NCBI GenBank assembly: GCA_004297395.1
Contig: SCUO01000093.1
Span: 62,001 to 126,000, forward strand
DNA from: Chloroflexota bacterium
GTDB taxonomy: Bacteria > Chloroflexota > Limnocylindria > Limnocylindrales > CSP1-4
Direction of reading: 5' to 3'
Length of the DNA: 64,000 nucleotides
A program made the translations under genes and the position numbers. A model generated the notes under the pieces. The model searched no databases. It worked only from the letters and a program-made list of their open reading frames with translations, and was not told the DNA's origin. Positions 1 to 64,000 of this stretch are shown in pieces (position 1 is the stretch's first letter; each line of letters opens with the position of its first letter).

Positions 1-1
1 C

Positions 2-85
2 CAGGCGATCGGGGCCATCCACTACGCCAACTACCGGCGCAATGCGGCGTCGGTTGCCGCCCCGATGACGAGCGGGGCATCGTGA
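2..85 (+). CDS. C-terminal end of an unidentified protein (partial)
   Basis: An open frame enters from the left edge and ends with TGA, leaving only 27 residues (ending APMTSGAS). It overlaps the GTG start of the next gene by four bases, so the two are probably co-transcribed and translationally coupled. Too little remains to name the family. Confidence 0.5.
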   Translation, partial: QAIGAIHYANYRRNAASVAAPMTSGAS

Positions 86-1206
86 TGGCCCCACGCACCG
101 GCAAGGGCCAGCTTCGCGTCGGCGTGCTCGGCGCGGGCATGATCTCGACGATCGAGTACGGCTACCTTCCGCATCTCGGCAAGATCCGCGATCGGGTACA
201 TGTCGTCGCCATCGCCAATCGCGGCCTGGAGAAGGCCCGCGCCGTGGCCGAGTCGCAGCACATCGACCACGCGGTTGCCTCGCTTGATGAGCTCCTCGCC
301 TTCGACATCGACGCGGTCGTGAACCTGTTGCCCGGGCCCGACCACTTCCGTGCCTCACGCACGATCCTCGAGTCGGGGCGCCACCTCGTCACCGAGAAGC
401 CCATCGCAGGCACGATGGCCGAGGCCGACGAGCTGCTCGACCTCGCGGATCGCGCCGGGCTCTACGTCGTCTCGGCGCCCGCCGACATGCTCGCGGCACC
501 ATGGGCACGCGCCCGCGACCTCGTGGCCCGCGGGGCGATTGGCAAGGTTGCGTTTGCTCGCGTCCAGTCTTCGCACGCCGGGGCGGCCGGCCTGGCCTGG
601 CCGGTCAACCCATCCCAGTTCTACCAGCGCGGGGTCGGGGCGCTGCTCGACATGGGGGTGTACGGCCTCACGCAGGCCACGGGCGTGCTGGGGCCGGCAC
701 GGCGGGTGTCCGCCCTGTCGGGGATCACGGTCCCCGTCCGCCGGACGCGCGGTGGTCCGTTCGACGGCCTCGAGATCCCGGTGACCGCCCCCGACAACAA
801 CCTCGTCCTTCTCGACTTCGGCGAGGCGACCTTCGCAGTCATCGACGGCACCTTCAACGTCGTCGCCTCACGGGCGCCTCGTATGGAGGTCTACGGGCTG
901 GAGGGCACGCTGCTTGTCAACCGACCCGACGAGGCTGTGCCGCCGATCGAGGTCTACCGCCTGGATGCCGCCCCCGGAATCGCCGGCTGGGTGACGCCGC
1001 GGACCTATGAGATCTTCCCGGAGGGGTCGGACCGCTTTGTCGAGCTCCAGCGCGGAGCCCTGATCGAGCACCTGGCCGACTGCATCCGGGATGGACGGCA
1101 GCCGGTCGCGAGTGGCTACCACGCGCGCCACGTCCTCGAGGTCATGCTCGCGGCAGAACGATCGGCCGCAGAGGGAAGGGTCATCGATGTGGCCTCGACG
1201 TTCTGA
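82..1206 (+). CDS. Gfo/Idh/MocA-family NAD(P)-dependent oxidoreductase
   Basis: This 374-residue protein is a predicted soluble dehydrogenase acting on a sugar, inositol or similar polyol. The N-terminal Rossmann fold shows VGVLGAGM (residues 13-20) for the dinucleotide. The family's EKP motif (about residues 105-107), whose lysine takes part in cofactor binding and catalysis, is intact. The C-terminal half matches the alpha/beta substrate domain. The length is typical. It starts with GTG overlapping the upstream stop, with an ATG directly after it, so the start may be shifted by one codon. The gluconokinase gene 50 bases downstream fits a carbohydrate-oxidation context. The substrate cannot be told from sequence. 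Confidence 0.88.
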   Translation: MMAPRTGKGQLRVGVLGAGMISTIEYGYLPHLGKIRDRVHVVAIANRGLEKARAVAESQHIDHAVASLDELLAFDIDAVVNLLPGPDHFRASRTILESGRHLVTEKPIAGTMAEADELLDLADRAGLYVVSAPADMLAAPWARARDLVARGAIGKVAFARVQSSHAGAAGLAWPVNPSQFYQRGVGALLDMGVYGLTQATGVLGPARRVSALSGITVPVRRTRGGPFDGLEIPVTAPDNNLVLLDFGEATFAVIDGTFNVVASRAPRMEVYGLEGTLLVNRPDEAVPPIEVYRLDAAPGIAGWVTPRTYEIFPEGSDRFVELQRGALIEHLADCIRDGRQPVASGYHARHVLEVMLAAERSAAEGRVIDVASTF

Positions 1207-1257
1207 CACCACGCCCCGAAGCATCGTGTTCCGTTCGCGCCACGTCCGGGACCGATC

Positions 1258-1797
1258 TTGAGCGCCGCCGAAGGATCCGCCCGGCACGGAGCCGGGCGCC
1301 CCGCGACGATCATCGTCGTGATCGGGCCAGCGGGGTCAGGAAAGTCTACGGTTGCGGCCGCGCTGGGGCGCCGGCTCGGCTGGCCGATCGCCGACGGCGA
1401 TGACTTCCACTCGACCGCCAGCATCGAGAAGATGAGCTCGGGCCAGCCGCTGGACGACGACGACCGGTTGCCGTGGCTCGCGGCGATCGGACGGTGGATC
1501 GACGAGCAGGTGGCAGCCAACCGGTCCGCGATCGTGGCGTGCTCGGCGCTGCGGAGAACCTATCGGGAGATGCTCAGGGGCGGCCGCAGCGGGGTCTGGT
1601 TCGCGTGTCTCGAGGTGCGTCGTGAGGAACTCGACCGCCGGGTTGGACGCCGGCGGGGCCACTTCATGCCCGTCTCACTCGTCGCGGACCAGCTCAAGGT
1701 CCAGGAGCCGTTGGGGGCCGACGAGCCGGGGGTCATCGTCGACGCGGGTCAACCGCCGCAGGCCGTCGTGGCGGCGATCATCAGCCGCTTGCCCTGA
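1258..1797 (+). CDS. gntK: Gluconokinase (GntK family)
   Basis: This 179-residue P-loop kinase is predicted to phosphorylate D-gluconate to 6-phosphogluconate with ATP. It carries a Walker A motif GPAGSGKS (residues 23-30), the DGDDFH substrate motif (about 47-52), which in GntK is normally DGD.LH, and the CSALRR motif (95-100). Length and motif order match the family. The first available start is TTG at the coordinate given. A later GTG at 1318 would remove the weakly conserved N-terminus, so the start is uncertain. It lies convergent to the CpaF-like gene and just downstream of an oxidoreductase, suggesting a small sugar-acid catabolic unit. Confidence 0.88.
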   Translation: MSAAEGSARHGAGRPATIIVVIGPAGSGKSTVAAALGRRLGWPIADGDDFHSTASIEKMSSGQPLDDDDRLPWLAAIGRWIDEQVAANRSAIVACSALRRTYREMLRGGRSGVWFACLEVRREELDRRVGRRRGHFMPVSLVADQLKVQEPLGADEPGVIVDAGQPPQAVVAAIISRLP

Positions 1798-1852
1798 GGT
1801 ATCGGCCCGCGCGCTCCCAGGTCACAGGTGAAGCGCGGCAAGGACGAGCCGC

Positions 1853-3667
1853 TCAAGCCTCGGCGATCACCCCGATGGAGATCGAGAAGCCGGCCCGGCG
1901 ATGGGACAGCGGCAGGAGCGTGCTCTGGCCGATCGGCCCGTCGCCCGGGAACCAGCGGGCCCACTCCTCGTTGAAGAGATCGAAGTCGCCGGCCTCGCGG
2001 AGCGACCAGTTCGCCCAGACGATCTTGTCGGGCGAGGTACCGGCTTCCTCGAGCTTGGTCTTGAGGTTTGCCAGGCACTGGCGGGTCTGCTCCTTGATCC
2101 CGCCACGGACGACCTGGCTGGTCGCCGGATCGATCGGCCCGACGCTGGACAGGTAGATCATCCCGCCGGCCTTCACGGCCTTCCCGTGGCCGACCAGGAC
2201 GGGCCGAGTCTCGTCCGTGCTGGTCGCCCCGACCGACCAGCGGCCCTTGCCCTTCTTCGGCGGCTTGGACGGGTCCTCGGGCGGGATCCCGAAGTCGCCG
2301 GCCGGCAGCTCGAGGCCGGAGGTCTTGAAGACGCCCATGAACGACGGCCGGATGCCGGTCGGGTTCAGCGAGCCGATGACCTTGCCGTCCTTGAAGTCGG
2401 TCTGCTCGAAGGCGAAGACGTCCTGGGTCAGGATGTCGTCGTCCTCGCTGCCGTAGACCTCGGTGATGTTCACGATCTTGCGGCTGCCGTCCCGGAGCCG
2501 GGCGGTATGGACGATCACGTCGACCGCGGAGGCGATCTGCTCGCGGATCGCTCGCAGCGGCAGCTCGTAGCCGGCCATCAGGATCATCGTCTCGAGTCGC
2601 CGGAGCATGTCCTGGGTGGTGTTGGCGTGGCCGGTGGAGAGCGAGCCGTCCTGGCCGGTCATCATCGCCTGGATCATGTCGAGCGCCTCGCCCGAACGAC
2701 ACTCGCCGACGATGATCCGGTCGGGTCGCATGTGGAGGGCGTTGCGGAGGAGGTCGCGGATCGTGATCTCGCCGGCGCCCTCCGCGTTGGGCGGCCGGGC
2801 CTCGAGCGTCACGACGTGCTCCTGGCGGAGCTGGAGCTCGGCGGCATCCTCGATCGTGACGATCCGCTCGTCCTCGGGGATGAACGACGACAGAACGTTG
2901 AGGAACGTCGTCTTGCCCGATCCCGTGCCGCCCGAGACGAAGATGTTGAGCCGGGCCAGGACGCAGAAGCGCAGGAAGTTGAAGATCTCGGGCGTCGCGG
3001 TGCCGAAGCCGATGAGGTCCTGGACCGTATACGGCGTGGCGGCGAACTTCCGGATCGTGATCACCGGGCCGACGAGCGACAGCGGCTCGATGATGGCGTT
3101 CACCCGCGAGCCGTCGGGCAGGCGGGCATCCACCCGGGGGCTGGACTCGTCGATCCGGCGACCGAGCGGGGCGATGATCCGGTCGATGATGCGCTGGACG
3201 TGCTCGTCGTTCAGGAACGTGACGGGAACCCGCTCGATCTTGCCCTTGCGCTCGATGAACACGTTGTTGGGGCCGTTGACCATGACCTCGGTGATCGTCT
3301 CGTCGCGGAGGAGCGGTTCGAGCGGCCCGAATCCGGTGACCTCGTGGACGATGTCCTCGACCAGGCCGAGGCGCTCCTGGCGGGTCAGCGAGAAGGCGTA
3401 CTTGGCGATGATCCGGTCGATGATCCCGGCGACACGGGTCCGCAGCTCGGTCGGGTCGGTGACGTCGAGGAGGGTCTCGAAGGCATCGATCGCCTCGGTC
3501 TGGACCCGGGCACGGATGTCGGCGAGCAGCGCCTCGCGACCCGGGGCCGGCGCTGCGGCCGGCGCCTGGCGCGACCCGGGGCGCTCGGGCGGATGCTCGA
3601 CCGGCGTCGATTCGACGTCGGTCTCTGCTCGCTTGAGGGCCTTCTCAACCCGCTGGCTGAGGGACAT
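1853..3667 (-). CDS. cpaF: CpaF/TadA-type secretion ATPase with C-terminal RidA-like domain
   Basis: The 604-residue protein has two parts. Residues about 50-420 are a type II/IV secretion ATPase of the CpaF class, with Walker A GGTGSGKT (246-253), the acidic segment TIEDAAELQL, the GECRSGEALDM stretch and the STGHANT histidine box. CpaF proteins power assembly of Tad/Flp pili. Residues about 487-604 form a YjgF/YER057c/UK114 (RidA) domain. The usual catalytic arginine in the (A)RS/T position appears as glutamine (GQS, 580-582), so imine-deaminase activity is doubtful. A Pro/Lys-rich linker (460-480) joins them. The ATG at 3667 is preceded by a good GGGAGGT ribosome site. No TadB, TadC or pilin gene is adjacent, so it is an orphan here. 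Confidence 0.9.
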   Translation of the reverse strand: MSLSQRVEKALKRAETDVESTPVEHPPERPGSRQAPAAAPAPGREALLADIRARVQTEAIDAFETLLDVTDPTELRTRVAGIIDRIIAKYAFSLTRQERLGLVEDIVHEVTGFGPLEPLLRDETITEVMVNGPNNVFIERKGKIERVPVTFLNDEHVQRIIDRIIAPLGRRIDESSPRVDARLPDGSRVNAIIEPLSLVGPVITIRKFAATPYTVQDLIGFGTATPEIFNFLRFCVLARLNIFVSGGTGSGKTTFLNVLSSFIPEDERIVTIEDAAELQLRQEHVVTLEARPPNAEGAGEITIRDLLRNALHMRPDRIIVGECRSGEALDMIQAMMTGQDGSLSTGHANTTQDMLRRLETMILMAGYELPLRAIREQIASAVDVIVHTARLRDGSRKIVNITEVYGSEDDDILTQDVFAFEQTDFKDGKVIGSLNPTGIRPSFMGVFKTSGLELPAGDFGIPPEDPSKPPKKGKGRWSVGATSTDETRPVLVGHGKAVKAGGMIYLSSVGPIDPATSQVVRGGIKEQTRQCLANLKTKLEEAGTSPDKIVWANWSLREAGDFDLFNEEWARWFPGDGPIGQSTLLPLSHRRAGFSISIGVIAEA

Positions 3668-3864
3668 GGACCAGACCTCCCTCGGGCACGCGTCGTGGAC
3701 CGGTTTGGGCCTCGACCGTTCCCGCCCCCGCTGACTGGTCCAGAGGATAGTCCCACCGCGGCGAGACGACCAAGGACCCAAAGGGCCTATTCGGGATGCG
3801 CGGGCGAGGCGTCGCGGATCTCGCCCGGCCAGGTGGGATTCCCGGAACGTCGATCGAGCCGTGC

Positions 3865-3870
3865 CATGAT
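3865..3870 (+). promoter_or_regulatory. Candidate -10 hexamer of a leaderless transcript
   Basis: CATGAT lies exactly six bases before the ATG of the response regulator gene. The same spacing recurs before several genes in this window. There is no Shine-Dalgarno sequence in between. Confidence 0.35.
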
Positions 3871-3876
3871 CCGTCC

Positions 3877-4566
3877 ATGCAGCAGCCGCGGATCCTCGTC
3901 GTCGACGACGAGGCGCCCATCCTCGACCTGGTCCGCGGATACCTCGAACGCGAGGGCTTCGCGGTGGCGACGGCGATGGATGGGCTTGCCGCGGTCGACG
4001 CCGTTCGTGCGTCCGCCCCCGATGTCGTCATCCTCGACGTCATGCTGCCGGGGCTCGACGGGATCGAGGTCTGCCGGCGGATCCGGACGTTCTCCGACGC
4101 CTACGTCCTGATGCTCACGGCGAGGGGCGAGGAGATCGATCGGATCGTCGGCCTGACTGTCGGCGCCGACGACTACCTGGTGAAGCCGTTCTCGCCGCGC
4201 GAGCTCGTGGCGCGGGTGCGGGCGCTGTTGCGTCGGCCGCGAGGGTCGGCAGCTGTATCCGTGGCCGAGGGTCCCCCGGGCCTCATGCTCGATACGGGCC
4301 GCCGCGTCGTCCGGGTGGACGGTGGCGTGGTCGAGCTGACTGCCCTCGAGTTCGACCTCCTCGCCGTGTTGGCGCGGGACCCCGGGATCGTCGTCGGGCG
4401 CCAGGTCCTGCTGGATCGGGTCTGGGGGGCGGACTTCGTCGCCGACGACCACCTGGTCGACGTCCACATCGGCAACCTCCGGCGAAAGCTCGGCGACGAC
4501 CCGGGGCGTCCGCGGTTCATCGAGACCGTCCGCGGCGTCGGCTATCGGCTGCGCGAGGCCGGGTGA
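3877..4566 (+). CDS. OmpR/PhoB-family response regulator
   Basis: This 229-residue DNA-binding response regulator has a receiver domain (residues 5-118) with acidic pair D10/D11, phosphoacceptor D54, T81 and K103. A winged-helix trans_reg_C domain follows (about 140-227). The ATG was chosen because it begins just before the conserved receiver strand and follows a candidate -10 at the window's typical six-base spacing. A longer open frame upstream has no family similarity. The stop overlaps the start of the histidine kinase, so the two form a classic pair. The copper-related operon 150 bases beyond the kinase is the likely target. Confidence 0.93.
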   Translation: MQQPRILVVDDEAPILDLVRGYLEREGFAVATAMDGLAAVDAVRASAPDVVILDVMLPGLDGIEVCRRIRTFSDAYVLMLTARGEEIDRIVGLTVGADDYLVKPFSPRELVARVRALLRRPRGSAAVSVAEGPPGLMLDTGRRVVRVDGGVVELTALEFDLLAVLARDPGIVVGRQVLLDRVWGADFVADDHLVDVHIGNLRRKLGDDPGRPRFIETVRGVGYRLREAG

Positions 4567-5654
4567 TGCTGCCGCGCTCCCTGCGCGCCCGCCTGCTCGT
4601 CGCCTTCCTCGTCGTCGTGGCGGCGTCGCTCGGCACGGTCGGCGTCGCCGTCCTGTTCGTCGGCCCGGGCTATTTCGCCGATGCGATGGGCCACCTCCCT
4701 GGTGACCCGATGGGCGACGCGATGAGCGCCGCCACGCAAGTCGCGTTTGCCGACGCGATGCGGCAGGCGTTGCTCGCCGCGACCGTCATCGCGATCGTCA
4801 CCGCGGCGGTCGTGAGCCTCGCCGTCGCCGCCCGGATCGCGCGGCCCATCAGCGCCCTCGCCAGCGCGGCCCGCCGCCTCGCCGGTGGGAGCTACTCGGA
4901 GCGCGTGCCGGTCGACGATCCGGGTGAGCTCCGCGAGCTGGCGGCCTCCTTCAACGAGATGGCCGATTCGCTCGAAGCGACGGAGCGCCGGCGGCTCCAG
5001 CTTGTAGGCGACGTCGCCCACGAGCTGCGGACGCCGCTCACGACCCTCGACGGCTACCTAGAGGGCCTCGAGGATGGCGTTATCGAGCCGAACCCCGAGA
5101 CATGGCGGCTCCTGCGCTCCGAGACCGGGCGCCTGACGCGCCTCGTCGCCGACCTCTCCGAGCTGTGGCGGGCGGAGGCTCGCCAGCTCCCGCTGACGTT
5201 CGATGCCCTGGATCTCGCGACCGTTGCGGCTTCGGTCGTGGAGCGGTTCGCCCCGCTGGCCGCGGCCCGCGACATCCGCATCGAGCTCAGCGCGTCGCCG
5301 GCCGTAGCCCGGGCGGATCGCGATCGCGTCGCCGAGATCGTCGACAACTTCCTCTCGAACGCCATCCGCCACGCTCCCGACGGCTCGGCGATCGAGGTCG
5401 GCACGAGCGTCGTGGGGCGGGCCGCCCGGGTCTGGGTCGCCGATCGCGGGCCCGGTCTTGCCCACGACCAGCTCGAAGCGGTCTTCGAGCGCTTCTACCG
5501 CGTCGATCCCGCGCGCAGCCGCGCGGCCGGCGGATCCGGCATCGGGCTCGCCATCGTGCGGGCCCTGGCAGCCGCGATGGGCGGTCGAGCCTGGGCCGAG
5601 AGCCCCGGCCCAGGCCGGGGTGCCACCTTCCTGCTGGAGCTGCCGCCGGCCTGA
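4563..5654 (+). CDS. Membrane sensor histidine kinase
   Basis: The protein has about 363 residues. Transmembrane helix 1 (about 9-33) and helix 2 (about 69-89) flank a short external loop (34-68). A HAMP linker, a HisKA domain with the H-box DVAHELRTPL, and a HATPase domain with N and G boxes (NFLSNAIRH, GSGIGLAIV) follow. The loop is small but holds four methionines and one histidine, which may allow metal sensing. It is coupled to the response regulator by start/stop overlap. GTG at 4563 or ATG at 4566 could initiate. The genes following it point to copper or thiol homeostasis as the controlled process (inference). Confidence 0.92.
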   Translation: MMLPRSLRARLLVAFLVVVAASLGTVGVAVLFVGPGYFADAMGHLPGDPMGDAMSAATQVAFADAMRQALLAATVIAIVTAAVVSLAVAARIARPISALASAARRLAGGSYSERVPVDDPGELRELAASFNEMADSLEATERRRLQLVGDVAHELRTPLTTLDGYLEGLEDGVIEPNPETWRLLRSETGRLTRLVADLSELWRAEARQLPLTFDALDLATVAASVVERFAPLAAARDIRIELSASPAVARADRDRVAEIVDNFLSNAIRHAPDGSAIEVGTSVVGRAARVWVADRGPGLAHDQLEAVFERFYRVDPARSRAAGGSGIGLAIVRALAAAMGGRAWAESPGPGRGATFLLELPPA

Positions 5655-5804
5655 CCGAGGCTGTGCAGCTGCCGCTCCGGGTGGTGGCCTGTTGACCGAA
5701 TCTTGAGGAAGCCTTGCCCGGTACCGCCATGGCAACCTGAGCCGGGAACGCGACGCTCGTCATCGGCCGGTTCGTCCCACCGGCCCCGCACGAGGAGTGT
5801 TGCG

Positions 5805-6023
5805 ATGATGACGGGTTGGACGATCGGGCTCGAAGGATGGCTCTGGATGGGCGCCTGGGCCGTCGTGCTGGTCGCCGTCGTGTGGTTCCTCGTCCGAGAG
5901 CCAAGCCACCCTGACCGCTCCGACGCGGTCGAGCTGCTCCGCGGACGGCTTGCCCGTGGAGAGATCACGCCCGACGAGTTCGAGCGCGCGCTTCGCCTGC
6001 TCGAGCCCCGGCACCACGTTTGA
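5805..6023 (+). CDS. Small membrane protein with SHOCT domain
   Basis: This 72-residue protein has one transmembrane helix (about residues 10-29) and a C-terminal SHOCT (short C-terminal) motif, ending LARGEITPDEFERALRLLE. SHOCT domains are common at the ends of small bacterial membrane proteins and are thought to mediate oligomerisation. Two successive ATG codons (5805 and 5808) follow a GAGGAG ribosome site. It is the first gene of the putative copper operon that follows the two-component system. Confidence 0.75.
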   Translation: MMTGWTIGLEGWLWMGAWAVVLVAVVWFLVREPSHPDRSDAVELLRGRLARGEITPDEFERALRLLEPRHHV

Positions 6024-6035
6024 GGGAGTCCTCGT

Positions 6036-6317
6036 TTGACCACCCACGTCGCCCGTCTCGTCGCCGCAGCCGCCATTGTCGCGGCGTTGGCCATTCCCGC
6101 TGTGGCGATGGCCGCTGATCCCGATCCCGCCGCGCCCCCGCCCGCGGTCGTCGCCTGGCAGGTCCACATCGACCACATGCGATCGATGTCGGGCAACGTC
6201 GGCGCCCGCGTCGCAGCCTGCGTGGAGGTCCACGGCTCTATGGCCGGCATGCTCGGTCCGAACGGATCGATGGTCGAGATCATGGCCGGGATGATGGACG
6301 GGGGCATGATGCGATGA
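6036..6317 (+). CDS. Secreted Met/His-containing small protein, putative copper-binding
   Basis: The 93-residue product begins with a clear signal peptide (hydrophobic run, likely cleaved after AMA near residue 26). The mature part includes HIDHMRSMSG and a methionine-rich tail ending MAGMMDGGMMR, giving about ten methionines and several histidines, a pattern seen in periplasmic copper-binding proteins. The start is TTG, supported by a GGGAG ribosome site seven bases upstream. It overlaps the next gene by ATGA. No named family is recognised. The copper role is inferred from composition and neighbours. Confidence 0.62.
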   Translation: MTTHVARLVAAAAIVAALAIPAVAMAADPDPAAPPPAVVAWQVHIDHMRSMSGNVGARVAACVEVHGSMAGMLGPNGSMVEIMAGMMDGGMMR

Positions 6318-6823
6318 CCTCCCAGCCGCAGACCCGCGCCGAGCGCTGGGCCCTCACGCTCGCCGAACGTCGGGGCGAGCGGGAGAGGACACCGGTCGCG
6401 GCCAGGTCCGGCTCGAACTCGGCCCGCAAGGTCGCCTTCGGCGCGATCGTCGCCGTCGTCCTCGCCGCCGGTGGTTACCTCGCCTTCGGCGACTTCCTCG
6501 ACCGGCCCGCCGCCGCCGAGGGGACGATCGACGTCCAGAGCTCGATGGCCGGCTTCACGCCGTCGGAGATCCGAGTCGAGGCCGGCACCACGGCCATCCT
6601 GGACTGGTGGACGGACGACGCCGCGGTCCACCTCGACGGTGGCGTCCACACGATGATCGCGCCGGAGCTTGGCCTCGAGGAGGCCCTCCCGGCCGAGGGC
6701 CGCCGGCTGGTCGTCTGGCAGGTCCCGGACCGGCCCGGCACCTACGACGTCTACTGCGAAACGTGCTGTGGCGGCAAGGACAGCCCGCAGATGCACGGCA
6801 AGATCGTGATCGAGGCGGCGTGA
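6314..6823 (+). CDS. Membrane-anchored cupredoxin with CuA-like cysteine loop
   Basis: The protein has 169 residues, with an N-terminal cytoplasmic stretch, one transmembrane helix (about 37-56) and an external cupredoxin fold (about 72-169). Potential ligands are the histidine in AVHLDGGVH and the loop YCETCCGGKDSPQMHG, which resembles the C-x3-C...H..M loop of cytochrome oxidase subunit II CuA sites but is not identical. It may carry electrons or bind copper. It overlaps its neighbours on both sides (ATGA and TGATG), so translation is coupled within the operon. Confidence 0.75.
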   Translation: MTSQPQTRAERWALTLAERRGERERTPVAARSGSNSARKVAFGAIVAVVLAAGGYLAFGDFLDRPAAAEGTIDVQSSMAGFTPSEIRVEAGTTAILDWWTDDAAVHLDGGVHTMIAPELGLEEALPAEGRRLVVWQVPDRPGTYDVYCETCCGGKDSPQMHGKIVIEAA

Positions 6824-7680
6824 TGTCGACCGGGCCGGTGGCGGCGGGGATTCCCTCCTCGCCGCTCATCTTCGGCTGGCCCCGGCCCGCTGTCGCGCTC
6901 GCCTCGCTGATCGCCGGTGTCTCGCTCGCCGCGTCGGGCTACCTCCTCGTGGTGCCGCTCGATGCGGGGGCGTTCGGCGGCCTGACCGTTCCGACGGTGC
7001 TCGCCGCGGGTGCCGCCGACGGGTTCAACCCCTGCGCCTTCGCCCTGCTCGTGCTGTTCGCGACGTACACCCTCACCCTCGTCAACGCCGTCACGGCGGC
7101 GGGGACGCCTACCCTAAAGGCCCGCCGGCGCCTGCTCGGGGCCGGGTCGCTGTACGTGGGAGCGGTGCTCGTCACGTACTTCATCATCGGGCTGGGCCTG
7201 CTCAGCTTCCTGGGCTGGCTCGGACGCGACCACCTCGTCGCCCGCGGCGCCTCCATCCTGGCCCTGCTCATGGCCCTCTGGATGCTCAAGGACGTCTTCC
7301 TGCCGGGCGTGGGTCCGTCGATGATCGCGCCCTCCGGCACCCATGGCCGAATGCAGAAGGCGATGGAGCGAGGCGGCCTGGCCGGCATGCTCCTGGCCGG
7401 GGTCCTGGTCGGAATCTGCACCGTGCCCTGCTCGGGCGCCATGTACCTCCAGATCACCGCGGTCCTGCACGCCTCGGGGAGCGGCCTCGCCGGCATCGCC
7501 CTCCTGGCCCTCTACAACATCGCCTTCATCGTCCCGCTGCTCGTTCTCCTGCTCGCGGTGAGCAACCGCCGCGTCCTGGGCCAGATGGCGCGCTGGAACC
7601 GCTCGAACTCGCCGTGGATCAAGGTCGGGCTGGCCATCGCCGTGATCGCGATGAGCTTCAGCCTGTTGGTCTCGATGTGA
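6823..7680 (+). CDS. CcdA/DsbD-like membrane thiol transporter
   Basis: This 285-residue integral membrane protein has about seven or eight predicted helices and two conserved cysteine segments, GFNPCAFALL and TVPCSGAMYL. They are placed as in CcdA/DsbD proteins, which pass reducing equivalents from cytoplasmic thioredoxin to external thiol proteins. Its place between a cupredoxin and a metallochaperone suggests that it keeps the copper-site cysteines reduced. It differs from the second CcdA at 22133, which sits in the cytochrome maturation cluster, so the window holds two specialised copies. The start ATG overlaps the upstream TGA. Confidence 0.8.
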   Translation: MSTGPVAAGIPSSPLIFGWPRPAVALASLIAGVSLAASGYLLVVPLDAGAFGGLTVPTVLAAGAADGFNPCAFALLVLFATYTLTLVNAVTAAGTPTLKARRRLLGAGSLYVGAVLVTYFIIGLGLLSFLGWLGRDHLVARGASILALLMALWMLKDVFLPGVGPSMIAPSGTHGRMQKAMERGGLAGMLLAGVLVGICTVPCSGAMYLQITAVLHASGSGLAGIALLALYNIAFIVPLLVLLLAVSNRRVLGQMARWNRSNSPWIKVGLAIAVIAMSFSLLVSM

Positions 7681-8000
7681 GCGCGACGCCGCCGTCCACC
7701 GAGACGATCCGCTTCCCCGTCTCGGGGATCACCTGCGGCTCCTGCGTGAACCGGATCACGAGGGCGGTCCGGAAGCTGGACGGCGTGAGCCGTGTCGTCG
7801 TCGATCTTCGCCGGGAGACCGCCACCGTCAGTCGCGAGCCCGCGTTGGTGTCGAACGCGGCGCTCGCGGCGGCGGTGGCCGAGGCCGGCTACGCGGCCGA
7901 CCTGTCGACCGCCATGACGGTCTCGCCGGACGAGGCGCGCGGCCTCCTCGCGCGCCTCGTTGCCCGGCTGCCGGGAGCCTCACACCCAAGGGGGTTGTGA
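7677..8000 (+). CDS. Heavy-metal-associated (HMA) domain metallochaperone
   Basis: This 107-residue soluble protein has an HMA domain (about residues 10-72) with the metal-binding motif GITCGSCVNRI, as in CopZ and the N-terminal domains of copper ATPases. A short Ala/Arg-rich tail follows. The start GTG overlaps the stop of the CcdA-like gene. It is the last gene of the operon and supports a copper-delivery role for the group. No copper ATPase gene is present nearby. Confidence 0.82.
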   Translation: MSATPPSTETIRFPVSGITCGSCVNRITRAVRKLDGVSRVVVDLRRETATVSREPALVSNAALAAAVAEAGYAADLSTAMTVSPDEARGLLARLVARLPGASHPRGL

Positions 8001-8020
8001 ACAGCAAGGCAGGCCCGGCC

Positions 8021-8138
8021 TAGAATCGCCACGCGACCATGAGGCCGATGCCAGGTCGGGCTCCCGCGACAAGCCGGGAGTGCGTCGCGCCGTCGGCGCA
8101 TATCTCCCCACATATATACCCACTATCTATCTGTCGGC
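8021..8138 (+). promoter_or_regulatory. AT-rich promoter region of the Rieske/cytochrome b operon
   Basis: A candidate -10 TAGAAT (8021-8026) is followed by an unusually AT-rich stretch (about 8099-8132) in an otherwise very GC-rich window. The 13-mer TCTATCTGTCGGC (8126-8138) matches TCTATCGGTCGGC at 14564 with one mismatch, upstream of the TPR/cytochrome locus. This suggests shared control of the two respiratory units. Confidence 0.45.
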
Positions 8139-8176
8139 ACCTTCGCTCCCGGCCAGGGCAGGGCCAACCTTCCCGC

Positions 8177-8689
8177 ATGTCCGACGGATCCATGGCCCGT
8201 ATCGAGGACAGCGGCGGCACGGCGACCCCGCAGCTTCAGGTCGGTACGCCCGGAGCGGGCGGGCTCGGGCGGCGGCGCTTCGTCCGGTACCTGCTGGGGT
8301 TCTCGATCGTGAGCTCGTTGGCGATGATCGTGACGCCGATCGTCGGATTCCTGATCCCCACCAGGACGGCCTCCGGCACGGAGGGCGGTCGCGTCCTCGC
8401 CGGGACCCTCGACGCCCTGCCGGTCGGCTCCGGCGCCGTGGTCGCGGTCGGCGCGAAGCCCGCGGTCGTCGTGAACACGACGGCGGGGATCAAGGCCTAC
8501 TCGGCGATCTGCACCCACCTCGGCTGCATCGTCGCCTGGGACGGCCCGGCCAACACGATCGTGTGTCCCTGCCATGACGGGCGGTTCAACCCGACCACCG
8601 GTGCGGTGGTGTCCGGGCCTCCGCCAGCCCCGCTCACGCCCCTCACGACGGCCGTCGAGGGCAACGACATCTACATCGTGACGGGCTGA
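8177..8689 (+). CDS. Rieske iron-sulfur protein
   Basis: This 170-residue protein has a basic N-terminus and one transmembrane anchor (about 34-56). The external Rieske domain carries both cluster motifs, CTHLGC and CPCHDG, which bind the 2Fe-2S centre through two Cys and two His. It is the high-potential electron acceptor of a quinol-oxidising bc-type complex with the cytochrome b encoded two bases downstream. The ATG at 8177 is the last methionine before the conserved anchor and matches family length. An upstream in-frame ATG at 8039 would add a non-conserved leader. Confidence 0.93.
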   Translation: MSDGSMARIEDSGGTATPQLQVGTPGAGGLGRRRFVRYLLGFSIVSSLAMIVTPIVGFLIPTRTASGTEGGRVLAGTLDALPVGSGAVVAVGAKPAVVVNTTAGIKAYSAICTHLGCIVAWDGPANTIVCPCHDGRFNPTTGAVVSGPPPAPLTPLTTAVEGNDIYIVTG

Positions 8690-8691
8690 CG

Positions 8692-9777
8692 ATGACGGCC
8701 GGCGCCAAGTCCGAAGAAGGTCCGGGCGGCGTCCTGGGCTGGGTCGAGAATCGTCTCCACCTCGCTCCCTTCATCGGCGCCCTGCTCCACGTCCGGATCC
8801 CGGCGAATGCCAAGACGTTCTACCTCGGCGGGATCACCCTCTTCCTGTTCGGCATCCAGGTCGTCACGGGGACGCTCCTCGCCCTCTACTACAGCCCGAC
8901 GCCGGAAGCTGCCTACGAGAGCGTCCTGTCGATCACGAGCGACGTCCAGTTCGGCTGGCTGATCCGGAGCGTCCATCACTGGGCGGCCAACCTGATGCTC
9001 CTGTTCCTGGTCCTCCACCTCCTCCGGATCTTCGTCCAGGCGGCCTACAAGTACCCGCGCGAGATCACCTGGATCGTCGGTGGCGGGCTGCTCCTGATCA
9101 CGATCGGCTTCGGCTTCACCGGCTACCTCCTGCCCTGGGACCAGCGCGCCTACTGGGCGACGGTCGTGGGTACGGAGATCGCCGGGGACGTCCCGGTCAT
9201 CGGCTCGTCGCTCCTGCTCCTGCTTCGCGGTGGGGCGGAGGTCAGCGAGGCGACCCTTGCCCGGTTCTTCGGCATCCACGTGCTGGTCCTGCCGCTCCTC
9301 CTCGGCGGGCTCGTGGCCCTCCACCTCTTGTTCGTCCACCAGCAGGGCCTGGCCAACCCGAGCCGAGCCGAGGCGCGGCCCGGGCGGGTGACCGCCCCCC
9401 AGCCGCCGGACAAGCTCAAGCCGTTCTTCCCGGACTACATCCTTGACGAGGTCATCGCCTGGTACGCGGTCCTGGCCGGGCTGGTGATCCTGGCGTCGCT
9501 CTTCCCTGCCGGCCTCGAGCCGAAGGCCGACCCGTTGGTCACGCCGGAGCACATCAAGCCGGAGTGGTACTTCCTTGCCGTCTACCAGCTCCTCAAGCTT
9601 GTTCCCGAGACGGTCGGCGTCGTGGCCCCGGTGGCACTCGTGATGATCATCGTCCTCCTGCCCCTGCTCGACCGGAACGAGGAGATCCGGCCACGGCGGC
9701 GACCGATCGCCCTGGGGCTCGCGCTGGTCCTCCTCGTGGCGATGGCCGTGCTGACGTACTTCGGCGGCCGGGTGTAG
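8692..9777 (+). CDS. Cytochrome b (bc/b6f-type quinol oxidoreductase subunit)
   Basis: The 361-residue integral membrane protein fuses the cytochrome b6-like four-helix part with a subunit-IV-like C-terminal part (about eight helices). Two pairs of haem ligands are visible in SVHHWAANLMLLFLVLH and FFGIHVLVLPLL...ALHLLFVH. The quinol-site PEW motif is present in KPEWYFL. With the Rieske protein upstream and a decahaem cytochrome downstream it forms a quinol-oxidising module in which the multihaem protein replaces cytochrome c1 or f (inference from order). It begins two bases after the Rieske stop. Confidence 0.94.
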   Translation: MTAGAKSEEGPGGVLGWVENRLHLAPFIGALLHVRIPANAKTFYLGGITLFLFGIQVVTGTLLALYYSPTPEAAYESVLSITSDVQFGWLIRSVHHWAANLMLLFLVLHLLRIFVQAAYKYPREITWIVGGGLLLITIGFGFTGYLLPWDQRAYWATVVGTEIAGDVPVIGSSLLLLLRGGAEVSEATLARFFGIHVLVLPLLLGGLVALHLLFVHQQGLANPSRAEARPGRVTAPQPPDKLKPFFPDYILDEVIAWYAVLAGLVILASLFPAGLEPKADPLVTPEHIKPEWYFLAVYQLLKLVPETVGVVAPVALVMIIVLLPLLDRNEEIRPRRRPIALGLALVLLVAMAVLTYFGGRV

Positions 9778-9779
9778 CC

Positions 9780-11249
9780 GTGACGAGCCTCCGAGCCATC
9801 CGTCCGTTCCTCGCACCCGGCCTGCTGGCGCTGGCGAGCCTGTTCATGACGTCGATCGCCACCGCCGGCGCGCCGGCGGATGACTCGCGGTCCGGATCCT
9901 GGGCACTCACCGTCGCCCAGGCCACCCCGACACCCGAGGTCCCGCTCGAGTCCGCGCCGCCCCTGCCGACGCCGATCGCGCACCCGGGCGACGCGAGCTC
10001 GACCGGCTGCGTTGACTGCCACTCCAAGGTCGACAACCGGCAGGCCGCGATCGCCGACGAGTGGCGGGCGAGTGTCCATGCCAAGGAGGGCGTCGGCTGC
10101 GCCGATTGCCACGGTGGCGACCCCACCTCCGACGAGATCACGGTCGGGATGGCCGAGGCGGGCGGGTTCCAGGGTGTACCCGGCCGCGACGAGACGGTCG
10201 CCCTGTGCGGCAGCTGTCACGCCAACGCCGACCGGATGCGGCCCTACCAGGTCGCGACCGATCAGTACTCGAAGTACTACTCCAGCGTCCACGGCCAGCG
10301 CCTCCTGATCGCCAGGGATGAGCGCGTCGCGATCTGCTCCGATTGCCACGGCGCTCACGGCGTCAAGCCGGCCTCCGACCCGACGGCGGACGTCTACCCG
10401 CTCAACGTCCCGGCGCTGTGTGCCTCATGCCACGCCGACGCCGCGAAGATGCAGCCGTACGGCATCCCGACCGATCAGTACGACGTCTACAAGCTCAGCA
10501 TCCACGGGACACAGCTGCTCGAGGAGCAGGACCTGAGGGCGCCGACGTGCGCCTCGTGCCACGGCTCCCACGCCGCCAAGCCGCCGCGCAGCGACGAGGT
10601 CGTCGCCGTCTGCGGCCAGTGCCACACGGCGACCCAGGCGCTGTACGAGGAGAGCGCCCACGCGCGGCTCGAGGGCGTCGGACCGAAGTGCTGGACCTGC
10701 CACGGCACCCACGACGTCAGTGAGCCCGACGAGCGCCTCTTCCTCCACGAGGGCGGCGTCCCCGATTACCTCTGCGCGACCTGTCACAGCGCGACAGACC
10801 AGAGCCTTCGCCTCGAGATGGACCGCTTCGAGCAGGAGTCGGACCGGCGCTGTGACACCTGCCACCACGAGCGCTCGCTCATCTACTCGCAGGTCGAGGC
10901 GATCGCCGGGGCGATCGGCGGGGCACGGGATGCCTACGATACGGCCCTCCACCGCATCGACGACGCCGCCGCGCTGGGCATGATCGTGACCGATGCCGAT
11001 GTCGCGGCACAGGAGGCCAGGACCGAGCTCATCAAGGCCCGGGCGGCCGTGCACACCACGAAGCTGACCACGATCTCCGCCCTCACCGACGCGGCCCTCG
11101 CGAAGTCGGCCGCCGCCCAGGACCTCGCCAACGCCAAGCTCGCCGAGAGCGACTTCCGGCGCGAGGCGATGGTCATCGTCATCGCCCTGATCAGCCTCAA
11201 CGTCCTCGTCCTCGTGTGGCTCAGGAGGCGCCTGCACGCGACGAGCTGA
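9780..11249 (+). CDS. Decahaem c-type cytochrome with C-terminal membrane anchor
   Basis: The 489-residue protein has a signal peptide, then ten CXXCH haem-binding motifs from residue 77 onward (CVDCH, CADCH, CGSCH, CSDCH, CASCH twice, CGQCH, CWTCH, CATCH, CDTCH). A helical, Ala-rich segment and a C-terminal transmembrane helix (about 462-481) follow, ending in a short basic tail. It therefore faces outside and is held to the membrane. The GTG start lies two bases after the cytochrome b stop, so it is a third subunit of the Rieske/cytochrome b operon and the likely electron exit of that complex. No classical cytochrome c1 or f gene is present. Confidence 0.9.
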   Translation: MTSLRAIRPFLAPGLLALASLFMTSIATAGAPADDSRSGSWALTVAQATPTPEVPLESAPPLPTPIAHPGDASSTGCVDCHSKVDNRQAAIADEWRASVHAKEGVGCADCHGGDPTSDEITVGMAEAGGFQGVPGRDETVALCGSCHANADRMRPYQVATDQYSKYYSSVHGQRLLIARDERVAICSDCHGAHGVKPASDPTADVYPLNVPALCASCHADAAKMQPYGIPTDQYDVYKLSIHGTQLLEEQDLRAPTCASCHGSHAAKPPRSDEVVAVCGQCHTATQALYEESAHARLEGVGPKCWTCHGTHDVSEPDERLFLHEGGVPDYLCATCHSATDQSLRLEMDRFEQESDRRCDTCHHERSLIYSQVEAIAGAIGGARDAYDTALHRIDDAAALGMIVTDADVAAQEARTELIKARAAVHTTKLTTISALTDAALAKSAAAQDLANAKLAESDFRREAMVIVIALISLNVLVLVWLRRRLHATS

Positions 11250-11284
11250 CGCCGCCGCCGCCCGGGCCGGACGGCGGGCGTTCC

Positions 11285-11322
11285 GTGCCGGAAGGGCACG
11301 GCCCACCTGTGCCGAAAGGCAC
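11285..11322 (+). promoter_or_regulatory. Tandem GTGCC...GGCAC hairpins/operators
   Basis: Two inverted repeats with identical arms GTGCC and GGCAC lie at 11285-11299 (5-base loop) and 11309-11322 (GAAA loop), starting 24 bases apart. They sit between the decahaem gene and the sensor kinase gene. They could be a paired operator or transcript hairpins ending the upstream operon. There is no U-tract. Confidence 0.5.
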
Positions 11323-11346
11323 TGTCCCGGGCACACGCCCGACGCC

Positions 11347-11352
11347 CATCGT
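11347..11352 (+). promoter_or_regulatory. Candidate -10 hexamer of a leaderless transcript
   Basis: CATCGT stands six bases before the ATG of the histidine kinase. No ribosome site intervenes. Confidence 0.3.
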
Positions 11353-11358
11353 CGGTCC

Positions 11359-13173
11359 ATGCGCGATCCGAAGCCGATCCGCGACCTCGAACGGCTGAAG
11401 TGGGTTGGTGTCCTCCTGCCCATTGCCCTGATCTGGGCCTGGGAGCTCGCCCGCTTCCTGTTCGTCGACGGGACGCTGCCGGTCCAGGATGAGCACATCC
11501 TCTCGGCCCTCATCCTGGCCGGCGGGATCGTCCTGTTCGGGATCGTCATGGCCGTCCTGCTCGAGCGCACCCAGAAGGCGATACTGCGGCAGAACCGCGA
11601 CCTCACGGCGCTGACGACGGTCGGCTCGGCGGTCCGGGCGGACCATTCCGTCGCCCACATGGCGACCCAGGCCCTCGAGCGGCTGATCGAGCAGACGGGC
11701 GCTCACGCCGGGGTGATCAGGGTCGCCGGGGCGGACGGCGAGCCTATCCTTGTCCGCCGGTCGGGCCCGGGCACGGAGAGCCCTGCCTGGGTCGAGGCCC
11801 TCCTCGACGAGGCGGTCGAGGTCGCGTTCGGGGTCCACTACAGCGATCGAGACGATCTCGACACCCTCGTCCTCGATCTCGGCTTCGACCCTCGCCTGGC
11901 GGCCGATGACCGGATGCGCCTCGTCTTCCACCCGCCCGTCCGGCCGAACCTCACCGACGAGATCCTCGAGGAGCTCGCCCAGGACGTCGAGACGAGTTTG
12001 CGGATCGAGCGCCTCGTTTCCGACCTCCGCCGCCGGGAGCACGAGCGTGGCGCGCTCTACGAGCTGGCCCTCCAGCTGACCGAGCGGCCCGAGCTGTCCG
12101 GCGTCCTCGACCGGATCACCCAATACGCCCGCGAGCTGCTGTCGGCCGACCGGGCCGTGGTCTGCCTGGCCGAGCCGGCGCGGCCGCCAAGCGCCGCCGT
12201 ATCGGCCGGCTCCGCCGGACGGACGTCGACCCGGCGGGCGATCGTCGACGACGGGCGGGTCTGCCTCCTGGCCCACGAGGGCATCGGCCCGATCCATGCC
12301 CGGAACCCGGGGTGCCCGGTCCAGCCGGGCGCACCCGACGCCGCGTTTCTTGCCCGTCCGTTGCGGGGACCCGGCGAGCTGCTCGGCGAGCTGTGCGTCA
12401 CCCGTGCGCCGGACCGCCCATTCAGCGAGGCGGAGGCAACCCTCCTCGGCGCCCTGGCTGACATGGCCGCAATCGCCGTCCGGACCTCGCGCCTCCACGA
12501 ATCCGAGGAGCAGATGACGATCCTGTCCGAGCGGGACCGGATCGCCCGCGAGCTCCACGACAGCCTGGCCCAGGTCCTGGGCCAGATCCACCTCCAGCTC
12601 CGGGCCTTCGAATCAAGGACCGACGGGGCGCCGATCTCGACCGAGCTGGCCGAGCTGGCCGACCTCGCCGACGACGCCTATCACGATGTCCGGGAGACCA
12701 TCCTGGGCCTGCGGGAGACGATCCCCTCGGACGGAGGCCTCGAAGCCGCGCTCCGAGCCTACCTCGCCAAGTACACCCGCCAGACCGGCATCCGGACCGA
12801 GCTCGACTGCGACGGCATCGCCGGCCGGTCCCTGCCGCCGAAGGCCGAGGTCCAGCTCCTCCGCGTCGTCCAGGAGGCGCTGACCAACGTCCGCAAGCAC
12901 GCCGGCGCCTCGATCGTCCGGATCGAGCTCCGCGATGCCGCCGGGACGCCGGTCCTGAGCGTGACCGACGACGGGGCCGGCTTCGATCCGAAGAGCGTGG
13001 TGGCGTCCCTGACCGGTGGCTTTGGCCTGCGCTCGATGCGCGAGCGGGTCGAGCTCCTGGGCGGCACACTGGACGTCCACACCGCGCCCGGGGACGGGAC
13101 GCGGATCGTGGCCAGACTTCGCCCGGAGGGCCCGCATGTCGCACCCACCGCGACTTCGACTGCTGCTCGTTGA
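11359..13173 (+). CDS. NarL-type sensor histidine kinase with GAF domains
   Basis: This 604-residue kinase has two N-terminal transmembrane helices (about 15-35 and 48-66) with a short loop. One or two GAF-like domains (about 80-375) follow, then a HisKA_3 dimerisation domain with phosphoacceptor motif ERDRIARELHDSLAQ (His near 399), then a HATPase domain with EALTNVRKHA and DDGAGFD. Such kinases pair with LuxR-type regulators, and that gene overlaps its 3' end by 38 bases. The GAF regions suggest sensing of a small molecule or redox signal inside the cell. Position between two cytochrome operons suggests control of respiratory genes (inference). Confidence 0.92.
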   Translation: MRDPKPIRDLERLKWVGVLLPIALIWAWELARFLFVDGTLPVQDEHILSALILAGGIVLFGIVMAVLLERTQKAILRQNRDLTALTTVGSAVRADHSVAHMATQALERLIEQTGAHAGVIRVAGADGEPILVRRSGPGTESPAWVEALLDEAVEVAFGVHYSDRDDLDTLVLDLGFDPRLAADDRMRLVFHPPVRPNLTDEILEELAQDVETSLRIERLVSDLRRREHERGALYELALQLTERPELSGVLDRITQYARELLSADRAVVCLAEPARPPSAAVSAGSAGRTSTRRAIVDDGRVCLLAHEGIGPIHARNPGCPVQPGAPDAAFLARPLRGPGELLGELCVTRAPDRPFSEAEATLLGALADMAAIAVRTSRLHESEEQMTILSERDRIARELHDSLAQVLGQIHLQLRAFESRTDGAPISTELAELADLADDAYHDVRETILGLRETIPSDGGLEAALRAYLAKYTRQTGIRTELDCDGIAGRSLPPKAEVQLLRVVQEALTNVRKHAGASIVRIELRDAAGTPVLSVTDDGAGFDPKSVVASLTGGFGLRSMRERVELLGGTLDVHTAPGDGTRIVARLRPEGPHVAPTATSTAAR

Positions 13174-13828
13174 CGACCAGCCGCTCTTCCGGAAGGCGCT
13201 GGCCAGCCTGATCAACGGCCAGTTCGACATGACGGTCGTGGGCGAGGCCAGCGACGGCGCCGAGGCGGTCGCCCAGATGCGGGCGCTTGCCCCCGATCTC
13301 GTGGTGATGGACGTGAACATGCCGGTCGCGACCGGCATCGATGGTGTCCGCGCGGCTCGCCAGGCGGGAATCGACCTGCCGATCGTGATGCTCACCATCT
13401 CCGACGAGGACGACGACCTGTTCGAGGCGATCAAGGCCGGCGCCAACGGCTATCTCCTGAAGAACCTCAAGCCGGAGCAGCTGTTCGAGGGCATCCGGCT
13501 GGCCGTCCGCGGTGAGGCCCCGATCTCGCCGGCCATCGCCAGCCGCCTGCTCGAGGCCTTCCGGCGCGGCGGCCCGCCGAGCTCATTCCGCGCGCCCGCG
13601 CCAGGCGAGGACGAGCTGGAGCTGACCCGGCGCGAGGCGGAGGTGCTCCGGTACGTCGCCGCCGGGCTCTCCAACAAGGAAATCGCGACCCAGCTCACGA
13701 TCACCGAGGGCACGGTGAAGAACCACGTCCACCATGCCCTCGAGAAGCTCCACCTCACCAACCGTGTCCAGGCGGCCGCGTATGCCGTCCGTCACCGGAT
13801 GGGCGGCGAGGGCGGCTCCGGAGCGTGA
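13136..13828 (+). CDS. NarL/FixJ-family (LuxR-type) response regulator
   Basis: This 230-residue regulator has an N-terminal receiver domain (acidic pair in LLLVDDQP, phosphoacceptor in LVVMDVNMP, lysine in YLLKNLKPEQ). A C-terminal LuxR helix-turn-helix follows, with LTRREAEVLRYVAAGLSNKE and TVKNHVHHALEKL. The ATG is preceded by a GGAGG ribosome site and lies inside the kinase gene, so the pair is translationally coupled. The GGATAG-containing repeats just downstream and near 14570 are candidate binding sites, although not tested. Confidence 0.93.
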   Translation: MSHPPRLRLLLVDDQPLFRKALASLINGQFDMTVVGEASDGAEAVAQMRALAPDLVVMDVNMPVATGIDGVRAARQAGIDLPIVMLTISDEDDDLFEAIKAGANGYLLKNLKPEQLFEGIRLAVRGEAPISPAIASRLLEAFRRGGPPSSFRAPAPGEDELELTRREAEVLRYVAAGLSNKEIATQLTITEGTVKNHVHHALEKLHLTNRVQAAAYAVRHRMGGEGGSGA

Positions 13829-13843
13829 CCTTTTCGGGTGGAG

Positions 13844-13870
13844 GATAGGTCGGGGGATAGAAGGCGCCGC
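13844..13870 (+). promoter_or_regulatory. GATAGGTCGG...GGATAG repeat upstream of the pseudo-receiver gene
   Basis: GGTCGGGGGATAG (13848-13860) followed by AAGGCGCC closely matches GGTCGGCGGATAG (14570-14582) followed by GAAGCGCC, before the TPR/cytochrome locus. Two GGATAG copies occur within this element and a third at 13892. A shared operator or promoter element is the simplest reading. Confidence 0.45.
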
Positions 13871-13917
13871 CCAAAGGTTGTGCACTCGGACGGATAGGCG
13901 ACGCTCGTGGAGGTTCC

Positions 13918-13923
13918 TAGGAT
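13918..13923 (+). promoter_or_regulatory. Candidate -10 hexamer of a leaderless transcript
   Basis: TAGGAT stands six bases before the ATG at 13930. The same hexamer is the -10 of the SAM-riboswitch promoter at 44617. Confidence 0.45.
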
Positions 13924-13929
13924 CGGGCA

Positions 13930-14421
13930 ATGGGGCGGATGCGCCCTCCTGTGCTTGAGGCACCTGCCGCGATGCGGGGACCGGATCGAGTCGTCGTGCT
14001 GTACAGCCACCCGCTCCTGGGCGAGGGGCTCGGCCGGATGCTGGCCGACGAGCCGGACCTGTCGGTGACGACCGTGAGCCTCGATTCGATCGACGGCCTC
14101 GAGGCGGCCCTGGCCGGCGACCCCGACGTGGTCGTCTTCGAGGAAGGCGGGCCAATCGGGATCCTCGAGGTCCTGCGGCGATCCGGGGCGACCGTCATCG
14201 TCGATGTCGACATCACGTCCTCGACCGCCTGGACCCTCCAGCGCCACGAGCTGCGCTCTGCCCCGGACGAGGTTCTCGGCGCCGTTCGCGAGGCGCTCGC
14301 GGTCCGCGCCCGGTCCGCCAATGCCGGCGATTCCGGCGCGATGCTCCCGGTGTGCGCCCCCAAGGCCGCCGCAGTTTCGACCCGGGCGCGTCGCCAGGCC
14401 GGCATCGTCGCCGGCGGCTGA
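13930..14421 (+). CDS. Pseudo-receiver-like protein
   Basis: The 163-residue protein resembles a response-regulator receiver fold (about residues 18-125: VVVLYSHPLLGEGLGRML at the start). The phosphoacceptor aspartate at the end of strand 3 is missing, because the segment reads PDVVVFEEGG. The acidic pair after strand 1 is also replaced (YSHP). It has no DNA-binding domain; the remainder is a short Ala/Arg-rich tail. It likely acts without phosphorylation, for example as an adaptor. It stands alone between the NarL-type pair and the TPR/cytochrome locus and follows a leaderless-type -10. Confidence 0.6.
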   Translation: MGRMRPPVLEAPAAMRGPDRVVVLYSHPLLGEGLGRMLADEPDLSVTTVSLDSIDGLEAALAGDPDVVVFEEGGPIGILEVLRRSGATVIVDVDITSSTAWTLQRHELRSAPDEVLGAVREALAVRARSANAGDSGAMLPVCAPKAAAVSTRARRQAGIVAGG

Positions 14422-14457
14422 GCCGGCCACTCGAGCCAGCCACTCCGGCCGCCCGCT

Positions 14458-14491
14458 CGACCCGGCCGTCCGACCCGGCCGTCCGACCCGG
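14458..14491 (+). repeat. 13-bp GC-rich tandem repeat in an intergenic region
   Basis: CGACCCGGCCGTC occurs twice in tandem with a third partial copy, within a 241-base gene-free stretch (14422-14662). The rest of that stretch holds the promoter-like element at 14564 and no supported gene. Confidence 0.6.
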
Positions 14492-14563
14492 ACCCGGCCA
14501 CACGGCCCGATCCGGGCGATACAGGCCGGAGCGCGGTGCGGGCACGCAAACCTGTACCCACGT

Positions 14564-14592
14564 TCTATCGGTCGGCGGATAGGAAGCGCCCG
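14564..14592 (+). promoter_or_regulatory. Shared promoter/operator element of the TPR/cytochrome locus
   Basis: TCTATCGGTCGGC (14564-14576) matches the Rieske promoter region at 8126 with one mismatch. The overlapping GGTCGGCGGATAG (14570-14582) matches 13848 with one mismatch. The arms CTATC and GATAG form an inverted repeat around GGTCGGCG. It lies about 70-100 bases before the TPR start. Confidence 0.5.
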
Positions 14593-14662
14593 CGCGCGAG
14601 GCCACGATTTGGCACAGATCGGCGCCCATCCGTGCGCCGTGCGCAGCAAGCAGGTACGTCCC

Positions 14663-15631
14663 ATGGCCTGGATCGCGTCCCTCACGAGGATGTCGGAGGG
14701 AGAGCTCGACCGGCTGATCAAGAGGATCGCGGCGATCCTCCTGGTCGGCACGTTCGTGTTCGTGGGTTTCTACGTCTTCGATCGCTTCCGAATGCCGGCC
14801 CCCAGCATGGTCGACCAGACGATCGCCTCGCTCGAGGCGGCGGTCCGGGAGGATCCGTCGGATATCTCCTCGCGTGGCCAGCTGGCCGACGCGTACGTCG
14901 TGGCCGAGCGCTACGAGGACGCGATCGCGCAGTACGACGCCATCCTGGCGACCGGGAAGTCCGACGAGCTGGCCCATTTCGGGCGAGCCCGTGCCAATCA
15001 GCAGATGGGCAATCTCGACGCCGCGAAGGGCGATTACCAGGCGGTCGTGGACATCGCCAAGGAAGGCGAGATGGCCCACGTCGACCCGACCCTCAATGCC
15101 GCGTTCTACGGCCTCGGCCAGATCGCGCTGCAGCAGGGCAAGCCTGCCGACGCGGCCCAGTACCTCGCGGCCGCGGTCGCGATCAAGCGGTCCGATGCAG
15201 ATGCGCTGAATCTCCTCGGCACGGCGTACGTCCAGAGCGGCGAGCCGGCCAAGGCGATCGAGCCGCTCCGCAGCGCGATCGCGTTCGTCCCGATCGGTTG
15301 GAGCGAGCCGTACCTGACCCTCGCCCAGGCGTACGCGGACACCGGCGACGCCGACCGGGCCGAATGGGCGGCGGCAATGGCCGACCTGTCGGAGGAGCGC
15401 TACGAGGCTGCCACGTCGCGCCTCGAGGCGATCCTCGACGGTCCCGCGGCGCTGGAGGCCACGATCGGCCTGGCCCTGGTCAGCGAGGTGCAGGGCAAGG
15501 CGACTGACGCCGCCGACTGGTACCGCAAGGCCCTGGTGATCGATCCCGACAACGCATCGGCTCTCCTCGGCTTCAGCCGGGTCAGCCTGCCGGATGAGAC
15601 GTCCGGCGCCGGACAGGGGGATGCGGAATGA
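14663..15631 (+). CDS. Membrane-anchored TPR protein
   Basis: This 322-residue protein has an N-terminal transmembrane helix (about 22-40) and then at least five tetratricopeptide-like repeats, such as AEWAAAMADLSEERYEAA and AADWYRKALVIDPDNASALL. TPR domains are protein-binding scaffolds. Its position at the head of the cytochrome locus, overlapping the NHL gene by ATGA, suggests an assembly role for the secreted cytochromes, as TPR subunits have in cytochrome c maturation. That specific role is inferred. The start ATG directly precedes the amphipathic N-terminus. Confidence 0.85.
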   Translation: MAWIASLTRMSEGELDRLIKRIAAILLVGTFVFVGFYVFDRFRMPAPSMVDQTIASLEAAVREDPSDISSRGQLADAYVVAERYEDAIAQYDAILATGKSDELAHFGRARANQQMGNLDAAKGDYQAVVDIAKEGEMAHVDPTLNAAFYGLGQIALQQGKPADAAQYLAAAVAIKRSDADALNLLGTAYVQSGEPAKAIEPLRSAIAFVPIGWSEPYLTLAQAYADTGDADRAEWAAAMADLSEERYEAATSRLEAILDGPAALEATIGLALVSEVQGKATDAADWYRKALVIDPDNASALLGFSRVSLPDETSGAGQGDAE

Positions 15632-16656
15632 CCGCCGAGACCGGAACCCTGCCGGCCGGAGCCCCGCCCGCCGTCGAGACGGATCCCGAGCACCGCCGCC
15701 GGCGCCGCAAGATCGTCCTGCTCGCCCTGCTCCTCGGCAGCCTTGTGATCCTCCTCGGCATCGCCATCTGGTACCTGCTGTTCCGCCAGCCCATTCCCCT
15801 GCCGATCATCGAGGCGCCATCCGTCCCGACGTATTCGACCAGCATCTACGGCGCGAATGACCCGTCGGGTGTCGCCGTGACGCCGTCCGGCGATCGGATC
15901 TACGTCACCGAGACGGCGGGTGACAAGGTCGTCCGGATGTTCGACGGTGGCGGCAATGAGCTCGGCGTGCTGCAGCCGCCCGTCGAGACCGGCACCGAGC
16001 ACGTGCCGGTCTACGTGGCGGTCCAGCCGACGACCGGCGACGTCTTCGTCTCGGACCGGCCCATGGGTGCGGTGTACGTCTACAGCCGTGACGGTGCGTT
16101 CCTCCGCGAGTTCCGGCCGGCCATCGCCATCGAGGGGTGGCAGCCACTCGGCCTGACCTTCGACGCGGCCGGCAACCTCTTCGTGACCGACCTCGCAGGC
16201 TCGCAGCGGATCCTCGAATTCGACACCGCAGAGAAGCTCGTCCAGACCTTCGGGGAGGACGAAGGCCTGTTGTTCCCGAACGGCGTGGCGGTCGATGGCA
16301 ATGGCCGGGTCTACGTAACCGACAGCAACAACGGCCGCCTCCTCGTGTTCGCCGCGGACGGCAGCCTGCTCTCGAAGATCGGGCGCGGCGCAGGTGTCGC
16401 AAACCTCGGCCTGCCGAGGGGCGTGGCGATCGACGATCAGGGCCGGGTCTTCGTGGTGGACTCGAGTGGCCAGGGCGTGCTCGTCTACGCGGCCCTTGCG
16501 TCGGGCGACGAGCAGCCCGCGCACCGTGGGTTCTTTGGCGGGCATGGGATCGCCAACGGCCAGTTCGCGTTCCCGATGGGGGTTGCGGTCGACACGCATG
16601 GGCGCGTCTACGTGGCCGACACCGCGAACGACCGCATCCAGGTCTGGAGCTATTGA
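15628..16656 (+). CDS. Membrane-anchored NHL-repeat beta-propeller protein
   Basis: The 342-residue protein has a short cytoplasmic N-terminus with an HRRRRRK stop-transfer, one transmembrane helix (about 29-52), and an external six-bladed-type NHL propeller (about 70-342). Blade motifs recur: GVAVTPSGDRIYVTE, GLTFDAAGNLFVTD, GVAVDGNGRVYVTD, GVAIDDQGRVFVVD, GVAVDTHGRVYVAD. NHL propellers are binding platforms. Being coupled to the TPR gene and directly upstream of the hexahaem cytochromes, it may hold or guide them outside the membrane (inference). No haem motif is present. Confidence 0.9.
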   Translation: MTAETGTLPAGAPPAVETDPEHRRRRRKIVLLALLLGSLVILLGIAIWYLLFRQPIPLPIIEAPSVPTYSTSIYGANDPSGVAVTPSGDRIYVTETAGDKVVRMFDGGGNELGVLQPPVETGTEHVPVYVAVQPTTGDVFVSDRPMGAVYVYSRDGAFLREFRPAIAIEGWQPLGLTFDAAGNLFVTDLAGSQRILEFDTAEKLVQTFGEDEGLLFPNGVAVDGNGRVYVTDSNNGRLLVFAADGSLLSKIGRGAGVANLGLPRGVAIDDQGRVFVVDSSGQGVLVYAALASGDEQPAHRGFFGGHGIANGQFAFPMGVAVDTHGRVYVADTANDRIQVWSY

Positions 16657-16657
16657 G

Positions 16658-16753
16658 ATGAGGCGTCCGCGAAGGAGGTCAGTGCTGCAAACCACCACCG
16701 CCGGCAGGGCCGGCTCAGCCCAAGTCATCAATCGACAGGAAGAAAGGAGGTAG
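16658..16753 (+). CDS. Possible short leader ORF before the hexahaem gene
   Basis: An ATG one base after the NHL stop opens a 31-codon basic ORF (MRRPRRR..., ending QEERR). Its last codons contain the AAAGGAGGT ribosome site of the following cytochrome gene, and its stop lies five bases before that GTG. An internal GTG at 16682 also has a GGAGG nearby. It could couple translation to the cytochrome gene or be fortuitous. No homologue is recognised. Confidence 0.25.
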   Translation: MRRPRRRSVLQTTTAGRAGSAQVINRQEERR

Positions 16754-16758
16754 GGACA

Positions 16759-18390
16759 GTGAGACGACTGGCGCTCGTGATCGCTTGCGGCGCTCTCTGG
16801 CTGATCCTTGCCGCAGTTCCTGCCCTGGCTGACGGCGGCCCCCACGTGATGACCTCGAACAATGGGTCACTTGGGATCAACGCCGACGGCTGCGCCGGGT
16901 GCCATCGAGCGCACACGGCCGAGGGCCCGTTCCTCATCAACGCCGCCGACGAGTCGGCACTCTGCCTGACCTGCCACGGCGCCGCCGTGACCGGGTCGAC
17001 AGTGGACGTCATGAGTGGCGTTCAGTACGCGCTCACCAACCGGTCGGGCGGCACCCAGCTCGGCGCCCTCCGAGGCGGAGGCTTCGACACGGCCCGGCTC
17101 GATGCCGGGAATGCGTCGCGGCTCGCGTACCTCCGTAGCGCCACCGACGTGTCACAGCGACCGAAGGTCGGCGTCGGTGCGCCGGAAGCGGTCACGTCCG
17201 CACACCTCGCGCTTCCCGAGAACGGCCTCGTCAACCCTGGCATCGCCTGGGGCAACGGGGCTGCGGGATCGGGGGCCGGACCGGCCGTCGAGATCACCTG
17301 CGCTGCCTGCCACAACCCGCACGGGAACGGGCAGTACCGCATCCTGAACAAGTTCGCAGAGGCCACCAATATCGACGAGACGTGGGAGTTCGACATCCGC
17401 GCCTCGTACGCGGCCAACGTGGCCGCCGCGGCCCCGCTGCCGGCATTCACGGGCGACAACCTGTACACGGTCATCTCGCACGGCCTCCAGGTCGGCGACC
17501 AGATCGTGATCGCCGGCCACACGGGCTCGACACCGGATCTCAACGGGACCTGGTTCGTCAAGTCCATCGGCAGCGGCGCCGCCAACCAGGCCTCCTCGGC
17601 CACCAATAACTTCTCGATCTCCGCGACCCTCGGCGGCGCCACGGTGGACATCACCGTCGGCGGCACCGGAGGCACAGTCGATCGGATCAGCGGCGTTGTC
17701 GTCACCGACGCGACGCTGCCGGCACCGGGCGACACCCGGAACTACACCGTGATGCAGGTCAAGAGTCCGACAGGTAGCTCGAGCGTCAATGGCCCGGAGA
17801 GCGATTACCTCCTCTACGCAAGCCAGGTCGCCGCGGCTTCCCTCTCGGGCACCTTCAACGGGATCCCGGGCAACTACACGGCAACGGCCGGCGACTACTT
17901 CGCCCGCAACGTGCCGTGGAACCCCTCGATCACCAACGTCTGTGATCCGACCGTCTTCCCGGCCCAGCCGGGCTGTGCGACCGCCCCGAGCGCGCCGAAC
18001 GCGCGCCCGGTCTCGTTCAGCGGGCAGATCACGGCCTGGTGCGCGTCGTGCCACACGCGGTACTTCGCCAATAACAACCCGGTTTCCGACCCGCCCACGG
18101 GCCAGACCGGCGCCGCTTGGCAATACCCGCGGCCCGACGACAGCCTGTTCAACTACCAGCACCGCACGGTGTCCGGGCGCGACTGCCTGACCTGCCATGT
18201 CTCGCATGGCACGAATGCAGCGATGACCGGCCCCTTCTCGAGCACCTACGCATACCCGACTGGCGCCACATCGAGCTCGAGCCGGCTGCTCAAGGTCGAC
18301 AACCGCGGCACCTGCCAGGCATGCCACGACCCGACAGGGACGATCACGGCTGGGACGTACATCGGCCCGGCCTTCCCGACCGTTCCGTAG
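16759..18390 (+). CDS. Secreted hexahaem c-type cytochrome A, with inserted beta-rich domain
   Basis: The 543-residue precursor has a signal peptide ending near ALA (residue 24). It has six CXXCH motifs: CAGCH (45-49), CLTCH (69-73), CAACH (181-185), CASCH (428-432), CLTCH (476-480) and CQACH (519-523). Several are of the paired-CXXCH style (CHNPHG, CHRAH). Six further histidines (in GGPH, RAH, SAH, NPH, YQH, VSH) are conserved in the paralogue at 18476, enough for bis-His ligation of every haem. Residues about 200-318 are an insertion absent from the paralogue, resembling the beta-rich FCCH-like domains of phage and surface proteins (SHGLQVGDQIVIAG, LNGTWFV). A perfect AAAGGAGGT precedes the GTG start. 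Confidence 0.88.
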   Translation: MRRLALVIACGALWLILAAVPALADGGPHVMTSNNGSLGINADGCAGCHRAHTAEGPFLINAADESALCLTCHGAAVTGSTVDVMSGVQYALTNRSGGTQLGALRGGGFDTARLDAGNASRLAYLRSATDVSQRPKVGVGAPEAVTSAHLALPENGLVNPGIAWGNGAAGSGAGPAVEITCAACHNPHGNGQYRILNKFAEATNIDETWEFDIRASYAANVAAAAPLPAFTGDNLYTVISHGLQVGDQIVIAGHTGSTPDLNGTWFVKSIGSGAANQASSATNNFSISATLGGATVDITVGGTGGTVDRISGVVVTDATLPAPGDTRNYTVMQVKSPTGSSSVNGPESDYLLYASQVAAASLSGTFNGIPGNYTATAGDYFARNVPWNPSITNVCDPTVFPAQPGCATAPSAPNARPVSFSGQITAWCASCHTRYFANNNPVSDPPTGQTGAAWQYPRPDDSLFNYQHRTVSGRDCLTCHVSHGTNAAMTGPFSSTYAYPTGATSSSSRLLKVDNRGTCQACHDPTGTITAGTYIGPAFPTVP

Positions 18391-18402
18391 AGACGCACTG
18401 AA

Positions 18403-18435
18403 GGGTCCGGTGGCCGTGCGAACGCCACCGGGCCC
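18403..18435 (+). terminator. Strong hairpin between the two hexahaem genes
   Basis: GGGTCCGGTGGC pairs with GCCACCGGGCCC across a 9-base loop (one G-T wobble). There is no U-tract, so it may be a processing or attenuation hairpin setting different levels of the two cytochromes rather than a full terminator. Confidence 0.55.
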
Positions 18436-18475
18436 ACCACCCCGACACCTCCCATCGGGAGAAGGAAGCAGGACC

Positions 18476-19762
18476 GTGAGACGACTGGCGCTCGTGATCG
18501 CAGGCGGCGCCATCTGGCTGATCCTTGCCGCAGTCCCTGCCCTGGCTGACGGCGGTCCCCACGTCATGGCCCAGAACAACGGGTCGCTGGGGATCAACGC
18601 CGACGGCTGCGCCGGTTGCCACCGGGCGCACACTGCCCAGGGCCCGTTCCTCATCAACGCCGCCGACGAGACTGCCCTCTGCCTGACCTGCCATGGTTCC
18701 GTGGCCGCTGGCGCGACTACCGACGTGGCGAGCGGCCTCCAGTACCGGCTGGCCGCGAGGGCCGGCACGCCACTGCTCGGCGCACTGCGCAGCGGCGGCT
18801 TCGTCCAGGCCGCGATCGATTCCGGCAATCCAGCCAGGTACCTTGTCTCGAACGACCTCGGCTCGTCCAACGACCAGTGGGCCAAGGTCGGGGTCCGTAC
18901 CGACATCAGCGGTGGCGTTGACCCCGATCCCGTGACGTCCGCCCACCTCAACCTGGCCGACAACGGCCTGTCCGCACCGGCGGTCGCCTGGGGCAACGGT
19001 CCCGTCGGCCTGGGCTTCAACGGCCCCGGCCCGACGGTCGACCTGGCCTGCGCGTCCTGCCACAACCCTCACGGCAATGGCCAGTACCGGATCCTGAACC
19101 CGATCCCTGACCCCGGTGCGACGAGCGGCACCTTCACGCCGGCCGCCGCCGCCGTGGTCACCGATTCGCCGGCTGACAATCCCGACCCGGCCGAGTCCGA
19201 CACGAAGAACTACACGGTCATCCAGACCCGCGGTACCCCAGGGACGCTCTCGACGTACCTCCTCTACGCGGACGACGTCCTCGACGCCGGCCACGGCGAG
19301 ACGACCGGCGACTACTGGCACGTCCGGCTGCCCTGGAACTCGGCCTCGAGCGCAAGCGACGCGCCGAACGGCATCCCGGTGAACCAGACGGGCGGCCTCG
19401 TCGCGTTCAACACCCAGATGACGGCCTGGTGCAGCTCGTGCCACACGCGCTACGCCTCCGCCACGGGCGAGGAGCCGTCTGGGGACGCGCTGTTCGCCTA
19501 TCGCCACGAGACGACCGGCAACCGGGCCTGCACGACCTGCCACGTCGCGCACGGCTCCAACGCCCGGATGGAGGGAGCCTACTCCCAGACCCAGCCGTTC
19601 CCCAACGGCGATGTCGTGACCTACACGATCGGGTCCGCGACCGGCGACAGCCGGCTGCTCAAGGTCGACAACCGCGGGACGTGCCAGCTCTGCCACGATC
19701 CGACGGGCACGGTCGCCGACGGGACCTATACGGGCCCGGTGCCGGTCCCCGGCGTCCCGTGA
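18476..19762 (+). CDS. Secreted hexahaem c-type cytochrome B
   Basis: The 428-residue precursor shares an almost identical signal peptide and first 75 residues with cytochrome A, so the two arose by tandem duplication. Six CXXCH motifs are present: CAGCH (45-49), CLTCH (69-73), CASCH (192-196), CSSCH (319-323), CTTCH (352-356) and CQLCH (403-407). The mature chain is about 404 residues, free of membrane segments. The size and haem number are close to the nanowire-forming OmcS of Geobacter, but sequence similarity cannot be judged here. GTG start with AGAAGGAAG purine-rich site. It is a candidate extracellular electron carrier or filament subunit (inference). Confidence 0.88.
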   Translation: MRRLALVIAGGAIWLILAAVPALADGGPHVMAQNNGSLGINADGCAGCHRAHTAQGPFLINAADETALCLTCHGSVAAGATTDVASGLQYRLAARAGTPLLGALRSGGFVQAAIDSGNPARYLVSNDLGSSNDQWAKVGVRTDISGGVDPDPVTSAHLNLADNGLSAPAVAWGNGPVGLGFNGPGPTVDLACASCHNPHGNGQYRILNPIPDPGATSGTFTPAAAAVVTDSPADNPDPAESDTKNYTVIQTRGTPGTLSTYLLYADDVLDAGHGETTGDYWHVRLPWNSASSASDAPNGIPVNQTGGLVAFNTQMTAWCSSCHTRYASATGEEPSGDALFAYRHETTGNRACTTCHVAHGSNARMEGAYSQTQPFPNGDVVTYTIGSATGDSRLLKVDNRGTCQLCHDPTGTVADGTYTGPVPVPGVP

Positions 19763-19783
19763 GCTGACGAAGGCCATCGATCG

Positions 19784-20635
19784 ATGAGCCCGTCCCGGCA
19801 GCGCACTCCGCAGCTCGCGGCTCGCGTGGCGACCGCCGCGCTGTTCCTCGCGCTCGCCGCGGCGGTGTCGCCGTTCGTGCCATCGACGACCGCGACCGAC
19901 CCGACGGCCGACCCGGGCGCATCGCCCAGCGCCGGCCCGACGCCCGGCCCATCGACGACGCCCGACCCCACCCCGGACCCTGCCCCGTCGGTGACTCCGA
20001 TCCCCTCAGCCGACCCGACGCCAGCACCGGCGCCCGAGCCCAGTCCATCCGAGCCGCCGCCGGCCGCGCCTCAGAGCGCGCCCGAGCCCACGCCGGGGGT
20101 CATCGGGCCGCTCCGCCTTGGCCCCACCGGCCTCATCGAGGGGGCCTCGCCCATCTCGCCCCACCTGATCGACAGCCTGGTCGCAGATGGCTGTGCCTCC
20201 TGCCACCGTGCGACCTGGGCGAGCGAAGCGGGCCTGACGGTCGCGCCGTACCGGAGCGACGCCCTGAAGGCGGCCGGGGAGTCCTACCAGGGCACGGACT
20301 TCGCCCTCTGCTTCCAGTGTCATTCGGAAGCGCCGTTCACCACGACGGGAACCGGCGAAACGGCCTTCGACCTGCATGCCCTGCACCTGACCGCGGTCGA
20401 TGACCCGGGCACCGGCGGCCTCGATATCGGCGTACCCGGCGACGGCCAGGGCAACGCCATCTGCGCCGAATGCCACGTCCAGCTCCACCAGACGTCGGCC
20501 GACGCCGACCAGCAGCTCGTCGAGTTCGCGCCGAACGTCATCGCCAACGGCGGCACCCTGGAGTGGACAGGGACAGTGACCAGGTCGTGCACCCTCACCT
20601 GTCACGGCTACGCCCACGCGGCCGAGGACTACTGA
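19784..20635 (+). CDS. Secreted Pro-rich cytochrome with four haem sites, one CX3CH
   Basis: The 283-residue precursor has a signal peptide and then a long Pro/Thr/Ser/Ala-rich stretch (about residues 37-105) of the sort that spans or attaches to a cell envelope. A C-terminal haem domain follows with CASCH, CFQCH and CAECH plus an atypical CTLTCH (three residues between cysteines) near the C-terminus. The CX3CH form is rare, occurring in a few multihaem cytochromes. Extra histidines (LHALH, QLHQ, GYAH) may be distal ligands. It starts 21 bases after cytochrome B and shares its reading direction, so it probably works with it, for instance as a cell-proximal electron donor. Confidence 0.82.
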   Translation: MSPSRQRTPQLAARVATAALFLALAAAVSPFVPSTTATDPTADPGASPSAGPTPGPSTTPDPTPDPAPSVTPIPSADPTPAPAPEPSPSEPPPAAPQSAPEPTPGVIGPLRLGPTGLIEGASPISPHLIDSLVADGCASCHRATWASEAGLTVAPYRSDALKAAGESYQGTDFALCFQCHSEAPFTTTGTGETAFDLHALHLTAVDDPGTGGLDIGVPGDGQGNAICAECHVQLHQTSADADQQLVEFAPNVIANGGTLEWTGTVTRSCTLTCHGYAHAAEDY

Positions 20636-20771
20636 CGCTCCCGGCTGCAGCCCCGGCCTGTACCGGGGGATACATCGGACCCCCAACCGGATGCCGCATG
20701 GCCCCCTCTGAATGTGCCCCGCGGTGGATGGGCTGGAGGGGTCGCGCTCCGGACAATCGTTGCAGGTGTCA

Positions 20772-22136
20772 ATGACCCGGGCGTCCTCCCGGGCACACAG
20801 CGCAGAGGGCAACGATGGCGCACCCACAGCGACGAGTCCGGCCGCGGCCGACCGTCGGGATTCCGAAGTCATGAGCGCCGGTGGCGTGATCCCCGGCGCG
20901 TTCAACGCGCGAGAGCACGATCTCCTGGAACGGCTCGGTCTCGACGAGCGAGCCACAGCCGAGGACGTCGCCCGGACTCGAGACGAGCTCCAGGCCTTCC
21001 TCGCGGCCGCCCCGAAGTCGATCCGAGGCTGGGCCCGACGGCAAGCCTCGGCCGCCGACGAGGCGTTCGTCCTCCTTTCCGACCCGACTGCGTCGCCCGG
21101 CCCTGGAGCCCTCCCGGTCCCGGGCGCGCGATCGGCTTCCCAGCCCGGCGGACCGGCGACACCTCCGGTCCGTCGGGCGACTCTGACTGCGACCGCGACC
21201 GCGAAACCCGTACCGGCGGTTTCGGCGGCCCCGGCGGCCCCAGTGGCTCCGCAGGGCCTCGAGGGCGCCGCGTTCGAGGGCGACGAGGACGCGGCGTTCG
21301 AGGCGATGCTGGCCGAGGTCACCCCGAGCATGCACCGCGACCGGGTGGCACCGCGCCCGGACCCCGCAAAGCGCGCTCGGATCGTTGCCACACCAGCGGC
21401 CGGCAATGGCCGAGCCGCGACGGCCGCCGCCCGGCGACGGGCTGCGATCCCCGCACCGACGGGCGGTTCACGGCGCTTCCCGAAGGTCCTGGCTGCCATG
21501 GCCGGGATCGCCGTCCTTGCCGTCGGCGTCGTGGCCATCTACCAGTTCGGCACCGCGCCGGCCGCGACCGGGGCCCAGTCGACGCCGGCTCCGACGCCGG
21601 CCCTCGATCAGGCCAAGGTCGCGACGCTGATGAGCCGCATCCAGGCGGACCCGAGCGACACCGCGGCCCTCCTCGAGCTCGGGGATACCTTCTTCAACGC
21701 CGAGGATTTCGAGACCTCGATCGTGTGGTTCGAGAAGCTCGTCGCCCTCGAACCGGACAACATCCCGGGCCTCCTGGCCCTCGGCGCGGCGAACTACAAC
21801 CTGGCCAACGACGCCGAGGCCAAGGCCAGGTGGCTCAAGGTCCTCGACCTCGAGCCGGACAACGTGGTGGCCCACTACGACCTCGGCTTCCTGTACCTGA
21901 ACCAGACCCCGCCCGACTACGAGGCCGTGCGGCGCGAATGGGCCGAGGTTGTTCGCCTCGATCCTGAGTCGGACCTCGCGGCCTTCGTCACCCAGCACCT
22001 CGAAGCACTCCCCGCCGCCTCGGCCGGGACCTCGCCGGCCCCGAGCGCGGACGGCTCCGCGGCCCCCTCCGCCGCTCCGTCGACAGCCCCCACGACCGCC
22101 CCGACGGCGGCCCCGAGCCCCACCACAGTCCCATGA
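20772..22136 (+). CDS. Membrane TPR protein with N-terminal J-like segment, cytochrome maturation-associated
   Basis: The 454-residue protein has three parts. An N-terminal cytoplasmic segment (about residues 44-105) has a DnaJ-like pattern (HDLLERLGLDERATAEDVARTR) but no HPD motif. A disordered linker and one transmembrane helix (about 239-258) follow. The external TPR domain (about 270-400) has repeats such as ALLELGDTFFNAEDFETSI, and the tail is Pro/Ala/Ser-rich. It overlaps the CcdA gene by ATGA. TPR subunits like CcmI hold apocytochromes for haem attachment, so a similar role here is likely. ATG at 20772 or 20871 could start translation. Confidence 0.78.
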   Translation: MTRASSRAHSAEGNDGAPTATSPAAADRRDSEVMSAGGVIPGAFNAREHDLLERLGLDERATAEDVARTRDELQAFLAAAPKSIRGWARRQASAADEAFVLLSDPTASPGPGALPVPGARSASQPGGPATPPVRRATLTATATAKPVPAVSAAPAAPVAPQGLEGAAFEGDEDAAFEAMLAEVTPSMHRDRVAPRPDPAKRARIVATPAAGNGRAATAAARRRAAIPAPTGGSRRFPKVLAAMAGIAVLAVGVVAIYQFGTAPAATGAQSTPAPTPALDQAKVATLMSRIQADPSDTAALLELGDTFFNAEDFETSIVWFEKLVALEPDNIPGLLALGAANYNLANDAEAKARWLKVLDLEPDNVVAHYDLGFLYLNQTPPDYEAVRREWAEVVRLDPESDLAAFVTQHLEALPAASAGTSPAPSADGSAAPSAAPSTAPTTAPTAAPSPTTVP

Positions 22137-22861
22137 TCGAGCTCGGCGTCGTGGTTGCCTTCGTGGGTGGGGTCGTGTCGTTCGCCTCGCCCTGCTGCCT
22201 GCCACTCGTCCCGGCCTACGTCGGGTACATGGTCGGCACGGCAACCGAGGGCCCCCACGCCCGCCGCCGCAGCCTCTTCCACGGCCTCGCCTTCACGGCC
22301 GGCTTCTCGGCCGTGTTCGTCGCCTTCTGGGCCTCGATCGGCCTCGTCGGATACGTCCTGGCCGATCACGTGACGCTCCTTCGCCAGCTCGGTGGGGCGC
22401 TGCTCATCTTCCTCGGCCTCCAGGTCGCGGGCGTCATCAACGTCACCGCCCTGTGGCGTGACACGCGTCCGATGCCGGCCTTCGCCGGCGCCGGGTTCGG
22501 CTCGGGGGCGATGACCTCGCCGCCCAGCTACCGCCGCTCGCTCGCCTTCGGGACCGTCTTCGCCGCGGGCTGGAGCCCGTGCATCGGTCCCATCCTCGGC
22601 GGGATCATCGGCCTCGCCTCGACCACGGCGAGCGTCGGGCAGGGCACGGTCCTGCTCGTCGCCTACGCGGCCGGCCTGGCGATCCCGTTCCTCGCCGTTG
22701 CCATCGGCGCCGACTGGGTGGGCCACCGGCTCACCTGGGTCGGCCGCAACCACCATGCCGTCTCCGTCGTGACCGGCGCGGCGCTCGTGGTGGTCGGCGT
22801 CCTCATGATCACGGGCGTCCTCGCACGACTGTCGACGCTCGCCGCGCCGTTCGGCGCCTAG
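22133..22861 (+). CDS. ccdA: Cytochrome c biogenesis protein CcdA
   Basis: This 242-residue membrane protein has six predicted helices and the CcdA cysteines in FASPCCLPLVPAY and GWSPCIGPILGG. CcdA passes electrons from cytoplasmic thioredoxin to the extracytoplasmic thioredoxin-like protein (encoded at 25506) so that CXXCH cysteines stay reduced for haem attachment. It is followed by ResB, CcsA and thioredoxin genes, giving a complete system II maturation set. ATGA overlap with the upstream TPR gene. Confidence 0.93.
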   Translation: MIELGVVVAFVGGVVSFASPCCLPLVPAYVGYMVGTATEGPHARRRSLFHGLAFTAGFSAVFVAFWASIGLVGYVLADHVTLLRQLGGALLIFLGLQVAGVINVTALWRDTRPMPAFAGAGFGSGAMTSPPSYRRSLAFGTVFAAGWSPCIGPILGGIIGLASTTASVGQGTVLLVAYAAGLAIPFLAVAIGADWVGHRLTWVGRNHHAVSVVTGAALVVVGVLMITGVLARLSTLAAPFGA

Positions 22862-22872
22862 GAGATCGGCAG

Positions 22873-24387
22873 ATGACCAACCAGACCCGCACCGGCAGGC
22901 TCCCCGGCCTGGCGATCGACCCGGCGGCTTTCGAGCCGGCGGATTTCGAGCCGGCGGCCATCGAGCCGGCGGTCGCCGAGGAGCTGGGCGCCACCCGATC
23001 GGCCTCGCGCGGAATCTTCGAGGCCGTCTGGGACCTCCTGACCTCGATGCGGTTCTCGCTCGTGGTCACCCTCGGGATGGCCGTCCTGGGCGTCCTCGGA
23101 GCGCTGATCATCCAGGTCCCGGCCGGGGTCGAGGCCGACGCGAGCGCCAAGCTCGACTGGCTTGCCGGTGTCCGGCCGCGCTTCGGCGGCTGGACCGACA
23201 TCCTGGACAGCCTCCAGCTCTTCAACGTCTTCAACTCGATCTGGTTCCGGGGCCTGACGGCATTCCTCACGATCAGCCTCATCGCCTGCATGGTCCAGCG
23301 GGCGCCCGGCCTGTGGCGGACCGCCACGAAGCCGCGGATCACGGTCGGCGACGGCTTCTTCGCCCACGCCCGCGAGCGCGACTCGATCGTCGTTCGCGGT
23401 GACGCCGCCGATCTCGCCACCCGCACCACCGCGGTCCTGCGCCGCCATCACTACCGTGTCGTGAGCGAGGACGACGGGGCGATCAACTTCTACGCCGACC
23501 GCTTCCGCTGGGCGCCCTTCGGTTCGCTGATCGGGCACCTCGCGATCGTGGTCATCCTGGCCGGCGTCATGGTCGGGGCCCTGTACGGCTTCCGCGACAA
23601 CAGCTTCGTCATCGCCGAGGGCTCGACCGCGGCCGTCCCCAGCGGCGACGGCCTGAGCCTGAAGCTCATCTCGTTCGAGGACTCCTACTACACCACCACC
23701 GGCGCCCCGTCCGACTACGCCAGCGAGCTGATCCTGTTCGAGAATGGACGCGAGGTCGCTCGCCAGACCGTCCGGGTCAACGATCCGCTCCGCTACGGCC
23801 AGCTGTCCTTCTTCCAGTCCTTCTACGGCCCCGCCGCCCGGATGACCGTCACGGGCACGGACGGCTCCGTCCTGTTCTCGGACGGCGTGGCCCTGGCCTG
23901 GGAGACCCAGGACGACGGCCGGAGCATCGGGACGTTCACCCTCCCGGGGCAGGACGTCACGGTCTGGATCCTGGCGACCCTCGGCCCGGGCGACACCCAG
24001 GTCAAGCCCGGCCAGATCCTGGTCGAGACCTATCGGGCCAGCACCGGCGAACCGATCGACCAGGTCTCGATCGACCAGGGCGTCGCGACCACGATCTCGG
24101 GCCTCGACTTCACCTTCGACCGGGAGCTCCAGTTCACCGGCCTGTCCGTGGCCCGGGACCCCGGAACGATCCTCGTCTGGATCGGCTCGATCCTGCTCAT
24201 CGCCGGCTTCACGATCGGCTTCAGCTTCCCCCACCGACGCTTGTGGGCCCGGCTCGTCGTCCGGCCCAACGGCATCGGGACGCTGGCCGTCGCGACCCCG
24301 GGTCGTGCCAGCCACGACGTCGACCGCGCGTTCACCAACCTCGTCACCGACCTTCGGGCGGCTGTTGCCGGCCCGAGCGCTTCCTGA
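22873..24387 (+). CDS. resB: Cytochrome c maturation protein ResB/CcsB
   Basis: This 504-residue ResB-family protein has transmembrane helices near residues 55-80, 125-145 and 215-235, a large extracytoplasmic domain, and a last helix near 440-462. With CcsA it forms the system II haem lyase that exports haem and links it to apocytochromes. The N-terminus carries an acidic FEPA repeat (three units), reflected in DNA as a short direct repeat near 22927. The ATG at 22873 follows GGAGATCGGCAG. It sits in the order CcdA-ResB-CcsA typical of system II. Confidence 0.93.
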   Translation: MTNQTRTGRLPGLAIDPAAFEPADFEPAAIEPAVAEELGATRSASRGIFEAVWDLLTSMRFSLVVTLGMAVLGVLGALIIQVPAGVEADASAKLDWLAGVRPRFGGWTDILDSLQLFNVFNSIWFRGLTAFLTISLIACMVQRAPGLWRTATKPRITVGDGFFAHARERDSIVVRGDAADLATRTTAVLRRHHYRVVSEDDGAINFYADRFRWAPFGSLIGHLAIVVILAGVMVGALYGFRDNSFVIAEGSTAAVPSGDGLSLKLISFEDSYYTTTGAPSDYASELILFENGREVARQTVRVNDPLRYGQLSFFQSFYGPAARMTVTGTDGSVLFSDGVALAWETQDDGRSIGTFTLPGQDVTVWILATLGPGDTQVKPGQILVETYRASTGEPIDQVSIDQGVATTISGLDFTFDRELQFTGLSVARDPGTILVWIGSILLIAGFTIGFSFPHRRLWARLVVRPNGIGTLAVATPGRASHDVDRAFTNLVTDLRAAVAGPSAS

Positions 24388-24397
24388 GGAGAGGGCC

Positions 24398-25465
24398 ATG
24401 GAAAAGATGTCGTACTACGCGTTCGTGTCGGCCATGCTCGTGACGGCGTTCGCGCTGGTGCTGTACGTGGCGTACGCGATCTCGGGCCTCCGGGCCGCCC
24501 GGATGCAGACCGCCGGCAACGGCTTGGGCATGCGGACCGGCACATTGGGCCTGGTCGTCGAGCCCCGGACCGCCACCTTCGGCCGGTACGGGTCCATCCT
24601 CGGCTGGCTGGCCTTCGCCTTCCTGTCCGCCTGGCTCGTGTTCCGCACGATCGCGACCGGGCATGGCCCGTTCGCCAACATGTACGAGTTCTCGGTGGCC
24701 TTCGCCTGGGGCATCCTGGGCGCCTACTACTGGTTCGAGCGGAGCTACCACCAGCGGATCCTCGGCCTCCTGGCCCTGCCCATCGCGCTGGCGATGATGC
24801 TCTACGCAGCGACGATCCCGAACCAGATCGACCCGCTCCTGCCGGCCCTCCAGAACAACCTCCTGCTGACCGTCCACGTCGCGGTCGCGATCGTCGCCTA
24901 CGGCTCCTTCTCGATCGCCTTCGTGGCCGCCCTGCTGTTCCTCTTCCAGCAGCGCCCGATCGAGCGGGCCTTCGGACTCGGCTTCACGGTCTCGCTCCTC
25001 GCCCTGGTCGTCGGGGCGATCCTGTCGGCCCTCCTGGTCGGGTTCGTCGTCGCGGTGATCGCCGGCCTGGTGGTCGGCGCGATCGTCTACGCGCTCGACG
25101 GCCGGCGCGGGCTCGCCACTATCGACACGAGCGGCGGCAGCTGGGGCCTGCCGCGGCCGGCGGTACTCGACGAGATCGGCTACAAGGCCGTCGTCGTCGG
25201 CTTCCCGTTCCTGGCCGCCACGATCGTCCTCGGAGCGCTCTGGGCCGAGGTCGCCTGGGGCCGCTACTGGAACTGGGATCCCAAGGAGACGGCCTCGCTC
25301 GTGACTTGGCTCATCTACGCGACCTACCTCCACGCCCGGGTGATCCGGGGCTGGACGGGCAGCCGCGCCGCGATCCTGCTCCAGATCGGCTTCGGGGCCA
25401 CGATCCTGACCTACTTCGGCAACTACTTCTTCGGCGGGCTCCACAGCTACGCCGGGCTCGGCTGA
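24398..25465 (+). CDS. ccsA: Cytochrome c synthase subunit CcsA (system II)
   Basis: This 355-residue polytopic protein has the WWD-type haem-handling signature in WGRYWNWDPKETASLVTWLI and conserved histidines (TGHGPFAN, TVHVAVAI, YLHARV, LHSYAG). With ResB it attaches haem to CXXCH motifs outside the membrane. The start ATG follows a GAGGAGAGG ribosome site. Compared with typical CcsA it has a central extra pair of helices and a loop (about residues 205-275). At least five multihaem cytochromes in this window would be its substrates. Confidence 0.94.
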   Translation: MEKMSYYAFVSAMLVTAFALVLYVAYAISGLRAARMQTAGNGLGMRTGTLGLVVEPRTATFGRYGSILGWLAFAFLSAWLVFRTIATGHGPFANMYEFSVAFAWGILGAYYWFERSYHQRILGLLALPIALAMMLYAATIPNQIDPLLPALQNNLLLTVHVAVAIVAYGSFSIAFVAALLFLFQQRPIERAFGLGFTVSLLALVVGAILSALLVGFVVAVIAGLVVGAIVYALDGRRGLATIDTSGGSWGLPRPAVLDEIGYKAVVVGFPFLAATIVLGALWAEVAWGRYWNWDPKETASLVTWLIYATYLHARVIRGWTGSRAAILLQIGFGATILTYFGNYFFGGLHSYAGLG

Positions 25466-25505
25466 GCGGCCGGGCAGGAACGCGAGAAAGCGAGAGGTGG
25501 CTGCG

Positions 25506-26129
25506 ATGCAGACCACGCAGGCACGCCCGAGTGGGGTGGCGCCTACGTCGCGCCCGCGACTCCGCATCCCCGGCAGCGAGCGAGTCCGGACGATCGCGAT
25601 CATGGTCGTCGTGGGCGTCCTGGTCGCGGCCGGGGTGTGGTTCCTCGACCGGAACGGAGCGTCCGGCTACACGACCGTCGAGCTTACCGGCGACACCTCG
25701 GGCCCACGGCCCGTCGTGGGAGCCACCGCCCCCGACTTCGCTGCCCTGACCGTCGACGGCGAGCCATTCAGGCTCGCCGACCTCGCCGGCCAGCCGGTCT
25801 GGCTGACCTTCGGGGCAAGCTGGTGCGCCGACTGTCGGGTCGAGGCGCCCGACCTCCAGGCGACCTACGAGCGCTACGCGCCGCAGGGCCTGGCGATCGT
25901 GAGCATCTGGATCGAGGAGACCGACGCGGACGTCCGCGACTACACCGGGCGGGTGGGCCTGACGTTCACCCGGATCTCCGATCCCACGACGTCCCTTGCG
26001 AGCCGCTACCGAACGTACGGGCTGCCCACCCACTTCTTCATCGGCCCTGACGGCACCATCCGCGAGGTCCGCCTCGGCGGGCTCCCCGCCGAGGAGATGG
26101 ACCGGCTGGCCCGGTCGATCCTCGAGTAG
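25506..26129 (+). CDS. Membrane-anchored thioredoxin-like protein (ResA/TlpA family)
   Basis: The 207-residue protein has one N-terminal transmembrane helix (about 32-50) and an external thioredoxin fold of the AhpC/TSA-Redoxin type with active site WCADC in GASWCADCRVEAP and the cis-Pro segment YGLPTHFFIG. It would reduce apocytochrome cysteines, fed by CcdA. ATG is preceded by an AGAGGTGG ribosome site. It completes the maturation set and directly precedes a decahaem cytochrome gene. Confidence 0.92.
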   Translation: MQTTQARPSGVAPTSRPRLRIPGSERVRTIAIMVVVGVLVAAGVWFLDRNGASGYTTVELTGDTSGPRPVVGATAPDFAALTVDGEPFRLADLAGQPVWLTFGASWCADCRVEAPDLQATYERYAPQGLAIVSIWIEETDADVRDYTGRVGLTFTRISDPTTSLASRYRTYGLPTHFFIGPDGTIREVRLGGLPAEEMDRLARSILE

Positions 26130-26136
26130 CCGACCA

Positions 26137-27852
26137 GTGACGGACAGCGACGATCGGGATCTCCGCTCAGGTCGCCCTGACGCCGCGCCCGCCGAGGCCG
26201 AGGACGTCGTCATCGCGCCCCCCGCGGCCGAGGACGTCGCGGCGTCCGCCGAAGCCGGTTTCGCGCCCGCGCCCCCGCCGTTGGCGGCGCCGGCCCAGTC
26301 GCGGGTCCGGTCGCTGTTCGCCCGGCTGCGCGGCTTCATCCACCCGCCCCGGACCCGCAGCGGCATGGCCGCCCTGGTCCTCGTCCTGGGGGCCGCCGGC
26401 ACATTCTTCGTCGTCGGGGCGACGTCGGTCATCGCCTGGACGGAGACGGCCGACTTCTGTGGTCGCTGCCACACGATGGGCCCCGAGCTCGCCGCCCACG
26501 CCGCCGGACCGCACAGCGACCTGACCTGCGGCGAGTGCCACGTGGGCCCCGGTGTCGAGGGCTGGGTCAAGGCGAAGATCAACGGCACCCGCCAGCTCAT
26601 CGAGATCGTCCTCGGGACCTTCCCGGAGCCGATCCCGCCGCCCGATCACGACAGCCTGCCGCCGCCATCCGAGACGTGCCTTCGGTGCCACAGCCTCGAC
26701 CGGGTGGGGACGGCCGATCTCCTCACCAGGACCCAGTACACCGAGGACGAGACGAATACCCGGCAATTCGTCGGGTTGATGATCCGGCCCGGGGGCGGGG
26801 ACGTCTTCGATGTCGACCGCAGCGTCCACTGGCACGTCCTGGCCGACGTCGAGTTTCGCTCGGACGACGAATCCAGCCAAGCCATCCGGTGGGTCGGCGT
26901 GACCCGCGAAGACGGGACCGTCGACGAGTACATCCGCCAGGACGAGATCAGGCTGGCCGAGGATGTCGGCCCGGACCTCGAGCGGATCAAGCGCGAGACC
27001 GTCACGCGCCCGATGGACTGCATCAGCTGCCACAACCGGATCGGCCACCCGCTGCCCAGCCCGCGCAAGGCGATCGACCAGTCGCTGGCCTCGGGCAGGA
27101 TCGATCCGGCCCTGCCGTACATCAAGCGCGAGGCGATGCGCCTCCTGTGGTCGGACTTCCCCTCGGATCTCGCCGCGGACGCCGAGATCGACCGCCTCCG
27201 GAGCTTCTACGAGCTGCGCTACCCGTCGACGGCCGCGACCCAGGGAGCCGCCATCGACGACGCCATCGCGGAGCTCAAGGTCCTCTACCGCCTGGCCGCC
27301 AGCCCGGAGATGCGGATCACGGCGACGACGTATCCGGACAACCTGGGCCACGTCGACTTCCCGGGCTGCTTCCGGTGCCACGACGGCGGCCACTTCCTCG
27401 TCGAGGACGGGGTCGCGACGAAGACGGCGATCCCGTCCAGCTGCGATACCTGCCACACCTTCCCGCAGATCGGCGGGGCGATCGCCAGCCTGCCGCTGGG
27501 CGTCCCGCCCGACAGCCACGACGACCGGGTCTGGGTCTTCAACCACCGGCTCGTGGCCGAGGGCGTCGATCCCGGCACGAACTCGTGCGGCGAGTGCCAC
27601 GCCCGCGACTATTGCAGCAACTGCCACGCGACCGGCGCGGTCACCGTCGACCACGACCAGATGCTGACCAACCATGCCGAGTCGATCCGCCAGAGCGGCG
27701 CCCAGTCCTGCGCCTACTGCCACCAGCCGACGTATTGCGCGCGCTGCCACAGCGAGCCGGTGCTGCCGGGTGGGAAGCCCATCGGAGCGCGGCTCCCGGA
27801 GGCGCCGCCCGGGATCGATTGGCCCCTCATCGCCCGCGTCGACAGTCCCTGA
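26137..27852 (+). CDS. NapC/NirT-like membrane-anchored decahaem cytochrome
   Basis: The 571-residue protein has an acidic Pro/Ala-rich cytoplasmic N-terminus and one transmembrane helix (about 77-101). Directly after this comes a NapC/NirT-like part with FCGRCHTMGPE and CGECHVG. Eight further CXXCH motifs follow, ten in all (CLRCH, CISCH, CFRCH, CDTCH, CGECH, CSNCH, CAYCH, CARCH). NapC/NrfH relatives take electrons from membrane quinol and pass them to external partners. A fused, larger electron-transfer head is present here. It starts with GTG seven bases after the thioredoxin gene and ends the maturation/cytochrome locus, followed by a hairpin. Confidence 0.9.
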   Translation: MTDSDDRDLRSGRPDAAPAEAEDVVIAPPAAEDVAASAEAGFAPAPPPLAAPAQSRVRSLFARLRGFIHPPRTRSGMAALVLVLGAAGTFFVVGATSVIAWTETADFCGRCHTMGPELAAHAAGPHSDLTCGECHVGPGVEGWVKAKINGTRQLIEIVLGTFPEPIPPPDHDSLPPPSETCLRCHSLDRVGTADLLTRTQYTEDETNTRQFVGLMIRPGGGDVFDVDRSVHWHVLADVEFRSDDESSQAIRWVGVTREDGTVDEYIRQDEIRLAEDVGPDLERIKRETVTRPMDCISCHNRIGHPLPSPRKAIDQSLASGRIDPALPYIKREAMRLLWSDFPSDLAADAEIDRLRSFYELRYPSTAATQGAAIDDAIAELKVLYRLAASPEMRITATTYPDNLGHVDFPGCFRCHDGGHFLVEDGVATKTAIPSSCDTCHTFPQIGGAIASLPLGVPPDSHDDRVWVFNHRLVAEGVDPGTNSCGECHARDYCSNCHATGAVTVDHDQMLTNHAESIRQSGAQSCAYCHQPTYCARCHSEPVLPGGKPIGARLPEAPPGIDWPLIARVDSP

Positions 27853-27873
27853 GCTGTCCATGAGCTGAGGCTC

Positions 27874-27892
27874 GCCTGCCCCTGCCGCAGGC
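27874..27892 (+). terminator. Hairpin after the decahaem gene
   Basis: GCCTGC (27874-27879) pairs with GCAGGC (27887-27892) across a 7-base loop, 21 bases after the stop codon. No U-tract follows, so it is a weak terminator candidate closing the long cytochrome locus. Confidence 0.45.
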
Positions 27893-28200
27893 AGACCCGC
27901 CGGGCCAAAGTCGGGGCCTCGAATCCCGAGCGCCCGATCTGGACGCCGGCCTTCGACGGCCGCGAGCCTTCCTTCCCGTGGCCGATTCCGATGGCATCGT
28001 CAAGATGCCGGCAAGCCTCCGGATACGGGCACGGGCGAGCCCTCGCCGAGCTCGCGAGGACGCGCCCGTGGGTGGCGCCCGGCCGGCCGAGGTCAGCAGG
28101 GCGGGCTTGCGGCCCTCGCGGCCGTGGAGTTGACGATGTGAGCGTCACCGGCAGGCCCAAGGCCGATGCTCCCGCCGTGGAGGCGGGCTTTCCCGGCTCG
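27893..28200. other. Gene-free stretch
   Basis: I see no supported gene or RNA here. The stretch lies between the end of the cytochrome locus and the tail of an SRPBCC pseudogene. Confidence 0.5.
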
Positions 28201-28568
28201 CTACCGCCGCGCTCGCCGGAGGTTGTGCGGGAACGTTGGCCCTGGCGGGCGACGGATGTCGGCGCGGACGACGGGGTCGGTCGCGTGTCGCCGGGCGAGC
28301 TCCAGGTTCAGGCTCTGCTCGCCGCGGGCCATGGCCCAGCGATGGTTGGCGCCGAAGACCGGCTTCATGACCGGCGACAGGGTCTTGAGGACGCCCTGAC
28401 GACCCGCCCGACCCCGTCCGCCGCCCCGGGTTCCTCGACGGCGACATCGAGGTAGACGGACGGCCACCAGCGAGCCAGGCCGGCGGCGTCGCCGAGGACG
28501 TCGCTGATCTCCTCGCGCGTCGCCGGCACGTGCCAGGTCGTGATGAAGTGGTAGTCGTTCGAGGGCAT
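28201..28568 (-). pseudogene. Degraded SRPBCC-family gene
   Basis: The minus strand begins at an ATG (28568) with a good SRPBCC N-terminus (HFITTWHVPATREEISDVL, then ARWWPSVYLDV) for about 57 residues. It then loses frame near 28400. A second frame continues with the family-like C-terminus (VFGANHRWAMARGEQSLNLE, PPGPTFPHN) to a stop at 28201. The combined length, about 120 residues, is shorter than an intact copy, so an internal deletion plus frameshift is likely. Two intact SRPBCC genes exist elsewhere in the window (50127, 50576). Confidence 0.65.
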
Positions 28569-28678
28569 CCCCGTCACCCCGTGATGCGTCGCGGACGACC
28601 GCGGCGCCACATGGGTCGCCGCTCGGCCGTCCCGTCGGAAGCCTGCCACGAACGTCGCCCGCCGATGGAGCCAAGCCG

Positions 28679-30283
28679 ATGGATCGCCACCTTCCCCGCA
28701 CGGTCATCGCGCTGGCGCTCCTGCTCGGCGTCCTGACGGATCTGCTGTTCGATCGGTCGCTCCTGGGCCTCAACGTCCCGATCGGCGTCGCCGCGCTGCT
28801 CGGCACGCTGACCTGGCTCGGCCGCCGCCGGGGCCGGCCCGACCCCGCCGACCTGTGGCTGCCGGCCGTGGCGATGCTCGCCGCGCTGGTCGTTGCCGCC
28901 CGAACGGACGGCGTCATCGTGGGGCTCAACCTGCTCCTGGCGGCCGCAGCCGTCGCGGCCTGGTCATACGCCGCGGCCGGGGTGGCCGTGACCCGCCGAG
29001 CCGTGACCGCGGTCGTGGAGCTCGGCATCTGGGCTTCGATGGCCATCCTCGGCGGCTCCGCGTCCGTCCTCGGCCACGCGGCGGCGGCCTCGGGGGCGTC
29101 GGGCGCCCGGGCCGTCGATCGGCTGGGTCGGGCCGCGCCCGTCGTCCGCGGCATCCTCCTCGCACTGCCGGTCCTGATCGTCTTCGCCGCACTCCTGTCG
29201 TCCGCGGATGCGGTCTTCGCCCGGCTGATGGCCGACATCCTGCAGGTCCCGTTCGATCCCAGCGAGGTGGTTCGTCGGGCGATCGTCGTTCTCGTTGCGG
29301 CGTGGCTGATCGGCGGGACGCTGGCCATCACGTCGGGATTGGTGGCGCTGCCACGGCTGCCGGCGCCGGCGCCGTTGCGGGGCTGGTGGTCCAGGACGCC
29401 CGCCTCGCGCGATCGCGCCGGAGCTGATGCGGTCGACGGGGACGATGGTGATCGCTTCGAGGATGCCGGCACGGCGACCTCCGGCGGCGCCGGCTCGCGC
29501 CGGCCGGTGGCCTCGACCGAGGCGGTCGTGGTCCTCGCCGCGGTGGACCTCCTGTTCGCGGTCTTCGTCGTCCTCCAGCTCGCCTACCTGTTCGGCGGCG
29601 GCGACACCCTGGCGGCCACGGGACAGCCGTACAGCGCCTACGCCCGGTCTGGGTACTTCGAGCTGGTTGCGGTCGTTATCCTCGCCGGCGGCCTGCTCAT
29701 GGTCGGCAGCGTCCTGGCGGGCCGCGGCCGGGCCTTCGTCGCGAGCGCCCTCGTCCTGCTCGGCCTGACCGGCCTGATCCTCGTCTCGGCGGCCGTCCGG
29801 CTGAGCCTGTACCTCCAGGCCTACGGCTGGACCGAGCTGCGCTTCTACGTCGGCGCCTCGATCGCCTGGCTGGCCATCGCCGGGGTGCTCGCCACCCTCC
29901 TCCTCGTGAGGGACCGGATGCGCTGGCTCATCCACGGCCTCGTCATGGCCGCCATCGCAATCACCCTCGGCGTGTCGGTCCTCGGGCCGCAGGCGTTCGT
30001 CACGGGCCAGAACGTGGCCCGGGTCCTGGATCCGTCGCTAGTTCCGCCTGACGGCTACGCGGGCTTCGACGTGGGCTACCTCCTGACGCTCGACGACGAC
30101 GCCATCCCGGCCCTCGTGGCGTCCCTCGGATCGCTGGGACCGGACGAGCGGCAGGACGTCCTGGAGGTCCTCCTGACCCGCCGCGACCGCCTGGCTGCCG
30201 AGCTCGCCGAGGCAGGCCCGGTGTCATGGAATCTCGCCCGAGAGCGGGCCAGGGAGGCGCTCGCGGCACTTCCCGACCGGTAG
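28679..30283 (+). CDS. Polytopic membrane protein, DUF4173/DUF4153-like
   Basis: This 534-residue protein has about eleven to thirteen predicted transmembrane helices and signature segments YARSGYFELVAVVILAGG and LYLQAYGWTELRFYVG, which recall DUF4173 proteins. A charged cytoplasmic loop (about 240-280) interrupts the membrane region and the C-terminal 80 residues are soluble. Function is unknown. It stands alone between a pseudogene and the ACT-domain gene. ATG at 28679 begins just before the first helix. Confidence 0.75.
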   Translation: MDRHLPRTVIALALLLGVLTDLLFDRSLLGLNVPIGVAALLGTLTWLGRRRGRPDPADLWLPAVAMLAALVVAARTDGVIVGLNLLLAAAAVAAWSYAAAGVAVTRRAVTAVVELGIWASMAILGGSASVLGHAAAASGASGARAVDRLGRAAPVVRGILLALPVLIVFAALLSSADAVFARLMADILQVPFDPSEVVRRAIVVLVAAWLIGGTLAITSGLVALPRLPAPAPLRGWWSRTPASRDRAGADAVDGDDGDRFEDAGTATSGGAGSRRPVASTEAVVVLAAVDLLFAVFVVLQLAYLFGGGDTLAATGQPYSAYARSGYFELVAVVILAGGLLMVGSVLAGRGRAFVASALVLLGLTGLILVSAAVRLSLYLQAYGWTELRFYVGASIAWLAIAGVLATLLLVRDRMRWLIHGLVMAAIAITLGVSVLGPQAFVTGQNVARVLDPSLVPPDGYAGFDVGYLLTLDDDAIPALVASLGSLGPDERQDVLEVLLTRRDRLAAELAEAGPVSWNLARERAREALAALPDR

Positions 30284-30348
30284 GGTCATCCCAACCACGG
30301 CGCGAGCCCGAGCTCCTCCGGCTCGCTCCGCGTGAAGGTTGCGACGGG

Positions 30349-30377
30349 TTGGCGGGTCCGGGCGAGGGGACTAGAAT
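30349..30377 (+). promoter_or_regulatory. Sigma-70-type promoter of the ACT-domain gene
   Basis: TTGGCG (30349-30354) and TAGAAT (30372-30377) are separated by 17 bases. The predicted transcript would carry about 65 bases of leader with a GGAGGAG ribosome site. Confidence 0.6.
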
Positions 30378-30450
30378 CGGCCACTTCAGCGGCCTGCCCC
30401 GGCGGGCGAATGTCCGTCGCCCCGGGTCCAGCCAGCGGAGGAGCCTCCTC

Positions 30451-30855
30451 ATGAATGCGTTCATCGTGGAGCTCAAGAACAAGCCCGGTCAGCTCGCCCG
30501 AGCCACCGAATCGATCGCCCAGAAGGGGATCAACATCCTCGGCTTCAGCGGAGCCACCTGCGGCGATTCGGGGAGCATCGTGCTCCTCACCAACGACGAG
30601 GCGGCGACGAAACGCGCCCTCGGCGACGCCGGATTCCGACCCCGTGAGGTCGAGCTCGTGGTCGCCAGCCTGGCCAACCAGCCCGGCTCGCTCGCGACGG
30701 TTGCCCGCACCCTCGCCGACGCGGGCGTGAACATCGAGGCGGCCGTACCGACGGGCATGGAGGGAGGCAACGTCAGCGTCGCCTTCGCGACCGACAACCC
30801 GTCCAGGGCGCGCCAGGTCCTTGGCGAGCGGGTCGCCGTCGGCGCCCACCGCTAG
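30451..30855 (+). CDS. Tandem ACT-domain protein
   Basis: This 134-residue protein is made of two ACT domains (about residues 1-65 and 68-134). Each has the typical strand-helix opening: IVELKNKPGQLARATESIA and VVASLANQPGSLATVARTLA. ACT pairs bind amino acids or related small molecules and regulate enzymes. Here no catalytic domain is attached, so it may be a free regulatory subunit. The ATG follows GGAGGAG seven bases upstream. A perfect terminator hairpin lies 40 bases after the stop. Confidence 0.88.
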   Translation: MNAFIVELKNKPGQLARATESIAQKGINILGFSGATCGDSGSIVLLTNDEAATKRALGDAGFRPREVELVVASLANQPGSLATVARTLADAGVNIEAAVPTGMEGGNVSVAFATDNPSRARQVLGERVAVGAHR

Positions 30856-30895
30856 GTCCAGCCCCGCAGGTCCAGCCACCCAGGTCGCGAATCAT

Positions 30896-30923
30896 GAAGC
30901 CCCGGGCTGGCGCCCGGGGCTTC
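30896..30923. terminator. Bidirectional intrinsic-type terminator
   Basis: GAAGCCCCGGGC (30896-30907) pairs perfectly with GCCCGGGGCTTC (30912-30923) across the loop TGGC. It lies between two convergent genes and can serve both. Confidence 0.8.
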
Positions 30924-30945
30924 GAGCTGGGAGGAGCCGCGCGGG

Positions 30946-31368
30946 TCAGCCCCAGGACGGCGGCACCTTGTTGACCGAGCAGAAGAAGAGCCGCACCGGG
31001 CTGTCGGCGATCGACAGCAGGCCGGCCGCCTCCCAGGCCAGGATGTCGGCATCGTTCGTCAGCTGGACCGGCGTCACGCCGGTCGCCCAGGTGATCGGGT
31101 AGACCGCCCAGCGGCCGCCGTTGAAGTCCGTGTCGCCGGGCTTGGTCTCGGCGACGTTGATGAGACCGCTCCCGAGGGCGTAGATCCGGTCGTACGTGAA
31201 GTCGGGGGCGCCGGTGTTCGAGAAGTCGGTCGGCGTGCCGACCGTCCGGTAGCGGACGTCGTCGACGTAGAAGGCCAGGTTGGGCGGGCCGCCGGCGGCG
31301 ACGGTGGACGCGGCCACCGAGACGAGGAGCGCGGCGCTGGTGACGGCCGCGGCGAGACGTCGGAACAT
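30946..31368 (-). CDS. Secreted hypothetical protein
   Basis: The 140-residue precursor has a signal peptide (likely cleaved after VAA near residue 25) and a compact mature domain containing segments YVDDVRYRTVGTPTDF and NGGRWAVYPITWATG. Only one cysteine is present and there is no membrane segment. No family is recognised. An excellent GGAGG ribosome site precedes the ATG. It is divergent from the second OmpR-type two-component system, so the operator at 31479 could also control it. Confidence 0.75.
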   Translation of the reverse strand: MFRRLAAAVTSAALLVSVAASTVAAGGPPNLAFYVDDVRYRTVGTPTDFSNTGAPDFTYDRIYALGSGLINVAETKPGDTDFNGGRWAVYPITWATGVTPVQLTNDADILAWEAAGLLSIADSPVRLFFCSVNKVPPSWG

Positions 31369-31478
31369 GGGGTTCCTCCTTGGGCCGACCCGGTGGGGGA
31401 CTGGTCGGCGAGCCGTCCCGCATCCGGCGGGAGTGGGGTGGACTGTCGCGACCCGGGACGACGCGTCGATGACGCCGC

Positions 31479-31496
31479 GTCACGGAGGCGTCACGG
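31479..31496 (+). promoter_or_regulatory. OmpR-type direct-repeat operator, copy 1
   Basis: GTCACGG occurs twice with an 11-base period (31479-31485 and 31490-31496), just before the response regulator gene. The same arrangement with GTCATCG is found at 33330. An 11-bp spaced direct repeat is typical of OmpR/PhoB binding sites, which suggests autoregulation. Confidence 0.6.
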
Positions 31497-31520
31497 TTGT
31501 CCCCCAGCCTTCGACGGGCG

Positions 31521-32261
31521 ATGATCGACCTCGTGGCACGCCCTGAAGCAGCCCCCATCCTCGTCGTCGATGACGACCCCAAGATCGTGGCCCTCGTCCG
31601 CGCCTACCTGGAGCGCGAGCGCTTCCGAGTCGTGACCGCCGGCGACGGCCGGGCCGCCCTCCGCGCGATCGAGGAGCACGAGCCCCGCCTGGTCGTGCTC
31701 GACCTCATGCTGCCCGAGGTCGACGGCCTGGCGGTCATCCGCCGGACGCGGGCGATGGGCGACATCCCGATCCTGGTCCTGTCGGCGCGCGGCTCCACCG
31801 GCGACCGGATCCAGGGCCTGACCGAGGGCGCCGACGACTACCTGCCCAAGCCCTTCTCGCCGGCCGAGCTCGTCGCCCGCGTCAGGACGATCCTCCGCCG
31901 GACGGAGCGCGACGCCCTCGATGGCGGCGGCGACGTGCGCTACCGGACCGGCGACCTCGAGGTCGACCTCGCCCGGCACGCCGTCCGGGTGGGCGGCCGC
32001 GACATCATCCTGAGCGTCCTGGAGCTGCGGCTCCTCGCGGCCCTCCTCGCGGCCGATGGCCGGATCCTCAGTCGCGACCAGCTGCTCGACGCCATCCACG
32101 GCGTCGGCGAGGCCGACGTCACGGACCGGGCCATCGATGTCTACGTCAAGCGCCTGCGCGAGAAGCTGGGCGACGACCCGGCCGCCCCGCGCTTCGTCGC
32201 GACGGTCCGAGGAGCCGGCTACCGGGCGGCCGGTCCGGTCGAACGGCTGGCGCCGGCATGA
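31521..32261 (+). CDS. OmpR/PhoB-family response regulator
   Basis: The 246-residue protein has a receiver domain with acidic pair in ILVVDDDP, phosphoacceptor in LVVLDLMLPEVDG, and lysine in YLPKPFSPAEL. The C-terminal winged helix includes SRDQLLDAIHG and IDVYVKRLREKLGDD. ATG at 31521 was chosen. A TTG at 31497 would place the start inside the operator repeat. It overlaps the histidine kinase by ATGA. Likely target: the DM13 gene after the kinase, which carries the same operator. Confidence 0.93.
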   Translation: MIDLVARPEAAPILVVDDDPKIVALVRAYLERERFRVVTAGDGRAALRAIEEHEPRLVVLDLMLPEVDGLAVIRRTRAMGDIPILVLSARGSTGDRIQGLTEGADDYLPKPFSPAELVARVRTILRRTERDALDGGGDVRYRTGDLEVDLARHAVRVGGRDIILSVLELRLLAALLAADGRILSRDQLLDAIHGVGEADVTDRAIDVYVKRLREKLGDDPAAPRFVATVRGAGYRAAGPVERLAPA

Positions 32262-33325
32262 ACGGCCGCACCGGGATTGCGGCCCGGATCGCGCTCGCGG
32301 CCCTCGTCGTCGCCGGGATCGCGGTCGCGGTCGTCGCGGTCGGCGTCCTGCGCGTGGGCGGCGAATCGTTCGAGGCGCTGATGATGGCGGCCGGTGATTC
32401 CGCGGAGCACGCTCGGGCGATGTTCGACGAGAGCGTGACCGTCGTCTTCGGGATCGCCCTGGCGGTCGCGGGGGTCGTTGCCCTCGTCCTCGCCGCGATC
32501 TTCGGCCGGATGCTGGCCCGGCCGATCCAGCACGTCGCCGGCGCGGCGAAGCGGATCTCGGCGGGCGACCTCACGGCTCGCGTCCCCGAGGAAGGCCCGG
32601 CCGAGGTCCGGGGACTGGCGGCCGCCTACAACACGATGGCCGACCGCCTCGAGGAGCAGGAGATGATGCGCCGCGAGTTCGTGGTCAACGCCTCCCACGA
32701 GCTCCGGACCCCGCTCACGAACCTGCAGGGCTACCTCGAGGCGCTCCGCGACGGCGTCTTGCCGCCGGACCCCGCGACGTTCGATTCGCTCCGCGAGGAG
32801 GTCGACCGGCTGGGCCGCCTGGCGGCCTCGCTGGACGTCCTGGCCGGCGCGGAAGGGGAGCGGCCGCGCCCCGGCGCGGTGGACGTCGGGGCCGTCGTCC
32901 GTGGGGCCGCCGACCTCGTCGGGCCGGCACTCGCCCGCCGATCGGTGGCGCTGACGGTCGCCGCCGGCGACGGCCTCGTCGTCGAGGCCCGTCCCGACGA
33001 GCTGGCCCAGGTCATGGCCAATCTCCTCCAGAACGCGGTCCGCTACACGCCGGCCGGCGGCAGCGTCCGGGTCGAGGCCGCGCGGACGCCTGAGGGCATC
33101 CTCGTCCGCGTCGCCAACACCGGCGCGCCCATCCCGAGCGACGACCTGCCACGCGTCTGGGAGCGCTTCTACCGGGTCGAGAAATCGCGCGACCGGGAGC
33201 GGGGCGGCGCCGGCATCGGCCTGGCCATCGTCAAGCGCCTCGTCGAGGATGCCGGGGGCCGGGTGGGCGCCGCCTCGGACGACGCCTGGACGACGTTCTG
33301 GTTCCGGCTCCCGGCTCCCGGATGA
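32258..33325 (+). CDS. Membrane sensor histidine kinase
   Basis: This 355-residue kinase has helices at about 9-33 and 63-85 flanking a roughly 30-residue external loop. HAMP, then HisKA (VNASHELRTPLTNLQGYLE) and HATPase (NLLQNAVRY, GAGIGLAIVKRL) domains follow. It is coupled to the response regulator by ATGA overlap and is similar in layout to the kinase at 4563. The signal is unknown. Confidence 0.93.
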   Translation: MNGRTGIAARIALAALVVAGIAVAVVAVGVLRVGGESFEALMMAAGDSAEHARAMFDESVTVVFGIALAVAGVVALVLAAIFGRMLARPIQHVAGAAKRISAGDLTARVPEEGPAEVRGLAAAYNTMADRLEEQEMMRREFVVNASHELRTPLTNLQGYLEALRDGVLPPDPATFDSLREEVDRLGRLAASLDVLAGAEGERPRPGAVDVGAVVRGAADLVGPALARRSVALTVAAGDGLVVEARPDELAQVMANLLQNAVRYTPAGGSVRVEAARTPEGILVRVANTGAPIPSDDLPRVWERFYRVEKSRDRERGGAGIGLAIVKRLVEDAGGRVGAASDDAWTTFWFRLPAPG

Positions 33326-33329
33326 TGCC

Positions 33330-33347
33330 GTCATCGGGGCGTCATCG
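33330..33347 (+). promoter_or_regulatory. OmpR-type direct-repeat operator, copy 2
   Basis: GTCATCG occurs at 33330-33336 and 33341-33347, an 11-base period identical to that of the repeats at 31479. It lies 20 bases before the DM13 gene, marking that gene as a probable target of the neighbouring regulator. Confidence 0.6.
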
Positions 33348-33367
33348 ACGTCGATGATCCTGCCGCC

Positions 33368-34060
33368 ATGAGCTTCATCGGCGACATCGAACGGTTCATC
33401 GCGACGAACCTCTACCCGAACCGCGTCCCGATCGCGATCGGCCTGGTCGTGGTCCTGATCGCGGCGGTCCTCGTCGCGCGGCGGCGTGGCTGGTTCGCGG
33501 CGGCTCGCCGCCACCCGGGCAGGACGGCGGCGGTCGTCGTCCTCGCCCTGGCCGTCGGCCTGCCGAGCGCGTGGTACCTGGGCTCGCCGCTCTTCATCCG
33601 GACGTCGCTGGACGAGCCGGCCCCCACGAGCGCCCCGCCGACGGCGTCGCCGATGCCGGCCTCAACGCCGGCCGCGACTGACGGTGCGTCGCCGACCGCC
33701 CCGGTCCCAACGGCCACGCCGGCCCCGGTACTCGCGGCCCCGCGGTCCGGCACGTTCACCGGCGCGGACGAGTTCCACTTCGGCAGTGGCACGGCAACCC
33801 TGATCGAGACCGCGCCAGGCGTCTGGACAGTCCGCTTCGAGAGCTTCTCGGTGCGCAACGGGCCCGACTTGTTCGTCTACGTCTCGCCCGATCCCGCGGG
33901 CTACGACGACGCGGCCATCGAGCTCGGCCGGCTGAAGGCGACGGACGGCAACTTCAACATGGACCTCCCCGCGGGCTCGATCCCGACCGGCGCGGCCAGC
34001 GTCGTCATCTGGTGCAAGCAGTTCGCCGTCCAGTTCGCCGTGGCACCACTCGAGGGCTGA
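33368..34060 (+). CDS. Membrane-anchored DM13-domain protein
   Basis: The 230-residue protein has two N-terminal transmembrane helices (about 17-38 and 52-73), a Pro/Thr/Ala-rich spacer (about 80-122) and a C-terminal DM13 domain (about 125-228). The DM13 strands GTFTGADEFHFGSGTATL and NGPDLFVYVSPDP and the conserved cysteine in VVIWCKQFAVQFAVA are present. DM13 domains have been proposed to take part in redox reactions through that cysteine. It lies directly after the two-component system and its operator copy 2. Confidence 0.85.
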   Translation: MSFIGDIERFIATNLYPNRVPIAIGLVVVLIAAVLVARRRGWFAAARRHPGRTAAVVVLALAVGLPSAWYLGSPLFIRTSLDEPAPTSAPPTASPMPASTPAATDGASPTAPVPTATPAPVLAAPRSGTFTGADEFHFGSGTATLIETAPGVWTVRFESFSVRNGPDLFVYVSPDPAGYDDAAIELGRLKATDGNFNMDLPAGSIPTGAASVVIWCKQFAVQFAVAPLEG

Positions 34061-34067
34061 CCGCGGG

Positions 34068-34073
34068 TACGCT
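34068..34073 (+). promoter_or_regulatory. Candidate -10 hexamer of a leaderless transcript
   Basis: TACGCT stands six bases before the ATG of the nucleoside hydrolase gene. The identical hexamer at the identical spacing occurs at 62033. Confidence 0.5.
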
Positions 34074-34079
34074 TCGGCA

Positions 34080-35024
34080 ATGCCGAAGCGAATCTTCATC
34101 GTCGACACTGACACCGCCTCGGACGACGCTGTCGCCCTGGTGATGGCCCTTCGCCATCCCGACGTGGACGTCGTCGCCGTGACCGTGGTGGCCGGCAACG
34201 TGCCCCTGCCCGAGGCCGTCCAGAACGCGCTCTACACGGTGGAGCTGTGCGGCCTCGCCGGCCGCGTCCCCGTCTACGCCGGCTGCGACGCGCCCCTGGC
34301 CCGCGAGCTTCGGACGGCCCAGTTCGTCCACGGCCAGGACGGCCTTGGTGACATCGGTTTGTCGCTCACCGGCCGCGAGCCAACCCCCGGTCATGCGGTG
34401 GATGTCCTCGTCGACCAGATCAACGGCCGGCCGCCCGGAACGGTGACCCTCGTGACCCTCGGGCCGCTGACCAATATCGCCCGGGCGATCCAGCGTGACC
34501 CGGGCATCGCCACGCGCCTCGGCGAGATCGTCACGATGGGCGGCACGGCCGACGCCGTCGGCAACATGACCGCCGCCGCCGAGTTCAACATCTGGGTCGA
34601 TCCCGAGGCCGCGGCGATCGTCTTCGGGGCCGGCGCCCGGCTCACGATGGTCGGCTGGGATATCTCGCGAAGGTACGCCGTCATCGATGCCGCCGACGCG
34701 GCCCGCCTCCGGGCGGTCGGGCCGCTCGGGGCGTTCGCGGTCGATATCCAGGCCACCCTCACCGACTTCGTGATGGCCGAGACCCATCTAGCCGGCTTCG
34801 ACCTCCCGGATCCGATCGCCATGGCCGTGGCCATCGACCCATCGATCGCGACCCGCGTCGAGCGCCTCAACGTCCGCGTCGAGACGACCGGCGAGATCAC
34901 GGCCGGGCAGACGGTCGTCGATCACCTCGGCGTCGAGCACCTCAGCCCGAACGTGGACGTGGTCCTCGAGGCATCCCGGGAGCGGTTCATCGCCCTCCTC
35001 CACGAAACGCACCGCTGGGCGTGA
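34080..35024 (+). CDS. Nucleoside hydrolase (IUNH family)
   Basis: This 314-residue soluble enzyme is predicted to cleave the N-glycosidic bond of ribonucleosides. The calcium-binding aspartate cluster DTDTASDDA (residues 9-17), the segment TLGPLTNIARA, the N/E-containing AAEFNIWVDPEAA and the late aspartate region TTGEITAGQTVVDHLG are all present. Length fits the family. Base specificity is not clear. It is monocistronic with a leaderless-type promoter and is followed by an unrelated GMC oxidoreductase with its own promoter. Confidence 0.93.
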   Translation: MPKRIFIVDTDTASDDAVALVMALRHPDVDVVAVTVVAGNVPLPEAVQNALYTVELCGLAGRVPVYAGCDAPLARELRTAQFVHGQDGLGDIGLSLTGREPTPGHAVDVLVDQINGRPPGTVTLVTLGPLTNIARAIQRDPGIATRLGEIVTMGGTADAVGNMTAAAEFNIWVDPEAAAIVFGAGARLTMVGWDISRRYAVIDAADAARLRAVGPLGAFAVDIQATLTDFVMAETHLAGFDLPDPIAMAVAIDPSIATRVERLNVRVETTGEITAGQTVVDHLGVEHLSPNVDVVLEASRERFIALLHETHRWA

Positions 35025-35035
35025 CGGCCGCGCGC

Positions 35036-35041
35036 TAGCAT
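35036..35041 (+). promoter_or_regulatory. Candidate -10 hexamer of a leaderless transcript
   Basis: TAGCAT stands six bases before the GTG start of the GMC oxidoreductase gene. Confidence 0.45.
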
Positions 35042-35047
35042 CCGGCC

Positions 35048-36742
35048 GTGCCAACCGAGACCTTCGACTGCGTCATCGTCGGCGGCGGGTCCGCGGGCAG
35101 CGCCCTGGCCAACCGCCTCTCGGCCGATCCTGGGACGCGCGTCCTGGTCCTCGAGGCCGGCCGCCCGGACTGGCGCTTCGATGTCTTCATCCACATGCCG
35201 GCCGCCCTCGCCTTCCCGATCGGCAGCCGCTTCTACGACTGGCGCTACGCGTCGGAGCCCGAGCCGTTCATGCACGGCCGGCGGGTCGCCCATGCCCGAG
35301 GCAGGGTGCTCGGTGGGTCGTCCTCGGTCAACGGGATGATCTTCCAGCGCGGCAATCCCCTTGACTTCGAACGCTGGGCGGCGGCACCGGGGATGGCGAC
35401 CTGGGACTTCGCTCACTGCCTGCCGTATTTCCGGCGCCTCGAGGACACGATCGCAGCCGCCGCGGACGATCCGTGGCGCGGCCACGGCGGGCCGCTGCCG
35501 CTGGAGCGAGGGCCGGCGACGAACCCGCTGTTCCAGGCGTTCTTCGAGGCGGTGGGGGAGGCCGGCTACGCCCTCACGGCCGATGTCAACGGCTATCGCC
35601 AGGAGGGCTTCGCCCGGTTCGACCGGAACATTCGGCGCGGGCGGCGGATCTCCGCCGCCCGCGCCTACCTCCACCCGGTCATGGGCCGTCGCAATCTCGC
35701 GGTCCGGACAGGGGCCTTCGTCACTCGGATCCTGTTCGAGGGGCGGCGCGCGGTCGGCGTCGAGTACCGATCGGCGCTCGGGGGGCTCCGCCGGATCCGG
35801 GCCGGCGAGGTGATCCTGGCCGGCGGTTCCATCAACTCGCCGCAGCTCCTGCAGCTCTCGGGCGTCGGCAACGCGGCCGAGCTGGGCGCCCTCGGCATCC
35901 CGGTCGTGGCAGATCTCCCCGGCGTCGGCGAGAACCTCCAGGACCACCTCGAGGTCTACGTCCAGTACCGCTCCCGCGAGGCCGTCTCGATGCAGCCGGC
36001 GCTGCAGCGCTGGCGCCGGCCGTGGATCGGCTTCCAGTGGCTGTTCCTGCGCCGGGGGCCGGGTGCCACGAACCACTTCGAGGGCGGCGGCTTCGCCCGC
36101 TCGAACGACGGGGTTGCGTACCCCAACCTCATGTTCCATTTCCTGCCGCTCGCCATCCGCTACGACGGCAGCGCGCCGCCGTCCGGGCACGGCTACCAGG
36201 TCCACGTCGGCCCGATGTACTCCGACGCCCGGGGCACGGTGAAGATCCGGTCCACCGACCCCACGACGCATCCCGCGCTCCGCTTCAACTACCTCTCGAC
36301 CGAGCAGGATCGCCGGGAGTGGCCGGAGGCGATCCGGGTGGCGCGCACCATCCTCAACCAGCCGGCGATGGCCCGCTTCAACGGCGGCGAGCTGTCACCA
36401 GGGCCGTCCGTGGCGACGGATGCGGAGATCCTCGACTGGGTTGCCCGCGACGCCGAGACGGCCCTCCATCCCTCGTGCACCGCCCGGATGGGCACGGACG
36501 GGTTGGCCGTCGTGGATCCCCTGACGATGCGGGTCCACGGCACGGACGGGCTGCGGCTCGCGGACGCGTCGGCCTTCCCGAGCGTCACGAACGCCAACAT
36601 CTACGCCCCGGTGATGATGGTCGCCGAGAAGGCGGCCGATCTCATCGCCGGGAACGCCCCACTGGCGCCCGACCCACGACCGTTCTACCGCCACGGGGCG
36701 GGGATGCCCCTGTTCGAGGATCGCGACAGCGACCCCGCCTGA
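35048..36742 (+). CDS. GMC-family FAD oxidoreductase (choline dehydrogenase-like)
   Basis: This 564-residue flavoprotein has an N-terminal FAD-binding motif [16 protein letters not shown], the GMC signature [13 protein letters not shown] and the second signature [15 protein letters not shown]. The C-terminal catalytic pair appears in HPSCTARMG (His) and [11 protein letters not shown] (Asn). The order matches BetA-like alcohol dehydrogenases, which oxidise choline or other alcohols. The substrate cannot be assigned. GTG start after a leaderless-type -10. A hairpin follows the stop. Confidence 0.92.
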
Positions 36743-36750
36743 GAACCGTC

Positions 36751-36766
36751 GCCCGGTGCCCCGGGC
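36751..36766. terminator. Hairpin between convergent genes
   Basis: GCCCGG (36751-36756) pairs with CCGGGC (36761-36766) across TGCC, between the GMC gene and the small convergent gene. Confidence 0.5.
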
Positions 36767-36774
36767 TGATCGAG

Positions 36775-37104
36775 CTAGGCGCTGGCGGCCTTCCGGCGGC
36801 GACCGCCGCGGGCGCCGGGAATGGGCGAGCGACTGAGGTAGATGGCGCCGCCCCTGACGCCCATGTTGATCTGGGCGGGGTGTGCCTTGACCTGCCGCGA
36901 GACGGCGGCTCGGATCGTGATCAGCTTCTCGCTCTCCTCGAGCTCGATCTTCTTGATCGACGACATCGGCCCCACGGCGATCTCGTTGAGGACCTTCACC
37001 AGCGCCTGGTCTCGTTTCTGGATCGCGATCTGACGCGGGCTGAGGGCTCGCGGCTTGCGCGGCTTGGGCGCCAGATCCTCGGGCTTGGCATCACGGATTC
37101 GCAT
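36775..37104 (-). CDS. Small basic hypothetical protein
   Basis: The 109-residue product is rich in Arg, Lys and Pro at both ends, with a central predicted alpha/beta part (KKIELEESEKLITIRAAVSR, then GVRGGAIYLSRS). The repeated charge pattern and tail GARGGRRRKAASA suggest nucleic-acid or membrane-surface binding. There are no cysteines and no transmembrane helix. The ATG was placed before a conserved-looking acidic/basic segment with a GGAG upstream. Its start is uncertain. No family is recognised. Confidence 0.6.
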   Translation of the reverse strand: MRIRDAKPEDLAPKPRKPRALSPRQIAIQKRDQALVKVLNEIAVGPMSSIKKIELEESEKLITIRAAVSRQVKAHPAQINMGVRGGAIYLSRSPIPGARGGRRRKAASA

Positions 37105-37445
37105 GGATCGGGGGCTCCTCTTGCATCGACGCTGCATGCATGGCAGGGATACGCGCAACCGATCGACCGGGTGACGTTCTCAGTCGATCATCCGCGCACA
37201 TTCTACGCACCGCGGTTGTACGCGCCAGCCCCGGTTCTTGAATCCTGGAGGTCGATTTCTTGCACCCATGATGCATGCCCAAGGACCACGAGCCCCGCCC
37301 GCCAAGATGCCCGGTCGTCGGCGTCGGGGTGCCAACTCGCACCACTCTCCTGCGCCCGGCCCAAACACCGGCTTCCGCGCGCCCACCAATGGGGCTATCC
37401 TCGCTCGCAACTCCGCTGGTCAGCCTGCCGCCCTGGAGGTCATCG
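37105..37445. other. Intergenic region with promoter of the metzincin-like gene
   Basis: A candidate -10 TATCCT (37396-37401) lies about 45 bases before the ATG at 37446, which has its own GGAGG ribosome site. The upstream part should hold the promoter of the divergent small gene, but no clear motif was found. Short open frames here have no supporting features. Confidence 0.45.
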
Positions 37446-38225
37446 ATGTCACGCGCACCCCGTAGAGCCATCCTGCTCGCCCTCGGCCTCGCGCTCGCCC
37501 TCGTCCTGCCGGCCGCCGTGTCTGCGGACCACTCGTGGGGCCCCCCATATCACTGGGCCCGGGAAGCGAATCCGTTCACCCTGAAGCTCGGTGACAACCT
37601 GACGTCGACCTGGGACCCGTACCTCGCCACGACCTCGAGCGACTGGTCGCAGTCGACCGTCCTCAACACCGCGATCGTGACCGGCTCGTCCAACCCGCGG
37701 ACCTGTAAGGCGACGACCGGGATGGTCCAGGTCTGCAACAGGACGTACGGGTACAACGGCTGGCTCGGCGTGGCCGGGATCAGCATCACCGGCGGCACCC
37801 ACATCACCAAGGCGTATGTCAAGGTGAATGACAGCTACTTCAACAGCCCGACGTACAACACTGCCGCCTGGCGGAACCTGGTGATGTGCCAGGAAGTCGG
37901 TCACACGTTCGGCCTCGATCACCAGGATGAGAACTTCAACAACGCCAATCTCGGGACGTGCATGGACTACACGAGCAACCCCGAATCAAACCAGCACCCC
38001 AACGCCCATGACTTCGAGCAGCTCGTGGCGATCTACGCCCACACGGACAACAGCACGACGGTCGCCTCTGCGCCGACCGTGTCGGCCGGCGCGGCCGGGG
38101 CGCACGCCGCGGACGCGGCCTGGGGCAGCCTCGTCAAGGTGACCAACCACGGCCACGGGGCCTGGTACGTCCGGGATCTCGGCGCCGGCAACATGGTCCT
38201 CACCCACGTCTTCTGGGCGAACTGA
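37446..38225 (+). CDS. Secreted metzincin-like protein with altered zinc motif
   Basis: The 259-residue precursor has a signal peptide (cleavage near VSA, residue 24). The mature chain carries CQEVGHTFGLDHQDE, corresponding to the metzincin zinc motif HEXXHXXGXXH, except that the first histidine is a glutamine. A methionine follows in CMDYTS, as in the Met-turn. The catalytic glutamate and two zinc histidines remain. The ATG has a GGAGG site nine bases upstream. A strong terminator follows. Confidence 0.78.
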   Translation: MSRAPRRAILLALGLALALVLPAAVSADHSWGPPYHWAREANPFTLKLGDNLTSTWDPYLATTSSDWSQSTVLNTAIVTGSSNPRTCKATTGMVQVCNRTYGYNGWLGVAGISITGGTHITKAYVKVNDSYFNSPTYNTAAWRNLVMCQEVGHTFGLDHQDENFNNANLGTCMDYTSNPESNQHPNAHDFEQLVAIYAHTDNSTTVASAPTVSAGAAGAHAADAAWGSLVKVTNHGHGAWYVRDLGAGNMVLTHVFWAN

Positions 38226-38273
38226 CCCGGAAGGAGATCCGGGCCGCGGGCCCGTTCTCCCGACACTGACCGA

Positions 38274-38306
38274 ACGATCCCCGACCGGGCCACCGGCGGG
38301 GATCGT
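38274..38306 (+). terminator. Intrinsic terminator after the metzincin-like gene
   Basis: ACGATCCCC (38274-38282) pairs with GGGGATCGT (38298-38306), followed by a T-rich tail CGTTTGTT. Confidence 0.75.
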
Positions 38307-38648
38307 CGTTTGTTGGCCGGGCCGGGGCGCGGCCGGGGCCGTCCCGTCCGAGGCCGTCCCGTCCGGGGCTCGCATCGCCCCCGCGTCGTTCACGGGTACG
38401 TTGCCGACGAGCCGCTACGAGGCGCTGCGGTCCTCGTCAGCCACCAACCGGGGTGGTGCGAGACGCTGTCCGCCGCCGGAATCTCGACCATCGTGGGCGA
38501 TCCTGAACGTGGCCGACGTCGTTCGACCGCCGCCATCTGCCGAATCCTGCGCTTTCCACCGCGGGGGTTCGTACGTGACAGATCGCGGGGCAAATCGCCG
38601 GGCACCGCCGATGGCACCGTCACCACGCGTCCGGGCCGGCGCCGGGAC
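38307..38648. other. Gene-free stretch between convergent genes
   Basis: It contains a short repeat of GGCCGTCCCGTCC near 38337-38366. No supported gene, RNA or terminator for the convergent proline dehydrogenase gene was seen. Confidence 0.45.
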
Positions 38649-39569
38649 CTAGCCCACGATCTGGCGGAGGGCGAAGAGGACGTTGGCCGGCCGCTCGGCG
38701 AGCCGGCGCATGTACCACGGGTACCAGGCCTCGCCATAGGCGATGAGGTCACGGACCAGGTAGCCCTCGCGCGCCAAGCGGCGCTGCTGGTCCATCCGGA
38801 TGCCGTACAGCATCTGGATCTCGAAGGCGGTCCTGGGCAGGCCCAGGGCCGCCGCGTGCTCCGCGACCTGCTCGATCAGACGGACGTCGTGGGTCCCGAG
38901 GGCCAGCCGGACGGGATGACCGTCCCTGATGGCCTGGAGCATCGAGACGCACAGGGCCAGGTAGTTGGCGTCGACGTCGTGGCGGGTCTGGTACGCGATC
39001 GACGGCGATTCGGCATAGGCGCCCTTGACGAGCCGGATCTCGGGCCGCAACGGAATCAGCCGCTGGACATCGGCCGCCGTTCGCTTCAGGTAGGCCTGGA
39101 GGCAGATCGCGGTGTTCGGCATGGCCGATTTCATCCGCTCGTAGAAGGCGATCGTCGCTTCGGTATAGGGGCTGCCCTCCATGTCGATCCAGAAGGACTT
39201 GCCCGATTCGGCCGCCTGGGCGGCCAGCGACGTTGCGTGGTGGAAGGTCCGCTCGACATCGAGGTCGAAACCCAGCTGGGTGAGCTTGACGCTGATCTCG
39301 CCGTCGAGGCGCCGCTCGCGGATCTCGTCGAGGACGCCGCGATAGTGGTCGGCGACCGAGTCGGCCTCCTCGATCCGGGTGAGGTTCTCGCCGAGCCGGG
39401 TGTAGAGCGTCCCGAGCCCCTCCACCTGGAAGCCGACGCCGGCCGCGAGCGCGCTCGCGAGGTCCTCGCCGGGCATGAACCGGCGGACCGCCCGGCGCGA
39501 GAACCACAGCTTCGGGATCCGGGTGCGCAGCCAGGCGTTGGCCGCCATCCACAGGAAGAGTCGCCGCAT
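38649..39569 (-). CDS. Proline dehydrogenase
   Basis: This 306-residue FAD enzyme oxidises proline to pyrroline-5-carboxylate. The TIM-barrel family motifs are clear: SVKLTQLGFDLD, FWIDMEGSPYTEATI, ICLQAYLKRTAADVQ, IRLVKGAYAES, LALGTHD, FEIQMLYGIRMDQQ. The length is that of the monofunctional bacterial enzyme, with no aldehyde dehydrogenase domain. No P5C dehydrogenase gene lies next to it. The ATG at 39569 was chosen because the open frame upstream has no similarity. Confidence 0.93.
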   Translation of the reverse strand: MRRLFLWMAANAWLRTRIPKLWFSRRAVRRFMPGEDLASALAAGVGFQVEGLGTLYTRLGENLTRIEEADSVADHYRGVLDEIRERRLDGEISVKLTQLGFDLDVERTFHHATSLAAQAAESGKSFWIDMEGSPYTEATIAFYERMKSAMPNTAICLQAYLKRTAADVQRLIPLRPEIRLVKGAYAESPSIAYQTRHDVDANYLALCVSMLQAIRDGHPVRLALGTHDVRLIEQVAEHAAALGLPRTAFEIQMLYGIRMDQQRRLAREGYLVRDLIAYGEAWYPWYMRRLAERPANVLFALRQIVG

Positions 39570-39743
39570 CGCGCAACAGGCTAGCCCGTTCCCCGAACGC
39601 CTGCCGTCCGCTTCCGCCGGCGGGTCGGCGTCGCCCCGGACCCGTGCCCGGAGCCTGTCGGGAACCCTCGGCCCCGTCGACGCGTCAACCCGCCATCGAC
39701 ACCGGCCGGACGTCCCGCTCCGGTTCCAACGGAGGCCAGTGCG

Positions 39744-40820
39744 ATGGCACGACGATGGACCCTCATCCTGCCGACCGTGGTCGCGGTCCTCCTCCTCTCC
39801 GCCGCACCGGCCCTCGCCTGCGGCGGCCTCATCGGCCCGAACGGCGCCGTGAACCTCCTCCGGACGACGACCTTCGCCGGCTACCACGACGGCGTCGAGC
39901 ACTACGTCACCGCCTTCGAGTACGCCGGCGGCGGTGGCGCGTTCGGCTCGCTGACCCCGCTGCCCGGCGTGCCCACGAGCGTCGAGAAGGGCGGCGACTG
40001 GACGCTCCAACGGCTCGTCCGCGAGACCGATCCGCAGCCTGTCTTCGCCGCCGAGGCGAGCCGCGATGCCGCCGGCGCCGCCGAGGAGCTCATGAAGGTC
40101 CGGATCGACGCCCTCGACCTGACCGTCCTCCGCGGCGGCGCCGCCGAGGTCGGGAAGTGGGCCACGGACCACGGCTTCCGCCTCCCACCCGACGCGCCCG
40201 AGGTCCTCGAGTTCTACGCCCAGCGCAGCCCGATCTTCCTGGCCGCGGCCTTCGACCCGACTGCCGCCGCCGATCGCGGCCAGGACATCGGCGACGGCAC
40301 GCCGGTCCACATCACGATCCCGACCCCGAACCCCTGGGTCCCGCTCCGGATCCTGGCCCTCGGCAAGGCCGCCGAGGAGCCGGTCCAGGCCGATGTGTAC
40401 CTCCTGACGGATCGGAAGCCGGCCCTCCTGCCCGGCCCGCGCGGCTCGAACGGGATCGAGCTGGCCCACAGCCAGGCGGCGACCGAATCGCTCCTCACCG
40501 ACCTCCGCTCCGATCGCGGGATGGAGTGGGTGCCGGAGACCGGCTGGCTGACGAAGATCGAGGTCGACGCGACCGCCGGCCAGCTTCGCTACGACCTGGC
40601 CATCGATGCCACCGGCCAGGGGGTGCCGTCGCTGCACCAGGCCGGCCTCGACATCGCGGTTCCCTCCGGCCTCGGCGCGGGTGCCGGCGCCGATGACGCC
40701 GGCACGGTCGACGTCGGGCGGCTCGTGGCGGCGCTGACGATCATCGCGGCCGGCAGCCTCCTGCTCGGGCTCCTCCTAACCGGCCGGTCCGGAGGAGGCC
40801 GAACCGCCGCGGCTCCATGA
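39744..40820 (+). CDS. DUF2330 secreted membrane-anchored protein
   Basis: This 358-residue protein has a signal peptide, a DUF2330 domain (starts CGGLIGPNG after the signal peptide) and a C-terminal transmembrane helix (about 327-348) with a short basic tail, so it is displayed outside. The function of DUF2330 is unknown. GGAGG lies eight bases before the ATG. It overlaps the following cupredoxin gene by ATGA, which implies a joint role. Confidence 0.85.
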   Translation: MARRWTLILPTVVAVLLLSAAPALACGGLIGPNGAVNLLRTTTFAGYHDGVEHYVTAFEYAGGGGAFGSLTPLPGVPTSVEKGGDWTLQRLVRETDPQPVFAAEASRDAAGAAEELMKVRIDALDLTVLRGGAAEVGKWATDHGFRLPPDAPEVLEFYAQRSPIFLAAAFDPTAAADRGQDIGDGTPVHITIPTPNPWVPLRILALGKAAEEPVQADVYLLTDRKPALLPGPRGSNGIELAHSQAATESLLTDLRSDRGMEWVPETGWLTKIEVDATAGQLRYDLAIDATGQGVPSLHQAGLDIAVPSGLGAGAGADDAGTVDVGRLVAALTIIAAGSLLLGLLLTGRSGGGRTAAAP

Positions 40821-41236
40821 CTCGCCGTCGCTGGCTCGCCGCCGCCGCCCTGGCCGGGCTGATGGTCATCGCCATCGGGGCCGGCCAGGGTGCGGCCGAC
40901 ACGCGCGGGCGCACGATCGAGATCGACATCCACTACTCGCAGTTCTCGCTGCGGACGCTGACCGTGCCGGCCGGCGTTCCCATCCGCTTCGTCCTCGTCA
41001 ACACCGATCCCATCGACCACGAGTGGATCGTCGGCGGTGACGCCGTTCAGGCCCGCCACCGGACGGGCACCGAGCCGACGCACGGCGCCCGACCGACCGA
41101 GCGCTCGATCCCGGCCGGGACGACGGTCGAGACCGTGGTGACGTTCGAAGCTCCCGGGACGTACAGCTTCGTCTGCCACCTGCCGCAGCACGAGGCGTAC
41201 GGGATGGTCGGGAGGATCGTCGTCTCCGCCGGCTGA
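40817..41236 (+). CDS. Secreted plastocyanin-like cupredoxin
   Basis: The 139-residue precursor has a signal peptide and a single cupredoxin domain. Type 1 copper ligands are visible: His in NTDPIDHEWIVGG, then the Cys/His/Met group in FVCHLPQHEAYGM. It should be an electron carrier or copper-binding protein outside the cell. It is co-translated with the DUF2330 gene. It differs from the CuA-like cupredoxin at 6314. Confidence 0.88.
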   Translation: MTRRRWLAAAALAGLMVIAIGAGQGAADTRGRTIEIDIHYSQFSLRTLTVPAGVPIRFVLVNTDPIDHEWIVGGDAVQARHRTGTEPTHGARPTERSIPAGTTVETVVTFEAPGTYSFVCHLPQHEAYGMVGRIVVSAG

Positions 41237-41251
41237 CCCGTCATGCGCGGC

Positions 41252-42064
41252 CTACGGAACGATGTCGATCGAGTCGAGGATCGCGCGGAGCTCGGCGATG
41301 TCGGCCTCGGATGATCCGGGTGACCTGCCGGCCACGATCATCAGGCGCTGGCCTCTGACATCCAGCAGCCAGAACTCCTCGACCTGCCCGGGGTGGGAAT
41401 AGCCGTGATAGGCGAACGACAACGGCGCCCCGATCCAGCTCCACAGCTCGCCGTCCGAGCAGTCGGTGAACGTGTTGCCGTCGTCTGATCGCTCAAAGGC
41501 GAGGTCGGGGACGGTCAGCTCCAGGTGCTTCCCGCTGAAGCCGTAGGCCGTGACGGCTGCCGGCGGCTTGGTGAGGACGAACGGCGACAGGGCGGCGAGC
41601 GCCGTCGCCATGTCGTCGACGGTCGGTCCAACAGGCGGAATTGCGGAGAAATGCCCTGTGCAGCCGTCATGGGCGACATTGGTCACGTTGAGGATGCTCA
41701 GCCCGACGACCGAATCGGGAGGGTCCGTCGGCAGTCCCAGCTTGAACGCACCGAACCAGCTCATCCAGCCTTCGGCGGGGATCGCGTAGAAGACCTGGAT
41801 GTCCGTCCCGACCGGTTCGACGAAGTAGGTCTCGACCTCGAGGGGCGAGAAGTCCGGGACATCCATGACGTCGGCCGGATAGGTCGGGGCCGGCACGGCC
41901 GTCGGGCTCGGCCTGGCGGTGGCCCTGGGGGCCGCCGTGACTCCGGGGGTCGACGAGGGCGGCGACGACGGCGATGGCGCTGTCGTCGGGACTCCGCCCG
42001 TGCCGCACGCCATCAGCGTCAGGCCGAGGGCAAGGACGAGAAGCGTTGAACGGCGTGGCGGCAT
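41252..42064 (-). CDS. Hypothetical lipoprotein
   Basis: This 270-residue protein has a lipoprotein signal with lipobox LTLMACG, a Pro/Ser/Thr/Ala-rich linker (about 25-65) and a globular domain with no motif I recognise. GGAGG lies close to the ATG, after a gap of only five bases. It is convergent to the cupredoxin gene. It might be solute-binding or enzymatic; no assignment can be made. Confidence 0.75.
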   Translation of the reverse strand: MPPRRSTLLVLALGLTLMACGTGGVPTTAPSPSSPPSSTPGVTAAPRATARPSPTAVPAPTYPADVMDVPDFSPLEVETYFVEPVGTDIQVFYAIPAEGWMSWFGAFKLGLPTDPPDSVVGLSILNVTNVAHDGCTGHFSAIPPVGPTVDDMATALAALSPFVLTKPPAAVTAYGFSGKHLELTVPDLAFERSDDGNTFTDCSDGELWSWIGAPLSFAYHGYSHPGQVEEFWLLDVRGQRLMIVAGRSPGSSEADIAELRAILDSIDIVP

Positions 42065-42149
42065 GATGACCTCCGGTGGGTCTGTGACCTGGACTCGGGT
42101 CATGGCACGGTCCCGTTCCAGATACTCGTCGAGGCTCCCGGCCCGGCGG

Positions 42150-43916
42150 CTACGGACTCAACCAGCCGAACTGGCCATCCGCCGTGATCCAGACCTTGCC
42201 CGCCTTGGGTGCCTCGGACGTCTCGAACAAGCCTCCCGGGTCGCCTGGAACCGGGTTCACGAACAGCGAACAGCCCCTGACGTTCTTCGCGGGGAGCAGG
42301 AGCGTCACTTCCGTTGTGCTCCCGGCCGGCACGACGTTGGGGGTCACGGACCCACACAGCTCGCCCAGCGTGTTGCTCCCGTCATCCTCGGCCAGGAACA
42401 GCGTCGCGGGTTGAGCGCTGTCGTTGACGACCGTGACGGTCCAGGGCCTGGCGTTCGGCGGGACCGGGCCGGTCGCGGGCGGATACGGGGATGGCCGCGG
42501 GGTCGGGGTCGGGATGACTGGCGGAGGTGGCGCAGGGAACTCCGGCAACGCGGGCGGTACGACGCCGGCGGGGACGTACAGCTCTGCCGCGCCGGTCGCA
42601 ACACAGACCTGCTCCAGACAGTCACTGCCACCGGCCACGAGGACCGTGCCATCGAGCAACAGGATGGCCGGCCCTGCATGCGACCGGAGCATGGGCGCGG
42701 CGGTGATCCAGGCTCCGATGGCCGGGTCGTACACCTCGGCAGCAACCGTGTCGAACACGTCGTTGGCCATCAGGACCCTGCCGTCCGCCAGCAGCGTCAT
42801 CGTTCCGTAAGCGATACCGGGTCTCACGGGGAGCGTGGTCCAGGCTCCGATGGCCGGGTCGTAGACCGCCATGTTCAACTGTGGTGCGCCGCTCCTGCCC
42901 GCCACGAGCACCGTGCCGTCGCGCAGCAGCGTGGCCGTGTGATGCCCGAACCCCGCGGGCATGTTCGCGACCGCCGTCCAGGACCCGGTGCTCGGGTCGT
43001 ACAGCTCGACTGCGCTCGTGACGGCGTCGGGGATGACGTAGCCGCCGGCCACCAGCACCCTGCCATCGGCCAGCACCGTGGCCGTGGCGTAGTAGCGCGG
43101 CGTGATCATCGGCGCAGCCGCGGTCCACGTCCCGCTGGCGGGGTCGTACAACTCGGCGCCCCCGGCCGGGCACACGCTGAACGCCGGGCACGAGGCAGGT
43201 GGGCCTCCTGCTGACAGACCTATCACCAGGACCCTGCCGTCGGGTAGCAACGTGGCCGTGTCGCCGACGAAGTCTCCAGCCCGGACCATCGGTCCGGTGG
43301 CGGACCACGTCCCGCTGGTCGGGTCGTACAGCTCAGCGCCGGGCCGATCTCCGTCGCTGGCCGCGCCCGCCAGCACCATGCCGTCGCGCAACAACACCGG
43401 CGGGAAGCCGATCGGCCTGATCATGTTCCCGGTGGCGGACCAGGTTCCGGTGACCGGGTCGTACACCTCGGCGGACGTCACGCCGGATCCATCGCCGGAC
43501 TCGCCCAGGACGAGCACCCGGCCGTCGAGGAGCCGCACCGCGGAGTACTCAACGCGAGGCGTGTTCATCGTGCCTGTGGCGATCCAGACCCCTGCCGAAT
43601 TCGTGACGGGCGTGGCCGGCACGACCGCAGGTTGGCTCGGGCTGCCGCTCGGCAGGGGACTCTCGCTCGGCGCGGCGACGTCGGACTTGCCTCGCTGGAA
43701 CAGGAGCGCTGCGCCGACCACGAGCAGGGCGACGACCGCCGCCGCGCTGAGCGCGGCCGAAAACGTGGACCGAGTCGCCCACGGGCGGAACACCGTCCGC
43801 TGACGAGTTCGACGGACCTCGTCCAGGACGGCAGCGACGACCCGATCGGGCAGCACCGTCATCCCGTCGTCGAGGTAGGCGGCGAGCAGCGCGCCTGGAT
43901 CGCGTGACGTCGTCAT
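42150..43916 (-). CDS. Membrane Kelch-repeat protein, likely anti-sigma partner
   Basis: The 588-residue protein has a short N-terminal cytoplasmic segment (about residues 1-45, LLAAYLDDGMTVLPDRVV) similar to those of putative anti-sigma proteins. One transmembrane helix follows (about 52-72), then an external Kelch-like propeller of seven or more repeats (for example ATLLPDGRVLVIG, ATVLADGRVLVAGG, AELYDPASGTWTAAAPM). A Pro-rich spacer and a C-terminal beta domain end it. It overlaps the ECF sigma gene by ATGA, so it probably controls that sigma factor and senses something outside through the propeller (inference). Confidence 0.82.
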   Translation of the reverse strand: MTTSRDPGALLAAYLDDGMTVLPDRVVAAVLDEVRRTRQRTVFRPWATRSTFSAALSAAAVVALLVVGAALLFQRGKSDVAAPSESPLPSGSPSQPAVVPATPVTNSAGVWIATGTMNTPRVEYSAVRLLDGRVLVLGESGDGSGVTSAEVYDPVTGTWSATGNMIRPIGFPPVLLRDGMVLAGAASDGDRPGAELYDPTSGTWSATGPMVRAGDFVGDTATLLPDGRVLVIGLSAGGPPASCPAFSVCPAGGAELYDPASGTWTAAAPMITPRYYATATVLADGRVLVAGGYVIPDAVTSAVELYDPSTGSWTAVANMPAGFGHHTATLLRDGTVLVAGRSGAPQLNMAVYDPAIGAWTTLPVRPGIAYGTMTLLADGRVLMANDVFDTVAAEVYDPAIGAWITAAPMLRSHAGPAILLLDGTVLVAGGSDCLEQVCVATGAAELYVPAGVVPPALPEFPAPPPPVIPTPTPRPSPYPPATGPVPPNARPWTVTVVNDSAQPATLFLAEDDGSNTLGELCGSVTPNVVPAGSTTEVTLLLPAKNVRGCSLFVNPVPGDPGGLFETSEAPKAGKVWITADGQFGWLSP

Positions 43917-44518
43917 GCCAGTTGCTCCTGGTCGAGGGAGGAGGTCCGAGCGTCGGCCTCGAGCGCCGCCCGAATCGCCGCGGTGGCGTGGGAGAGCCGG
44001 GACTTCGCCGTCCCGAGGGGGATGCCGAGGTGATCGGCGACCTCGGGCACGGTCATCCCGAGCGCGTGATGGAAGACGAGGATGGCGCGCTGTTCCGGCG
44101 GGAGCCGCCGAAAGCCGCGGTCGAGCTGGTCGCGGTCGTGGACCGTCAGCAGCGCGCGGTCGGTGACGGTGGGTGCGTCGGACTCGAGCAGGACGACATT
44201 GGTCGCGGCCTGCCGGCGTCGCCGGGCTTCGGCATAACAGGCATGGACGAGAATCCGGTGCAGCCACGCGTCGAAGCGATCGAGGTCGCGGAGCGCGGGC
44301 AGCTCTCGCCACACCTGGACCAGGGCTACCTGCACGGCATCCTGGGCGAGATCGGCATCGCGCAGGATCCGATGGGCGATGTAGATGCAGCGGTCGCCGA
44401 CCTGTCGAACCAGGGCGCCGAAGGCCTCCTCGTCGCCCTGTCTCGCCTGCTCCACGATCGTTCGCAGCACTGGCTTCCTCTGGCTCTCGACGCCGGGGAC
44501 GACGCCGCTAGCGAGCAT
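43913..44518 (-). CDS. ECF RNA polymerase sigma factor
   Basis: This 201-residue sigma-70 family protein has region 2 (DEEAFGALVRQVGDRCIYIA, RDADLAQDAVQVALVQVW) and region 4 (RRLPPEQRAILVFHHALGM, VADHLGIPLGTAKSRL). The ATG at 44518 or a GTG slightly downstream may start it. It is translationally coupled to the Kelch protein and divergent from the SAM-riboswitch operon. Its own promoter is not evident. Confidence 0.9.
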   Translation of the reverse strand: MLASGVVPGVESQRKPVLRTIVEQARQGDEEAFGALVRQVGDRCIYIAHRILRDADLAQDAVQVALVQVWRELPALRDLDRFDAWLHRILVHACYAEARRRRQAATNVVLLESDAPTVTDRALLTVHDRDQLDRGFRRLPPEQRAILVFHHALGMTVPEVADHLGIPLGTAKSRLSHATAAIRAALEADARTSSLDQEQLA

Positions 44519-44593
44519 GAGTGTGCGCGTGTCGCGAATCGTTCTAACTCGGTCATGCGGCCAGCGGACGAGATCGTTCCGCGACACGTCCGT

Positions 44594-44622
44594 TTGACGT
44601 CGCGGACCGCCGCCCCTAGGAT
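44594..44622 (+). promoter_or_regulatory. Sigma-70-type promoter of the SAM-riboswitch operon
   Basis: TTGACG (44594-44599) and TAGGAT (44617-44622) are separated by 17 bases, placing the transcript start close to the riboswitch. Confidence 0.75.
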
Positions 44623-44641
44623 CCGCAGACAAACCGAATAG

Positions 44642-44748
44642 CCTATCGAGAGTGGTGGAGGGACCGGCCCTTTGAAGCCACGACAACCTACCGGCGGCGA
44701 CGCCGGCAAGGTGCCAAGTCCGGGCAGGACAACCACCTGCGAGATAGG
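44642..44748 (+). promoter_or_regulatory. SAM-I (S-box) riboswitch
   Basis: All core SAM-I segments are present in order. The P1 arm CCTATC (44642-44647) pairs with GATAGG (44743-44748). Between them are GAGAGTGGTGGAGGGA, then GGCCC..TGAA, then the AACC segment, then CAAGGTGCCAAGTCC. It binds S-adenosylmethionine and is expected to stop transcription at the following terminator when SAM is high. Confidence 0.95.
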
Positions 44749-44760
44749 GATCCACCCGAG

Positions 44761-44791
44761 CCCTTCCTCTCCCAGGAAGGGTTTCCTGTTT
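44761..44791 (+). terminator. Attenuation terminator of the SAM riboswitch
   Basis: CCCTTCCT (44761-44768) pairs with AGGAAGGG (44774-44781), followed by TTTCCTGTTT. It is the expression platform downstream of P1. Confidence 0.9.
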
Positions 44792-44859
44792 CTCCGGCCA
44801 CGATCGGTACGGCAGCCACGCCGAGCGCCCCGCGGTGCGCCACCTGCCAGGAGCCGACC

Positions 44860-46305
44860 ATGACGACCGAGACGACCACGACCGACGAGCGCAGCCACGC
44901 GCCGTCGATGATGGCCGCGCCGGTCGCGACCGGCCTCGGCACGAGCTCGGCCCCGGGCGCCGCGGTCGGCGCGGAGACCGGCGCCGGCGGCGGCCATTCC
45001 GCGATCGAGGTCGACATCGACCGCGCGGTCGACCCGGCCCATCGCCCCCGGATCGTCGGGCTGCGCTGTCGGAGCTGCTTCCGTCCCGAGACGGTCAGCC
45101 CCAGCTTCGTCTGCCCCGCCTGCTTCGGCCCGCTCGAGGTCGTCTACGACCGCGAGGCGATCCGGGCCCAGGTGAGCCGCGCCGCGATCGAGGCCCGCGA
45201 GCCCGGGATCTGGCGTTACCTCGAGCTCCTGCCCATCGACGAGGTCCCTGCCAGGAGCCTCGCGGTCGGCTCCACGCCGCTCCTCCGCGCCGACCGCCTC
45301 GGCGCCGAGCTCGGCCTGGCGGCCGGCAATCTGCGGCTCAAGGACGACACCCGGAATCCCACGCTGTCGTTCAAGGACCGGGTCGTGGCCATCGCCGCGG
45401 CGCGGGCCCAGGCCTTCGGCTTCGAGACCCTGGCCTGTGCCTCGACCGGGAACCTCGCCGGCGCCACGGCGGCCGCCGCCGCGGCGCTCGGGATGCGGGC
45501 CGTCGTCTTCGTCCCGGCCGACCTGGAGCCGGCCAAGATCGACCATGCCCTGAGCTACGGGGCGACGGTCGTCCCGGTCAAGGGCACGTACGACGACATC
45601 AATCGCCTCAGCCTCGAGATCGCCGACGAGGAGGGCTGGGCGTTCGTCAACGTCAACATCCGGCCGTTCTACTCGGAGGGCAGCAAGACCCTCGCCTTCG
45701 AGGTCGCCGAGCAGCTCGGCTGGCGGCTGCCCGACGTCGTCGTCGCCCCGATCGCCTCGGGCAGCCTGTTCACCAAGGTCGCCCGGGGCTTCGAGGACCT
45801 TGTCGCCGCAGACCTCGTCGAGGACAAGCTGGTCCGGTTCGTCGGGGCCCAGGCCGATGGCTGCTCGCCGGTCGCCCAGGCCTTCGCCTCCGGCGCGGAC
45901 GAGATCCACCCGGTCCGGACGCCCGACACGATCGTCCGGTCGCTGGCCATCGGCTCGCCCGCCGACGGTCGGTACGCCCTGGCCCTCGCCCGCCGGACCG
46001 GGGGCTCGATCGAGGCCGTCCCGGACGAGGCGACCGCCGCCGCGATCCGCCGGCTGGGCCGGACCGAGGGCGTTTTTGCCGAGACCGCCGGCGGGGTCAC
46101 GCTGGCCGGCCTGGAGGGGGCGATCCGGCGCGGGGTCATCGGCCCCGACGATGAGGTCGTGGCGCTCATCACCGGCAACGGCATGAAGACGCCTGACGCC
46201 AAGTGGTTCGGGGTGCCGGAGCGCACCGGGCTGGATGGTGGTGGGCTCGCGCCCGCCATCAATCCGTCCTATGCCGAGTTCAGCCGAGCGGGGATCGCCG
46301 GATGA
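44860..46305 (+). CDS. thrC: Threonine synthase-family PLP enzyme under SAM riboswitch control
   Basis: The 481-residue protein has a low-complexity N-terminus (about 1-45), a zinc-ribbon-like pair LRCRSCF...FVCPACFGPLE, and a fold-type II PLP domain with Schiff-base lysine in NPTLSFKDR and phosphate-binding ASTGNLAGA. This is typical of threonine synthase, which makes threonine from O-phosphohomoserine. Control by a SAM-OFF riboswitch is unexpected for threonine formation and fits a methionine-pathway role better. Threonine-synthase homologues that make homocysteine from O-phosphohomoserine have been described in actinomycetes. The DUF4395 neighbour is consistent. Both readings remain open. 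Confidence 0.85.
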   Translation: MTTETTTTDERSHAPSMMAAPVATGLGTSSAPGAAVGAETGAGGGHSAIEVDIDRAVDPAHRPRIVGLRCRSCFRPETVSPSFVCPACFGPLEVVYDREAIRAQVSRAAIEAREPGIWRYLELLPIDEVPARSLAVGSTPLLRADRLGAELGLAAGNLRLKDDTRNPTLSFKDRVVAIAAARAQAFGFETLACASTGNLAGATAAAAAALGMRAVVFVPADLEPAKIDHALSYGATVVPVKGTYDDINRLSLEIADEEGWAFVNVNIRPFYSEGSKTLAFEVAEQLGWRLPDVVVAPIASGSLFTKVARGFEDLVAADLVEDKLVRFVGAQADGCSPVAQAFASGADEIHPVRTPDTIVRSLAIGSPADGRYALALARRTGGSIEAVPDEATAAAIRRLGRTEGVFAETAGGVTLAGLEGAIRRGVIGPDDEVVALITGNGMKTPDAKWFGVPERTGLDGGGLAPAINPSYAEFSRAGIAG

Positions 46306-46361
46306 CCGGCCGGAACGTTGCCCCTCGACCGATCCGCCGATCCGCCGTATCCTCAGCCTCG

Positions 46362-46415
46362 ATGACGCGTCCCACGGGTATCCCGGGCCGCTGCTCCTGT
46401 CGCCGGCGGGCCTGA
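46362..46415 (+). CDS. Possible leaderless Cys-containing leader peptide
   Basis: A 17-codon ORF (ending GRCSCRRRA) starts eight bases after a -10-like TATCCT (46348-46353), 110 bases before the DUF4395 gene. Short Cys-coding leaderless ORFs act as cysteine-responsive attenuators of sulfur operons in mycobacteria. A similar function here is speculative. Confidence 0.3.
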   Translation: MTRPTGIPGRCSCRRRA

Positions 46416-46524
46416 GCCCGGCGGCCGACACCGGCCGTCCTTCGGTCCGCACGCAGCGTCCACACTCGCCCTTCGCGCTTCCGCCGCGCAGGCGCCGGGT
46501 CCCGACCCCACCTGAGGTTCACTC

Positions 46525-47028
46525 GTGTCATCCGTGATTCGCGTTCGCACCATCGATCCGCGCGGCCAGCGCTTCGGCGCCGGCCTGTCCGCGGTCACCC
46601 TCGTCGCCGGGATCGCGCTCGATCTCCCCGTCATCGCCGCGATCGTCGGGGCGGCGCTGGCCGTCAGCGCCGCCCTCGGCACCCAGTGGTTCCTGTTCGG
46701 CCGGCCTTGGCCGTCGGTCCGGAGAGCGCTCCAACTCGGGCCGCCTAGGGACCCGGAGCCGGAGCTCGGCCCGCGCTTCGCCCAGGCCCTCGGGGCCCTG
46801 TTCGTGGCGATCGGGTTCGTCCTCTTCGCCGCCGGCGCCCCGGCCCTGGTGTTCTGGGCCCCGATCGCCGCCGTCGCCGGACTGCAGGCGCTGCTCGCCG
46901 TCTCCGGCTACTGCCTCGGCTGCAAGCTCTATGGCCTCCACTGGTTCCTGCCCGAGCTCTTTGACCGGGTCGTCCTGCGGGTGCCGGTCCAGCCGCGGAT
47001 CTCGCTCCGGAGCCCCGGCGCGCGCTGA
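46525..47028 (+). CDS. DUF4395 membrane protein
   Basis: This 167-residue protein has four predicted transmembrane helices and the DUF4395 features: an N-terminal VDPRG-like segment (TIDPRGQRFGAGLSAV) and a C-terminal GYCLGCKLYGL with two cysteines. Members of this family are often next to thioredoxin and thiosulfate sulfurtransferase genes and may take part in sulfur transfer (from memory, untested). GTG start. It lies downstream of the SAM-controlled threonine-synthase homologue. Confidence 0.85.
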   Translation: MSSVIRVRTIDPRGQRFGAGLSAVTLVAGIALDLPVIAAIVGAALAVSAALGTQWFLFGRPWPSVRRALQLGPPRDPEPELGPRFAQALGALFVAIGFVLFAAGAPALVFWAPIAAVAGLQALLAVSGYCLGCKLYGLHWFLPELFDRVVLRVPVQPRISLRSPGAR

Positions 47029-47110
47029 GGGCGCACTGAGAGCGCGCCGAGGGCGCGCCTGGCTGGCACCATGATCGGGTGACCTTTGCCCAACGCCCCA
47101 ACCCCCCGCG

Positions 47111-48271
47111 ATGACCGAGACCGTCGACGCCGTCGTCGTCGGCGGCGGGGCGATGGGCACCTCGATCGCCTACCACCTTGCGGCCACGGGGCTGGGCCGG
47201 GTGGTTCTCCTGGAAAGGGAGACCGCGCTCGGGACGGGCTCGACTGGGCGATGTGCCGGCGGCTTCCGGATCCAGTTCTCGAGCGAGATCAACGTCCGCC
47301 TCTCGCTGGCGAGCGTGCCGCTGATCCGGCGGTTCTCGGACGAGCATGGCCTGCCGCTCGACGTCGACGTCGATGGCTACCTCTTCCTGGTCCGCGACGA
47401 GGCAGCGTGGGCGGGCTACAGGGCCGCGGCCGCGATGCAGCGGTCGCTGGGCGCCCGGGTGGAAGAGCTGGACGCAGTCGCGGCCGCGGCGCTGATCCCG
47501 GGCCTGAACGTCGACGGCGTCGTCGGGGCGACGTTCGGGCCGGACGACGGGATCGCCGACCCGTCAGGGTTGACCTACGGCTACGCCACGCTCGCCCGGC
47601 GGCACGGGACGGCGATCCGCCTCGGGACGGAGGTCACCGCGATCCGTGCATCGGCCGACGGGAGCCGGGTGACGGGGGTCTCGACACGCGACGGTGACAT
47701 CGATGCCCCCATCGTCGTCAACGCCGCCGGCGTTTGGGCGGGGCCCCTCGCCGCGACCTGCGGCCTCGATCTCCCCCTCGAGCCGCAGCCGCGCCACGTC
47801 GTGACGACGTCCGGATTCCCTGGGGCCCCTACGCGTCGGACGCTCGTGATCGACGCCTCGACGATGTTCTACTTCCACCGCGAGGGCGCGGGCGTGCTCA
47901 TGGGGATGCCCCGGCTCGCCGACGCGGTCGCGACCTTCGACACGGTCGTCGACGATCGCTGGATCGCCGACGAGCTGCTGCCCCAGGCGATCGGCGTCCT
48001 GCCGGCGATCGAGGATGCCGGGCTGGCCCGCTCGTGGGTCGGTCTCTACGAGATGACCCCCGATCACCACGCGATCCTGGGTCCGGTGGACGGCCTGGCG
48101 GGCCTGTACCTGGCGAACGGCTTCTCCGGCCACGGCTTCCAGCACGCGCCGATCGTCGGGAAGGTCATCTCGGAGATCGTCACCGGCGCCCCGCCGACCG
48201 TCGATGTCTCCGCGCTCCGCCTGGAGCGCTTCGCCCGCGGCGAGCTCATCGGCGAATCACACGTCGTCTGA
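47111..48271 (+). CDS. FAD-dependent amine/amino-acid oxidoreductase (DAO family)
   Basis: This 386-residue flavoprotein has the dinucleotide motif VVVGGGAMGTSIAYHLA, the segment TGRCAGGFRIQFSSEINVRLS typical of sarcosine/dimethylglycine oxidase-like members, and the C-terminal GLYLANGFSGHGFQHAPIVG. It is predicted to oxidise an N-methylated or D-amino acid. The substrate is not assigned. Its 3' end overlaps the convergent membrane-protein gene by 15 bases. Confidence 0.9.
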   Translation: MTETVDAVVVGGGAMGTSIAYHLAATGLGRVVLLERETALGTGSTGRCAGGFRIQFSSEINVRLSLASVPLIRRFSDEHGLPLDVDVDGYLFLVRDEAAWAGYRAAAAMQRSLGARVEELDAVAAAALIPGLNVDGVVGATFGPDDGIADPSGLTYGYATLARRHGTAIRLGTEVTAIRASADGSRVTGVSTRDGDIDAPIVVNAAGVWAGPLAATCGLDLPLEPQPRHVVTTSGFPGAPTRRTLVIDASTMFYFHREGAGVLMGMPRLADAVATFDTVVDDRWIADELLPQAIGVLPAIEDAGLARSWVGLYEMTPDHHAILGPVDGLAGLYLANGFSGHGFQHAPIVGKVISEIVTGAPPTVDVSALRLERFARGELIGESHVV

Positions 48272-48715
48272 GCCGGGAACGGATCGACCTCCACGCGCGA
48301 GGGGTATGTCACGTGCCGCTTTCCGTCCGGCCCAGGCTCCGACGAACGCGGCTGCCGGCTGGAGACCCATGACCGACACGGCGGCAACGACGAGTGGCGC
48401 GTGGATCGGCTCGAGCTCCCCGATGGCGAACGGGGCGAGCACGAGCCCCGCGAACAGGTCGCCCACCAGCACCGCGGCAACGAGCTTGGGCGCGGACAGG
48501 CGCAGCTGCCTCGCGGCAACGAACCCGGCCGCGGCGGCGACCACCGCCACGAGCACGATGACCGTCGGCAGCTCGAACAGGCTGATCCCGCCCTTCGAGA
48601 TCGATCGCTGGAGCCCGACGTTGCCGGCCGTCGCGGCAAGCGCAAGCCAGCTGGCAAGGCAGACGGCTGAACCGCCAACGATCAAGCGCCGCCAGTCAAT
48701 CTTCATGGCCTCCAT
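48257..48715 (-). CDS. Small polytopic membrane protein
   Basis: This roughly 152-residue protein has four predicted transmembrane helices and a short basic C-terminus. No family is recognised. ATG codons at 48715 and 48706 are possible starts. The second has GGAGG only two bases upstream, so the first is preferred. It is convergent with the FAD oxidoreductase gene. Confidence 0.6.
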   Translation of the reverse strand: MEAMKIDWRRLIVGGSAVCLASWLALAATAGNVGLQRSISKGGISLFELPTVIVLVAVVAAAAGFVAARQLRLSAPKLVAAVLVGDLFAGLVLAPFAIGELEPIHAPLVVAAVSVMGLQPAAAFVGAWAGRKAARDIPLARGGRSVPGSDDV

Positions 48716-48792
48716 CCGACGGCCCGTCGACGGTCGATGTACTGCCCGCCGAGTGCCGACCGAGCATGTCCCTGCCACCGCCCGCGGTGGCG

Positions 48793-49584
48793 TCAGGGCA
48801 GCGTGTCGCGCACCCCGATGCGCAGGACGGCCTCGGCGGCGAGCCGGAGGATCAGGTCCCGGCCGGTGTCGTGGCGCTGCCAGTCCCGGTTGTCCCACGC
48901 TTCCCCGGAGAGGTCGTCGCCGGCGTAGAGCATCTGCCCGAAGGAGACGCCCCGGAACTGCGCGACGGCAAAGAAGGCGGCGGCCTCCATCTCGACCGTG
49001 AGGCAGCCCTCGGCCACGCGCCGACGGACCTTGTCCCTGGTCTCGCGGTAGATCCCGTCGGTAGTCCAGGTCCTGCCGGCGACGTGCGGGATGCGGTGCG
49101 CGTCCAGGGTGGCGATGATCGCTGCGAGCGCATCGGCGGTGGGGCCGACTTCTCGCGACGCGGGGAGGTAGTGATAGCTCGTGCCCTCGTCGCGGATGGC
49201 TGACGTCGGGAGGATGACGTGGCCCATTGCGAGATCCGGCACCAGCACGCCGGCGCCGCCCGCGGCGACGAAGGCCCGGCCACCGAGGGCGATGAGCTCC
49301 TCGAGCCAGCCGGCGGCCAGCGGCGCACCTACGCCGGCCAGGGCGACGGCCAGGCGCCGATCGTCGAGCTCCACCTCGAAGACCGGATAGGAGCCTATCT
49401 CGGACCCGAGCCGACCGATCTCGCGACCGCCATGCTCTTCCACGAATGCGGTGATCGCATCCCGGAAGAAGCAGAGCACCACGTGCTGGGGCAACTCGAA
49501 TGGCTCGATCGCGAGGTGGGGCTCGAGCACGGCGTCGCGCGCCGGGTCGAACTCGAGGATCGGGGCGTCGTCTGGGCCGATCAC
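48793..49584 (-). CDS. Nucleoside phosphorylase (PNP/UDP family)
   Basis: This soluble enzyme of about 263 residues is predicted to split nucleosides with phosphate. Family segments are present: LAGVGAPLAAGWLEELIALG, the loop FVAAGGAGVLVPDLAMG, WTTDGIYRET and the substrate-binding VEMEAAAFFAVAQFRG, in which the glutamate binds ribose. It resembles uridine phosphorylase-like members. The start is uncertain: GTG at 49584 avoids overlap with the upstream MerR gene, while an in-frame start at 49659 is also open. Confidence 0.85.
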   Translation of the reverse strand: MIGPDDAPILEFDPARDAVLEPHLAIEPFELPQHVVLCFFRDAITAFVEEHGGREIGRLGSEIGSYPVFEVELDDRRLAVALAGVGAPLAAGWLEELIALGGRAFVAAGGAGVLVPDLAMGHVILPTSAIRDEGTSYHYLPASREVGPTADALAAIIATLDAHRIPHVAGRTWTTDGIYRETRDKVRRRVAEGCLTVEMEAAAFFAVAQFRGVSFGQMLYAGDDLSGEAWDNRDWQRHDTGRDLILRLAAEAVLRIGVRDTLP

Positions 49585-49627
49585 GTGTTGCCCAGCGGTC
49601 GGAAACCGGTCAACGGTGCCTGGCCCG

Positions 49628-50095
49628 TCAATCGGCCGGCGTGCAGCAGGCGCAGCCACCTTCGGCGATGCCGGTCACGGCGGCGGCGGTGTCGCAGCAC
49701 GGAGCGGTGGGAGCCAGCACGTTCAGGGTGCTGTTTCGGGGCCGAGCCCCGGCGACGTGGCGTTCGAGGTCGGCGAGGCGGGCATCGAGGTCGCGGAGGC
49801 GCGACATCCGGTCGCCGAGCTCCGCCCGACGTGCGGCGATCAGTCCAGGCAGCGCGGCCGAGGTATCGGTGCAGTGGCCGGAGTGGCAGTACGAGGCGAG
49901 GCGGGCTGCCTCCTCCAAAGGTAGTTCGAGGCGCCGCAGGTCGATGAGCAGGCGAAGATGCTCGACATCGGCCTCGGCGTACTCGCGGTAGCCGTTGTCC
50001 TGGCGCGGCGGGCGCGGCAGCCAGCCCTCGCGCTCGTAGAAGCGGACTGTGTCTGCCGGGACGCCGACTCGCTCTGCCAGCTCGCCGATTCGCAT
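49628..50095 (-). CDS. MerR-family transcriptional regulator with Cys-rich tail
   Basis: This 155-residue regulator has an N-terminal MerR winged helix (MRIGELAERVGVPADTVRFY, then NGYREYAEAD) and a coiled-coil dimerisation helix. Cysteines lie at CHSGHC in the metal-loop region, and the C-terminus holds two pairs in APCCDT and CACCTPAD. The cysteines indicate metal or thiol sensing. The closely similar operators at 50109 and 51713 mark its own promoter and the DUF2652 operon as targets. ATG at 50095 follows a -10 TTGAGT at six bases. Confidence 0.9.
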   Translation of the reverse strand: MRIGELAERVGVPADTVRFYEREGWLPRPPRQDNGYREYAEADVEHLRLLIDLRRLELPLEEAARLASYCHSGHCTDTSAALPGLIAARRAELGDRMSRLRDLDARLADLERHVAGARPRNSTLNVLAPTAPCCDTAAAVTGIAEGGCACCTPAD

Positions 50096-50101
50096 CGCGC
50101 C

Positions 50102-50131
50102 ACTCAACCTTGGAGTGACTCGAATGTCAAG
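50102..50131 (-). promoter_or_regulatory. MerR-type promoter/operator of the regulator gene
   Basis: Reading the minus strand, TTGACA (50125-50130) and TTGAGT (50102-50107) are 17 bases apart. The 23-base element at 50109-50131 matches 51713-51735 in 19 positions. It overlaps the stop codon of the upstream SRPBCC gene. Confidence 0.65.
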
Positions 50132-50579
50132 CGGGGGTCGCGGCGTCGACCTCCGATTCCAGGAGCGCCTTGAGCTTCATCGCCTCGCCCGCCTCGCCGC
50201 GCTCGACCTCGCCGCGCATGAACGGCTCCATGAGCCGCAGCGCGCCGCGAAGCGACAGTTCGCCGGCGTACGTGAGCCGCGAGCCCTCGCCGTCAGGCTG
50301 GATCGTGTTCACGGCGAGCCAGTCGAGGCTCGGGTGCGACACCCGGAAGCTCACCTTCCGGTCCGGCTCGAGCTCCACGATCTCCATCTCGAGGCGGCCC
50401 TTGATCGGCCCCGAGCTCATTCGGAAGTGGCCGCGCTGGCCCACCCGCCGCGGCCCGTCGTCCTCGAACGCCATGTCGACCATCGGCGTCCACTGCGCGT
50501 AGCGGTCCGGATCCAGGAGCGCTTCGTACACCGCCCGGGGCGGCCGATTGATCGTGACCTCGGACGAGTACCGGATCAT
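50127..50579 (-). CDS. SRPBCC-family protein
   Basis: This 150-residue protein has a START-like hydrophobic-pocket fold: VTINRPPRAVYEALLDPDRYAQW at the N-terminus and a C-terminal helix (LMEPFMRGEVERGEAGEAMK). The family binds lipids or other hydrophobic ligands, or acts as a toxin/antitoxin-like or carrier protein. The ATG overlaps the stop of the DUF2652 gene (ATGA). Its ligand is unknown. Confidence 0.85.
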   Translation of the reverse strand: MIRYSSEVTINRPPRAVYEALLDPDRYAQWTPMVDMAFEDDGPRRVGQRGHFRMSSGPIKGRLEMEIVELEPDRKVSFRVSHPSLDWLAVNTIQPDGEGSRLTYAGELSLRGALRLMEPFMRGEVERGEAGEAMKLKALLESEVDAATPA

Positions 50580-51697
50580 GCCTGCACCTCCCGTGCCACC
50601 AGATCCGTAGCGCCGACCATCGGCGCCATCGGGATCGCGAGCGTCGCGGCGAGTCGCCGAAGCGCCCCCGATTTCTCATGCCGAATCCGTTCGAGGGTCG
50701 CGCCATCCGGCGGGGGCCCGTTCGCGGCCCATCGCAGCCGCACGCTCGTCGCCCCGGCACCCCCGGAATCGAGGTCGTAGGTCGCGTCGACGGCACCGAC
50801 CCCCTCGACCGCCAGCCGATAGCCGACGTGCTCGTACGGCTGCCAGTCGACGATCTCTTCGAGCGTCGCCAGCCGGCCGGTCACGCACTGCGCCCGGGTC
50901 CCGATCCCGCGCCGGCCGTCCACGGCCGTCTCGGTGATGACGATCGGGCCCTCCCACAGCGGGCGCAGTGCCGGCGACGTCAGGTGCGCCCACACGGTCG
51001 CCGGGTCGGCGGGGACATCGACATCGAGCTCGAACAGTGCCCGGTCGCCCTGGATGTCGATCCGGCGGGCGCTGGACTCCGCGATCCACCGCCCTTCGAG
51101 ATCGATCGTGTGGCTCGTCACCTCGCCGAGATGCTCGACGACCTCGACGGTCGTCGTGGCGCCGAGCGCGACCGGATCCGCCCCGATCGCGGCAATCGCC
51201 TGGGCCGTGAAGACGGCGAAGCCTGTCGCCCGGCCGTCGGCGTCGTGAGCCGCGGCGGCCGCGGCGCCCTTGAGCAGCCGATGGACGACGATGATCGAAG
51301 CGCCCGCGAGCTCGTCGCGGCCGGCGATCGAGTGCCGGACGTACTCGCCGTGGTGGACGAAGAACTTCAGGTCCAGCCGGGGCGCCGTGCTGCAGGCCGT
51401 GCAGTCGCAGGCCGAGGCCTGCTCGATGCTCCGGAGCCGGCGCCGGAAGGCGAGGTAGGCAACCTCGATGGCGTCAAGGAGCAGCGAGCCGTCGGCCCGG
51501 CCGTCCTCGACGTACAGGAACGCCGCGTCGCCCTCGAGCTTGGCCAGCCGGAACGGCGGCTCCAGCCGCCCGACAACGGTCTCGATGAGGTCGCCGGCGA
51601 TCGCCGGCGCGTGCTCGATCTCGCCACTGGAGAGGTACGCGGTGTAGCCGGTGAGGTCGGCGATGAGAAGGAAGCCGGACTCGGGTGTCGATGCCAT
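50576..51697 (-). CDS. DUF2652 + SRPBCC protein
   Basis: The 373-residue protein starts with a DUF2652 domain (about 1-200; GFLLIADLTGYTAYLSS, LEGDAAFLYVED), which resembles a degenerate nucleotide-cyclase fold. It ends with an SRPBCC domain (about 225-360). It also holds a CDCTAC cysteine group near residue 98, which may bind metal. It is first in a two-gene operon with another SRPBCC gene, under a 19-bp-spacer MerR-type promoter, so it is a likely target of the MerR regulator. Function unknown. Confidence 0.82.
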   Translation of the reverse strand: MASTPESGFLLIADLTGYTAYLSSGEIEHAPAIAGDLIETVVGRLEPPFRLAKLEGDAAFLYVEDGRADGSLLLDAIEVAYLAFRRRLRSIEQASACDCTACSTAPRLDLKFFVHHGEYVRHSIAGRDELAGASIIVVHRLLKGAAAAAAHDADGRATGFAVFTAQAIAAIGADPVALGATTTVEVVEHLGEVTSHTIDLEGRWIAESSARRIDIQGDRALFELDVDVPADPATVWAHLTSPALRPLWEGPIVITETAVDGRRGIGTRAQCVTGRLATLEEIVDWQPYEHVGYRLAVEGVGAVDATYDLDSGGAGATSVRLRWAANGPPPDGATLERIRHEKSGALRRLAATLAIPMAPMVGATDLVAREVQA

Positions 51698-51703
51698 GAG
51701 CGG

Positions 51704-51735
51704 ACCCTAAACCCTGGAGTCGCTCCAATGTCAAG
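51704..51735 (-). promoter_or_regulatory. MerR-type promoter/operator of the DUF2652 operon
   Basis: On the minus strand TTGACA (51729-51734) and TAGGGT (51704-51709) are exactly 19 bases apart, the MerR-activated spacing, with the palindrome TGGAG..CTCCA between. TAGGGT lies six bases before the ATG. Confidence 0.75.
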
Positions 51736-51763
51736 CCCGGAAATCGACCATCGCCGCCTGGGA

Positions 51764-51914
51764 CAGACCCGCAGTCTGGGATTCCTGCTCCGGCTCGAGA
51801 ATCCGGCCCGCGACGGTCTCGCAGCGCACCACTTCGAGACCCGGAGTCTTCAGTTTCCTGCGTCAGCGGTCCGGCACGGCGAGCGCACGCAGGAATTCCA
51901 GACTCCCAGTCTGG
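51764..51914. repeat. Structured inverted-repeat element between divergent genes
   Basis: AGTCTGGGATTCCTGC (51773-51788) is matched in inverse by GCAGGAATTCCAGACT (51889-51904) with one mismatch. CCAGACT (51898-51904) and AGTCTGG (51908-51914) form a further hairpin. GGTCTCG and CGAGACC pair in the interior. A related direct copy lies at 51843-51862. It could be a mobile-type palindrome, an RNA or a regulatory structure. Confidence 0.6.
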
Positions 51915-51972
51915 GCGCTCCTCCCATGGCGAGCGGGTCGGCGACGAGGTCGCGGGCTTCCGGACGGCGCGC

Positions 51973-51978
51973 CATACT
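51973..51978 (+). promoter_or_regulatory. Candidate -10 hexamer of a leaderless transcript
   Basis: CATACT stands six bases before the GTG start of fumC. Confidence 0.4.
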
Positions 51979-51984
51979 CCGTGT

Positions 51985-53397
51985 GTGAACCACGACGGAT
52001 CGGGGCCGACCCGCACGGAGTCGGATTCGATGGGCGCGATCGAGGTCCCGGCGGAGCACCACTGGGGCGCCCAGACGCAGCGCAGCCTCCACCACTTCGC
52101 GATCAGCCACGACACGATGCCGCCCGGGATCATCCGGGCCTTCGGGATCCTCAAGCGCGCCGCGGCCGAGGTGAACGCGGAGCTGGGCCTGCTGCCGGCC
52201 GAGAAGCGCGAGCTCATCGTCCGGGCCGCGGACGAGGTGTCCGCAGGCGCCCTTCGCGAGGAGTTCCCGCTCCGGGTCTGGCAGACCGGCTCCGGCACCC
52301 AGTCGAACATGAACGTCAACGAGGTCATCGCCAGCCGGGCCAACGAGATCGCAACGGGCGCGCGCGGCGGCAAAAAGCCGATCCACCCCAACGACGACGT
52401 CAACCGCAGCCAGTCCTCGAACGACACCTTCCCGACGGCCCTCCACATGGCCGTCGCGATGGCCCTGGTGGAGGACCTCATCCCGAGCGTCCGGGCCCTT
52501 CGCGACGCCCTCGATGTGAAGCGCCGGGAGTTCGAAGGGATCGTCAAGATCGGCCGGACCCACCTCCAGGACGCGGTCCCGCTGACCCTCGGCCAGGAGT
52601 TCTCGGGCTACGTCGCGCAGCTCGATGGCGGGATCGCCCGCCTGGAGGCCGCGCTCCCGGGGCTCTACGAGATCGCCCTGGGTGGCACGGCCGTTGGCAC
52701 CGGCCTCAATGCCCACCCGGAGTTCGGCGTCCGCGTCGCCCGACGGATCGCAGCGCTGACGCAGCAACCCTTCGTCACGGCGCCCAACAAGTTCCAGGCC
52801 CTCGCCGGCCAGGAGGCCACGGTCTTCGCCTCGGGCGCCCTCAAGACGCTCGCCACGAGCCTCATGAAGATCGCCAACGACATCCGGTGGCTTGGGAGCG
52901 GCCCGCGGGCCGGCCTGGGCGAGCTGCGGCTCCCCGAGAACGAGCCGGGCTCGTCGATCATGCCCGGCAAGGTCAACCCGACCCAGTCCGAAGCCATGAC
53001 GATGGTCTGCGTCCAGGTCTTCGGCTACGACGCCGCGATCACGATCGCCGGCTCGCAGGGCAACTTCGAGCTCAACGTCTTCAAGCCGATCATCGCCCAC
53101 GACCTGCTCCACGGGATCGAGCTGCTGACCGACGCCTGCCGCAGCTTCCGGGAGTTCTGCGTCGAGGGTCTCGAGGCCGACGTCGCCCGCATCGATGCCC
53201 ACGTCGCGAGCTCGCTCATGCTCGTGACGGCGCTCGCACCGTCGATCGGCTACGACAAGGCGGCCGAGATCGCCAAGAAGGCTCACCACGAAGGGACGAC
53301 CCTGCGCGAGGCCGCGCTCGCCCTGGGCTACCTCACCGCCGAGGCGTTCGACGCCGCCACCGACCCCGCGGCGATGACCCGCCCGTCGGCCGGCTGA
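51985..53397 (+). CDS. fumC: Class II fumarate hydratase
   Basis: This 470-residue TCA-cycle enzyme interconverts fumarate and malate. Signature [11 protein letters not shown] and the regions [25 protein letters not shown] and TAVGTGLN are intact. The N-terminal [14 protein letters not shown] lines up with known FumC N-termini and therefore supports the upstream GTG start, with a leaderless -10. It contains no iron-sulfur motif, as expected for class II. Confidence 0.96.
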
Positions 53398-53407
53398 GGG
53401 GCGCCGA

Positions 53408-53773
53408 CTACTTCTTCTTCGGCGGCATCGAGCGGGTGAACTCGAACGCCCGCGCCAGCCAGGCATCGAGATCGGCGTCGCGAGCGACGACGTCGGCCGG
53501 CAGGACGACGTACCGGCCCATCGAGCGGCCCGGCATGGGCTCGAACGGGTGCGCACCGGGCAACGCGACGAGCACCGCACGATCCGGCTCGGAGACGCGG
53601 ACCCACCACTCGTCGGCGAACAGCCCGGTCGCCATGTTGCCGCCGATCCAGGCGCACTGGTAACCGAACATCGGCTTGACGACGACGTCGGGCGCTGCCG
53701 CCCGCGTCATGGCTGCGCGAAATCGTTCGATGATCTCCGGGCTCGACTTCGTGAACTTCGGCATGTCGGGCAT
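53408..53773 (-). CDS. TfoX N-terminal domain protein
   Basis: The 121-residue protein contains the TfoX-N domain (KPMFGYQCAWIGGNMATGLF, WVRVSEPDR, GRYVVLPADVV). Stand-alone TfoX-N proteins are common outside the competence regulators of gamma-proteobacteria, and their role is unclear. The ATG at 53773 follows GGAG six bases upstream; two further ATGs lie near. It is convergent with fumC. Confidence 0.85.
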   Translation of the reverse strand: MPDMPKFTKSSPEIIERFRAAMTRAAAPDVVVKPMFGYQCAWIGGNMATGLFADEWWVRVSEPDRAVLVALPGAHPFEPMPGRSMGRYVVLPADVVARDADLDAWLARAFEFTRSMPPKKK

Positions 53774-53984
53774 CGGGGTCTCCATGCGGGGTGGGTCAGA
53801 CCCTGGCGCACGCCGGCCGGGGTCCGCCGGGACGTCGATGAGCATCGCGCGCAGGCTACGCCGTCGCCGGCGTTTCGCGCCTCGGTTGACGGATCCGGCG
53901 ATTGGGCCGAAGGTGGATGCCTTGTCGCCATCGCCGGGCTTTCATTCGCCGGTCCGAAGCGCGCGACGGATCGGATTGCCGACC

Positions 53985-54278
53985 ATGGCTCGAACTCCCT
54001 TTGCGTCACCGGACGCCCATATCGTCGTGAGCAGCGACGGCTACTTCGATGTCTACCCGGCGACCGGCCGGAGCGGCGGCGACAGGCCTGCGTATCGTGG
54101 CCGTCTCGCGGAGCTCGGCCCCGGCATCCGCGGCGGCGACGACCGGCTCGCCGTGCGCCCGGGATCGATCGCCCTCGCCGATGCCGTGAGCACCTGGTCC
54201 GCGGACCACGGCGCGGCCGCGAACCGTGGCGAGCTGGGCGGCGGTCGAGACGGCAACGAGGCGAAGCCGGCCGCGTAG
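53985..54278 (+). CDS. Small hypothetical protein
   Basis: A 97-residue open frame (MARTPFASPDAHIVVSSDGY...) with Gly, Arg and Ala-rich composition. No ribosome site or motif was found. It fills a gap between the TfoX-N and VOC genes and may be fortuitous. Confidence 0.3.
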   Translation: MARTPFASPDAHIVVSSDGYFDVYPATGRSGGDRPAYRGRLAELGPGIRGGDDRLAVRPGSIALADAVSTWSADHGAAANRGELGGGRDGNEAKPAA

Positions 54279-54375
54279 CCCCTCAGCCCAGCGGGGCGAT
54301 CCGCCCCGCGCAGCACGCCCCGCAGCAGGCCGCCCCGCGGATGACAGCCCCCGTGGCTCGGGGGCGCGAGCCGCC

Positions 54376-55164
54376 TCAGGTGACGGTCGGGCGAGGCGCC
54401 CCGATGCGCCAGCGGACGCCGACGGCATCGACCTCGACGGCGGCTCTCGCGGGGGCGAACCCGAGCGGCTCGATCTCGACGACGGCCGGGTTGCGGAGCG
54501 GTGCGCCACGGCGCAGGCGCACGACCTGCGGCCCGACGGTGGCCGTTGCGCCGCGCGGGCCCGCGTCCGCAAAGTGGATCCCGACGGTCCCGGCGTAGGC
54601 GTCCGCAGCAGCCTCGATATCGGGGACGGGGAGCTCGATGGCGACGATCCGCGCCGGCCCGCCCAGGGGGTGGGCGAGATCGGCGCGTTCGGCCCGGGCC
54701 TCATCGCCCCATTCAGCACCGACGAGCTCGTGCTCGATGACGAAGGGCGGCTCCGACGGGCCGAGCTCCGGCGGGAACGTGGCTCGCCAGCGGACAACCT
54801 CGCCGTCGGGCCGGGTCCGGGAGCGCACCTCGACGTCGCTGAGCGGCGATCCCCCGTCGCGCAGCCGGGCCACGTCGGCATCCAGGTCGTCGCTCGCGAC
54901 GGCGTATGCGACCAGGCCGGCGTGGCCGGCGTCGAGCGCCTCGAGGACCGTGCGCGACACGGCGCCGCTCGGGGCGAGCGAGCGGTCGAACAGCCCGATC
55001 AGCTCGATGTACGTGTCGCCGAGCCAGGCCAGGCGGTTGCATGTGCCCCACGCCGGGTGGCGGCCGCCACCCGTGCAGGCCAGGCCGACCGTCGTCTCCA
55101 GCTCGGCGGCCGCGGCGTCCGGATCCTCGACGGCGATGACGAGATGATCGAGCCCGAGGAGCAT
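54376..55164 (-). CDS. VOC/glyoxalase-like domain protein
   Basis: This 262-residue protein has the paired beta-alpha-beta-beta-beta units of the vicinal oxygen chelate superfamily. It begins GLDHLVIAVEDPDAAAAELE and includes NRLAWLGDTYIELIGLFD, and its second unit holds VAIELPVPDIEAAADAYAG. It resembles Glyoxalase_3-like proteins. Substrate unknown. GGAGGG lies three bases before the ATG. Divergent from the methyltransferase gene at 55274. Confidence 0.85.
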   Translation of the reverse strand: MLLGLDHLVIAVEDPDAAAAELETTVGLACTGGGRHPAWGTCNRLAWLGDTYIELIGLFDRSLAPSGAVSRTVLEALDAGHAGLVAYAVASDDLDADVARLRDGGSPLSDVEVRSRTRPDGEVVRWRATFPPELGPSEPPFVIEHELVGAEWGDEARAERADLAHPLGGPARIVAIELPVPDIEAAADAYAGTVGIHFADAGPRGATATVGPQVVRLRRGAPLRNPAVVEIEPLGFAPARAAVEVDAVGVRWRIGAPRPTVT

Positions 55165-55258
55165 GGTCCCTCCGAGGTCCGCGATTCTCGCACCCGTATG
55201 CGAGGCGTGCTTCGATGCCCCCGCAAATTGGTCCCTCGACCGAATGTCGACGTCGGGC

Positions 55259-55264
55259 TACCCT
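55259..55264 (+). promoter_or_regulatory. Candidate -10 hexamer
   Basis: TACCCT stands nine bases before the ATG of the methyltransferase gene, without a ribosome site between. Confidence 0.35.
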
Positions 55265-55273
55265 TCCGGAACG

Positions 55274-56224
55274 ATGGACACCCTGCTCGATCACCACGCG
55301 GCTCCAGGTCCCGTTCCGCCCGCCGTTGCCCGGGCGCGCTGGGACGCCCTCCTCGGCAGCGGCGAGCCCGTCCTCGCCGACGGGGCCATGGGCACGATGC
55401 TGTTCTCGGCCGGCCTCCAGTTCGGCGACCCGCCCGAGATGTGGAACGTCGCCCTGCCCCAGGGCTCGATCGTCCGGCAGATCCATCGCGGCTACCTCGA
55501 CGCGGGGTCGAGGATCATCCTGACCAACACCTTCGGCGGCAATCGCCTGCGGCTCAGCCTCCACGGTAACGAGCGCCACGTCGGCGAGGTCAACCAGATG
55601 GCCGCGATGCTGGCCCGGGCCGAAGTCGAGGCGGCAGGCGGCAACGCCCTCGTCGCCGGCGACATCGGGCCGTCGGGCTCGATCATGGTCCCGATCGGGC
55701 CGCTCGAGTTCGACGAGGCCGTCGATGTCTTCGCCGAGCAGGCCGCGGCGCTGGTCGCCGGCGGCGTGGACCTCATCTGGATCGAGACGATGTCGGATCT
55801 CGAGGAGATTCATGCTGCCATCGAGGGCGTCCGGCGCGTCGCGCCGGAGATCCCGCTCATCACCACGATGACCTTCGACACCCGCGGTCATACGATGATG
55901 GGCGTCTCGCCCGAGCGGGCCGTCGCCGCCCTCCAGGGCTGGGGCGCCGACGCGATCGGCGGCAACTGTGGCAACGGCCCCGACGAGCTCGTCCCGGTCG
56001 TTGCGAGGATGCGAGCCGCGGCACCGGACGTGGTCCTCGTCGGGAAGTCGAACGCGGGCATGCCCGAGCTGGTCGACATGAAGGCCGTCTACCGGGCCGA
56101 GCCGTCGGCGATGGCCGCCTACGGCCTCGAGATCCGGGCGGCCGGCGCCTCGATCATCGGGGCCTGCTGCGGGTCCACGCCGCCCCACCTCCGGGCGATG
56201 TCGGAGGCACTCTCCGCTCGTTAA
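55274..56224 (+). CDS. Homocysteine S-methyltransferase family protein
   Basis: This 316-residue enzyme of the MetH N-terminal/BHMT family transfers a methyl group to homocysteine. Its zinc cysteines appear in GGNCGNGPDEL and ACCGSTPPHL. The start of the barrel (LADGAMGTMLFSAG) and segment ILTNTFGGNR are typical. The methyl donor (betaine, methylmethionine or other) is not clear. The ATG was chosen by family alignment of the N-terminus. It complements the SAM-riboswitch operon at 44.6 kb in methionine metabolism. Confidence 0.92.
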   Translation: MDTLLDHHAAPGPVPPAVARARWDALLGSGEPVLADGAMGTMLFSAGLQFGDPPEMWNVALPQGSIVRQIHRGYLDAGSRIILTNTFGGNRLRLSLHGNERHVGEVNQMAAMLARAEVEAAGGNALVAGDIGPSGSIMVPIGPLEFDEAVDVFAEQAAALVAGGVDLIWIETMSDLEEIHAAIEGVRRVAPEIPLITTMTFDTRGHTMMGVSPERAVAALQGWGADAIGGNCGNGPDELVPVVARMRAAAPDVVLVGKSNAGMPELVDMKAVYRAEPSAMAAYGLEIRAAGASIIGACCGSTPPHLRAMSEALSAR

Positions 56225-56263
56225 GCGGCCTTGCCGGGCGCTCGGGCCGCGCCTGACCCGAGC

Positions 56264-57103
56264 TCAGGGCTCGGCGCGGAGGATCAGGCCGGCGCCGCCG
56301 GCATCGATGGTCAGGACCCCGGCCTCGATGACGTAGCCGACCTCGCCGGTCAGCACCTGCGTGACCAGCTGCTCGACGGCCATCGCGCTCGCTCCGCAGG
56401 CCATCTTCGTCAGCGCGATGGGCCCGAAGTCGAGGGTCGCATCGGCGACCTCGACGCCCCCGCCACCCTGGTTGCAGCCGGCCTCGACGTCGACGCGGCC
56501 GTCGGAGAAGGTGAGCGCCGCCACGACACCGGCCGGCACGCTCGAGACGACATCACCGCTGACGAGCCCATCGACGACCCAATGGGTGCCCAGAAGGTCG
56601 CGGTCGGGATCGGCGATCTCGCGGTCGTCCAGCGTCAGCCGCGTGCCCCCCTTCGACAGCGTCAGGGTATCGCCCTCGAGGGCGATGGTGGCCCCGTCGA
56701 GCAGGTCGGCCAGCCAGCGGTCCTGGGCCATGAGCGGCTCGCTGCAGCCCATCTCGGTCGTTGCCAGGCTGCGGGCCACCAGGCGATCCCCGTCGAGCTG
56801 GTACGGGCCGCCCATCGAGTTGCAGCCGGCCTGGGCGCCGATCTGGCCGGCGCTGAAGGTGAGGCGGACCCGGGTCCCGGCGACGAGCACCCGACCCTCG
56901 ATCCCGGTCGAGAGGAAGGTTCGGCCGTTCAGGCCCTGGGGCTCCGTGGCGGTCGGCGGCGATCCACTCGGTCCGGGCGTCCCGGGCGTCCCGGGCGTCC
57001 CGGACGTCCCGGGGGTTCCAGAGCCGGGTCCGGCGCTGCCGGAGCAGGCGCCGAGGAGGAAGGCGGCCGTGAGGAGGATCGACAGGCTGGCTCGATGCTT
57101 CAT
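56264..57103 (-). CDS. META-domain lipoprotein
   Basis: The 279-residue protein has a lipobox LLGACS, a Gly/Thr/Pro repeat linker (coded by 9-base repeats near 56980-57015) and two META/HslJ-like domains. The conserved cysteines and motifs are visible (GCNSMGGPYQLDG, TEMGCS; GCNQGGGG, TKMACG). META domains occur in heat-shock protein HslJ and secreted proteins. Exact role unknown. Confidence 0.87.
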   Translation of the reverse strand: MKHRASLSILLTAAFLLGACSGSAGPGSGTPGTSGTPGTPGTPGPSGSPPTATEPQGLNGRTFLSTGIEGRVLVAGTRVRLTFSAGQIGAQAGCNSMGGPYQLDGDRLVARSLATTEMGCSEPLMAQDRWLADLLDGATIALEGDTLTLSKGGTRLTLDDREIADPDRDLLGTHWVVDGLVSGDVVSSVPAGVVAALTFSDGRVDVEAGCNQGGGGVEVADATLDFGPIALTKMACGASAMAVEQLVTQVLTGEVGYVIEAGVLTIDAGGAGLILRAEP

Positions 57104-57167
57104 GGCCTACAGACGGGACCTGCAGCCGTTGGTTCCGTCGGCCGCGCGCTCGCGGCTTCCGACCTGA

Positions 57168-58097
57168 TCACATCGCGCGGCGGTCCGGCGCCGAGTAGCG
57201 CGGGCCGTGTCTCGGCGGGCCGGCTGCGCCGGCCTCGAGGAGCCGGATCACCCGCGCCCGGTGGCCTCGCCATGGCCCGAGGAGCTCGAGCATCCGGGCG
57301 TCGTCGGCCCGCGGCTCGCCGGCCAGGGCAAACGCCACCAGGCTCGGCAGGTGGTAGTCGCCGACGCTCACCGCGTCGGGATCGCCGAGGGCCCGCAGCG
57401 TGACCTCCGCCGCGGTCCAGGGGCCGATGCCCGGGTAGGCGCGGAGGCGGGTCCCCGCGGCCGCACCTACCTCGGCCCGGGTCCCCCGCAGGTCGGCGAG
57501 GGCCTCGAGGCGCCGCGCGTCGCGGGCCACCCGCCGGACGATCTCCGCGCGGCGCTGTTCCACGCCGAGCGGGTGGAAGGCGTAGTAGGGGAGCGCGGCG
57601 AGGGCCTCGGGCGAGGGCTGGAGACGGAGGCGCTGGGCGGCGGCGACGGGGCCCGGAGCGGGCTCGCCGTGGCGACGGACGAGCGTCCGGAACGCGAACG
57701 ACGCCTCGGCGCCGGTCACCAGCTGCTCCAGGATCGCCGGCACGAGGACCTCCAGGATCGCGCCGGTCCGACCGAGGCGGAGCCCCGGCAGGCGCCTGGC
57801 GAGACGGGCGACAACCGGGTGGAGGCTCGGATCGAAGCCCGTCGCGTCGTCATCCATGCCCAGGAGCGCCGGCAAGCCGTCCAGGATGCGATCCGCGCCC
57901 GGACCCCAGGCCTCGGCCTCGAGGCGGTTCCCGCGAACCTCCACGAGGACGGTCGCCGGACCGTCCGGGGTGCGCGTGGCCCTCGCCGCGGCGACGGCGT
58001 TGAGGCGCAGGGTCGGGTCGCCGCGACCGCGGAGCAGCGGCCCCAGGACGAGCCTGAGATCGATCGGAGCCTCGAGATCGAGCGTTCGCCTGGCCAT
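57168..58097 (-). CDS. AlkA-like DNA-3-methyladenine glycosylase (HhH-GPD)
   Basis: This 309-residue protein is predicted to excise alkylated bases. The helix-hairpin-helix and GPD region reads YPGIGPWTAAEVTLRALGDP, followed by VSVGDYHLPS, in which the catalytic aspartate is retained. The N-terminal beta domain matches AlkA-type proteins. The ATG at 58097 was chosen as the best conserved start; longer frames run into the divergent gene's promoter. Confidence 0.85.
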   Translation of the reverse strand: MARRTLDLEAPIDLRLVLGPLLRGRGDPTLRLNAVAAARATRTPDGPATVLVEVRGNRLEAEAWGPGADRILDGLPALLGMDDDATGFDPSLHPVVARLARRLPGLRLGRTGAILEVLVPAILEQLVTGAEASFAFRTLVRRHGEPAPGPVAAAQRLRLQPSPEALAALPYYAFHPLGVEQRRAEIVRRVARDARRLEALADLRGTRAEVGAAAGTRLRAYPGIGPWTAAEVTLRALGDPDAVSVGDYHLPSLVAFALAGEPRADDARMLELLGPWRGHRARVIRLLEAGAAGPPRHGPRYSAPDRRAM

Positions 58098-58171
58098 CGA
58101 TGGCCTGATTGTCACCCCCCTGACACGTCGGCACTCGGGTGCCCGATTCCCCGCTGCAGGCCGATCCCGGG

Positions 58172-58177
58172 TACAGT
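58172..58177 (+). promoter_or_regulatory. Candidate -10 hexamer
   Basis: TACAGT stands nine bases before the GTG start of the RlpA-like gene. Confidence 0.4.
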
Positions 58178-58186
58178 GACACCGAC

Positions 58187-58792
58187 GTGCGTTCATTCCG
58201 CGTCATCGTGCGGGCGGCGCTCATCGCCGCCCTCACCGCGGTCGCCGTCCCGGCCCTGGCCACCTCGAGGCCACCGGCCAACGAAACAGCCCTTGACAGG
58301 TCCGCCTTCACGGCGGTCAGGTTCGATGCCGTTTCCGTGGGACGCTCGACGATGACCATCACCCCAGACCCTGCGTTCAGTTCGGACGGCTCGCTCGGCG
58401 CCACCGACGTTCTCGGCGACGCCATGCCCGCGGGACCCACGGCCGTGCCCGAGGGCCGGCCGGCGGCCAACCAGCCGGCGGCGAACCCGATCGTGGTCGT
58501 CCTCAACCCGTGGCGCTACGACGGCAACGTGTCGTTCTACGGGCCCGGCTTCTACGGCAAGCGGACCGCCTGCGGGCTGGCCTACACGACCTCGATCATG
58601 GGCGTGGCCCACCGCTCGCTGCCGTGCGGCACGCTCGTGACCTTCAGGAACCCCTCGAATGGACGGACGATCACGGTCCCGGTGATCGATCGCGGGCCGT
58701 ACGTCACGGGCCGCCAGTGGGATCTCAGCGGCGCCGCCTGCACCGCCTTGGCTCACTGCTACACCGGCGGGCTGTACTGGAAGTACGGCTGA
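58187..58792 (+). CDS. Secreted RlpA-like double-psi beta-barrel protein
   Basis: The 201-residue precursor has a signal peptide (to about residue 24), a variable linker and a C-terminal DPBB domain. Its features are NVSFYGPGFYGKRTACG, the GTLVTFRNPSNGRT strand and the IDRGPYVTGRQWDLS segment with the aspartate expected in RlpA lytic transglycosylases. No SPOR domain is present. It probably acts on the cell wall. GTG start chosen because it directly begins the signal peptide. Confidence 0.88.
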   Translation: MRSFRVIVRAALIAALTAVAVPALATSRPPANETALDRSAFTAVRFDAVSVGRSTMTITPDPAFSSDGSLGATDVLGDAMPAGPTAVPEGRPAANQPAANPIVVVLNPWRYDGNVSFYGPGFYGKRTACGLAYTTSIMGVAHRSLPCGTLVTFRNPSNGRTITVPVIDRGPYVTGRQWDLSGAACTALAHCYTGGLYWKYG

Positions 58793-59139
58793 CCCAACCT
58801 TGCCGGCCCCGGCCGAGCTGCGGCTGGGCTACGGGGCCCCATGACGCTTCCACCATCAAATCCCGGGCCGGCGCGCCCACAAGCGGTTGCCGCGATGACC
58901 GCGGCTGCCTCGGACAGGTCCGCATCGTGCTCAGACTGGCCAGTCCCGTGCTCGGGGCGCGGCACGCTGACGGCCTCCTGGAACGCTAATCCACCCACCA
59001 ACCCCAGATTTGACGCTGCCAGCATCACGAGCCCCCGCAAGCGACCTTCACCTGCCTTGCTCGCAGTCGCCATGTGCCCACCGCATGTCGCCCCCACTGC
59101 CACGCGAACGTCGAGTCGATGGCCTCAGCCACCAGGCCG
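58793..59139. other. Gene-free stretch
   Basis: No supported gene or RNA was recognised. Short frames on both strands lack ribosome sites and family features. Confidence 0.45.
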
Positions 59140-59429
59140 CTATCCGCCAGTGCACACGCCCTCACACGGAGGAACCATGCTCATCAATGAGGACGCGAGA
59201 ACCTCATCCTCGAGCATCACGTCGAGGCGATAGATCCCGGGCTGCTCGAACATCGGCAGCATTGCCAGCACGCTGTGGTGCCCGGCGCAATCGTGATTGA
59301 CGTTGTCCAGGCAGGTAGCCACTCGTCCCCCTGTTGGTGCAGGAGCACGGCCCTGACAGACGGCCCATCGACCGGTCTGCCGAAATAGGCTCCGAATGCC
59401 CAGTCGCGGTCAAGTGCGGCGCGATGGTG
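59140..59429 (-). pseudogene. Frameshifted remnant of an unidentified gene
   Basis: One minus-strand frame reads coherently (DRDWAFGAYFGRPVDG, VRAVLLHQQGDEWLPAW) but then loses sense near 59320. An overlapping frame continues (HHSVLAMLPMFEQPGIYRL, DVMLEDEVLASSLMSM) to a stop at 59140. No N-terminus is found. It looks like the decayed end of a gene of unknown family. Confidence 0.4.
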
Positions 59430-59573
59430 TTGCCGTCAAGGTCTCCGAAGAGGATCGTGCCCGGCTCCTGGGTAGGATCTCCACTCAGGATTCCGTACGG
59501 CGGATCGAGTGGGGCGGAAGCGACCGGATACTTGGAGGGCCGACGTGCTCCGCTCCAGTCACTTGACGTGACG

Positions 59574-60950
59574 TCACCCGAGCGGTTCGAACCTGGCCGT
59601 GAAGTGGCGGAGGGCCGGGGGCGCCTGGACGATCCGCATGCCGCGTAGCTCGGCGGCGCGCGACGCGACGTAGGTGACCACCTCGATGACGTAGTCGATG
59701 TGGCTCTGGGTGTAGGTCCGGCGGGGGATGGCGAGGCGCACGAGGTCCATCGCGGCGGCCGTCTCCGACCCGTCTGGGTGGTGGCCGAACATGACCGTCC
59801 CGATCTCGCAGCCGCGGATCCCGCCCTCTCGGTAGAGGGCGACCGCCAGCGCCTGTCCCGGGTACTCGAGAGGCGGGATGTGGGGCAGGAGGGCCCGCGC
59901 GTCGAGGTAGATGGCGTGGCCGCCGAAGGGCTTGACGAGCGGGACGCCGGCCGCGGCGAGCGCGTCACCGAGGTAGGCCGTGGACCGGATTCGGTAGCGG
60001 AGGTAGTCCTCGTCGACGACCTCGCGGAGGCCCTGGGCGATCGCCTCGAGGTCGCGGCCGGCGAGGCCGCCATAGGTCACGAAGCCCTCGGTCAGGATCA
60101 GCATGTTGCGGCACTGTTCGGCCAGGCGATCGTCGTTCGTCGCCAGCCAGCCGCCGATGTTGGCCAGGCCGTCCTTCTTGGCGCTCATCGTCATGCCATC
60201 GGCGAGCGAGGCGATCTCGCGGACGATGTCGGGGATGGAGCGCGCCTCCTGGCCTGGCTCGCGGAGCTTGATGAACCAGGCGTTCTCGGCGAAGCGGCAG
60301 CCGTCCAGGAACAGCGGCACGCGATGCCGGTCGCAGGCGGCGCGCACGGCGCGCAGGTTCGCCAGCGAGACCGGCTGGCCGCCGCCGGAGTTGTTGGTGA
60401 TCGTGACGAACACGACCGGGACGTGGCCCTCGTGCGTGGCCAGGAACGCCTCCAGGGCTTCGACATCCATGTTGCCCTTGAACGGGTGGATCGCTGACGG
60501 GTCGCGGCCCTCCGGGATGACGAGGTCGACCGCCTGGGCGCCGCTGAACTCGACGTTGGCGCGCGTGGTGTCGAAATGGGTGTTGTTCGGGATCCACTTC
60601 CCGGGGCCGCCGACGACCGAGAACAGGATCTTCTCGGCGGCCCGGCCCTGGTGGGTCGGGATGACGTGCCGAAACGGGAAGAGGGCCTGGACGCTCTCGA
60701 GGAAGGCGAACCAGCTCGGGCTGCCGGCGTACGACTCGTCACCGTGCTGGATCGCGGCCCACTGGTCGCGCGACATCGCCCCGGTCCCGGAATCGGTCAG
60801 CAGATCGATGAGGACGTCGTCGGCATGGAGGTTGAAGAGGTTGTAGCCGGCGGCCTCGAGGGCTGCGGCCCGCTCCTCGACCGTCGTCATCCGGACCGGC
60901 TCGACCGAATGGATCCGGAACGGCTCGACGATCGTCTTCCAGCGGTCCAT
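59574..60950 (-). CDS. tnaA: Tryptophanase/tyrosine phenol-lyase family enzyme
   Basis: This 458-residue PLP-dependent beta-eliminating lyase splits tryptophan (or tyrosine) to indole (or phenol), pyruvate and ammonia. The PLP lysine lies in GMTMSAKKDGLANIGG. Further family segments are IPTHQGRAAEKILF, NNTHFDTTRANVEFSGA, ITNNSGGGQPVSLANLR and FLDGCRFAENAWFIK. Tryptophanase and tyrosine phenol-lyase cannot be told apart with certainty here. The ATG at 60950 was preferred over a start eight codons earlier. Confidence 0.92.
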   Translation of the reverse strand: MDRWKTIVEPFRIHSVEPVRMTTVEERAAALEAAGYNLFNLHADDVLIDLLTDSGTGAMSRDQWAAIQHGDESYAGSPSWFAFLESVQALFPFRHVIPTHQGRAAEKILFSVVGGPGKWIPNNTHFDTTRANVEFSGAQAVDLVIPEGRDPSAIHPFKGNMDVEALEAFLATHEGHVPVVFVTITNNSGGGQPVSLANLRAVRAACDRHRVPLFLDGCRFAENAWFIKLREPGQEARSIPDIVREIASLADGMTMSAKKDGLANIGGWLATNDDRLAEQCRNMLILTEGFVTYGGLAGRDLEAIAQGLREVVDEDYLRYRIRSTAYLGDALAAAGVPLVKPFGGHAIYLDARALLPHIPPLEYPGQALAVALYREGGIRGCEIGTVMFGHHPDGSETAAAMDLVRLAIPRRTYTQSHIDYVIEVVTYVASRAAELRGMRIVQAPPALRHFTARFEPLG

Positions 60951-60997
60951 CGGCTGAGCATAGCCCCGGGCCACCGACCCGACAGGGCCGTCCGGCC

Positions 60998-61918
60998 TCA
61001 GCCGCGGACCTCCGCCAGGATCCGACGAACCGCGTCGAGGATCACCTCCGGCCGTTCGAACTGGACCATGTGGCTGGAGCCCCAGGCGGGCGTGAACGTG
61101 ACCCGGCCGGGCGACAGCGCCTCGTAGCCGGCCGCGACCGAGGCGAGGATCGCGTCGTTCGTCGCGCCGTCGAGGCGGCTGTCGACACGAGGCGCGATGA
61201 TCGCCTCGATCCAGCGACCCGAGACGTCCGCGGCGGCGAGCTGCTCCCGGCTCCGTTCGACATCAATGGCCTCGACACTGGCGATCATCCGCCACGTGTC
61301 GGCGGTCTCGGTCAGGTACTCGTCGCGAAGGGGGCCCAGGAGGGGCACGATCCGCTCGTCGAAGATGTCGGGATCGAAGCCGTCGACGAGGACGAGCCCG
61401 ACGACGTCGTCCCCGGCCTCGGCCGCGAAGACCCGCCCCGTGACAGCCCCGAAGGAGTGGCCAACGACGACGTACGGCGGCGCTTCGCCGGCCGCCGCGA
61501 GGAGCGCCCGGAGCTCGGTCGACATGCCGGCCAGGTCGCCCGCGGAACCGGGATCGCTCCGGCCCCGGCCCGTGCGGTCGTAGGCGCAGGTCCGCGTCAT
61601 CCGGGCGAGCTCGTCGTGGATCGGCGACCAGGTCGCGCTGTCGCTGCTCATCCCGGCGTCCAGGACGAGGGTCGGCGAGCCGCCGCCGCGGCAGTCGAGG
61701 TAGAGCGCGTGGCCCTCGGCAATCTCGACGCGCTCGCCCGGCGCGCCGTACGCGGCGGCGCCGACGTAACGAAGCCAGATCGCGGTCACGCCACCGCGCC
61801 AGGCATCGATGGCCACGACCGCGATGAGGGCCACCGCGAGCGCGAGCGTGATCCGGACCAGCCACCACCAGGGGCCGGGCCGTCGGCGCCTTGTGCCGGG
61901 TGCTTCTCCACGCATCAT
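60998..61918 (-). CDS. Membrane-anchored alpha/beta hydrolase
   Basis: The protein has about 306 residues, one N-terminal transmembrane helix (about 20-40) and an external alpha/beta hydrolase fold. The oxyanion region is LVLDAGMSSDSATWSPI, the nucleophile elbow is VVGHSFGAVTG (Ser), the acid is in LVLVDGFDPD, and the histidine is in WGSSHMVQFERPE. Substrate unknown. ATG at 61918 or 61915 starts it; a -10-like TACCGT lies four or seven bases upstream. Confidence 0.85.
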   Translation of the reverse strand: MMRGEAPGTRRRRPGPWWWLVRITLALAVALIAVVAIDAWRGGVTAIWLRYVGAAAYGAPGERVEIAEGHALYLDCRGGGSPTLVLDAGMSSDSATWSPIHDELARMTRTCAYDRTGRGRSDPGSAGDLAGMSTELRALLAAAGEAPPYVVVGHSFGAVTGRVFAAEAGDDVVGLVLVDGFDPDIFDERIVPLLGPLRDEYLTETADTWRMIASVEAIDVERSREQLAAADVSGRWIEAIIAPRVDSRLDGATNDAILASVAAGYEALSPGRVTFTPAWGSSHMVQFERPEVILDAVRRILAEVRG

Positions 61919-62032
61919 CGCCACGGTACGCCCGCGCCGGCAGATCGGCGTTCACCATGGGGTCAGCCCGGTGAGGTACTTCAGAGGACCCGGCGAGAGG
62001 ATCCGGCGCGGTCCTTCCAACGCCCGGCGCGC

Positions 62033-62038
62033 TACGCT
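62033..62038 (+). promoter_or_regulatory. Candidate -10 hexamer of a leaderless transcript
   Basis: TACGCT stands six bases before the ATG of the DUF2277 gene. Confidence 0.5.
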
Positions 62039-62044
62039 CTGGCC

Positions 62045-62302
62045 ATGTGCCGAAGCATCAAGACCCTCCGTCGGTCCGAGACGGCGACGACAACCGGTGA
62101 GATCGAGGCCGCGGCGCGGCAATACGTCCGGAAGGTGAGTGGCTTTCGGGCGCCATCGACGCGCAACCAGGCCATCTTCGACGCCGCGATCGAGGAGGTC
62201 GCCGCGGCCTCGCGGCGGATGCTCGAGGCGTTCGCGGTCGAGGTCGAGGAGGGCCCCGATCGCTGGACTCCCTCCGCCACCCGCCGGGCCGCCGCCTCCT
62301 GA
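62045..62302 (+). CDS. DUF2277 protein
   Basis: This 85-residue protein begins MCRSIKTLRR, the family signature, and continues with EIEAAARQYVRKVSGFRAPS. DUF2277 proteins are small, of unknown function and common in Actinobacteria and Chloroflexota. The leaderless-type -10 at six bases supports this start. Confidence 0.92.
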   Translation: MCRSIKTLRRSETATTTGEIEAAARQYVRKVSGFRAPSTRNQAIFDAAIEEVAAASRRMLEAFAVEVEEGPDRWTPSATRRAAAS

Positions 62303-62307
62303 ACCGC

Positions 62308-62730
62308 ATGGAGCCCGAGGCCGGCCCGGTCGCGGCGCCGGATCACGTCCACCTCGAGGACACGACCCCTTGGGTCCGGCGATGGCTCCGGGCCGAGGGC
62401 GTCGTCGCCTTCGTATGGGCGGTGGTCCTGTGGATCCTCCTGCGTCAACCCTTGCCGCTGTTCCTGGTCCTGCTGCTCGTCCCCGACCTCTCGATGCTCG
62501 GTTACATCCGGGGGCCGCACGCCGGGGCGATCGCCTACAACGTCGTCCACAACTGGGCCACCGCGGGCCTCGTCCTGCTGCTCGGCCTTGTTGCCCAGTC
62601 CGGGCTGATCATCCTCGCCGGCGCGGTCCTCCTCGGCCACGTGGGCATCGACCGGGCGCTCGGCTATGGGCTGAAGTACCCCACGTCGTTCCAGGACACC
62701 CACCTCGGTCGAATCGGGCGGCGTCGATGA
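62308..62730 (+). CDS. DUF4260 membrane protein
   Basis: This 140-residue protein has three or four predicted transmembrane helices and DUF4260 segments: DLSMLGYIRGPHAGAIAYN, HNWATAG, and HVGIDRALGYGLKYPTSFQ. Function is unknown. It starts five bases after DUF2277 and overlaps the lysA gene by ATGA. Confidence 0.9.
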   Translation: MEPEAGPVAAPDHVHLEDTTPWVRRWLRAEGVVAFVWAVVLWILLRQPLPLFLVLLLVPDLSMLGYIRGPHAGAIAYNVVHNWATAGLVLLLGLVAQSGLIILAGAVLLGHVGIDRALGYGLKYPTSFQDTHLGRIGRRR

Positions 62731-64000
62731 CGACGGTCGAACGCGGGGCGCAGGTGGACGCCGACGCCCACCCGGGCCATGGGAGGAACCCCCCGGACTG
62801 GTGGGTCCGCCCGGGCCTCGACGTGCAGGGCGGCCGCCTGCGCATCGCCGGCGTCGACGCGGAGGACCTTGCCCGGCGGCACGGAACGCCGCTCTTCGTC
62901 TACGACCTCGAGCGCTACCGCGAGAACGCCCGCCGGTTCCAGGCGGCGCTCGCCGGTGCCGGCATTCCGTACCGGCTCCGGTTCGCGATGAAGGCGAATC
63001 CGGATCCGGAGGTGCTCGCCGTCTTCCGGGCGCTCGGGGCTCCCGGCTCGCCGGAGAGCGTGGGCATCGATGCCTGCTCGCCGGGCGAGGTGACCCGGGC
63101 CCTCGAATGCGGCTTCCGGCCCGACGAGATCAGCTACACCGGCACGAACCTGTCCGAGCGGGACCTCGACGTCATCCTTGGCGCCGAGGGCATCCACCTC
63201 AACCTCGACGGGATCAGCCAGCTCGAGCGGGTGGGGCGGCGGGCGCCGGGCCGGACGATCGGGCTGCGGGTGAACCCGGCCCGGGGCGCGGGCTACCACG
63301 CCGGCCTGGAGTACTCGGGCGAGCGGCCGACGAAGTTCGGGATCTACGAGGACCGGTTGGAGGAGGCAGTCGAAGTCGCCGCCCGCCACGGCCTGACGAT
63401 CGACACGGTCCACTTCCACGCCGGCTCCGGCTGGCTGGCGGAGGGCCTGCCGGCGTTCGAGGCGGCCCTCGAGGCGGCGACCCGGATGACGCAGCGGCTG
63501 ATGGACAGGGGCTGCCCGATCCGCGAGGTCAACGTGGGCGGTGGGCTCGGCGGGCCTGGCCGCGGGACCGAGGTCGCGGTGGACCTCGACGCGTACGCGG
63601 CGGTCCTCGCCCGGCACCTCGGCCCGCTCGGGGTCATCGTGGCGTGCGAGCCGGGCGATCACCTGGCCAAGGACGCCGGGGTCCTCCTGGCCGAGGTCGT
63701 CAGCGTCGAGGACCGGGCCGGGGCCCGCTTCGTCGGCCTGGATGCCGGCTGGAACATCCACTGTGGCTACTTCATCTACGGCTTCCTCAACGAGGTCGTG
63801 CCGTGTCGAGCGCCGCTCGCAGTGCGGACGTGGACCGTCGGGATCGCCGGCCACATCAACGAGGGCCACGACCTGTTCGCCGAGGACTACCCGTTCCCGC
63901 CGGTCGAGGAGGGCGCGATCGTGGCGATCCTTGGGACGGGTGCCTACGCCGAGGCGATGAGCTCGACCCACTGCCTGCGCCCAGTCGCGCCGGCGATCCA
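62727..64000 (+). CDS. lysA: Diaminopimelate decarboxylase (3' end beyond the window)
   Basis: At least 424 residues of a fold-type III PLP decarboxylase are present, making lysine from meso-diaminopimelate. The PLP lysine lies in RLRFAMKANPDPEVL. The barrel motifs GIDACSPGEVTRALE, HFHAGSGWLA, VNVGGGLGG and CEPGDHLAKDAG follow, and late in the frame GTGAYAEAMSSTHCLRP. The extreme C-terminus is cut by the window edge. Alternative carboxynorspermidine or ornithine-type members cannot be wholly excluded. Confidence 0.88.
   Translation, partial: MTTVERGAQVDADAHPGHGRNPPDWWVRPGLDVQGGRLRIAGVDAEDLARRHGTPLFVYDLERYRENARRFQAALAGAGIPYRLRFAMKANPDPEVLAVFRALGAPGSPESVGIDACSPGEVTRALECGFRPDEISYTGTNLSERDLDVILGAEGIHLNLDGISQLERVGRRAPGRTIGLRVNPARGAGYHAGLEYSGERPTKFGIYEDRLEEAVEVAARHGLTIDTVHFHAGSGWLAEGLPAFEAALEAATRMTQRLMDRGCPIREVNVGGGLGGPGRGTEVAVDLDAYAAVLARHLGPLGVIVACEPGDHLAKDAGVLLAEVVSVEDRAGARFVGLDAGWNIHCGYFIYGFLNEVVPCRAPLAVRTWTVGIAGHINEGHDLFAEDYPFPPVEEGAIVAILGTGAYAEAMSSTHCLRPVAPAI

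Follow-up and report, generated by a model that had tools for sequence, protein, structure and literature searches.

A SAM-I-controlled paralogue of threonine synthase in a Chloroflexota genome as a proposed MetM-type homocysteine synthase

We analyzed a 64,000-nucleotide stretch of a Chloroflexota genome, referred to here as the window, in which a gene of the threonine synthase (ThrC) family lies downstream of a riboswitch for S-adenosylmethionine (SAM). The family tree, the active-site letters and the SAM-sensing switch indicate that this gene is almost certainly that of the methionine-pathway enzyme MetM, and we propose that its product is an O-phosphohomoserine-dependent homocysteine synthase. 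In 2024, Hasebe and co-workers reportedly found that MetM of Streptomyces turns O-phosphohomoserine into homocysteine using thiocarboxylated MetO. MetM itself is thus already published, and the window enzyme is a new member of it; the new parts are a locus lacking metO, with a probable shared sulfur carrier, and the Cys-coding leader of a neighboring DUF4395 gene. The explanation that we prefer, and hold with good confidence, is a MetM-type homocysteine synthase under SAM-I control, with CysO as its proposed sulfur donor and DUF4395 most likely a separate unit. All features described below are on the forward strand.

The SAM-I leader and the metM-type gene

The initial annotation had described a complete promoter, SAM-I aptamer and terminator in front of the ThrC-family gene, and all three were recovered. 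A sigma-70-type promoter, TTGACG-N17-TAGGAT, is predicted at 44,594–44,622 (one found, as compared with 0.1 expected in shuffled sequences). It is followed by a full-length SAM-I (S-box) aptamer at 44,640–44,750, which matched RF00162 with 66.4 bits (gathering score 44.4; E 2.9e-13), and, 3' of the aptamer, by the predicted terminator hairpin of the expression platform at 44,758–44,784 (−16.3 kcal/mol; one found, 0.4 expected). As judged by eye, the 5' arm of the terminator, CCCUUCC, can pair with the P1 3' strand GAGAUAGGG, which would form an antiterminator. In most leaders of relatives (n = 23), this promoter was again followed by the aptamer and by the GACCCUUCC...GGAAGGGUC hairpin, and a TTGAC-like −35 and a TA...T −10 were likewise present in the majority. 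An AGGAG ribosome-binding site (44,849–44,853) lies 6 nt 5' of the ATG at 44,860. When SAM is plentiful, its binding to the aptamer would allow P1 to form and the terminator to stop transcription, and the enzyme would be made only at low SAM.

SAM-I elements were also found elsewhere. A second one in the source genome lies 5' of a QueF-like gene (L054:9217–10122, contig C55; also L061), which is a PF14489 member scoring 58.6 bits with TIGR03139, under the cut-off. At L072:2786–3517, the gene between SAM-I and metM is a better match to QueF, with 97.7 bits and thus over the cut-off; a queuosine-pathway-like enzyme under SAM control is unusual. As expected for a methionine regulon, relatives carry SAM-I 5' of MetH-like genes (L080:1609–7520 and L070:1953–5833), and at one of these two loci a homocysteine methyltransferase/MTHFR-like gene comes first after SAM-I.

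The metM-type gene (44,860–46,305) encodes a PLP-dependent ThrC paralogue of 481 amino acids (PALP, 1.4e-71). The codon of Lys172 (45,373–45,375), within NPTLSFKDR, aligns to K61 of Thermus thermophilus ThrC and marks the PLP Schiff-base lysine, which is retained in the MetM alignment alongside the MetM-specific residues. A zinc-ribbon-like N-terminal element, Cys70-x2-Cys73 ... Cys85-x2-Cys88 (45,067–45,123), was seen in the sequence and in most complete relatives as well, and may bind a metal. The best NCBIfam names for the window protein were all threonine synthase, and it passed the curated thrC model TIGR00260 (254.6, cut-off 167.1). Contig C52 of the same genome carries a hom-thrC-thrB operon of the canonical kind, whose ThrC is about 39% identical to the window protein and passed the same model with 313 bits. 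The model therefore does not separate MetM from ThrC, and automated annotation would name both proteins threonine synthase.

A phylogeny against ThrC and MetM and a search for a second thrC had been set beforehand as tests of the homocysteine synthase reading; the latter was answered by the C52 operon. The tree held 53 proteins: 18 ThrC (13 from the window's lineage and 5 solved structures from the PDB) and 35 on the MetM side. The latter comprised a seven-member clade that includes the window protein, 19 further proteins from its lineage, and 9 proteins named as MetM in actinobacteria. Orthologues from Streptomyces, Kitasatospora and Nonomuraea stood in for the assayed S. albulus MetM. The split between ThrC and the MetM side received 100/100 support with the window protein on the MetM side, as did its own seven-member clade. 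Constraining the window protein to group with ThrC cost 21.7 log-likelihood units, and this grouping was rejected (AU p 0.006). Neither of the two results named beforehand as refuting, a sole ThrC homologue beside a complete separate homocysteine pathway or firm clustering with ThrC, was obtained.

The residues pointed in the same direction. In T. thermophilus ThrC numbering, ten changes from ThrC to MetM were common to 24 SAM-linked Chloroflexota paralogues and the 9 actinobacterial MetM: T88L, S155N (T in one), N157R, R160Y, Q164S, G187A, N188S, A240S, R242A (S in one) and D323T. By comparison, S155, N157, R160, Q164 and N188 were kept in all 13 canonical and 5 PDB ThrC, and the window protein lacks the ThrC residues S155, R160, Q164 and N188. 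The window protein resembles ThrC of known structure (PDB 2zsj, 6cgq, 1uim and 2d1f) in its fold and PLP lysine, but belongs to another clade, has T88, S155, N157, R160, Q164, N188 and D323 replaced, carries the zinc-ribbon-like N-terminus, and is encoded under SAM-I control outside the hom-thrB operon. We take R160, N188 and S155 to line the phosphate pocket of ThrC; losing a pocket for the released phosphate would fit a replacement by sulfur in place of phosphate-assisted hydration to threonine.

That the gene is instead a second threonine synthase (or threonine synthase/deaminase) brought under SAM control appears improbable to us. The TIGR00260 score speaks for it, as does the cyanobacterial MetM homologue, Microcystis ThrC, which is 51.6% identical to MetM, is encoded beside a metO homologue and yielded threonine in vitro (PMC12172450). 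That protein acted as a threonine synthase and as a deaminase, and with sulfide it gave one unidentified product peak only (PMC12172450). It is the closest studied case outside Streptomyces and was counted against the homocysteine synthase reading. On the other side, a canonical ThrC is already encoded in the hom-thrC-thrB operon, the tree test rejects the ThrC clade, positions that every bacterial ThrC in the comparison conserves carry other residues here, and repression by SAM makes little sense for threonine. Threonine synthase identity was rejected on the tree, the residues and the separate ThrC operon.

Homocysteine formation in the genome and its relatives

Under the MetM reading, the hom and thrB steps of the threonine branch would supply O-phosphohomoserine, and MetM would swap its phosphate for sulfur in a PLP-dependent reaction. 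The homocysteine formed would then serve for methionine and SAM. A separate homocysteine pathway was looked for by family searches of the source genome (3.08 Mb in 143 contigs). None of MetX, HTS/MetA, MetY and HcyBio was found (best MetX match, 26 bits); since the genome is 85% complete, these absences are provisional. Together with the tree, the residues and the separate ThrC, this result supports the initial proposal of a MetM-like homocysteine synthase, the reaction itself being predicted from sequence. Two full-length PF01053 proteins, one methionine gamma-lyase-like and one cystathionine gamma-lyase-like, could have a part in homocysteine formation, which counts against the MetM reading.

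The same lyases could act on cystathionine, and replacement chemistry in this PLP fold is versatile. Both points favor a use of another nucleophile on O-phosphohomoserine, such as cysteine to give cystathionine, whereas orthology to MetM, whose reaction is said to be sulfur transfer from MetO, argues against it, and we regard this as very improbable.

As previously pointed out, a homocysteine S-methyltransferase-family gene lies at 55,274–56,224 (PF02574, 2.9e-64). Its best NCBIfam match, betaine-homocysteine methyltransferase, was under the cut-off (311 vs 338 bits), and the gene may possibly provide the next step to methionine. A search of the genome for the MetH reactivation domain found none, and one for MetE gave a weak match only.

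We also surveyed 37 genomes of the family for MetM and MetX/MetY. MetM without MetX/MetY was found in 16 genomes and the reverse in 8, while 8 had both and 5 had neither. Completeness ranges from 62 to 90% among the last five, of which one (G024) has a MetM-like fragment. Strict mutual exclusion was rejected, since both occur together in 8 genomes; the gene contents suggest that MetM can stand in for MetX/MetY without strictly replacing them.

The missing metO and a candidate sulfur carrier

MetM would usually receive its sulfur as a thiocarboxylate on MetO, the product of the neighboring gene. According to PMC12172450, a paper that cites Hasebe et al. (2024, AEM 90:e01247-24), metM of S. albulus has a SAM riboswitch upstream, and metO is a gene of a putative sulfur-carrier family. 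Among 81 actinobacterial metM loci, a pattern search placed metO directly downstream in 66, and inspection added 14 of the 15 left over. The arrangement of SAM-I and metM, mostly with metO directly downstream, occurs in Nonomuraea, Streptosporangiaceae, Streptomyces and Kitasatospora, and all 8 further actinobacterial metM loci tested for SAM-I were positive. The locus of Nonomuraea gerenzanensis, for example, comprises SAM-I, metM, a gene for a ThiS-like protein of 91 aa with the C-terminus AVAGG, and then cold-shock and GroEL genes. In L126, L137, L169 and other Streptomycetaceae loci, MetO reads ...AVAGGC, and the residue that follows its GG tail might have to be removed before activation.

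The window locus shares with the MetM/MetO system of Streptomyces the SAM-I element and a PLP enzyme that derives from ThrC, falls in the same clade and has the same residue replacements, and its protein is about 52% identical to Nonomuraea MetM. Unlike that system, it has DUF4395 with a Cys leader in place of metO, the protein has a long low-complexity N-terminus, and the host belongs to the Chloroflexota. No metO lies directly 3' of metM in the window, and none was found beside metM in the six relatives that have the window-type enzyme. These seven window-type genomes are among 14 of the lineage in which metO is absent, as compared with 10 that have it adjacent to metM.

The initial annotation had suggested a sulfur-carrier protein; a MetO partner is absent from the metM locus, but a carrier was found elsewhere. 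A genome-wide ThiS search gave three proteins: one MoaD-like (by eye), CysO, and one adjoining a sialidase-like repeat gene (by eye). CysO, a ThiS-type protein with a GG end, is encoded on contig C68 together with a rhodanese-ThiF protein of the MoeZ type, that is, a carrier and its activating enzyme, in an operon with the order NifU-like, MoeZ, CysO, CysM and JAB protease (JAMM). Almost every relative examined has this operon. These adjacent genes correspond to the CysO/CysM/MoeZ/Mec+ system of mycobacteria, which shares the logic of a carrier-dependent PLP synthase with the proposed MetM system but differs in that its product is cysteine and CysM is a protein separate from MetM. MetO and CysO formed two groups (90/91) in a short tree that had only moderate support. 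Since metO is absent and CysO is the only plausible carrier found in the source genome, we propose that CysO may serve MetM in trans. CysO, loaded by MoeZ, would then serve both CysM for cysteine and MetM for homocysteine. Free sulfide, or a missed metO, is a possible alternative to CysO.

In a related alternative, the homocysteine synthase would take its sulfur from free sulfide or a persulfide, perhaps via the CxxC protein DUF4395, and not from a carrier protein. It would agree with the missing metO in the seven window-type genomes, with the position of DUF4395, which has an invariant CxxC, beside metM in six of these seven, and with the sulfur genes near DUF4395 elsewhere (most named by eye). 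Nevertheless, one genome (G010) has the window-type enzyme without DUF4395, seven other metO-less metM loci have no DUF4395 directly 3', a promoter and a Cys leader of its own seem to serve the DUF4395 unit, and a complete CysO/MoeZ system is present. We consider this alternative rather unlikely, and prefer the carrier-dependent reading with CysO.

DUF4395 and its Cys-coding leader

The DUF4395 gene (46,525–47,028; PF14340, 6.4e-23) encodes a membrane protein with a CxxC, of which both cysteines, Cys130 and Cys133, were kept in 24 of 24 homologues. A single-sequence AlphaFold model consisted of helices throughout with a mean pLDDT of 62, too poor for a fold search. A search for DUF4395 in plasmid records gave no match, and the titles and abstracts of the literature searched offered nothing on its function. 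Elsewhere, its neighbors (most named by eye) were MoeZ-CysO-CysM, sulfurtransferase-like, CysK/M-like, thioredoxin-like and OsmC-like genes, and one neighborhood had the order NifU-like-DUF4395-MoeZ-CysO-CysM. In the window, an FAD-dependent amino-acid oxidase-like gene (DAO, PF01266; 47,111–48,271) is located 3' of DUF4395. Each of the seven window-type genomes has such a gene after DUF4395 or, in the case of G010, immediately after metM.

A Cys-coding leader had been noted at this locus; the ORF is real, but it lies before DUF4395, between metM and that gene, and not before metM. It spans 46,362–46,415 and has 17 codons (MTRPTGIPGRCSCRRRA, then stop), followed by a conserved GC-rich hairpin sequence. 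A −10-like TATCCT (46,349–46,354) is placed 7 nt 5' of the leader ATG, and this spacing suggests a leaderless transcript. The GRCxC..RA stop motif with the GC-rich sequence was found once each in exactly the six metM-DUF4395 genomes and in none of the others of 61; the leader is present at all six loci, with its ATG displaced or replaced in two. The leader had no match in Rfam. Since this leader, with its own −10-like element, intervenes and is confined to the six metM-DUF4395 genomes, DUF4395 is probably transcribed separately from metM. The family assignment and sulfur association of DUF4395 given initially stood. A reading of the gene as part of the SAM-controlled operon was set aside.

Short Cys-coding ORFs (C-x-C, then basic residues) were also seen about 200–310 nt 5' of DUF4395 in L086, L268, L269, L270, L271, L272, L274, L275 and L276. 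C-x-C leaders occurred at 9 of 18 other DUF4395 loci, as compared with 4 of 309 control genes; the p-value of 3e-10 overstates this difference, as the rows are related and the motif was chosen after seeing examples. These ORFs are candidate cysteine-responsive attenuators outside Actinobacteria, and we propose that the window leader may likewise act as a cysteine-responsive attenuator of DUF4395. In actinobacteria, Cys-coding leader ORFs precede cys operons (Seliverstov 2005, PMC1262725; Canestrari 2020, as cited in PMC9031893). The window leader resembles these in being a short ORF with Cys codons near the stop, a leaderless-type −10 and a sulfur-associated gene downstream. It differs in having C-x-C and not a long Cys run, in the GC-rich hairpins around its stop codon, in its target, DUF4395, and in its non-actinobacterial host. 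With DUF4395 as a separate unit under a Cys-coding leader, the locus would carry two sensors of sulfur amino acids.

Taken together, these observations allow a wider and tentative hypothesis, to which we give somewhat less than even odds. After loss of metO, CysO may feed cysteine and homocysteine synthesis from a single pool of activated sulfur, while DUF4395, as a CxxC membrane protein, may be a cysteine-sensed component of sulfur supply under a new leaderless attenuator outside Actinobacteria. With this locus, a methionine route discovered only recently gains a further bacterial lineage, in which standard models mislabel MetM as threonine synthase. The locus also offers a way in which homocysteine could be formed in genomes that lack MetX, MetA and MetY. 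It raises the testable idea of one sulfur carrier for two pathways and, for DUF4395, gives a first regulatory clue, cysteine.
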